The notes below the pieces were generated by a model. That model searched no databases. It was not told the origin of the DNA and saw nothing but the letters and a program-made list of their open reading frames with translations. DNA of 33,487 nt from Candidatus Calescibacterium sp. Lineage in GTDB: Bacteria > DRYD01. Location: the NCBI GenBank assembly GCA_025057615.1, contig JANXBF010000001.1, positions 33,698-67,184 on the forward strand. Reading direction: 5' to 3'. Below are positions 1 to 33,487 of the stretch, one piece after another (the stretch's first letter is position 1; the number at the start of each line of letters is the position of its first letter). The position numbers and the translations under genes are program-made.

Positions 1-1349
1 TCCAATTTTTTGGTTTTATTGTAAAGATTTTTCATTTCCTCCTTTTTTATTCTCAACTCATTTTTATAGGAATCAAACAAAAAGTTTATGGTAGAAACAA
101 TCTCAAAGAAACTTTTCACTATTCCTATTTCCTTGGATATATCACCTTTAGGATCAATAGAATTAATAAAGATAATATCAAATATTATAGGTTCATTTTT
201 ACCTTTAACCATAAAGGAGAAAGTTCCCACGAAATTAGACGGATTGAAAATATCTTTTGAATAATTATATATCAACTCCGAAAAATTCTGATACTTAGGA
301 TTAATCTTTATAAACTCAAACTTGGTTTTTGATTTGGTAGAATAGGCATACAAAGCAGCATTATTCCAAATCTCAAAAATAAAATCAACAATTTTTATGA
401 TTGCATTATCTATGGTAAATTTTTCGGTTCCAACCAATTCTTTAATTATTTCAAAAACTTTTTGATAAAGAAAAGCAGAATCTACTTTACTAACACTATA
501 ATACCATATAGCCATCTTGGATAAAATATTCATTATCTCTTCATTCCAGCTATCATCGGATTCCAACGAAAAATCAGAAAAAGATAAGACAGCCAAAGGT
601 AACTTACCACCAAAACTAACTTTCTTACATAAGAATCCCTTTACTTTAGAAAATCTACATGTAGAACAAGGAACAGGCTTATTCTTCTTAAAAGCAGGAC
701 AAACCTCTAACAACACATTCCAATTATTTATATCACACGGTAAGCTGTTATAAAACTTGCCATTTTCAAAAACGAAAGCTACATGCAAATCAAAACCTAT
801 GTTTGAAAACAAATTTAAAAGCTGATTTACAGGCAACTCATCCTTCTTAAAACCTATCTTATCAATTATCCACTTTGATATTTCTTTAAAAATTTCATTC
901 TTATCAAAAATATATAGATTACTGTTTATAAGCAAGGATATGGTATCAGCTATATTGTTTAAATCATTCAGATCTTTGATATCAAACTTTTTTTCTCTTA
1001 TCAAAGTTAGCGTACCAATAGGGAAACCCTTATGCCTAACAGGTACAACTAAAACAGAGAAAACATGGTTGGATAGAGAAGTACCAATAGTTCTAGGATC
1101 CCTTGTAGTATCAAGTATAACAACCGGTATATTCTCGTCAAAAGCCACCTTTTCTAATCTATCAACAAGATTCTTATGGAAGTTCGAACAATCCTTATCA
1201 ATACCTATATGTTTAACACAAAAAGAAGAATATTCATCAAACTCCATATAATATACTTGTTTGGCTTGATACTTTGATTGTATCTGATAAAGAATATTCC
1301 TTAAATTATCGAGTCTACTTTGATTATGTATATTTTGGAAAATGTTCAT
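1..1349 (-). CDS. GAF-repeat signalling protein, C-terminus beyond the window
   Basis: An uninterrupted reading frame of 449 codons runs from an ATG at 1349 off the left edge. The ATG overlaps the gyrB stop (ATGA), which suggests translational coupling. Residues 20-150 look like a GAF sensor domain, with the typical stretch VVPVRHKGFPIGTLTLI followed by a helix. Residues 155-285 and 290-425 look like two further, more divergent GAF-like units. The second carries a cysteine cluster C217-x10-C-x2-C-x9-C241 that could bind a metal, Fe-S cluster or haem. The visible part ends in a charged helix (KNELRIKKEEMKNLYNK), typical of a coiled-coil linker to an output domain. That domain lies outside the window, so it cannot be said whether this is a kinase, phosphatase or diguanylate cyclase. 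The reading frame is certain; the GAF call rests on pattern only. Confidence 0.8.
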   Translation of the reverse strand, partial: MNIFQNIHNQSRLDNLRNILYQIQSKYQAKQVYYMEFDEYSSFCVKHIGIDKDCSNFHKNLVDRLEKVAFDENIPVVILDTTRDPRTIGTSLSNHVFSVLVVPVRHKGFPIGTLTLIREKKFDIKDLNDLNNIADTISLLINSNLYIFDKNEIFKEISKWIIDKIGFKKDELPVNQLLNLFSNIGFDLHVAFVFENGKFYNSLPCDINNWNVLLEVCPAFKKNKPVPCSTCRFSKVKGFLCKKVSFGGKLPLAVLSFSDFSLESDDSWNEEIMNILSKMAIWYYSVSKVDSAFLYQKVFEIIKELVGTEKFTIDNAIIKIVDFIFEIWNNAALYAYSTKSKTKFEFIKINPKYQNFSELIYNYSKDIFNPSNFVGTFSFMVKGKNEPIIFDIIFINSIDPKGDISKEIGIVKSFFEIVSTINFLFDSYKNELRIKKEEMKNLYNKTKKL

Positions 1350-3268
1350 AAATCAAGATCATTAATGGATATAGAGACAGCATTTTGTAGAATAATTTTT
1401 TTTCGTTCTTCAACATCAATTCCCATGAGAATATTAATAATTTTTTCAGCTTTTTCAGCATCATCTAAAGAAACTCTCTTAAGAATCCTGGTCTTGGGAT
1501 TCATTATTGTTTCCCAGAGCTGTTCAGGATTCATCTCACCCAGTCCTTTAAAACGCTGAACCCTATATTTTGTCAAGTTCCTGGTTTCCTTCTCCAATTC
1601 CTTATTGGTGTAAACATATATAGATTTGTTGTTGGTGATTATCCTATAAAGCGGGCTATGGGCCAAATATAAATTTCCATGATATATAAGAGATCTCATA
1701 AATCTATAAAAAAATGTCAACAAAAGTGTCCTTATGTGATATCCATCAACATCGGCATCAGTAGCAATGACAACCTTGGAATATCTCAATTTAGAGATAT
1801 CAACTTTTTTATCTTCGTAATCTATCCCACATCCCAAGGCAGCTATTATAGCCCTTATCTCATTATTTTGTAGTATCTTTTCTATATTAGACTTTTCAAC
1901 ATTTATTATTTTACCTTTGAGGGGTAAAACAGCCTGAGTATTTCTATCTCTTGCATTTTTTGCAGACCCACCGGCACTATCACCTTCAACAATGTAAATC
2001 TCCCTCTTACTTATATCCTTGGAAATACAGTCAGCAAGTTTACCCGCAACAGTGTAAAGTATATCAGTTTTAGATTTAGCTATAACCAACTGTCTTGCTC
2101 TTTTGGCAGCAACTCTGGCCTTATATGCAATCAAGGATTTCTGCAAAATAATATCAATAATATCCTTATTAGAATCAAATATTCTCTTTATATCATTCAT
2201 TACAGTATTCTCTATAGCATTCTTAACTTCGTTGCTGACAAGCCTTGATTTAGTCTGACCCTCAAACTGAGGATTAGGTACCTTAACAGAAACTATGTAA
2301 ACCATCGACTGCCTAATATCATCTCCAGAAAGACTTACATCCTTTTCCTTTATACTTTCAATAGCAAAATTGTTGACAAGACGAGTAAAAGAATTTCTGA
2401 AAGCAGTCAAATGAGTACCACCATCAACCGTGTTAATATTATTAGCAAAAGATTTGTAAATCTCAACATCAGAATCAGTATGAACAAAAGCAATCTCTAC
2501 AACAACATCCCCATAAACATTCTTAACATACTGTACATCATAAAGCTTATTAAAAGAGTTATGGCTAACTATATTTTGAACAAAATCACTTATACCCTGT
2601 GGATAATTCAGAACCCTGTTTACACCAGTAGACTCATCACTAAACTCAATAGTGATAAATGGATTCAGATATGCAAGCTCTTCCAACCTTTCCAAAACAT
2701 ATTCATGATCAAAATTTATGTTTTTGAAAATTTGGCTATCAGGTTTGAAAGTTATTATTGTTCCAGTTCTATTAGTTTTACCCTTTCTCTGAACGGTACT
2801 TACTGGTACACCTCTCTCGTATTTTTGAGTCCAGACATACCCATCTCTATGCACCTCAGCAATTAAGTACTCTGAAAGAGCATTAACAACAGATATACCC
2901 ACTCCGTGCAAACCACCTGAAATCTTGTAAACCTTGTTGGAAAACTTGGCACCAGAATGTAAAACTGTTAAAACCACTTCTAAAGCCGACTTACCCTCAG
3001 AAGGAACAATGTCAACTGGAATACCTCTACCATTATCTTCAACAACACATTCATTTGTCTTTAAAAGCTTTACTTTTATAAGATTACAATATCCTGCAAC
3101 AGCTTCATCTATACTGTTATCTACAACTTCGTTAATCAAATGATGAAGCCCTTTTTTATCAGTAGAACCAATATACATTGCAGGGCGCTGCCTAACAGCT
3201 TCCAACCCTTTTAGAACTTTTATGTCTTTTGCACTATATCCGTCTGTTTTTTGGGCTTTGACAGTCAT
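1346..3268 (-). CDS. gyrB: DNA gyrase subunit B (type IIA topoisomerase ATPase subunit)
   Basis: This is the ATP-hydrolysing subunit that works with GyrA to introduce negative supercoils. The 640-residue length is normal for the short bacterial form. Visible motifs in order are the GHKL ATPase N-box HLINEVVDNSIDEA, DNGRGIPV, and the ATP-lid GGLHGVGISVVNALS. Next come the QTK loop (FEGQTKSRL), the Toprim motif EGDSAGGSAK, then ATDADVDGYHIRTLL, and the C-terminal FKGLGEMNPEQLW. A ParE (topoisomerase IV) assignment cannot be fully excluded, because GyrA/ParC is not in view. The start overlaps the end of the preceding small membrane gene by 4 bases, and its stop overlaps the next start. Finding it alongside reverse gyrase means the cell may set its DNA topology with two opposing enzymes. 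Confidence 0.93.
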   Translation of the reverse strand: MTVKAQKTDGYSAKDIKVLKGLEAVRQRPAMYIGSTDKKGLHHLINEVVDNSIDEAVAGYCNLIKVKLLKTNECVVEDNGRGIPVDIVPSEGKSALEVVLTVLHSGAKFSNKVYKISGGLHGVGISVVNALSEYLIAEVHRDGYVWTQKYERGVPVSTVQRKGKTNRTGTIITFKPDSQIFKNINFDHEYVLERLEELAYLNPFITIEFSDESTGVNRVLNYPQGISDFVQNIVSHNSFNKLYDVQYVKNVYGDVVVEIAFVHTDSDVEIYKSFANNINTVDGGTHLTAFRNSFTRLVNNFAIESIKEKDVSLSGDDIRQSMVYIVSVKVPNPQFEGQTKSRLVSNEVKNAIENTVMNDIKRIFDSNKDIIDIILQKSLIAYKARVAAKRARQLVIAKSKTDILYTVAGKLADCISKDISKREIYIVEGDSAGGSAKNARDRNTQAVLPLKGKIINVEKSNIEKILQNNEIRAIIAALGCGIDYEDKKVDISKLRYSKVVIATDADVDGYHIRTLLLTFFYRFMRSLIYHGNLYLAHSPLYRIITNNKSIYVYTNKELEKETRNLTKYRVQRFKGLGEMNPEQLWETIMNPKTRILKRVSLDDAEKAEKIINILMGIDVEERKKIILQNAVSISINDLDL

Positions 3269-3483
3269 ATCTTATACTTATCCTTTTCCTCAGATAATTT
3301 TCTGAATCTTACAACTAAACCAGTGATAACTCCGAAAACCAAACCTACAAATATTCCAACAATAAGAAGTATAAAAGCACTTCCAGGGAAAAAAGCAAAA
3401 AAATTACCAGATAAAAATCCTAAAATCCCAAATATAACAACAAAAACTAAAACGTATCTTAAAAAAATTTTGTCATTATCCAT
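3265..3483 (-). CDS. Small two-helix membrane protein
   Basis: This 72-residue protein has two predicted transmembrane segments, roughly residues 9-33 and 36-60. A basic and acidic tail (RFRKLSEEKDKYKI) follows. The size and helix-turn-helix layout resemble AtpI/AtpZ-type accessory proteins or other short membrane proteins, but no diagnostic motif is present and no ATP synthase gene is nearby. Its end overlaps the gyrB start by 4 bases, so it is very probably a real gene translated together with gyrB. The function is not recognised. Confidence 0.65.
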   Translation of the reverse strand: MDNDKIFLRYVLVFVVIFGILGFLSGNFFAFFPGSAFILLIVGIFVGLVFGVITGLVVRFRKLSEEKDKYKI

Positions 3484-3522
3484 ATTGAACTCTTCAAAAT
3501 ATAATTCTCTAAAACAAAAATA

Positions 3523-4503
3523 TTATCCTTTACTTATCTTTTTTATTTCTTCATAAATTTTTCTAACTGTTGGTAAATGATAACCGCTAAACTTCTTAAA
3601 CCACCCAAGATAGTAATCCACTTCCGTTTTGGTCTTATTTAATACTAAATCTCTATAAAATGAAGGTTCTCTATTATCTCTTAACCATCTCAAAATCTTT
3701 GGGTTAGAGTAAATTTTCTTAAATAACCAAAATGGAGAATACTTATAAAAAATAGAAATGTAATTTAAATTGTAGGACCTGAAATTGTAAAACCTTATAT
3801 TTTCCTTATTCATAAAATCCATTATTTCAACTATGAGCTTCCTTTCAAGTTCAATGGCCTCATAATTTGAAGTAAATATTTCCCAAGGTAAACCTCCAAA
3901 ATAAGCAGGTACAACATTAAGAACCAAATTCAAAATTAACTTCGAAAATCTGACATCTAAATGACTATAAGAATAACTAAAAAAACAATACTCATTATTC
4001 CACCTTAGATTAAAATTCATTAATTTATTTTCTATACCACTACTTCCAACAACAGTCAAAACAGCTTGTGATTTATAGGGATTATAAATCAAAAGTTCAT
4101 TATCTTTGAAATCCATGGCAGTGGTAAAAGTCAAATAATATAAATTACCATTGAAAACTAATGTCACTTCATCCTCAACAAAAACTCCATTCTGGGTTAA
4201 CACTAAATTATCAACTTGATAAGTGCTTAATATACTTTCCAAATAAGACTTAACATCGTAAGATTTTGAACACAGAAAAAGATAATCTATTTTCTTTATC
4301 CCACTATCTATTATTTTTACCTTATCAACTCTATTAGATAACAACTTCTTACCCCTGTATAAAAATGAAACATCATAAGGGCCCAAATTCTGCCTGCGTG
4401 TATAAATTAAAGGTTCATAGAATCTAAGAAGGAAATACAAAAAAGCACCCATAGATCCAAAACCAGCAATAACAATCGTCTTGTTGTTATTCAACTCTTT
4501 CAT
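3523..4503 (-). CDS. 2-dehydropantoate 2-reductase (ketopantoate reductase) family protein
   Basis: The protein probably reduces ketopantoate to pantoate with NADPH in pantothenate/CoA synthesis, or a related 2-keto acid. The 326 residues start with a Rossmann fold carrying GFGSMG (residues 14-19). Residues matching E. coli PanE are all present: N105 in LTQNG, the K188-x3-N192-x3-N196 helix (SKLILNLVLN), and S281, D285 and E294 in the C-terminal SFYRD...TEVD segment. Catalysis should therefore be intact, although the sequence between these motifs is divergent. The ATG at 4503 lies inside the end of the upstream 51-codon gene and has no clear ribosome-binding site of its own, so translation is probably coupled. 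The exact substrate is inferred from the family. Confidence 0.8.
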   Translation of the reverse strand: MKELNNNKTIVIAGFGSMGAFLYFLLRFYEPLIYTRRQNLGPYDVSFLYRGKKLLSNRVDKVKIIDSGIKKIDYLFLCSKSYDVKSYLESILSTYQVDNLVLTQNGVFVEDEVTLVFNGNLYYLTFTTAMDFKDNELLIYNPYKSQAVLTVVGSSGIENKLMNFNLRWNNEYCFFSYSYSHLDVRFSKLILNLVLNVVPAYFGGLPWEIFTSNYEAIELERKLIVEIMDFMNKENIRFYNFRSYNLNYISIFYKYSPFWLFKKIYSNPKILRWLRDNREPSFYRDLVLNKTKTEVDYYLGWFKKFSGYHLPTVRKIYEEIKKISKG

Positions 4504-4642
4504 TACTTTTAACTTTATAATTATAAAAGTATCCTATTATAAACAATGAAACTCCCATAATAAAAGCCATCAATGATAACAAAACAAAAACCAACGCAAG
4601 AATCAAAAAACTCTCCCACCAAAAAAACTCAAAATCTTTCAC
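4487..4642 (-). CDS. 51-residue single-pass membrane peptide
   Basis: A GTG start at 4642 is preceded by a near-perfect Shine-Dalgarno AAGGAGG (4650-4656). The frame runs 51 codons to a TAA at 4487. The product has an aromatic N-terminus (MKDFEFFWWE), one long hydrophobic segment at about residues 11-40, and a basic tail NYKVKSNERVE. It follows the KhtT-like gene closely and overlaps the start of the ketopantoate-reductase-like gene by 17 bases. The strong ribosome site, the clean membrane-peptide composition and the position filling an otherwise empty gap argue that it is real. The function is unknown; it could be a small subunit of a transporter or respiratory complex. Confidence 0.7.
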   Translation of the reverse strand: MKDFEFFWWESFLILALVFVLLSLMAFIMGVSLFIIGYFYNYKVKSNERVE

Positions 4643-4649
4643 AATTAAA

Positions 4650-4656
4650 CCTCCTT
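4650..4656 (-). promoter_or_regulatory. Shine-Dalgarno site deciding the GTG start of the 51-residue peptide
   Basis: The minus strand reads AAGGAGG seven bases before GTG at 4642. This strong site is the main reason for accepting a non-ATG, very short gene here. Confidence 0.75.
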
Positions 4657-4661
4657 AAAAA

Positions 4662-5138
4662 TTAATTATTAATATACCTTTCAAGATCTTTCAACTGGTT
4701 CCTATTACCTATACATACAATCGTATCATTGGGGGAAAATTTGAAATTATAAGGATCTGGATTAACGACAAATTCCTTGCCTCTTATGACAGCAACAATA
4801 GAAACCCCAGTTTTCTTTCTAACTTCCAATTCACTCAAAGTCTTATCAACAAAATAACTCTTATCAGATATCTTTAACCATTCAAATATTAGCTGCTTTT
4901 GAATGTACTCAACTTTTTCTTTACTGATCGTTTGATATAAAGCCTCAGTCAAAATAAGTCCCAACTTCTTAGCCTCCTCAGAAGTTAATGTGAATTCAAA
5001 TAAAACGTCCTCACCCTTAAGAAAGTAAACCTGTTTTATTCCTGACTCGTAAACAATAACTTGAATTTCACTATCAGCGGTTCTGATTATATATTTCCTA
5101 CCTAAACCTGGTAAATCTACTTCCTCAAAGAAACTCAT
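4662..5138 (-). CDS. KhtT-like TrkA-C regulatory subunit of a K+/H+ antiporter
   Basis: This 158-residue cytoplasmic protein has the two-part layout of cation:proton antiporter regulatory subunits. The N-terminal beta-rich domain begins VDLPGLGRKYIIRTADSEIQ and contains the LTSEEAKKLGLIL helix. Residues 85-158 form a TrkA-C (RCK-C) ligand-binding domain (VSIVAVIRGKEFVVNPDPYNF, ending DTIVCIGNRNQLKDLERYI). Such proteins gate CPA2-type potassium/proton antiporters. The antiporter gene that normally sits beside it is absent; only a 51-residue membrane peptide follows. The ATG overlaps the thrS stop by 4 bases, so it is translated with thrS. Confidence 0.8.
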   Translation of the reverse strand: MSFFEEVDLPGLGRKYIIRTADSEIQVIVYESGIKQVYFLKGEDVLFEFTLTSEEAKKLGLILTEALYQTISKEKVEYIQKQLIFEWLKISDKSYFVDKTLSELEVRKKTGVSIVAVIRGKEFVVNPDPYNFKFSPNDTIVCIGNRNQLKDLERYINN

Positions 5139-7006
5139 GAGAAAAATTTATTAAAAAATTCTTCTATACTCATCTTTCCTATGTCACCAATACCCTTCTG
5201 CCTAACAGTAACAGAATTTGTTTCCTTTTCCTTTTGACCGATGATGAGCATAAGTGGTATTTTTTGAATCTCGGCTTGCCTTATTTTATAACCCAATTTC
5301 TCTGCGTCTCTATTAATTTCAACCCTTATTTGCCTGTTCTTCAAAAAATTAAAGACTTCCTCTGAATAATCATTAAATTTTTGAGAAACAGGTAAAACAA
5401 TAACCTGAATGGGAGCCAACCACAAAGGAAACTCCCCACCATAATGCTCTATTAAAATACCAAAAAACCTCTCAAAAGAACCCAATATTGCTCTGTGTAT
5501 CATAACAGGAACATGTTTAGAATTATCCGGACCAATGTAGTAAATACCAAATCTCTGAGGCAAATTAAAATCAAGCTGGATAGTTGAACATTGCCAGGTT
5601 CTTGACAAAGCATCAGTTATCTCAACATCTATTTTGGGTCCATAGAAAGCACCCTCACCTTCATTAATAGTATATTCCATACCAGCTTTATCAAGAGCAT
5701 TTTTCAGAGACTTTTCAGCCAAGTTCCATAACTCAATATCACCAACAAACTCATCAGGTCTGGTGCTCAAATAAACCCTATATTTATCAAAACCAAATTT
5801 ACCCAAAATATACCTAGTTAAATCAATAAGTTCAATTATTTCATTCTCAACCTGTTCAGGAGTACAGAATATATGAGCATCATCCTGAGTAAATCCTCTT
5901 ACTCTCAAAAGACCATGCAAAACACCAGACTTTTCATATCTATAAACGGTTCCATATTCCGCTATCCTCAAGGGCAAATCTTTATAGCTTCTTATCGCAT
6001 TTTGAAAAACCTTGATATGAAAAGGGCAGTTCATTGGCTTTACAACGAATTCCTGTTCCTCATCAGTTTCCATAATCGGAAACATATATTTATTGTAGAC
6101 TGCCAGATGACCACTTATTCTCCAAAGATCAGCATTAGCAATATGTGGAGTCCTAACAAAAAGATAGCCCTTCTCTTCCAACTTCTTTCTTAAGAACTCT
6201 TCAATAGTATACCTTATCCTTTCTCCCTTAGGCAACCATATTACCAATCCACCACCAACAGTAGGTTCAATCTCAAATAATCCTAACTGACTACCCAAAA
6301 TTCTATGATCTCTCTTCTTTGCCTCCTCTCTTCTTTGAATAAAATTTTTGAGCTCCTCATCAGAAAAGAAAGCAGTACCATAAATTCTCTGAAGCATCTT
6401 GTTCCTTTCATTACCCTTCCAGTAAGCACCGCTAACAGAAAGAAGTTTAAAATGTTTTATTCTTCCTGTAGAAACAACATGCGGTCCCCTACAAAGATCT
6501 ACAAATTCCCCCTGTCTATAGATAGATACAACATCTTCATTAATATCCTCTTGAAGCATGAGAACTTTATAATTTTCATCCAAATCTTTAAACAACGCAA
6601 TAGCTTGATCTTTTGTAATCTCCTCTCTTATAATGGATAAATCCTCATGAACTATTTTTTTCATTTCCTCTTCTATTTTTGACAAATCTTCCTCAGAAAT
6701 AGGATTCTCAAAATCTATGTCATAATAGAATCCAAAATCAACAGGTGGTCCTATTGTAATTTTGGCTCTGTTTTTGTATATCCTTTTAACAGCTTGTGCC
6801 ATTAAATGTGCAGCACTATGTCTGAGAACTTCTAAAGCTCTATGATCATCCTCCGAAATAAGCTCTATTTCCGATTCATTAGGAGCCCTAAAAGAAAGAT
6901 CAACAAGCTTTCCATTAAAGCAAGCAACAACAAAATCTTCAATCTTTAACCCATTTTCTTCTATAGACTCTCTTATCGTTTTATCTTTTTGAACTTTTAT
7001 TTTCAT
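5135..7006 (-). CDS. thrS: Threonyl-tRNA synthetase
   Basis: It charges tRNA-Thr with threonine. The domains appear in the expected order. An N-terminal TGS domain covers residues 1-60. The editing domain has the HSAAH motif and the CRGPH motif. The class II catalytic core has the zinc-binding PMNCPFH, motif 2 (LLRVRGFTQDDAHIF) and motif 3 (VMIHRAILGSFERFFG). A C-terminal anticodon-binding domain ends KMSIEEFFNKFF. The ATG at 7006 gives 623 residues. A TTG two codons upstream (7012) is also in frame, but neither has a clear Shine-Dalgarno. The stop overlaps the next start by 4 bases, making thrS the probable first gene of a long minus-strand operon. Confidence 0.96.
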   Translation of the reverse strand: MKIKVQKDKTIRESIEENGLKIEDFVVACFNGKLVDLSFRAPNESEIELISEDDHRALEVLRHSAAHLMAQAVKRIYKNRAKITIGPPVDFGFYYDIDFENPISEEDLSKIEEEMKKIVHEDLSIIREEITKDQAIALFKDLDENYKVLMLQEDINEDVVSIYRQGEFVDLCRGPHVVSTGRIKHFKLLSVSGAYWKGNERNKMLQRIYGTAFFSDEELKNFIQRREEAKKRDHRILGSQLGLFEIEPTVGGGLVIWLPKGERIRYTIEEFLRKKLEEKGYLFVRTPHIANADLWRISGHLAVYNKYMFPIMETDEEQEFVVKPMNCPFHIKVFQNAIRSYKDLPLRIAEYGTVYRYEKSGVLHGLLRVRGFTQDDAHIFCTPEQVENEIIELIDLTRYILGKFGFDKYRVYLSTRPDEFVGDIELWNLAEKSLKNALDKAGMEYTINEGEGAFYGPKIDVEITDALSRTWQCSTIQLDFNLPQRFGIYYIGPDNSKHVPVMIHRAILGSFERFFGILIEHYGGEFPLWLAPIQVIVLPVSQKFNDYSEEVFNFLKNRQIRVEINRDAEKLGYKIRQAEIQKIPLMLIIGQKEKETNSVTVRQKGIGDIGKMSIEEFFNKFFS

Positions 7007-7097
7007 AAGCAATAATCATTGTAAATTTCCAAATAAATTTCTAATTATAGTTTTTCAATACTAAAATGGATTTCCCTTTATATTTATCAACATACTG

Positions 7098-7136
7098 AAA
7101 AATAAATCCCCCTCCTATGAAAAAGAAGGGGGATTT
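7098..7136 (-). terminator. Rho-independent terminator of the glycine-rich gene
   Basis: Perfect 10-bp arms, AAATCCCCCT (7104-7113) and AGGGGGATTT (7127-7136), enclose a 13-base loop. On the minus strand the stem is followed by ATTTTTC. It begins 14 bases beyond the stop of the gene at 7150-7683 and would separate that transcript from thrS. Confidence 0.8.
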
Positions 7137-7149
7137 AAGAGGTTAGTAT

Positions 7150-7683
7150 TTATATAGCTCTGGCACCTGGGAAACCAAAAGATCCACTGAAAGAACTGAA
7201 ATTGAAATTGAACCCTGCTTGCCCAAACTGATTAAACTGATTACCTTGGTTTTGTTGCTGTAACAAAATCATCAATAACATAATAATCAACATTATTATT
7301 AATTGTTGATTCATACCATTGGGTTGGCAACAACCAGGGTTACCCATTCCAGGAAAACCACCCATACCAGGCATACCAACAGGAAAACCGCAACCAGGAA
7401 GTCCTCCCATACCGGGCATAGAAAAGGGGGAAACAGGATTTTGACCAAACTGACCCAATGGATTAGAAAGCAAACCACCCAAAATGCCACCTATTAAACC
7501 GCCAACCAATCCTCCAATTAAACCTTGCAATAAAGGATTATTAGATATAAATCCATCTTGAATTCCAAAACCTACACCTATACCAAGTGCACCAAATCCC
7601 CCAGCTATACCAAACCCTCCAGCTATACCAATTCCTCCACCTATATTAATTCCTCCACCTATCATACCAATAGTATTAAACAT
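7150..7683 (-). CDS. Glycine-rich low-complexity protein of unknown function
   Basis: The protein has 177 residues in distinct compositional blocks. Residues 1-45 are repeats of the type GGGIGIAGGFGIAGGFG. Residues 50-75 form a perfect glycine zipper (LIGGLVGGLIGGILGGLL). A PGMGG-type block with three cysteines (PGCGF...GCCQ) follows, then a very hydrophobic stretch (LIIMLIIMLLMILL) flanked by glutamine and asparagine. The tail is rich in F, G, S and N. There is no signal peptide and no recognised family. It could be a membrane-associated, self-assembling or bacteriocin-like protein, but this is a guess from composition. A strong AAGGAGG lies 12 bases upstream, and a dedicated terminator follows, so it looks like an independently and perhaps highly expressed gene. 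Met7 is an alternative start (see the leader-peptide finding). Confidence 0.7.
   Translation of the reverse strand: MFNTIGMIGGGINIGGGIGIAGGFGIAGGFGALGIGVGFGIQDGFISNNPLLQGLIGGLVGGLIGGILGGLLSNPLGQFGQNPVSPFSMPGMGGLPGCGFPVGMPGMGGFPGMGNPGCCQPNGMNQQLIIMLIIMLLMILLQQQNQGNQFNQFGQAGFNFNFSSFSGSFGFPGARAI
7603..7668. repeat. 18-bp tandem repeat, about 3.7 copies
   Basis: Successive 18-base units begin at 7603, 7621, 7639 and 7657 (plus strand AGCTATACCAAACCCTCC and close variants). They encode the six-residue glycine repeats at the start of the glycine-rich protein, and point to recent expansion by slippage. Confidence 0.75.
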
Positions 7684-7690
7684 ATTTTCA

Positions 7691-7702
7691 TTTCACCTCC
7701 TT
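7691..7702 (-). promoter_or_regulatory. Strong ribosome-binding site AAGGAGGTGAAA
   Basis: The minus strand reads AAGGAGGTGAAA. Essentially the same leader precedes the 22-residue peptide (24341-24351) and the glycine-zipper gene (28556-28567), so it is a shared feature of the small and low-complexity genes here. It is followed first by an out-of-frame ATG at 7691 and then by the annotated ATG at 7683. Confidence 0.7.
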
Positions 7703-7817
7703 AACTTTATCAATCAATTCTACTTTTGATCTTTAGAAACACAGAACCAATCCATTTTTTGTTAAAATTGTTAATTTTTTTTGAGAATTTGTAAAAATAA
7801 ATAATTACTTAAGAAAC

Positions 7818-8516
7818 TCAACTTAAAATCTTTTTCAAAGCATCCTTTATAGTAAAAGAAGAAGGGTAATCAATAATTTTTGACTTATCGACATGTTTGA
7901 CCAACTCATCGTAAGTCGAAGGACCAATAGGAATAAAACCCAAGTTTGGAAAAACCTTAAAAAATTTAAAGAAAATCTTGGTTAAAAAAGAACTCGTAAG
8001 AACAACATAATCGTAATTAACTGAACTACCAAAAATTTCTCTATTCGGGTATAATGTATATATGTGTAATTCCTGAACGTTTGGCAATCTAATTGGCTTT
8101 GCTAATGAAGATCTTAGTATTAGGCATTTGCGCCCCAGTTCATCAAGTAAGAACTCTAAAAACCTTGATTCATATTTTGGAGGAATGATTATATTTTTAT
8201 TTACTGAAAACAAAACTTCTATTTTTTCAGCAGTCCTCGGCCCAATTGCTATGATTCCTTTATCTCTAATCTTATCAATATAATACTCTTTTTTATTCTT
8301 TTTTAAATATTGATAAAACAATTCAACACCATTTTGACTTGTCCACCCAACATAATCAAAATTATCAAGTATATCTATTGCTTTTTTTAAATTCCTATAA
8401 ATCGGTCTTATTTTTGCTATTTCAATTATATCTATTGAAATTCCAAATTCCTTCTCAAGCAAATCTTTTAGAAACTTGTTATCGTCACATTTAGGACGGG
8501 TTATTAAAACTCTCAT
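7818..8516 (-). CDS. hemD: Uroporphyrinogen-III synthase
   Basis: It cyclises hydroxymethylbilane to uroporphyrinogen III in tetrapyrrole (haem, sirohaem, cobamide) synthesis. The 232 residues fit the family length. Although HemD is poorly conserved, the landmarks are present: N-terminal RVLITRP, FDYVGWTSQNGVELFYQYL at about residues 53-71, IIAIGPRTAEKIE, and the second-half pair YDYVVLTSSFLTKIFF and LGFIPIGPSTYDELVK. No other haem gene is in the window. It lies 40 bases after the unknown 384-residue gene and is the last gene of the nuoD-acyP run. Confidence 0.87.
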   Translation of the reverse strand: MRVLITRPKCDDNKFLKDLLEKEFGISIDIIEIAKIRPIYRNLKKAIDILDNFDYVGWTSQNGVELFYQYLKKNKKEYYIDKIRDKGIIAIGPRTAEKIEVLFSVNKNIIIPPKYESRFLEFLLDELGRKCLILRSSLAKPIRLPNVQELHIYTLYPNREIFGSSVNYDYVVLTSSFLTKIFFKFFKVFPNLGFIPIGPSTYDELVKHVDKSKIIDYPSSFTIKDALKKILS

Positions 8517-8556
8517 AAAAATCTAACAAATTAAAATCCAACCAATTAACATTTAA

Positions 8557-9711
8557 CTAATTCATACTTAATCCAAATTCACTAACTTTCTTCGCTCTTA
8601 AAACACTAAAAACATTATATGAAAAATCAACAATTTTTTTCCTTACCAATTCAGATAAATTATCATCAATATTTAACTTACCAAATAACAAATCAAAATT
8701 TTGCCCGATTTCATCACAATCCATAAAAAACTTATAACCTTCTATTTCTCTTTTCCACATTTTTATTTCCTCTTCAAAAGAAACCTCCAAAGAAGCTATA
8801 TCTATTGCCAAATTTATTAGAAAAGATACAATCCTTTTATCATCAACCATTCTTGATATTTTATACAAACAATTAGCACAATAACCATAGTTTTTTTCTT
8901 GCCAATTTTCAACAGAAGCCAACAAATAAATAGCAATGGAAAGAGGATAGTTTCTAACTAATCTGAAATATCTGCTTATATTTTCATAAGTCGAGATTAG
9001 AAAAGTCTTTCTCCAATCCATAAACATCTCAGAATTTTTATGAAGATGTATTACAAGTTTAATAAGTAACTCCTCTATAAAATCTTGAATAAATTTATCA
9101 CCCTTGCTCTTTATGCCAAAATCAATAATATCAGAAATGGTTTCTGTAATATTTTTCATAGTAGAATTATAAGCTTTTACTAATATCATTTCCATAATCT
9201 CTTCTTTCTTTATTTCATTAGAATTGTTACTCAGTATTTTCACTAACTTTAAAAAATTGTGTAAAGACATAGAAGAATAAAGAGATAATAAACTTTCATA
9301 ATCAAATTTTGGTAAAATAGCATTTATAGAATCAAGTCTGCTCTTAATTAAGGAATAATGATCCTCATCCAACCTATCCTTCAATTTCAACAAAAAATCT
9401 ATCTTATTGAACGGATTATTGAGAAGCATCTCTATGGATTCTTCCTTGTTAAACCTTATTCTTGAAACTATCTCTTCAATCCTTGATAGGATAAAAAAAT
9501 ATTTATCAAAAACCTTTTCATCCTGATTCAAATATACAAGAATATTATAAAAAAGATTATAGTAAGAATAAAAAGATATCCATAGATAACCACTTTCTAA
9601 ATTTTTATCTATAAGAGAGCATATTTCATAAAAGAGAGAGTCAAATTCTTCCGCGTTTTGAACTTTTATCGCGTTTATCTTATGATATATCAGGGGTAGA
9701 TTATTTGTCAT
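8557..9711 (-). CDS. Alpha-helical protein of unknown function
   Basis: This 384-residue protein is predicted to be almost wholly helical, without a signal peptide or transmembrane segments. The helix spacing (for example LSIAIYLLASVENWQEKNYGY) suggests an HEAT/TPR-like solenoid. A single CANC motif near residue 280 is the only recognisable short motif, and there is no catalytic signature. Its ATG overlaps the acylphosphatase stop by 4 bases, so it is translated with acyP, and it precedes hemD. I do not recognise the family. Confidence 0.7.
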   Translation of the reverse strand: MTNNLPLIYHKINAIKVQNAEEFDSLFYEICSLIDKNLESGYLWISFYSYYNLFYNILVYLNQDEKVFDKYFFILSRIEEIVSRIRFNKEESIEMLLNNPFNKIDFLLKLKDRLDEDHYSLIKSRLDSINAILPKFDYESLLSLYSSMSLHNFLKLVKILSNNSNEIKKEEIMEMILVKAYNSTMKNITETISDIIDFGIKSKGDKFIQDFIEELLIKLVIHLHKNSEMFMDWRKTFLISTYENISRYFRLVRNYPLSIAIYLLASVENWQEKNYGYCANCLYKISRMVDDKRIVSFLINLAIDIASLEVSFEEEIKMWKREIEGYKFFMDCDEIGQNFDLLFGKLNIDDNLSELVRKKIVDFSYNVFSVLRAKKVSEFGLSMN

Positions 9712-9977
9712 AAAATTTCAAATTTTCCCTCCCATTGGGTAGAAAAATTTGTCTCATTAACAGAAATCGATTTTACCAATCCAGGAGAATCATTTTTTAT
9801 TATATAAATTAGCTTATCCAAATTTTCTTTCTCACCAATTAACAAGGCTTCAACTTTACCATTACTTAAGTTTTTAGCATAACCACTAACATTCAATTTA
9901 AGAGCATTTCTTTTGATAAAATATCTCATTCCAACTCCCTGAACCTTACCGTCTATAAGCAATAAAACGGCCCTCAT
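9708..9977 (-). CDS. acyP: Acylphosphatase
   Basis: This small enzyme hydrolyses carboxyl-phosphate bonds, as in acetyl phosphate or 1,3-bisphosphoglycerate. The 89 residues contain the signature GKVQGVGMRYF, with catalytic Arg18, and GYAKNLSNG, with catalytic Asn36. The usual beta-alpha-beta-beta-alpha-beta length is kept. The start overlaps the nuoD stop by 4 bases, and the stop overlaps the next gene by 4. The association with nuoD is probably positional. Confidence 0.93.
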   Translation of the reverse strand: MRAVLLLIDGKVQGVGMRYFIKRNALKLNVSGYAKNLSNGKVEALLIGEKENLDKLIYIIKNDSPGLVKSISVNETNFSTQWEGKFEIL

Positions 9978-11152
9978 CTGTCTATCTCTCCCAAAACTAT
10001 ATCCAAAGTTCCAAGAGTAACAATCATATCCTGTATGAGCTGACCTTTCGAGATTTCAGGTAAAAGAGAAAGATTAGAAAAAGCACCACTTCTATACTTC
10101 ACTCTGTATGGCTTATCAAAACCATCAGAAACAACATATACTCCATACTCACCTCTTGGAGCCTCTGTTTTAACATACACTTGCCCAGCAGGAATATTTA
10201 TCTTCCAACCAATTCTCATATCTATATGTAGTTGGTTTTTAACAAACGGATCCTCAAGAATCTTGACTACTTGCTCCAATATTTTTATTGTCTCTTCGAT
10301 TTCTTTCATTCTTATTAAATATCTCGCCATATTATCGGAAGCTGTTTCAACAGGAACTTCAAAATCAATCTCATCATACAGTAAATAAGGCTCACTCCTT
10401 CTAAGATCCCACCTCACACCTGCTGCTCTTAAAACAGGTCCTGAGGCGCCATAACTAAGAGCCAAATCCTGAGGTATGTATCCAACATCCTCCATCCTAC
10501 TTATAAATATGGGATTTTCAGTCAATATGCCATGCAAATCCGGTAACTTTTTTTTCAATAAAATTAAAAAATCTCTGACATCATTTAGAGTACTATCAGC
10601 TATATCGTAGGCAACTCCGGATGGTCTAATATAGTGTAGAGTTAACCTGGCTCCAACCAATTTTTCAAAAATAGCCAAAATATTTTCTCTCAATTCAAAA
10701 GCCCATAAGAAAGGAGTCACAGCACCCGCATCAAGAGCAATCAATCCATACCATAGAAGATGACTTGCAAGTCTATTTAATTCAACCGCCAATGTCCTGA
10801 GAGCCTGTGCTTTCCTTGACGGAACGATTCCCAAAAGCTCATCAACCGCTAAACAAATAGGCAAATTCATATTCATGGCCGATATATAGTCCTGCCTATC
10901 AGTTATATGAACACCCTGTACATAAGTCAAACTCTCAGCTATCCTTTCCATACTCCTATGAAGATATCCTATAACAGGTTTTAGTTCCAAAATTACCTCT
11001 CCGTCAAGTTTAACCAAAAGCTGAAGTATACCATGGGTAGAAGGATGTTGAGGTCCCATTGCAATCCACATTTCTTTTATTTCTATACCATCCTCAGTTG
11101 CCAAAGTATCTTCTTTACTTATCCAAAAAGACAGGCTTTTCTCATCAACCAT
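9974..11152 (-). CDS. nuoD: NADH-quinone oxidoreductase subunit D (49-kDa, complex I)
   Basis: NuoD is the large quinone-site subunit of the complex I peripheral arm. The 392 residues carry the classic stretches MGPQHPSTHGILQLLVKLDG, GYLHRSMERIAE and VHITDRQDYISAMNMNL. The C-terminal part has GEYGVYVVSDG and ends LGTLDIVLGEIDR. The CxxC motifs that bind nickel in the related NiFe hydrogenases are absent, so this is the respiratory form. It is the first gene of its run and faces hisS, with no other nuo gene within the window. A GGGAGAG ribosome site precedes the ATG. Complex I genes are evidently split in this genome, or this is an extra copy. Confidence 0.93.
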   Translation of the reverse strand: MVDEKSLSFWISKEDTLATEDGIEIKEMWIAMGPQHPSTHGILQLLVKLDGEVILELKPVIGYLHRSMERIAESLTYVQGVHITDRQDYISAMNMNLPICLAVDELLGIVPSRKAQALRTLAVELNRLASHLLWYGLIALDAGAVTPFLWAFELRENILAIFEKLVGARLTLHYIRPSGVAYDIADSTLNDVRDFLILLKKKLPDLHGILTENPIFISRMEDVGYIPQDLALSYGASGPVLRAAGVRWDLRRSEPYLLYDEIDFEVPVETASDNMARYLIRMKEIEETIKILEQVVKILEDPFVKNQLHIDMRIGWKINIPAGQVYVKTEAPRGEYGVYVVSDGFDKPYRVKYRSGAFSNLSLLPEISKGQLIQDMIVTLGTLDIVLGEIDR

Positions 11153-11268
11153 AGGCTTTCTCTCCCGTTTGATTTCTTCATTTATCTACTTCAATAAACA
11201 TTATCAATTATCCTTTTATTAAAAATCCAAAAAGGTTAAAAAAAAGATACGTAGTAATCTATTAACAT
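11153..11268. promoter_or_regulatory. Divergent intergenic region between nuoD and hisS
   Basis: These 116 AT-rich bases must hold the promoters of both divergent genes. A weak plus-strand candidate is TTGATT, 17 bases, CAATAA. No convincing consensus promoter or operator could be picked by eye, and hisS has no visible Shine-Dalgarno. Confidence 0.4.
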
Positions 11269-12549
11269 ATGATAGAAAAACCTAAAGGAACAAATGATTA
11301 TCTCTATCCAGAAAGCCAAATAAGAAAACAGGTCATAAACCAAATATCATCTTTTTTGGAAAAACTGGGTTATGAACCAATAGAAACCCCTATTTTTGAA
11401 AATGTAGAGCTTTTTAAAAGAAGTGCAGGAATATCAAGTGATATCGTTTCTAAAGAAATGTACGAATTTCTAGATAAAAAAGGAAGACAACTAGCCTTAA
11501 GACCAGAAATAACAGCACCAGTAGTAAGAGCAATAATACAAAATAATCTAATCAATCAACCAATAATAAAACTCTACTATTTTGGAAGTATATTTAGATA
11601 CGAGAAACCACAAAAAGATAGATATAGACAAGCAACACAGTTTGGTATAGAATTCTTTGGAATGGATAAATCCATAGCAGACTTCGAAACAATACTAATA
11701 GCTCACAATATATATAAAACTATATTCAACCTGGAAATAGAAATACACCTAAATAGCATAGGATGTAAAGATTGCAGACCAGAATACAGAAATAAAATAT
11801 ATAATTATTTCACAAATTTTAAAGATATGCTATGTTCAGACTGTCAAAGAAGATTGGAAGAAAACCCTCTAAGAATTCTTGACTGCAAAAATGAAACCTG
11901 TAAAGAAATATCTCAAAAATCACCCAAATCATCAGAATATCTCTGCCAAAATTGTAAAGAACACTTTACTAAGCTACTAGAAATCCTAAAAAATCAAAAT
12001 ATACCAATAGTACAAAACCCTCTGCTAGTTAGAGGTCTGGATTACTATAATAGAACAGTTTTCGAAGTAAAACATAACAATACTGACTTAGCAGGAGGAG
12101 GAAGATATGACTACTTAGTAAATCAAATAAGCCAAGGTAAATACGATATTCCAGCAGTGGGGTTCGCAGGAGGATTAGAAAGACTAACAAACCTGCTAAA
12201 AGAAAAAAAATACACAAACAAACTATTAGAAGAAAAACTGAAAATAAATATCGTATCACTTTCCGAAAAAGCAGATAACATAATGTCCAACATATATTCA
12301 AAAATAATAGATAAAATAATCAAAAAGAATAAAAATATAGAAATACACCTAACAAAGTTTGATAACTTATCAAAAGCTTTAAAAACTGCAAATAAATTGA
12401 AAATAAACTACTTCATATTCATAGGTGAAGAAGAATTAAAAAATGATGAAATAACAATCAAAAATATGGAAACGGGAAAACAAGAAAAAATAAGTATAGA
12501 AAATACAATTTCAAAAATATTGCAAATAATAGAAAATAATCTAGAATAA
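11269..12549 (+). CDS. hisS: Histidyl-tRNA synthetase
   Basis: It charges tRNA-His. The 426 residues show class II motif 1 (KPKGTNDYLYPES...), ALRPEITAPVVRA, and motif 2 (YYFGSIFRYEKPQKDRYRQ). The histidine-specific RGLDYYNRTVFEV, GGGRYDYLV and motif 3 (GFAGGLERL) follow, then a C-terminal anticodon-binding domain. Between motifs 2 and 3 lies an insertion with paired cysteines (GCKDCRP, LCSDCQRRLEENPLRILDCK, LCQNC), likely a zinc site, as seen in many Firmicute-type HisS. It is a lone plus-strand gene between two minus-strand runs. Confidence 0.96.
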   Translation: MIEKPKGTNDYLYPESQIRKQVINQISSFLEKLGYEPIETPIFENVELFKRSAGISSDIVSKEMYEFLDKKGRQLALRPEITAPVVRAIIQNNLINQPIIKLYYFGSIFRYEKPQKDRYRQATQFGIEFFGMDKSIADFETILIAHNIYKTIFNLEIEIHLNSIGCKDCRPEYRNKIYNYFTNFKDMLCSDCQRRLEENPLRILDCKNETCKEISQKSPKSSEYLCQNCKEHFTKLLEILKNQNIPIVQNPLLVRGLDYYNRTVFEVKHNNTDLAGGGRYDYLVNQISQGKYDIPAVGFAGGLERLTNLLKEKKYTNKLLEEKLKINIVSLSEKADNIMSNIYSKIIDKIIKKNKNIEIHLTKFDNLSKALKTANKLKINYFIFIGEEELKNDEITIKNMETGKQEKISIENTISKILQIIENNLE

Positions 12550-12611
12550 TGAAATTTACAAATTCAATCAAACTATCATTTTGTCATTTGAGAAAACATT
12601 TTTTAATTATC

Positions 12612-13907
12612 TCAAACCTTCAAAGTACTCAAGGTATTGTTCAGATATTTTAGTTGCTCTATTAACTTTGTAACTCTTTTCTCTATTTCATCTTCCGGTA
12701 TTTTGGTTGGATTATTTTCATCAAAATCATATAAACTAAGCTCTATAATTTCGGTATAGACTTGCATAATATCCCTAGAAATATCACTCTTACCTATGAA
12801 ATTCAGTTTATCTATAGAATCCCTAAGATTATTCTCGTTCATTAGTTTGTTTATTTTTTGGACCATATACTGTCCAACTACAACAAGATTTACAAAAATA
12901 TTACTATACTTCTTCATCTTTAAATCTCTATTTATCTCCTCTATTTTACTGTTAAAATTAATTTTAGAATAATCTATTGGATTAATCTTTTCTATTATTT
13001 TCTCAGATGGAGAAGAAAATTTATCAACAGTAATAAACAAATCTTGGGTTTCTTGTTTTTCAACAGTCTGAGTTGAAGTATTGAGTATTTTATATAACCA
13101 GTATAAACCTACACCAACAATTGTAATAACAATAATGGAAGCCAGTAAAATAAGAGCAACGTTAATCCAATTAAACTCACTTGGCTCAGAAGTTGGAGGG
13201 TTTATAGTTGGGGAAGTTGTAGGATTGGTAGTGGTAGGATTATATGGAGGGTAAGTTGTATGGGGTTGTTGATACGGCTGAGGCTGAGGCTGTTGATAAG
13301 GTTGTGGTTGTGGCTGAGGTTGTTGATACGGCTGAGGCTGAGGCTGTTGATAAGGTTGCGGTTGTGGCTGAGGTTGTTGATACGGCTGTGGCTGAGGCTG
13401 CTGATGCGGCTGCGGTTGCGGCTGAGTAACATAACTAGAGATGACTTTTATTGTTATAGATTTAGAATTATCCATAGGAGCAAATTTACTCACTTTCTGG
13501 TTATTATCATCAATACTATACATCAATCCTATGTCCTTAAGAACAAAGTCTCCTTCTTGCCTGGCTTGCAAAACAAAAGTATAAGTTAAATCCATTATAT
13601 CATAATTGTTAGTCTGGGTTATTTTTCTGTCTATAGATCTGGAAATAACATTGAAATTGCTCAAGAATTCTTCTATCTTAAGTAATTTAAAATTATCCTC
13701 AACATACCAAGTGGTATTAGAAGGGCTCTTAAAATTGATATGTATAGTCAGGTAAAAATTTTCACCGAGTCCAACTATATTTTTAGAAGCTTGTGGAGAT
13801 ATCTCAACTATATTACCATAATTATCTGTAAAAGAAGTTAGAAAAAAATAAAGAGATACCAACAATAATAGCCAAAAATTATTCATTTTATTCTTGAAAC
13901 TCATCAT
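12612..13907 (-). CDS. BatD-like secreted/membrane protein with a Pro-Gln repeat linker
   Basis: The order along the 431 residues is: signal peptide or anchor (10-26), and a beta-rich BatD-like domain (about 33-158; VGLGENFYLTIHINF and YTFVLQARQEGDFVL fit the family). A PQPQPYQQ repeat linker (161-215) and a Pro/Thr-rich stretch (217-243) follow. Then come one transmembrane helix (about 248-273) and a cytoplasmic helical domain (about 300-431). BatD proteins normally sit with BatA/BatB and a MoxR ATPase; none is present here. The AAGGAGG overlaps the tmk stop and is close to two consecutive ATGs (13907 and 13904); the second has the better spacing. The BatD assignment is moderate. Confidence 0.68.
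   Translation of the reverse strand: MMSFKNKMNNFWLLLLVSLYFFLTSFTDNYGNIVEISPQASKNIVGLGENFYLTIHINFKSPSNTTWYVEDNFKLLKIEEFLSNFNVISRSIDRKITQTNNYDIMDLTYTFVLQARQEGDFVLKDIGLMYSIDDNNQKVSKFAPMDNSKSITIKVISSYVTQPQPQPHQQPQPQPYQQPQPQPQPYQQPQPQPYQQPQPQPQPYQQPQPQPYQQPHTTYPPYNPTTTNPTTSPTINPPTSEPSEFNWINVALILLASIIVITIVGVGLYWLYKILNTSTQTVEKQETQDLFITVDKFSSPSEKIIEKINPIDYSKINFNSKIEEINRDLKMKKYSNIFVNLVVVGQYMVQKINKLMNENNLRDSIDKLNFIGKSDISRDIMQVYTEIIELSLYDFDENNPTKIPEDEIEKRVTKLIEQLKYLNNTLSTLKV
13264..13425. repeat. Three exact-length tandem copies of a 54-bp unit
   Basis: Units at 13264-13317, 13318-13371 and 13372-13425 are almost identical. The plus strand of each begins GGTTGTTGATACGGCTG. Each encodes 18 residues of the Pro-Gln-Tyr linker in the BatD-like protein. 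The GC-rich units stand out from the AT-rich surroundings. Confidence 0.9.
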
Positions 13908-13915
13908 TTACCTCC

Positions 13916-14542
13916 TTAATAGCTTTCCAACCTACATCTCAATATTTTCCTACATACTATATCAAACATATTTTGTACTACATCCTCTTCAGTTAAACAA
14001 GAAGTATTAAAAAAATAAAAAATCCTGTTAGAAAATATGATTGGTAGAATTTTGTATAGACTTTGGATATAATCAAGTTGCAATCTATCAAACAATTTAG
14101 AATTATTCTTTTTTTTTATTCTCTTTTTTATATCTTCAAAATCAGCCTCAAGAATAAAGGTAATATCAGGCCAAAGATAACTATTATTCTCAAATACTAT
14201 TTGTCCATGAAAATATATCAAGCTGTCAAAATCTATTACTCTTTGAAACAACGCTTGATAAACAAAAGTACTATCAATATACCTGTCCATTATAACTATC
14301 TTATTTTGCCCATTATCAATAAGTTTAATCAGCTTTTTCCTAGCAATCAAAAACAAGAGAAATAAATATTTTGAATCATTAATATTTGTATTATATATTT
14401 CATCTTTAAAAAACATTGGTTCATGATATTTCTCAATATTCAAATATGGAAATTCATTAACCATTTTATGATAGAGAAGATCAGCTATTGTAGATTTACC
14501 CGTTCCGTCTGCACCTTCAATAGAAATTATACTAAAACCCAT
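13916..14542 (-). CDS. tmk: Thymidylate kinase
   Basis: It phosphorylates dTMP to dTDP. The 208 residues have the P-loop GADGTGKST (10-18), the EP pair at 41-42 in the dTMP-binding region, and DRYIDSTFVYQ (86-96), which is the thymidylate kinase signature. The usual REPGGT motif is reduced to HEPMFF, so the sequence is divergent. A different deoxynucleoside monophosphate kinase is a less likely alternative. The stop codon overlaps the ribosome-binding site of the BatD-like gene. Confidence 0.83.
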   Translation of the reverse strand: MGFSIISIEGADGTGKSTIADLLYHKMVNEFPYLNIEKYHEPMFFKDEIYNTNINDSKYLFLLFLIARKKLIKLIDNGQNKIVIMDRYIDSTFVYQALFQRVIDFDSLIYFHGQIVFENNSYLWPDITFILEADFEDIKKRIKKKNNSKLFDRLQLDYIQSLYKILPIIFSNRIFYFFNTSCLTEEDVVQNMFDIVCRKILRCRLESY

Positions 14543-14594
14543 TTCTTATATTCTTGGACAGAAAAAATATATATCCCTTTCAGAATTATTAGGT

Positions 14595-17500
14595 TCAAAT
14601 TGTTACATTTAGTATATTTTGAGTTTCATTGAATAGTTCCTGAATAACAGAAATAGGGTCTTTTTTGTTTTGTTCAACTTCATCTATTTTTTTTAGTAAC
14701 TCTTTTGTTCTTTGTTCGTTTACAAATTCAGAGTAATTTTTGGTTAAAATATCATCTACCATAATTCCTTTCTTAGTGGGTATCAATCTGTTGAATTTTT
14801 CAATGGCATATCCTCTGGTAAAAAGTTTCTGAATTGTGAAGGCGTAAGTAGATGGTCTTCCGATCTCTTTTTCTTTCATCATTTTTATTATCTCAGATTG
14901 TGAATATAACATTGTTGTAGGTTTCTTCAAATTTCTAACCTTAACATTGTATTTTCCTTCTACAAGTCTTTCCGTTTTGTAAGCCAAATAAGGAAATATA
15001 TCAAAAGCTAAACCAGAAGTATCAATGATCCTTTCCTGTTCAAGCTCAGAAACTTTGTCACCTTGTTTGAGAACGAACTTATACTTAGCAATCTTAACAT
15101 AATTATCTTTTGTAAAACATGCTAAAAATCTTCTGTAAATCATTTCATACATTCTCACATCATAACTTGAAAGTTTATCCTGATAGGCTATTTTAATGTC
15201 ATCAGGTTCCAAAGGTCTGGTCACTCTAATAGCCTCATGTGCATGTTGTTCTCCAAACACTCTATATACAAATTCCAGGCCTTTTTTACTATAAATCTCT
15301 TTTGCCACGTTTATTCCTTGATCAGAAATGTAGTAACTATCAGTTCTATGATAAGTTATCAATCCGTTCTCAAATAACCTTTGAAGTATTTGCATGGCTT
15401 CTTGAGAACTAATCTTTAATACATTGTTGGCAAACATTAAAATATCAGAAGTATTAAAAGGAAAAACAGCTATCTTCTTTTCGTACTCATCTATCACTTT
15501 TATTTCTAATTCAGCTTCTCCTTTTATATCAGAGTCAATAAATTGGACTTTAAAATCATCAACTATTGCAAATCTTCTTTTATCATTATACTCTCTATAT
15601 TTTTGTACTATCCAATGTAGAACTGGGCTCTGGACCCTACCAGCAGAAATATTGTGGTCATCCATCTTATCCTTCAGTATTTTACTTAAGGCAAATCCTA
15701 TCCAACGATCTTCTATTCTCCTTATAAGTTGAGCATCAACCAAATTCCTTCTTATTTGTATGGGATTATACAAAGCATTGACAACAGCTTTCTTTGTTAT
15801 CTCATTAAACACAACTCTCTTATAATCCTTTGGCTTGATAAGATTAACAATATCAAAAGAAATTCTTTCTCCCTCACTATCGGGATCAGTAGCAAGTATA
15901 ACACCATCAACCATAAAACTTAGTGTCTTAAGGCTATTTAGATTATCTGTATTATCCACTATAGATGTGGAAGAACAATATATACAAACAGAAGAAATAG
16001 AAGCAAAACTTCTATTACAATCCTTACATCTCCTTATAAAACAGTATAAAGTCTTTACCTCTTTAATATCACCATTCCGTTTGACAATAACATTGTATAT
16101 ATTGTTTTCTTTTTCTATCTGATCAACAGACAACTCAACAACATGTCCCAGAGAAGGAATTATGAGAAGAACTCCAATGGGACTCAACGTTTCAAAAGCT
16201 TGCAGGTTACCTATCTTTATTATACCAGGATTACCAAACATCTGAGCTATCTGTCTAGCTTTAGTAGGACTCTCAACTATCATTAAATACGTTTTAAAAT
16301 CTAAATTGTTATCATAATTGTTATTACTATCTTTCTTTCTACTTAAATCTATATCTTCTCTTGATTTAATAGGATCAAAATCATCAATCTTTATGATTTC
16401 AAAATTATTGAAGTAAGCACTTTTAGACAATGGTTCAAAAAATATTTGATCATCAAATATGAAACTGACACCTTTAGTTATACCATAGGGCGTTATTCTG
16501 GAGCACCTACCAGAAGCCTGAAGATAAGTCTTTATATCCAAAGAATACAAATTACTGTCTTTAATAACAAACATAGAGATAACCTGTGGCTGAACCAAAG
16601 TATCAACCAACTGCTTTATCCTATCCAACGAAACCATCCTTTTCTTAAAAAATATATTCGATAACAATTTTTGTATGGGATACAAATTTCTGTAGTTGTC
16701 CAGATTTTTGAGATCTATCCTCCTTTTAGGAATACCCCAAAAAACAACATATCTAATTTTATAAGGTAAATCCAATCCCCTGACAAGTATGCTGTAAGGC
16801 GAAGAAATACCTATAAGATAACTAATATCCTCATCCTTTATTTGTATCTCTTCATCACTATCATCCAAAAACTCTTCATCATTATCAGAAAATTCTATTT
16901 CTTCATCAATATATGTATCAACAAGATCATCTATTTTTTTTATATTCTTAGAGTTTATAAATTTACTATTTGGTATTTCTTTTTCAAGCACCTGGGCTTC
17001 CTCTTGGGATTGGACAAAAATTATAGCTCCGGGACCCATTAATTGCAAGATCTCTTTCAATTTTCCTAAGTCTTTAGAACCCACAAAAACATCATCTATA
17101 TTTCTAACAAAGTTAATTGAACTACCTATATCAAAATTAAGCAATTTCCTAAAAAGAATACTGTTAATCCCCCTTCTAAGAGTTGCGGAAGATATAACTA
17201 AAACCCCAATGTTAGCTTTAAGAGCCTCAATTTTTTCCAAAAGTAAAGGTGGAGTTTCGAAAGATGGAGTCTTAGCCAAATCAATAATTTCATCATCAAA
17301 CCCCAATAATTTGAGTATTCGCACTGTATTCTTTGAACCTTTTGAAACACTATCTAAATCATCAACAAAAATGTAATCATATTTGCAAGAATTAATTAGA
17401 TCAAATCTGCGAGATAAAAACTGGTTAGTTACAGCAACAAACTTATGTCTCTCATTATATAACCTACTTATCTTCTCCTCCTTAATGGACTTATTCTCAT

Positions 17501-17882
17501 ATGATAAAAAAAACAGGTATTCATCCTCCTCAATTTTACGAGAAACATATTCTTCTATTTTGGGTAAATACTTTTGAAATATTTCCAAAGATTGTTTAAC
17601 AAGTAGTTGTGTAGGAAAAAGCAGTAAACTTCTCCGATTTTTAACAAATGAGTTGTAAAAAGCTAGGAAAATCCCCAAAACAGTCTTACCCGTTCCTGTG
17701 GGAGCAACTATTGAAAAAGAAAAATTAGAAAAAAATCTCTTACAATAACTTCGCTGTATTGATTTTAATTTATAACCAAAACAAAACTCGAAAAACTCCT
17801 CGAATTTCCGTACTTCACTTTCAACATATTCAAAATCAATCAATGAGCTCGGTTTTTCCAAATAACAAACTTCTATATTCAT
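14595..17882 (-). CDS. rgy: Reverse gyrase
   Basis: This ATP-dependent enzyme adds positive supercoils and is the hallmark of life at very high temperature. The 1095 residues join a helicase-like half and a topoisomerase IA half. Helicase motifs are APTGTGKT (60-67), DDLD (174-177), SSAT (231-234) and QASGRCSR (455-462). Topoisomerase motifs are VESPTKAR (536-543) and a zinc finger with C619, C622, C633 and C636. The Toprim DPDSEGE (666-672) and the catalytic Tyr844 in LITYHRTDS follow. The N-terminal zinc finger found in many family members is missing, and an in-frame stop just upstream of the ATG shows this is not a start-site error. An acidic insertion lies at residues 323-352. Confidence 0.96.
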   Translation of the reverse strand: MNIEVCYLEKPSSLIDFEYVESEVRKFEEFFEFCFGYKLKSIQRSYCKRFFSNFSFSIVAPTGTGKTVLGIFLAFYNSFVKNRRSLLLFPTQLLVKQSLEIFQKYLPKIEEYVSRKIEEDEYLFFLSYENKSIKEEKISRLYNERHKFVAVTNQFLSRRFDLINSCKYDYIFVDDLDSVSKGSKNTVRILKLLGFDDEIIDLAKTPSFETPPLLLEKIEALKANIGVLVISSATLRRGINSILFRKLLNFDIGSSINFVRNIDDVFVGSKDLGKLKEILQLMGPGAIIFVQSQEEAQVLEKEIPNSKFINSKNIKKIDDLVDTYIDEEIEFSDNDEEFLDDSDEEIQIKDEDISYLIGISSPYSILVRGLDLPYKIRYVVFWGIPKRRIDLKNLDNYRNLYPIQKLLSNIFFKKRMVSLDRIKQLVDTLVQPQVISMFVIKDSNLYSLDIKTYLQASGRCSRITPYGITKGVSFIFDDQIFFEPLSKSAYFNNFEIIKIDDFDPIKSREDIDLSRKKDSNNNYDNNLDFKTYLMIVESPTKARQIAQMFGNPGIIKIGNLQAFETLSPIGVLLIIPSLGHVVELSVDQIEKENNIYNVIVKRNGDIKEVKTLYCFIRRCKDCNRSFASISSVCIYCSSTSIVDNTDNLNSLKTLSFMVDGVILATDPDSEGERISFDIVNLIKPKDYKRVVFNEITKKAVVNALYNPIQIRRNLVDAQLIRRIEDRWIGFALSKILKDKMDDHNISAGRVQSPVLHWIVQKYREYNDKRRFAIVDDFKVQFIDSDIKGEAELEIKVIDEYEKKIAVFPFNTSDILMFANNVLKISSQEAMQILQRLFENGLITYHRTDSYYISDQGINVAKEIYSKKGLEFVYRVFGEQHAHEAIRVTRPLEPDDIKIAYQDKLSSYDVRMYEMIYRRFLACFTKDNYVKIAKYKFVLKQGDKVSELEQERIIDTSGLAFDIFPYLAYKTERLVEGKYNVKVRNLKKPTTMLYSQSEIIKMMKEKEIGRPSTYAFTIQKLFTRGYAIEKFNRLIPTKKGIMVDDILTKNYSEFVNEQRTKELLKKIDEVEQNKKDPISVIQELFNETQNILNVTI

Positions 17883-17924
17883 AAAATTGATATTATATAG
17901 TTTTCAGATTAATCCTTTGGATAA

Positions 17925-18872
17925 TCAACAACATAATCCAGACAATTTATAGTCCTTTAATTTACCAGGTATCTTATAACCAACTATCTTTTCAGCAAGA
18001 AGTGAACATTGAACAAGCTTATCCAAATCTATTCCAGTTTTAAAACCCAGAGAATTTAAAAGATATACAGTATCTTCAGTTGGTATATTTCCTGCAGCCC
18101 CTGGTGCAAAAGGACACCCACCCAAACCACCAATAGAGCAATCAACATGACTAATTCCCAAACTAACAGCAACCAATAGATTCACCATTCCAATACCTCT
18201 GGTATCATGAAGATGTATGATAAAATTCACATCCTCATATTTCTCTCTTAGAATACTGATATAAGCATAAACCTGCTGTGGTAGTGCCTCACCAGTTGTA
18301 TCAGCCAACATAATACTTTTTATACCGTTAGAATACCAGAATTCAACAATCTCTAAGACTTTTTTAAAATCGACATACTTTTGTATGGGACACCCAAAAG
18401 TTGCAGATACCCCACCCTCCAAAATGATATTATTATCATTACAAAGCTTTATCATTTCTTCAGCTTCTTTCATAGACTCTTCAATTGTTCTGTTATTATT
18501 CCTTTTATTCAAGCTTTCAGAAGCAAAAATCGTGGTATTCAAATACTTGACGTTGTTTTGGATAGCCAATTCAACACCTTTTTTGTTAAGAACCAAACAG
18601 GCATAAATAACCCCCGGATTCCTATTTATATTCTTGAGTACTTCTTGAGCATCAGCTAAATTGGGAACCAACTTGGGATTGACAAAAGAAGTAACTTCCA
18701 AATATTTAATCCCAGTACCAGATAAGCAATTAATAAGCTCAATTTTCTTTGAAGTATCTATAAAATTTTTTTGTATTTGAAATCCTTCCCTTGGTCCCAA
18801 CTCCCTAACTATTACTTCTTTTCCTATAAAATTAGAAACATATCTATCAATAAGATTCGTAACATTTTCCAT
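17925..18872 (-). CDS. Hydroxymethylglutaryl-CoA lyase family protein
   Basis: HMG-CoA lyase cleaves 3-hydroxy-3-methylglutaryl-CoA to acetyl-CoA and acetoacetate. The 315-residue TIM barrel contains LEVTSFVNPKLVPNLADA, the metal-binding HLHDT (H220, H222), and the signature GGLGGCPFAPGAAGN with catalytic Cys253. The metal ligand Asp in the usual GPRDGLQ motif is Glu here (GPREGFQ, E29), which may mark a related CoA lyase such as a citramalyl-CoA lyase rather than true MvaB. A GGGAGG site overlaps the stop of the preceding penicillin-binding protein gene. It lies between that gene and reverse gyrase on the same strand. Confidence 0.83.
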   Translation of the reverse strand: MENVTNLIDRYVSNFIGKEVIVRELGPREGFQIQKNFIDTSKKIELINCLSGTGIKYLEVTSFVNPKLVPNLADAQEVLKNINRNPGVIYACLVLNKKGVELAIQNNVKYLNTTIFASESLNKRNNNRTIEESMKEAEEMIKLCNDNNIILEGGVSATFGCPIQKYVDFKKVLEIVEFWYSNGIKSIMLADTTGEALPQQVYAYISILREKYEDVNFIIHLHDTRGIGMVNLLVAVSLGISHVDCSIGGLGGCPFAPGAAGNIPTEDTVYLLNSLGFKTGIDLDKLVQCSLLAEKIVGYKIPGKLKDYKLSGLCC

Positions 18873-18885
18873 GACAATTCCTCCC

Positions 18886-20577
18886 TTACTGAGAAACTAA
18901 AACATTTTGATTGTAAGGTGTTAAATTATATCTTGATATAATTAAAGCAGCAGTATCCCTAAATATTGGAGCTGCAACTTGACCACCATAGTACATCCCC
19001 ACAGGTTCCTTGACAGAAACTACGATAACATATTGTGGATCAAAATAAGGGAAAAAACCTACAAATGAAGCTATGTATTTACCAGCAGCATAACCACCAT
19101 CAGAAGCTGGCATCTGGGCCGTGCCTGTTTTACCAGCACAAAAATAACCAGGAATATCAGCTTTTTTTCCAGTCCCCTTAACAACAACACTTCTCAAATA
19201 TTTTCTGGATTCACTAACAGTATAATCAGATAAAACCTTATTACCAAAAGAATTACCGTCTTTCAAAAACGTCAATGGAACCTTATATCCACCATTAGCT
19301 ATTATAACCATAAGTCTCAATATATGAAGAGGAGTAATAGCTATCCCTTGACCAAAAGAAATAGTTGCAAACCTTATATTTGGCTCATTTTCTAATTCGC
19401 CAACAAGAGGTTTCACATCAGAAGGATGCTCAACTCCAGAGTATTCATAAAAACCCAATTTATACAGATACTCTATGAATCTCTTCCTACCAATTCTTTG
19501 CATCAAAGTGACCGTTCCAACATTAAAAGAATATGTTAATATATCCTCCATATTCTCGTAACCTGATGTATAAAGCCCATCATCAGCATTGTTTATAGTC
19601 CATCCATCTACTATAATAGTGGGACCACTGAAGAACTTTTCCTTATTGGACAGTCCGGACTCAAGGGCTGCAACAATAGTAAATATTTTAAATATAGAAC
19701 CCGGTTCATATAACTTATTAATCCCACCAATAACAAAATCATTCATATCCCTATCTACGCTAACACAAGACAATATCTCTCCCTTTTTATTAGCAACAAC
19801 TATTGTAACCTCAGAAGCCTTATGTTCCTGAAGTTTTTTTCTGGCTAAAACATCAATATCTTGTTGTAGAACAACATCTATAGACAATCTTATATCTTTG
19901 CCATCCACAGGAGGCTTATAATCTATAATCCTATTGTAATTTGGATTCCCAAGAGCATCAAACATAAGCTCATAATAACCGCTCCTACCTTTTATCTTAC
20001 TGTGGTGCTGTTCTAAGTAAAGCTCCAAACCTTCTATACCTTTCTCATCAATATCAACAACTCCAATTATATCCCTCATACAGTCAAAGTTATAATATCT
20101 TTTACCCGTGGGTTCTCTGATTAATTCTATACCTTTAAAAGAGTTTATTTTTGACAAATGTTCTATCTTATGAGTAAATTTGCGGGCTATAAAGTAAAAA
20201 GGTACATTTTCATATCTCAGCTTTTTTATCAAACTCAGGAAAACATCGCGACTTCCAACATCAATTCCATTATCTTTCAAAAAATTATACAAATTTTCAA
20301 CTTTATCCATTTCCAATTGATTGGGCCTAACAGCAATACTGTAAGCAGGTAAAGAATAAGCAAGAACAATATTGTTTCTATCAACAATTCTTCCCCTAAA
20401 AGAAGGAATTTCTATCCTCCCTATAGTCTGATCTCTAAATTTCTTTTCATAAAATTCATGTTTTATAATATGAACCTCGACCAATTTGTAGATAATCAAA
20501 AAACAAAAGAACACAAAAAATAAATAAATTAAAGCCACACGTTTTTTAAAAATCCTACAGAAGTTTCTGTTATTCAT
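18886..20577 (-). CDS. Class B penicillin-binding protein (FtsI/SpoVD type transpeptidase)
   Basis: It cross-links peptidoglycan during division or elongation. The order along the 563 residues is: short cytoplasmic tail, one membrane helix (about 15-34), the dimerisation domain beginning RGRIVDRNN (61-69), and a transpeptidase domain. The three active-site motifs are intact: S294-I-F-K297, S350-F-N352 and K483-T-G485. The FtsI-like EPGSIFKIF and SFGQGIAITPLHILR are clear. No PASTA domains follow. The start overlaps the fumC stop by 4 bases. Whether it serves septation or elongation cannot be told, as no other division gene is present. Confidence 0.9.
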   Translation of the reverse strand: MNNRNFCRIFKKRVALIYLFFVFFCFLIIYKLVEVHIIKHEFYEKKFRDQTIGRIEIPSFRGRIVDRNNIVLAYSLPAYSIAVRPNQLEMDKVENLYNFLKDNGIDVGSRDVFLSLIKKLRYENVPFYFIARKFTHKIEHLSKINSFKGIELIREPTGKRYYNFDCMRDIIGVVDIDEKGIEGLELYLEQHHSKIKGRSGYYELMFDALGNPNYNRIIDYKPPVDGKDIRLSIDVVLQQDIDVLARKKLQEHKASEVTIVVANKKGEILSCVSVDRDMNDFVIGGINKLYEPGSIFKIFTIVAALESGLSNKEKFFSGPTIIVDGWTINNADDGLYTSGYENMEDILTYSFNVGTVTLMQRIGRKRFIEYLYKLGFYEYSGVEHPSDVKPLVGELENEPNIRFATISFGQGIAITPLHILRLMVIIANGGYKVPLTFLKDGNSFGNKVLSDYTVSESRKYLRSVVVKGTGKKADIPGYFCAGKTGTAQMPASDGGYAAGKYIASFVGFFPYFDPQYVIVVSVKEPVGMYYGGQVAAPIFRDTAALIISRYNLTPYNQNVLVSQ

Positions 20578-21974
20578 ATCATTTTTTTCAGATCCAGAAG
20601 CTCATCAACTTGATCTTGAGATAAAATACCATGTTTCAAGACGTAATTTTTTACAGAAATCTTTTCTTTCAATGCATTTTTCACTATCTCATAAGCCCTG
20701 TCATATCCCAAAACTTTAGCCAAAGGAGTAACCACAGAAGGATTATAACTAATAGCATACTCTATTTTCTCAAGATTTGGTTTCAAACCAATTACCAATT
20801 TGTCTTTGACTATATCAGTCAAATTACAAAGTATGTTAATAGAGTCAGTTATAGCAAAACCAACCAAAGGAAAAGTGGTAGATAACTCAAAATTGGAATA
20901 TTGATTAACAATATTAAGAGAGTACTCCAATCCAATACAGTAAGAACAAGCCATTCCTACAGCCTCGGGAATAACAGGATTAACCTTACCCGGCATAATT
21001 GAAGATCCAGGCTGAAGCTCAGGCAAAAACAACTCTCCTATTCCACCAAAAGGACCACTACCCATCCATCTTAAATCATTTGTTATCTTCATAAGAGCCA
21101 AACAATATATCTTCAAAGAACACATGAACTCTATGAATGTATCTATACAAGACTGGGTTTCAAAATGATTGACAGATTCAATGAATTCAGGATACAGATT
21201 AAAAGGAATGTCATTTTTCATATACTCATTTATCTTTTTAGAAACAAGCTTTCCGAAGTCTTTGTGAGTATTTATTCCGGTTCCAACAGCCGTTCCACCT
21301 ATAGCTAACTCCCTTAACCTGGGAAATACAGACTCTATTCTCTGGACACTTAATTCCAACTGCCTTCTATAGCCTGAGAACTCTTGAGAAAAAGATACAG
21401 GAGTTGCATCCATAAGATGTGTCCTTCCTGTTTTTATAATTCCATCAAATTCCTTCTCTTTTTCTTTGAAAGAATCAATCAAATCAAAAATTCTATATAT
21501 CAGTTTCACAGCCATTTTATATGAAGCAATCCTAATGGAAGTAGGAATCACATCATTTGAAGATTGTCCCTTATTGACATCATCATTAGGATGGATGAAC
21601 CTTGATCCCTTTTCTTTGCCAGCCAATTCACAAGCCAAGTTGGAAATCACTTCATTAACATTCATATTGGTGGAAGTTCCAGAACCAGTTTGAAAAACAT
21701 CCAAAGGGAAATTATCTGAATACACATCCCAATTCATCAAAATATGATCAGCCGCCTTTATTATTAACTCAGCTTTTTGGGAATCCAACAATCCCAAATC
21801 TCTATTAACCTCAGCTGAAGCTTTCTTTATGAGTATAATAGATTTGATAATTTCAGGGTCCCATCTCTTTCCACTTATATTAAAATTCATCAATGCTCTC
21901 TGAGTTTGTGCTCCCCAGTATTTATCAGATGGAACCTCAACACTACCCATAGGGTCAAACTCCACTCTGACCAT
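20574..21974 (-). CDS. fumC: Fumarate hydratase, class II
   Basis: It interconverts fumarate and malate in the citric acid cycle, without an Fe-S cluster. The 466 residues match the family length. Motifs include GSGTSTNMNVNEVI, HPNDDVNKGQSSND, GRTHLMDATP with His186, and the SS loop GSSIMPGKVNP with catalytic Ser324. The aspartate ammonia-lyase relatives share the fold, but the VEVPSDKYWGAQTQRA start and these loops favour FumC. The start lies within the end of lipA (20-base overlap), so the two are translated together. Confidence 0.95.
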   Translation of the reverse strand: MVRVEFDPMGSVEVPSDKYWGAQTQRALMNFNISGKRWDPEIIKSIILIKKASAEVNRDLGLLDSQKAELIIKAADHILMNWDVYSDNFPLDVFQTGSGTSTNMNVNEVISNLACELAGKEKGSRFIHPNDDVNKGQSSNDVIPTSIRIASYKMAVKLIYRIFDLIDSFKEKEKEFDGIIKTGRTHLMDATPVSFSQEFSGYRRQLELSVQRIESVFPRLRELAIGGTAVGTGINTHKDFGKLVSKKINEYMKNDIPFNLYPEFIESVNHFETQSCIDTFIEFMCSLKIYCLALMKITNDLRWMGSGPFGGIGELFLPELQPGSSIMPGKVNPVIPEAVGMACSYCIGLEYSLNIVNQYSNFELSTTFPLVGFAITDSINILCNLTDIVKDKLVIGLKPNLEKIEYAISYNPSVVTPLAKVLGYDRAYEIVKNALKEKISVKNYVLKHGILSQDQVDELLDLKKMI

Positions 21975-22839
21975 AAAAACCTCCCTTTCTATACTGTATT
22001 AATTTTATCAATTCATAGGCTTTATAAGATGTTCTTACATTTTTACCAGCCTTAACAAAATGAAACCCCTTGCTTATAGCTACATCTTCCATCATTTTAA
22101 ACTCTTGTTCAGTGTAGACCTTTTTAACTTCCATATTTTTTAAAGAAGGTCTAAAATACTGACCGATAGTTAAAGCATCACAATCAACACTCCTTAAATC
22201 ATCCATTGTTTTATATATTTCATCTTCATACTCTCCAAGTCCAACAATTATTGAGCTTTTTGTGACAACAGAACTATTTATCTGTTTTGCCATACTTAGA
22301 ACACTAAGACTACCTTCATAGGAAAACCTCCTATCTCTAACAACAGGGGTCAACCTCTTTACTGTCTCAACATTATGAGCCAAAACATCAACCAAATCTT
22401 TCTCATAAAGGATAATTTTCAAATTATCGTAGCTACAACCCAAATCACTTATCAATACCTCTATATAACAAGCAGGATTAAGTTCTTTGATCTTAGAAAA
22501 CAAGATGTAAAGATATCTAGCTCCATGATCAGGTAAATCATCTCTAGTAACCATGGTAAATGTATAATACTTAAGATTCAATCTTGCTAATGAAGAAGCA
22601 AAATTATCTACAGTTTCATAATTAACAGGCTGAGTTTTACCCTTACGTACGTAACAAAACCTACATGAACGAGTACAGAAAGGACCAAGTAGTAGAAAAG
22701 TGGCACTCAGATTCTCCCAACACAAACCCCTATTTGGACACCTAGCATCCTCACAAACAGTAGTAATATTACTTTCCTTAGATATTTTTCTTATTCTGGA
22801 AGCATTAGTGCCATGAGCAAAGAAAAAAGAACTCTTCAT
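21955..22839 (-). CDS. lipA: Lipoyl synthase (radical SAM)
   Basis: It inserts two sulfur atoms into protein-bound octanoyl groups to make lipoate for 2-oxoacid dehydrogenases and the glycine cleavage system. The 294 residues have both [4Fe-4S] sets: the auxiliary cluster C29-x4-C34-x5-C40, and the radical SAM cluster C55-x3-C59-x2-C62. VTRDDLPDHGA and the NVETVKRLTPVVRDRR region are typical. The C-terminal RSSY motif, whose serine ligates the auxiliary cluster, is RTSY (269-272), so one of the two serines is kept. No lipB or lplA is in view. Confidence 0.95.
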   Translation of the reverse strand: MKSSFFFAHGTNASRIRKISKESNITTVCEDARCPNRGLCWENLSATFLLLGPFCTRSCRFCYVRKGKTQPVNYETVDNFASSLARLNLKYYTFTMVTRDDLPDHGARYLYILFSKIKELNPACYIEVLISDLGCSYDNLKIILYEKDLVDVLAHNVETVKRLTPVVRDRRFSYEGSLSVLSMAKQINSSVVTKSSIIVGLGEYEDEIYKTMDDLRSVDCDALTIGQYFRPSLKNMEVKKVYTEQEFKMMEDVAISKGFHFVKAGKNVRTSYKAYELIKLIQYRKGGFYGQSGV

Positions 22840-22842
22840 TTA

Positions 22843-23094
22843 TTAATCAATTTTAACCGACGAGCTGTTTACCTCACCTTGGAAATCCTTATCCTTCTTT
22901 GCAATATTTTCTATCTCTTTTAGAATAGTGAGCAACGTTGTTGTTTTAATTGACATTTCTACAAGTTGACCAACATACATATTCTCTGGCATCTTCTCTC
23001 TTGGTATCGTTATGAATTGTCCATCTTCAAAGCACAATTTAACCCACTTAAGGTTTATCTCAGTTACAACAAGAACATAGCTTTTTTTGGACAT
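22843..23094 (-). CDS. 83-residue protein, possibly a small beta-barrel (DUF3006-like)
   Basis: Residues 1-50 alternate hydrophobic and charged positions. They contain LCFEDGQFITIPREKMPENM, a pattern resembling DUF3006-type proteins (a strand, EDG, then IPR before a short loop). A helix and a polar tail follow. Three bases separate it from lipA and ten from the gene upstream, so it is embedded in the operon. The function is unknown and the family match is tentative. Confidence 0.6.
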   Translation of the reverse strand: MSKKSYVLVVTEINLKWVKLCFEDGQFITIPREKMPENMYVGQLVEMSIKTTTLLTILKEIENIAKKDKDFQGEVNSSSVKID

Positions 23095-23104
23095 CTATTA
23101 AATA

Positions 23105-23683
23105 CTAGTCTTCTTGTATAGTATTAATTTTATCATTATTAAACTTAAGAATAATGAAACTTTTACCTCCTGGCAGAGGAGTTCCGCTATATCTCATTAA
23201 TTCAACAATTCCATGCATTCTAAGATAGTCAAGAATGTTATTAACAACAACAAGTTTAACACCAATATTTTCAGCGATTTTAAAACTATCCCTGTTTTCC
23301 TTTTCTTTTATTTCAAAAATCAATGACTGTATTACCTTGGGAAACTCCTGGATATAATTTTTGTAAAAGATAAACATCATTTTGGGACTCACTATAACCG
23401 ATGAATAGATTACATCCTCTAGAAACTTAATATCCAACAATTCCTTTTCATTTAGATTTCTGAGTATCTGAATGAACTTCTCAAAATCAATCTTTTCTTC
23501 TTTAAAAAGATTCCAGAGCTTTCTGATATTTGTTGTTAAGTAAATATTATCGTCTTGATATATCGATTCACCTATTTTTTTTATAACCAGCGATTCTTCT
23601 TGAGAAAATCCTTCTATATTTTTCAGATTTTGGTCTAGACCATACCTTATCTCCTTGACTTTTTGGTGAAACATTCTTTTCAT
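23105..23683 (-). CDS. Unknown protein with a possible C-terminal winged-helix domain
   Basis: This 192-residue, mainly helical protein ends in a segment (about 130-185) resembling a winged helix. It reads FKIAENIGVKLVVVNNILDY, then LRMHGIVELMRYSG, a turn, and the strand GKSFIILKF. That could bind DNA or mediate protein contacts. The first 125 residues have no recognised motif. The start overlaps the zinc-ribbon gene's stop by 4 bases, so the two are coupled. Confidence 0.65.
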   Translation of the reverse strand: MKRMFHQKVKEIRYGLDQNLKNIEGFSQEESLVIKKIGESIYQDDNIYLTTNIRKLWNLFKEEKIDFEKFIQILRNLNEKELLDIKFLEDVIYSSVIVSPKMMFIFYKNYIQEFPKVIQSLIFEIKEKENRDSFKIAENIGVKLVVVNNILDYLRMHGIVELMRYSGTPLPGGKSFIILKFNNDKINTIQED

Positions 23684-24237
23684 AATCCTCTTTTATACAG
23701 GAAGGAATATATGGATTGAAGAACCTCACCAAAGGCTCTGGAAACAGGATTTCTTGATCTATCATCAAGAGTAACTAAACTATCCATAAACTCTTTTTCT
23801 CTTTGTTCATATTCGTGCTTGATCTGTTTAACTTTGGTTAATATGGCAGCTTCTTTTTCAGGATCAATTTTAGAAGCTTCCTCTAAATAATTCACTATTG
23901 CAAGTAACTCACCCTTATCTATCCAAACACCTTCACATTTATCACATTCATCAATATAAATATTGGAGGTATACATATATCTATATTTAAATAGAGGAAC
24001 GTTACATCTCGGACACTCTAGCTCAGTATCTCTAGATTTATCAAACTCTTTAGCATTACCTAAAACCTCGGTAAATCTATCTATATCTTCTTTTGATATA
24101 TTTGTGGCTTTTCCTAATTCCTGTTTATCAAACCATATTCCCCCACATTCTTCACATAAGTCTATTTCAATATTATTCAGGCTAGCCGCCTTCATTTCCA
24201 CTACGTTTCCGAACGTCTTACACCTGGGACAATCCAT
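23680..24237 (-). CDS. Double zinc-ribbon (zf-TFIIB-like) protein
   Basis: Two similar zinc ribbons are seen in 185 residues. The first has CPRC at 3-6 and CEECGGIWFDKQEL. The second has CPRC near 76 and CDKCEGVWIDKGEL. This CPRC...C-x2-C-x-G-[IV]W-x-D-x-x-E-L arrangement is characteristic of the zf-TFIIB family of uncharacterised bacterial proteins. A charged helix and a C-terminal amphipathic segment follow. The AAGGGAGG before the ATG is strong. The gene sits directly downstream of the 22-residue peptide and is coupled to the putative winged-helix gene. Confidence 0.8.
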   Translation of the reverse strand: MDCPRCKTFGNVVEMKAASLNNIEIDLCEECGGIWFDKQELGKATNISKEDIDRFTEVLGNAKEFDKSRDTELECPRCNVPLFKYRYMYTSNIYIDECDKCEGVWIDKGELLAIVNYLEEASKIDPEKEAAILTKVKQIKHEYEQREKEFMDSLVTLDDRSRNPVSRAFGEVLQSIYSFLYKRGL

Positions 24238-24268
24238 TTTTATCCTCCCTTAATATTTAGAGATTTAT

Positions 24269-24337
24269 TTAGAATTCGTCAGGATATGATAAGCCAACCA
24301 ATATTATTGCCAAAGCTACTAGCCACCACCAACCCAT
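24269..24337 (-). CDS. 22-residue hydrophobic peptide
   Basis: The ATG at 24337 follows an excellent AGGGAGGTGAA with normal spacing. The frame encodes a Trp-rich N-terminus (MGWWWLV), a hydrophobic core (ALAIILVGL) and a short acidic end (SYPDEF), then TAA. This is long enough for a single membrane crossing. The zinc-ribbon gene begins 32 bases later with its own ribosome site. The very strong initiation signal argues for translation; the function is unknown. It could be a membrane peptide or a leader peptide for the genes downstream. Confidence 0.6.
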   Translation of the reverse strand: MGWWWLVALAIILVGLSYPDEF

Positions 24338-24340
24338 GGT

Positions 24341-24351
24341 TTCACCTCCCT
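24341..24351 (-). promoter_or_regulatory. Shine-Dalgarno site of the 22-residue peptide
   Basis: The minus strand reads AGGGAGGTGAA, ending four bases before the ATG at 24337. There is no other reading frame it could serve, so it supports the tiny gene. Confidence 0.7.
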
Positions 24352-24453
24352 AATTTAAAGTCCTAAGTTACTTTTTGACAATAAAAAAAAAATTCCTTTT
24401 TTATTTACGAAAAAAATTTCCTATTCACCAGTTCAAAGATAATTCACAAAATT

Positions 24454-26256
24454 TCAAGTCAACATGTTAGCAAACTTATTGAGGAAATACATTTTGGCAG
24501 TATCTGTAAATGTTACATCATTATATACAAATTTTTCTTTATTGTTCTTGTAATTTAAATATACATTATAGAAATCCTTTATCCATGGTAATAAGAAAGT
24601 GAACAACCCTGCAACAGGAGCAGCGGGTGCTAAAAATGGGACCAAATAAGAAACATTGGCGATCAGCTTCGCTAATCCTTGAGCGGCATCCAATCCTATT
24701 AACCCAAGTGTATCCTTTTGAGGTATATTATCATAAACATACTTAGCAGTTTTAATATTATCATAAATCTGTTCAATTGAACTTACTATACCCAAAGGAA
24801 GAGTGATAAATGGAGGAATAAACCACAAGCCGACAGGTTTATCACTACTGATTCTATTAACAGCGTTGAACCAAGCCATTAAGCTTGCCCACCCAGAAAT
24901 CTTATCTTTATAAAGTTTAACAGAATGATTCTTCATAGCATAAATGTTATCTATAACACTCTGGGAAAAGCCCAACTTTAACAAGAATTTTTCCATTATT
25001 CCTTTTTGACTAATTCTATTCAAGAATTCGTCCCAATTGGTCAATTTAGAAAATAACAATTCTGAATACCCATAATCTTTTTTGAATCCTTTAGGAATAG
25101 GAAACTTTTCGGATTTGAAATTACCAAAATTATCTGGCATGAAAACTGAAATTCCATTAGAATCTGGATCTAATTCCTTTTTATACAAATTATTCTCCAT
25201 ATAGATTATATTAGTGACCTTCTGAACAGCTTCATGAGCAGCTTTTCTCAAACTCTGTGGCAAATCACCAGATTGAGATATAAGTTTAGCAAAACTAATT
25301 GCATCTCTCATTTCAAGATAAGGTTTTCTTTCGGGAGTATTGGCCAAATCCTCTGCTTTGTAAATTAGAGGTAGAATCTTATCTGTAAGATCCTGATCAT
25401 CCAATTTCAGCAATTCCTTGGCCATTTGATCCCAAGCCTCAACAGCCTCATCTATAGATTCATTTGATAAATTAACAACAGTAGTCTGATGACTTGCACC
25501 TGAAAGATTATGAATGAGAAAGTATGATTTTATAACACTTTCTACGTCATTAGGACCGCCATCTATAAGATTCTTCATTTCATTGAGAAACATAGCAAAC
25601 GGAACATTGAGTTTTGGAGCAAATCCACTGGTACCAACCAAATACTTCGCCTTATCTTTTAATTCTGTAACTGTTTCTATTGAAGCAACAGAAGACCCAT
25701 CCATAACCAAAATATCAGGTTTAACCTTGGTTTCAGAATAAACATTCTCAATACTCTTTGCAAAGTCTTTTATACTTACCTGTGCAGAAGAGGTTTTCAG
25801 ACCTTCGTTATCTCCAATAGTCATAACCATTAATTTTTTGGAAGGATAGTTCTTTATCACCCATTTCAATGAATCCTCAAAAACTTTGGGATCATTCAAA
25901 TTAACCTTTTCCAATTCTTCAACCGGTTTGTTTTCCAATTTGAACTTTTTCCACGGAATAAGGGAGGATAGTATCATTTTTATGAGTTTTGAAGTTTCCC
26001 ATTTTTCCTTCTGCTCTATGTAGAATCTTTTAACTTTCCCCCAAGATGGTATATAAGCTTGAACGACAATATTCAAGTTTTTATCAGAACCAACCATTTC
26101 AAGCATTTTGAGATTAAGCATCAAATTTTTTACAGAACCCTCATCCTCCGTATTGATATATAAAAATACTGTCCAATCTTTCTCATCCTTTCTTTCGAAT
26201 TTTGAAATACTATTTAAATTATTTTTAATTGATCCATTTACTGGATTTATATTCAT
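24454..26256 (-). CDS. Clostripain-like (C11 family) pseudo-peptidase
   Basis: The 600-residue product follows the clostripain/C11 fold. WTVFLYINTEDEGS (28-41) is the usual first strand. NLNDPKVFEDSLKWVIKNYP precedes the strand that normally ends in the catalytic HG. DILVMDGSSVASIE precedes ELKDKAKYLVGTSGFAP, where the family has DACLM and the GSE-type loop. The catalytic His position reads IGDNEG and the catalytic Cys position reads DGSS, so neither residue is present and proteolysis is unlikely. There is no signal peptide. Two hydrophobic stretches lie near the C-terminus (about 465-490 and 520-565). The ATG at 26256 is preferred because GGGGTGA (26262-26268) precedes it; an in-frame TTG at 26280 would add eight residues. 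Confidence 0.72.
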   Translation of the reverse strand: MNINPVNGSIKNNLNSISKFERKDEKDWTVFLYINTEDEGSVKNLMLNLKMLEMVGSDKNLNIVVQAYIPSWGKVKRFYIEQKEKWETSKLIKMILSSLIPWKKFKLENKPVEELEKVNLNDPKVFEDSLKWVIKNYPSKKLMVMTIGDNEGLKTSSAQVSIKDFAKSIENVYSETKVKPDILVMDGSSVASIETVTELKDKAKYLVGTSGFAPKLNVPFAMFLNEMKNLIDGGPNDVESVIKSYFLIHNLSGASHQTTVVNLSNESIDEAVEAWDQMAKELLKLDDQDLTDKILPLIYKAEDLANTPERKPYLEMRDAISFAKLISQSGDLPQSLRKAAHEAVQKVTNIIYMENNLYKKELDPDSNGISVFMPDNFGNFKSEKFPIPKGFKKDYGYSELLFSKLTNWDEFLNRISQKGIMEKFLLKLGFSQSVIDNIYAMKNHSVKLYKDKISGWASLMAWFNAVNRISSDKPVGLWFIPPFITLPLGIVSSIEQIYDNIKTAKYVYDNIPQKDTLGLIGLDAAQGLAKLIANVSYLVPFLAPAAPVAGLFTFLLPWIKDFYNVYLNYKNNKEKFVYNDVTFTDTAKMYFLNKFANMLT

Positions 26257-26411
26257 CTTTTTCACCCCATCAAAGATCAATTTCTATTAGGTTTTGTAAT
26301 TAGATCTAAAACATATCTTTCTAAAATGTAAAAAAAATGTAAAAAATATTTCTTTGATTATTCTTTACTTATCAGAAATACATCAACCTGTTCTTTTTCA
26401 ACATTTACAAA

Positions 26412-28412
26412 TTATTTAATATTCTCCAGAATCTTCAATTTTTCTCTTATGATTATTGCTTGTTCAAATTCCATATTATCAGCCAACTCCTTCATTTGTA
26501 ACTTTAAATACTTTCTTAATTCATTTATTTGATTTTTATCAATACTATTGAGATACTTTATAAACTCTTCATCATCTAGATAGGCCACATCTTTTATTGT
26601 CAAACCTGAAGCTTCTTTTCCTATAAGCTGAAAAACAATCTTAAGTATATCTTTGGGTTTAGGAGGTATATTTTGAGGTGTTATATTATTCTCTATATTG
26701 TATCGTATTTGATATCTTCTTCTTCTTTCTATTTCCTCTATAGCTTGACTTATGGCAGGTGTAATAGTATCAGTAAATATTATCACCTTTGAAGCCATAT
26801 TTCTTGCTGCTCTACCAGCCAATTGGATAATACTATTTTTACTTCTTAAAAATCCTTGCTTATCACCATCAGTTATAATTACAACTGAAACCTCAGGTAG
26901 ATCCAAACCCTCGCGAAGCAAATTAACACCAACAAGAACATCATACAAACCTTTTCTAAAATCAAAGAGTATTTTTACCCTATCCAGCGGTTTAATCTTT
27001 GAATGCAAAAATCTAGATAAAACTGAGTTCATGGTTAAATATTCGCTCAAATCTTCGGCAATTTTCTGAGTTAGAACATTAACAATAACTCTATTATTTT
27101 TTTTCTTTTCTTCTTGAGATATATCTATTATTTCCTTTACCACATCCTTATTTGACTTGATTACCATTTCAGGGTCAACTATTCCACTTGGCCTGACTAA
27201 AAGCTCAACAATATTACTATTAGAAATTTCAAATTCACCTGGTGTAGCAGAAACAAAAACCACCTTATTAACTTTTTCTATAAACTCTTCAAACTTAAGA
27301 GGACGGTTATCCAAACAGGATGGCAACCTAAAACCATATTCAACCAATACTTCTTTGCGATTCCTATCAGATTTATACATTGCTTTAAGCTGTGGAATAG
27401 TTACATGGCTCTCATCAATAAACACAATAAAATCGGAAGAAAAATAATCTAGGAGGGTATAGGGAGGGCTTCCAGGTGGTCTTCCAGACAAATACCTGGA
27501 GTAATTCTCAACCCCCGGACAACTACCAAATTTTGATAGCATTGCAATATCATATTCAATTCTGGTTCTTAATCTCTCAGCCTCTATTATTTTACCATTA
27601 CTTAATAGCTCATTATATCTTCTTAATAAATCAGTTTTTATTTCCTCAATTGATTTAATAATATTATCATACGATGATACAAATAATTTTGCGGGATATA
27701 TTGTAAAGAAATCAACTTCAGATATTTTTTTAAAGCTAACAGGTTCAACTAAAAATAATTGGGATACAACATCCTCTTCAAGATCTATCCTCAATATCAC
27801 ATCCTCACCCGAAGGGAAAACATAGACAACATTCCCCCTTATCATAAACCTACCCTGCTTAAAATCATTTTCATTATTTTCATAGTATATACTGACCAAC
27901 ATTTTAGTAAATTCTGTAATATCCATTTTTTTGTTTTTGTATACATTAATAAAGGACTGCTGGTAAGCTTCAGGAGATCCCAAATTATATATACAAGAAA
28001 CACTTGAAACCACAATACAATAGGGATTAGATATAGCTGCTTGTGTAGCTCTGTGTCTAAGCTTATCTATCACCATGTTAATCACTGCTTCTTTTTCAAA
28101 ATATAAATCTTGTTGAGGTATATAGGCCTCTGGTCTATAAAAATCATAGTAACTTATAAAAAATTCAACTTGATTACGAGGGAAAAAACTTTTAAATTCT
28201 CCAAACAATTGAGATGCAAGAACTTTGTTATGGGATATTATGAGAGCAGGAATTTGAAGTTTTTCTATAACATTAGCCATAACAAAAGTTTTTCCTGATC
28301 CTGTAACCCCCAATAGCGTGGTAAATTTATTTTTTTGTATACTACTAACCAGTTGATCAACACATTTCTGTTGTTCCTTTGTTAAAGTAAAATTTGAAAC
28401 AAGTTCGAACAT
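26412..28412 (-). CDS. uvrB: Excinuclease ABC subunit B
   Basis: UvrB is the damage-verifying helicase-like subunit of nucleotide excision repair, loaded by UvrA. The 666 residues (ATG start) contain Walker A LLGVTGSGKT, the beta-hairpin region YYDFYRPEAYIPQQDLYFEK, and IDESH. They also hold motif VI-type QLAGRAARN, and a C-terminal UVR domain (MKELADNMEFEQAIIIREKL) that contacts UvrC. An in-frame TTG at 28427 would add five residues; neither start has a clear Shine-Dalgarno. It is transcribed away from the glycine-zipper gene and is followed by the pseudo-peptidase after about 155 bases. Confidence 0.96.
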   Translation of the reverse strand: MFELVSNFTLTKEQQKCVDQLVSSIQKNKFTTLLGVTGSGKTFVMANVIEKLQIPALIISHNKVLASQLFGEFKSFFPRNQVEFFISYYDFYRPEAYIPQQDLYFEKEAVINMVIDKLRHRATQAAISNPYCIVVSSVSCIYNLGSPEAYQQSFINVYKNKKMDITEFTKMLVSIYYENNENDFKQGRFMIRGNVVYVFPSGEDVILRIDLEEDVVSQLFLVEPVSFKKISEVDFFTIYPAKLFVSSYDNIIKSIEEIKTDLLRRYNELLSNGKIIEAERLRTRIEYDIAMLSKFGSCPGVENYSRYLSGRPPGSPPYTLLDYFSSDFIVFIDESHVTIPQLKAMYKSDRNRKEVLVEYGFRLPSCLDNRPLKFEEFIEKVNKVVFVSATPGEFEISNSNIVELLVRPSGIVDPEMVIKSNKDVVKEIIDISQEEKKKNNRVIVNVLTQKIAEDLSEYLTMNSVLSRFLHSKIKPLDRVKILFDFRKGLYDVLVGVNLLREGLDLPEVSVVIITDGDKQGFLRSKNSIIQLAGRAARNMASKVIIFTDTITPAISQAIEEIERRRRYQIRYNIENNITPQNIPPKPKDILKIVFQLIGKEASGLTIKDVAYLDDEEFIKYLNSIDKNQINELRKYLKLQMKELADNMEFEQAIIIREKLKILENIK

Positions 28413-28571
28413 TTTAGTTACTATCAATCTATTTTTTCTATAAGAAACACCAGTTACCTCGTAACATTTTCTAAATAACTTTTTTAACTTTTTATTTACA
28501 ACTACTATCCCAAACTTTACAGTGTATCTCTTAGAATATAAACAAGATAACTTTCAAGGAGGTGAAACTAT
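28413..28571. promoter_or_regulatory. Divergent region between uvrB and the glycine-zipper gene
   Basis: These 159 AT-rich bases contain the plus-strand ribosome site AAGGAGGTGAAA (28556-28567) and a small inverted repeat GTTACctcGTAAC. Weak plus-strand promoter-like elements (TTTACA, TATAAA) have non-ideal 15-base spacing. No SOS-type operator was recognised. Confidence 0.35.
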
Positions 28572-29264
28572 ATGAAATTAAACAACAATCTGTATTCATC
28601 AAAAAAATCAGGTGAGAATATTGTTAAAGGTGTGGGAATAGGAGCAGCAGGAGGAGCAATTGTTGGTTCAATACTAGGAGGAATACAAGCTAATAAAAAA
28701 GTAAAAGCTCTACCCATTGAAACAGTTGAAGTAAAAATCAAAGAACCTGTTTATGAAACAAGGGAAATAGGTAAGATCCCACCGAACCAGTACGTTCCAT
28801 CTTGGCCATGGGGGTCAGTAAACAACAATCCCACCGAAAGTGTTTATGAAAAATTCCCAATAAAAGATGAATCTGGAAAAGTTGTCTATAAAGAATATAC
28901 CCAAACTTTCCAAGGACACGGTAAACCAGTTGTAAACTATACAACACAAGAAGTCAAAGAACCTATATTCAAAGGTTATAGCCAAACAATATGGGAAGAT
29001 ATAGATGAATATTGTATTAAAAATGAATACACTGAAAAATGCTACCAAGAAGTAAAGGGTTACTGGATAAGATTTTATCCCAAAATAGATTACAAAATAA
29101 TAGACACTTACCAAAAGCCACATGTAAAATTCGAAACTGGAATCAGTTATCTTGAACACATCTTAGTTGGGGGATTGGCAGGAGCGGCAATAGGAGGAAT
29201 AGTAGGTGGTGTGGTTGCAGCGGCTCTAACCAAGTTATCTGAATCGAGACAGAACAAAAAATAG
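28572..29264 (+). CDS. Glycine-zipper membrane protein with mirrored architecture
   Basis: The 230 residues begin with a glycine zipper (GVGIGAAGGAIVGSILGG, about 20-37) and end with another (LVGGLAGAAIGGIVGGVVAAA, about 195-216). Between them lies a hydrophilic region of about 150 residues. It contains two related segments (VKIKEPVYETREIG and QEVKEPIFKGYSQTI), suggesting an internal duplication. Two zipper helices would form a hairpin anchor placing both ends on one side of the membrane. The AAGGAGGTGAAA site is strong. The family is not recognised. Glycine-zipper proteins can oligomerise or form pores, but no function can be assigned. Confidence 0.7.
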   Translation: MKLNNNLYSSKKSGENIVKGVGIGAAGGAIVGSILGGIQANKKVKALPIETVEVKIKEPVYETREIGKIPPNQYVPSWPWGSVNNNPTESVYEKFPIKDESGKVVYKEYTQTFQGHGKPVVNYTTQEVKEPIFKGYSQTIWEDIDEYCIKNEYTEKCYQEVKGYWIRFYPKIDYKIIDTYQKPHVKFETGISYLEHILVGGLAGAAIGGIVGGVVAAALTKLSESRQNKK

Positions 29265-29270
29265 TATGTT

Positions 29271-29735
29271 TTAGGGAGGGGGAGAATTTTCCTGAAATTT
29301 CTTCTCCTCCCTGAAAAAAATCATAATAAGCATCCCTATTCCCAAAGTAATGAAAACATCAGCCAAATTGAAAACAGGAAAATTGTAAATGTAAAAAAAG
29401 TCTATTACTTTCCCGTGAAAAATTCTATCTATTATGTTTCCAATTCCTCCAGATAGGATAAAAACCAAACAAAAATTATAAAGGTCTTTCATATATCGAT
29501 TCCTATTGCCCCTATAAAATATGAATAACGTGAAAAGAAATAAAATAATCGAATTTACAACAATGTATTCATCATTTTTTAGTAATTTCAAGCCAAAAGC
29601 ACTACCTTCATTATAAACAAGTGTTATTTCAAAAAATCCCCATTTGAATCTAAAACCATAGAGAACCAAATGTTTAGTTAATTGATCTAAAAAAATAAGA
29701 AAAAGTAATAAAAAAAATAGTAAAACAGATTTCAT
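29271..29735 (-). CDS. lspA: Lipoprotein signal peptidase (signal peptidase II)
   Basis: It cleaves the signal peptide of prolipoproteins after lipid modification, within the membrane. The 154 residues have four hydrophobic segments and the conserved boxes DQLTKH, VYNEGSAFGL, and GGIGNIIDRIFHGKVIDFF. FNLADVFITLG follows. The catalytic aspartates are in the NIIDR and NLADV motifs. The ATG at 29735 gives the normal family length; a TTG at 29774 in frame would add thirteen atypical residues. It converges with the glycine-zipper gene. Confidence 0.93.
   Translation of the reverse strand: MKSVLLFFLLLFLIFLDQLTKHLVLYGFRFKWGFFEITLVYNEGSAFGLKLLKNDEYIVVNSIILFLFTLFIFYRGNRNRYMKDLYNFCLVFILSGGIGNIIDRIFHGKVIDFFYIYNFPVFNLADVFITLGIGMLIMIFFREEKKFQENSPPP
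29273..29312. terminator. Candidate hairpin between convergent genes
   Basis: AGGGAG (29273-29278) pairs with CTCCCT (29307-29312), and GAGAA with TTCTC, with a three-base bulge and a 15-base loop. It overlaps the last lspA codons, just after the glycine-zipper gene's stop. Neither side has an ideal T-run, so the terminator role is uncertain. Confidence 0.3.
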
Positions 29736-29789
29736 TTTATTATATACTTCAACAAAAATATACCAATCCCTCAAAATTTACTAAAACAA

Positions 29790-29836
29790 TAATACAACAA
29801 TTGTATTACTATAATTTATAGTATTTATATTCGAAT
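29790..29836. promoter_or_regulatory. Three adjacent palindromes upstream of the lyase fusion gene
   Basis: Consecutive inverted repeats occur in the lspA/lyase divergent region: TAATACAAcaaTTGTATTA (29790-29808), ACTATAAtTTATAGT (29808-29822) and ATTCGAAT (29829-29836). A plausible plus-strand promoter overlaps them (TTGTAT at 29801, 17 bases, TTTATA at 29824). They could be operators, although AT-rich DNA produces such repeats by chance. Confidence 0.4.
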
Positions 29837-29912
29837 TACATAAAAAGGATAAAGTGAAAAGGTATATTAATACTATCTATAGGATAATTATTTTGAGAAA
29901 GGAGAAAATCTA

Positions 29913-32390
29913 ATGCAGCCGTACAAAGCTAAAATAGTATATTTTCCCAAGTACCTGGATATTTCAGCAAGAAGAATGTTGTTAGAAAGGAAAGAAAATG
30001 ATGCAAATTTAATAGAAGAAGATTATATATGGACAGATTTATCAAGAATGGATATAAATAGCTTAAGTGAAAACCAATACGCAGCTCTATTCTTGGGAGA
30101 TGAGTCCTATGCAGGCAGTAAAAATTTCATAAAGCTCAATCAGAATATCCAGGATACATTCAACAAACAACATCTTATTCCCACTCATAATATAAAAGGA
30201 GCCTGGAACCTGATAATCAAAATACTTGAAAATTTTGAAAACTATCAATTGAACCTAGTGAATTATAATCCTTTAGAAAATCAACACTTTGAAAAACTAC
30301 TCAACTATTATAAAATCAAACCACAGGGAAGTAAAAAAATATCAATCTTTTTCCTGAACTCCCTAGAAAGTTATAATTATAACATCAATGATATAAAGAA
30401 TATAATTTCAAGATTGAAAGAAGAGTCATTACTAATAATAGCAGACTTTTCAAACATTTTTTCTTTTACAAAATCAGATTTAGATGAAGTTAAAGAACTC
30501 AGTAATCTAGTTGATATAATAGTTATAGACTGCTCATTTGACTTAATGTCAAATACAGGAGCATTGTTAATAACTGATAATTTCAAATACTATGAATATC
30601 TTACAGAATGGGTAGTAGCCTTTGAAGGGCTACATACCTACGGTGGTTTAGCGGGAAGAGATATGGAAATTATAAATCAAGGGTTAGAAGAAGCAAAAAA
30701 CAAAAATTTCTGGGAATACAAAGAAAAATCAATCAATTTTTTATATGAAGAAATAAAGAGAATTACAAATACCATTGAAGGTTTTGAAATCAGCTCCTTA
30801 CACTCAACACATTATTTTTACGTAAAACATAGTATTCATAATATAAATAACCTATTATTCTTAGTAGGCCAAGTAAGAGGGTATAGCAAAGATAATTACA
30901 TTGTTCTGTATTTACCATCAAGGAAATATCAAAAGAGAAACTTGGAGCTATTTGTCAAATCTTTTGAATTGGCAATACAACAAAAAAACAGAAGATATAT
31001 ATCTGATTTTATTGATCCAAGAGATTATATTTCCTATAATTTAAAGGGTATAGAAATAATCAACTTACTACCCTTTGAGGATAGGAAAGAAACCCTAGAA
31101 AAAGCAGGTTATAACACTTTTTTAATACCAGCAGAAAAAGTTTACATAGATTTTTTAACGGATAGTGGAACAAGTAGTATGAGCGACGAACAATGGAGTT
31201 TAGCAATATTCTATGATCAAAAAAGAGCATATAAGTTTTTAGAAGAATCAATAGAAGATATATTTGGTTTCAGGTATTTTCTACCCACTCATCAAGGCAG
31301 AGCTGCAGAGCATATTGTTTCTCAAACAATGATAAAACCTGGACAGTTCGTGATAAATAACATGTATTTTACAACTACAAGGTTCCATCAAGAATATGCT
31401 CAAGGAGTTTTTGTTGATCTAATCATAGAAGAAGCTTATAAACCTGAAGTTCCACACCCATTTAAAGGTAATATAGATGTGGATAAATTAGTAGATTTCA
31501 TAGAGAAAAATGGAGCAAGTAATATAGCTTATGTATGTATCGAAAATAATGTTAACATGGCTGGAGGCCAACCAGTTTCTCTAGAAAACATAAAACAAAT
31601 AAGGAAAATATGTGATTATTATGGTATTCCTATAGTATTAGATGCAACAAGGATAGCTGAAAATGCTTTCTTTATCAAAGAAAGAGAACAGGGATATCAA
31701 AACAAAGACATAAAAAGTATCATAAAAGAGATAATGAGTTTAGCTGATGCTGCAACAATTTCGGCTAAAAAAGATCCACTGACCAATATAAGTGGACTAA
31801 TACTTGTTAGATCACCAGATTTGTTCACAAAAATGAAGAAAATGATAGAGATTTTTGAAGGTGAACATTATAATGGAGGAATGTCATCCAGAGATATAGC
31901 AATGTTAGCGAAGGGAATAATCGAGATGACCGACTTCTATTATCTAAAAAATAGGATAGATCAGGTAAGATACTTAGGAAATCTGTTAAAATCATCAAAT
32001 ATACCAATAGTAGAACCAATAGGTGGACATGCGATATATATTGATGCAAAAAGGTTTTTGCCCCACATAAGTCAAGAAGAGTTTCCTGCCCAGACATTGG
32101 CTGCATACATCTATTTATATGGTGGCGTTAGAACTATGGAAAGAGGAATAGTATCTGCAGGAAGAGATCCCAAAACAGGTAAACATAAATATCCAGAGCT
32201 TGAATTAGTTAGAATAACCATACCAAGAAGAGTTTATACCAATGAACATATGGAATATACAAGTGACACAATACGTGAGGTATTTAGTATAAGAGAAAAA
32301 ATAAGCGGGTTATCAATTTTATATGAGCCACCATTTTTGAGATTCTTCACAATGAGGTTCGAACCAATAAAAAAAACAGCTAATTTATGA
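29913..32390 (+). CDS. Tandem tyrosine phenol-lyase-type beta-eliminating lyase (pseudo-domain fused to catalytic domain)
   Basis: The 825 residues are about twice the length of a normal tryptophanase or tyrosine phenol-lyase (TPL, about 456). Residues 381-825 align end to end with TPL and keep PTHQGR (458-463), N548, DATR (577-580), SAKK with the PLP lysine K620, MERG (R744), R767 and LRFF. R744 matches TPL Arg381, a tyrosine-specificity residue, so TPL is favoured over tryptophanase. Residues 1-370 are a shorter degenerate copy. F209 replaces the PLP lysine and V331 the carboxylate-binding arginine, yet GDESYAGS (62-69) and YGGLAGRDME (243-252) are canonical. A GAAAGGAG site lies at 29897-29904. 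The expected reaction of the active half is cleavage of tyrosine, or a similar beta-substituted amino acid, to pyruvate and ammonia. Confidence 0.87.
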   Translation: MQPYKAKIVYFPKYLDISARRMLLERKENDANLIEEDYIWTDLSRMDINSLSENQYAALFLGDESYAGSKNFIKLNQNIQDTFNKQHLIPTHNIKGAWNLIIKILENFENYQLNLVNYNPLENQHFEKLLNYYKIKPQGSKKISIFFLNSLESYNYNINDIKNIISRLKEESLLIIADFSNIFSFTKSDLDEVKELSNLVDIIVIDCSFDLMSNTGALLITDNFKYYEYLTEWVVAFEGLHTYGGLAGRDMEIINQGLEEAKNKNFWEYKEKSINFLYEEIKRITNTIEGFEISSLHSTHYFYVKHSIHNINNLLFLVGQVRGYSKDNYIVLYLPSRKYQKRNLELFVKSFELAIQQKNRRYISDFIDPRDYISYNLKGIEIINLLPFEDRKETLEKAGYNTFLIPAEKVYIDFLTDSGTSSMSDEQWSLAIFYDQKRAYKFLEESIEDIFGFRYFLPTHQGRAAEHIVSQTMIKPGQFVINNMYFTTTRFHQEYAQGVFVDLIIEEAYKPEVPHPFKGNIDVDKLVDFIEKNGASNIAYVCIENNVNMAGGQPVSLENIKQIRKICDYYGIPIVLDATRIAENAFFIKEREQGYQNKDIKSIIKEIMSLADAATISAKKDPLTNISGLILVRSPDLFTKMKKMIEIFEGEHYNGGMSSRDIAMLAKGIIEMTDFYYLKNRIDQVRYLGNLLKSSNIPIVEPIGGHAIYIDAKRFLPHISQEEFPAQTLAAYIYLYGGVRTMERGIVSAGRDPKTGKHKYPELELVRITIPRRVYTNEHMEYTSDTIREVFSIREKISGLSILYEPPFLRFFTMRFEPIKKTANL

Positions 32391-33463
32391 TAATAGTATT
32401 TGCAAACGAAGAAAAGTGGAAATATGATGATCAATATTTTTATTATCCAGTATGTTTACCTACTTTAAAACTTATAGAAATTCTGTGTAAATATTTTCAA
32501 GAAAAACCTCTGTTTATAATTAATCATGAATCCCAAGAATTAATAAAAAAATTGATAAAGCTATACAATATAAATATCGAATTAGATTTAACAGAAAACA
32601 TAGATTTATCAAAGGATATATCAAAATATAACAAAAATGAAAATTTAGTTCTCATAGATCTTAACTCACCTTTACTATATTATAAAAGAGAAAAAATAAA
32701 GGATAAATTAATAAAAAGTAGAGAACGCAAAGTCATAAATGTAAATTTAATTGATCATAAATTTATGATTGGAAAATCAATAGAATACATTTTCAAAATA
32801 AGGATAATCAAGGATTTTGAGAAACTTTTCAATTTGATAAGAAAGTACTCTTTAGAAAAAGCTAAGAATATTATGTTAGGAAAAAATATTTTTATCTGCC
32901 CATTATCAACTCTGGAAGAAAACAATACAATTTTGGATAATACTTTTATAATAAACTCAGAGATAGGTAAATTCAATAAAATTGGTCCAAACTGCTTTAT
33001 TACGGATTCTCAAATAGGATTTAACAACGTCATTTCTCACAGTATTATCAAGAAAAATCAATTAATAAATGATAACTTTATAGGTCCATTTACTCATCTG
33101 AGAGAAAATAACATAATACACAATTCCAAGATAGGTGCATTTGTTGAGTGTAAAAACATTAAAGTTGATGGATATCTGAAAGCTCCACATTTAGCTTATT
33201 TAGGAGATTTAATAATAGAAGAGAATGTTAATATTGGTGCTGGTGCTGTTTTTGCAAATTACGATGGCAAAAATAAATACACAAGTATAATAAAGAAAAA
33301 CTCGTTTATAGGTTCTAATTCAGTAATAGTATCTCCTAAACAAATTGGTCCAAATTCTTATATAGGAGCTGGAAGTGTTGTGACAAAAGATGTTCACGAA
33401 AATACAATAGTTATTGGTAATCCAGCAAGGGTATATAAAAAATATGAAACTGACAATAAATGA
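32387..33463 (+). CDS. GlmU-like acetyltransferase with degenerate N-terminal domain
   Basis: Residues about 165-350 form a left-handed beta-helix of hexapeptide repeats matching the GlmU C-terminal domain. They include GPFTHLRE, FVECKN, KAPHLAYLGD with the catalytic-type His268, and NVNIGAG followed by NYDGKNK. That domain acetylates glucosamine-1-phosphate from acetyl-CoA. The N-terminal 165 residues occupy the place of the uridyltransferase domain but lack its LAAGxGTRM signature and are about 60 residues short. The C-terminal IVIGNPARVYKKY is more like other sugar acetyltransferases. The ATG overlaps the lyase stop (ATGA) without a separate ribosome site. The substrate is inferred. Confidence 0.8.
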   Translation: MIIVFANEEKWKYDDQYFYYPVCLPTLKLIEILCKYFQEKPLFIINHESQELIKKLIKLYNINIELDLTENIDLSKDISKYNKNENLVLIDLNSPLLYYKREKIKDKLIKSRERKVINVNLIDHKFMIGKSIEYIFKIRIIKDFEKLFNLIRKYSLEKAKNIMLGKNIFICPLSTLEENNTILDNTFIINSEIGKFNKIGPNCFITDSQIGFNNVISHSIIKKNQLINDNFIGPFTHLRENNIIHNSKIGAFVECKNIKVDGYLKAPHLAYLGDLIIEENVNIGAGAVFANYDGKNKYTSIIKKNSFIGSNSVIVSPKQIGPNSYIGAGSVVTKDVHENTIVIGNPARVYKKYETDNK

Positions 33464-33487
33464 ACTATTAGATAAATTGAATAATAC
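33444..33487 (+). CDS. Start of a further gene, cut by the right edge
   Basis: An ATG at 33444, inside the last codons of the GlmU-like gene, opens a frame reading MKLTINELLDKLNN to the window end. The overlap and same strand fit the tightly coupled style here, with AAGG weakly placed upstream. Fourteen codons are too few to identify a product. Confidence 0.4.
   Translation, partial: MKLTINELLDKLNN

Follow-up and report, generated by a model that had tools for sequence, protein, structure and literature searches.

A fused gene of two tyrosine phenol-lyase-type halves with reciprocal loss of active-site residues, predicted to form one composite site per chain

Each catalytic dimer of a known tyrosine phenol-lyase (TPL), a homotetramer of single-domain chains, has two equivalent sites, and the question raised by this locus is what active site could be formed by a chain of two unequal TPL-type halves, for which one complete site is predicted. 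The gene lies in the window, the whole 33,487-nucleotide stretch of Candidatus Calescibacterium DNA that was analyzed, and is a single open frame of 825 codons with the halves in tandem (29913-32390, + strand; Table 1). Its fused homologues are two-domain chains of 825 to 900 residues, not the single-domain form of TPL. A sequence-only reading had proposed that each half has decayed where the other is intact. We consider it very probable that the product is a covalent pseudo-heterodimeric TPL in which each chain has a single composite K+/PLP site and carries specificity residues of the TPL type; the packing of the halves, the single site per chain, and the reaction are all matters that we infer from homology.

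Table 1. Coordinates of the fused gene, its parts, and the adjoining gene (window positions)
Feature	Position	Strand	Basis
AGGAG ribosome-binding box	29900..29904	+	8 nt 5' of ATG; sequence
Fused TPL gene, 825 aa + stop	29913..32390	+	full-length homologues G002, G003, G004, G005; L031-L033
N half, residues 1-356, lysine-less TPL-type domain, putative loop donor	29913..30980	+	phmmer to TPL 4e-25; alignment
GDESYAGS loop, residues 62-69: E64 = E69, Y66 = Y71	30096..30119	+	6/6 N halves; alignment
F209 where PLP lysine K257 is expected; Phe, Asn, or Tyr across six N halves	30537..30539	+	alignment, phmmer
FEGLHTYGGLAGRDME loop, residues 237-252: L240 = M288, Y243 = Y291	30621..30668	+	6/6 N halves
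Linker, residues 357-373	30981..31031	+	alignments
C half, residues 374-825, PLP-binding TPL domain	31032..32387	+	sequence search E 1e-153; Foldseek
TDSGT, residues 416-420, with G419 in K+ ligand region	31158..31172	+	alignment; ligand role presumed
FYDQKRAY, residues 433-440: four-residue deletion site, E69/Y71 gone from C half	31209..31232	+	alignment
QGR, residues 461-463, PLP phosphate and R100 site	31293..31301	+	alignment
SAKKD, residues 617-621, with PLP lysine K620	31761..31775	+	sequence search, alignment
FEGEHYNGGMSSRD, residues 648-661: donated loop in degenerate form, Y291 -> N654	31854..31895	+	alignment
R744 = R381, TPL-type specificity residue	32142..32144	+	alignment
R767 = R404, substrate carboxylate	32211..32213	+	alignment
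Next gene, GlmU C-terminal-like (hexapeptide) acyltransferase, overlaps fused-gene stop	32387..33463	+	

Both halves are related to TPL. Residues 374 to 818 match solved TPLs (E 1e-153), and the C half, which shares the fold of TPL (EC 4.1.99.2; PDB 2ez1, 9j3u, and 1c7g), is ~50% identical to them and keeps K257, R100, R217, R381, and R404. The first 367 residues alone match the same TPLs at 4e-25 (phmmer; PDB 9j3u), with the similarity confined to stretches 3-104 and 191-283, which hold both putatively donated loops; this independent alignment to 9j3u also places F209 at the PLP lysine position. In a tree the C half is placed among TPLs with full support. The N half has a long branch (2.9 changes per site), and on this account the tree shows only that it is one old clade, and not where within TPL it belongs.

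The halves were aligned to single-chain TPL/tryptophanase sequences, with residue numbering from Citrobacter freundii TPL, and the mapping agrees with the active-site assignments that the sequence-only reading had made in both halves. The C half keeps 18 of the 18 cis-side positions checked (G52, Q98, G99, R100, F123, T124, N185, D214, T216, R217, S254, K256, K257, N262, R381, R404, F448, and F449), with R463, N548, D577, R580, K620, R744, and R767 equivalent to R100, N185, D214, R217, K257, R381, and R404, respectively. Four residues are deleted from its GDEAYAGS loop, so that E69 and Y71 are missing, and it has E651 and N654 in place of M288 and Y291; the absence of the first loop and the degeneration of the second had been claimed earlier, and both are seen in the alignment. 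All four of these trans residues are present in the N half (E64, Y66, L240, and Y243), Leu being what TPLs from other genomes usually have at position 288, and the trans loops of TPL are matched here in the N half only. We take Glu69 to be a K+ ligand of TPL and Met288 to be among the residues given to the neighbor's site; G419 of the C half presumably lies in the backbone K+ ligand region, as in TPL. The reverse decay proposed for the N half holds in large part: 14 of the 18 cis positions are lost in all six genomes, among them the lysine, QGR, R217, and R404, with F209 replacing K257, V331 replacing R404, and N93-I94-K95 replacing QGR. It does not extend to N185 and D214, the equivalents of which (N149, by alignment, and D178) survive in 6/6 N halves.

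The assignment of the trans residues follows from E. coli tryptophanase, in which the PLP phosphate of one subunit is bonded by Tyr74 and Tyr307 of its neighbor (PMC2770544). Tryptophanase (EC 4.1.99.1) belongs to the same family and has the same trans tyrosines (PMC2770544): counted along an E. coli-type sequence (L059), Tyr74 and Tyr307 fall on the GDEAY and YGG motifs and correspond to TPL Y71 and Y291. The sets of residues lost and kept in the two halves match this published subunit split of TPL/TnaA residues (PMC2770544), as the earlier reading had held.

The fused gene is present in all six genomes of the family that were examined, spanning two genera, and is complete in five of them. 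Three named public records (L031-L033) also carry it, and appear to be the G003, G004, and G005 assemblies themselves. In G006, which represents another family of the phylum (73% complete) and is the only other genome of the phylum searched, no TPL was found. An assembly or frame artefact might be suspected from the metagenome-assembled nature of the named related records and from the splitting of the gene by contig ends in G001, and yet the probability of this is negligible, as it is refuted by the finding of an uninterrupted frame in five genomes that were assembled separately, with identity levels of 94%, 73%, and 53%. The linker is ~35 residues longer in the other genus (G004 and G005; L032:5980-8679, L033:2710-5406). 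We note that in G001 the N-half frame reaches a FLDEV tandem repeat where the contig stops (L011 end, C20; L025 start, C123), and the linker of this genome seems to be a repeat that broke the assembly.

The same residue pattern is seen in 6/6 N halves and in the C halves wherever sequence is present, so that the check for matching losses in homologues, suggested with the original reading, agrees across six genomes and two genera. To gauge complementarity we used a near-invariant set of 85 columns, at which no more than one of 24 single-chain TPL/tryptophanase sequences departs from the rest. Cis and trans retention differ in the N halves (Fisher, p 0.005) and in the C halves (p 0.0001); by strict count six near-invariant positions are lost in all C halves and five of these six are intact in all N halves (p 0.014), and with D68 and Y71 counted as lost, the loop being deleted, seven of eight are intact (hypergeometric p ~0.0015), all of these p-values on residue loss taking no account of the common descent of the six genomes. 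The complementary loss is borne out in both genera, at these seven of eight positions, and the strength of the case, as judged from sequence, is that the reciprocal pattern is kept despite ~57% N-half divergence between genera.

The N half evolves faster than the C half (43% versus 69% identity between genera), and this, together with the near completeness of the C half as a TPL, would fit a C half working as an ordinary homodimer, with the N half a TPL-derived regulatory or structural appendage and its kept loops mere leftovers. We regard this as improbable, as a C-C dimer would be without E69, Y71, and Y291, which are present in 24/24 of the single-chain enzymes aligned, and few parts of the N half are as well conserved across the two genera as its two loops, contrary to what is expected of leftovers. 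Purifying selection acts on the N half, with Ka/Ks between G000 and G003 of ~0.12, compared with ~0.04 for the C half. Its conservation islands (residues 1-15, 46-75, 226-255, and 331-345, the remainder being much freer) give the profile that one would expect of a domain kept for fold, interface, and two donated loops. The double loss is unusual and could hint at a protein that is catalytically dead or moonlighting, but this is very improbable, given that none of the cis residues, K620 included, varies among the five complete C halves and that the Ka/Ks of this half is so low.

In the composite arrangement that we favor, a TPL-family gene would have been duplicated in tandem and then fused, or two genes of the family fused, and the halves would pack as the two subunits of the TPL catalytic dimer. 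The C half would hold PLP on K620 and supply the cis side of the site (QGR, N548, D577, R580, R744, R767, and F811/F812). The N half, of the same or another chain, would lend the GDESYAGS loop, with E64 reaching the K+ site and Y66 acting as acid/base and phosphate contact, as well as the EGLHTYGG loop with L240 and Y243. Site 1 (cis C, trans N) would then be complete and site 2 (cis N, trans C) dead on both sides, the N half surviving as a scaffold and loop donor, and one PLP and one K+ would be expected per chain. Residues 1-15 correspond to the region of tryptophanase that forms the non-catalytic interface (PMC2770544), and a dimer of fused chains, making a pseudo-tetramer, is therefore plausible.

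The likeliest reaction is predicted to be the K+/PLP-dependent conversion of L-tyrosine to phenol, pyruvate, and ammonia. The TPL specificity positions T124, R381, and F448 are filled in the C half by T487, R744, and F811, with F812 counted among the TPL-type specificity residues; tryptophanase, in contrast, has Asp, Val or Ile, and His where the C half has Thr, Arg, and Phe, and residues of its Asp137/Val394/His463 type are absent. A separate single-chain TPL/tryptophanase-family gene with tryptophanase-type specificity residues is present in the same genomes (L002:1489-2835, L028, L029, and L030), and the fused enzyme is therefore probably the tyrosine enzyme of the lineage. The same composite architecture could instead serve another reaction, such as a beta-lyase acting on cysteine, serine, or an aromatic analogue, or the synthetic direction. 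The whole chain scores 702.1 bits against TIGR02618, under the equivalog cut-off of 720.7, the effects of mutating Tyr71 and Arg381 in TPL vary in degree by substrate (PMC3870968), and the separate tryptophanase-like gene (L002) can also be read this way. We hold another reaction to be unlikely, though less so than the other alternatives, in view of the full complement of TPL-type specificity residues and the position of the C half among TPLs in the tree. At the otherwise invariant N262, in the K+ ligand region, the single-chain genes (L002 and L028-L030) encode His, and an altered cation dependence is possible.

Gene neighborhoods give no functional hint, and the neighbors of the fused gene differ between the two genera. 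The order of fused gene followed by acyltransferase gene is common to G003 and G002 but not to G004 or G005, and the acyltransferase is thus not considered part of the mechanism. Upstream of the fused gene in L032 and L033 are dihydrodipicolinate-synthase-like and reductase-like genes, identified by eye. Elsewhere in the window are a 177-aa glycine-rich protein with GIGG-type repeats and without a family match (7150-7683, - strand) and a BatD-like protein whose long linker is made of PQPQPYQQ repeats (12612-13907, - strand).

Structure prediction is consistent with the TPL fold and says little of the pairing of the halves. AlphaFold2 gave a pLDDT of 51 and pTM of 0.42 with an alignment of four fused rows, and 69 and 0.62 once eight TPL/TNA proteins encoded on viral contigs had been added; the loops with Y66 and Y243 fall in low-confidence stretches of these models, in which no interface between halves is readable. 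In a Foldseek comparison with the PDB, the second model matches TPL over about one half-length with TM-scores to the target of 0.85 to 0.89, single-chain targets being unable to reveal a pseudo-dimer. The best match in a viral structure library is G8DFQ7 (867 aa; 8.5e-21 versus 1e-10 for the next), aligned over the whole chain in 846 columns, and with a superposition so loose (rmsd 14.9) that it serves as an analogy only. A protein of this length would fit the 2604-bp gene for coccolithovirus serine palmitoyltransferase (PMC5371807). Among viral contigs we also note nearly identical TPL genes near the ends of many IMG/VR prophage contigs (L041-L052 and L060), which are probably host flank at the integration site, and a divergent single-chain member (L058:1501-2841) with SARKL for SGKKD and DASLLADN for DATRCVEN in the R217 region, which perhaps has another activity.

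How novel is this architecture? The view that nothing similar had been described stands for the TPL/tryptophanase family as searched: no fused or heterodimeric member is described in the open-access literature, and no tandem outside this family of bacteria was found among 290 genomes sampled across the domain. An 836-codon open frame in G245 was rejected as a tandem, being a single tryptophanase-like gene of 481 codons. The view does not stand for the fold class, in which fused serine palmitoyltransferase and GcvP are known. Coccolithovirus serine palmitoyltransferase and eukaryotic SPT1/SPT2 are fold type I PLP enzymes with a lysine-less half (PMC6148460, PMC5371807), and the viral enzyme is described as a natural chimera of SPT2 and lysine-less SPT1, a single-chain heterodimer (PMC6148460). 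It belongs to another subfamily, has the lysine-bearing half first, opposite to the order in the fused TPL, and the passages cited do not describe a reciprocal loss in its active half (PMC6148460, PMC5371807). The glycine decarboxylase P-protein (GcvP, or GcvPA/GcvPB when split) is likewise a fold type I pair of unequal halves, of another subfamily and reaction and not a beta-eliminating lyase. The GcvP halves are fused in some organisms, with a lysine asymmetry. A two-subunit P-protein is on record (PMC6522883), and the genome from which the window comes has a P-protein family gene of 474 codons, which fits the split form. The fused TPL-type chain resembles both systems in having two homologous halves, one without the PLP lysine; the idea of a fused pseudo-heterodimer is already known in the fold class, and the two-sided decay is the distinctive point here.

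The source lineage of the fused gene is a small and poorly known one among bacteria, and the window codes for a reverse-gyrase-like protein with helicase, Toprim, and topoisomerase parts (14595-17882, - strand). Reverse gyrase is usually a sign of a thermophile, and TPL is an industrial L-DOPA catalyst; a single-chain TPL from a reverse-gyrase lineage could be stable. We think it likely that this is the first TPL/tryptophanase-family beta-eliminating lyase known to have become an obligate covalent pseudo-heterodimer with reciprocal loss of active-site parts in both halves and one composite site left per chain, a trait that would be fixed throughout a bacterial family. It would be a clean case of symmetry breaking, from homodimer through duplication and fusion to reciprocal decay, and, for a textbook enzyme, a complementation experiment carried out by nature from both sides, showing which residues each subunit must give. 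With the roles placed on separate halves, each could be mutated alone, which is impossible in a homodimer, and half-of-sites behavior would become directly testable, as would exactly what Tyr71, Tyr291, and the K+ site do.
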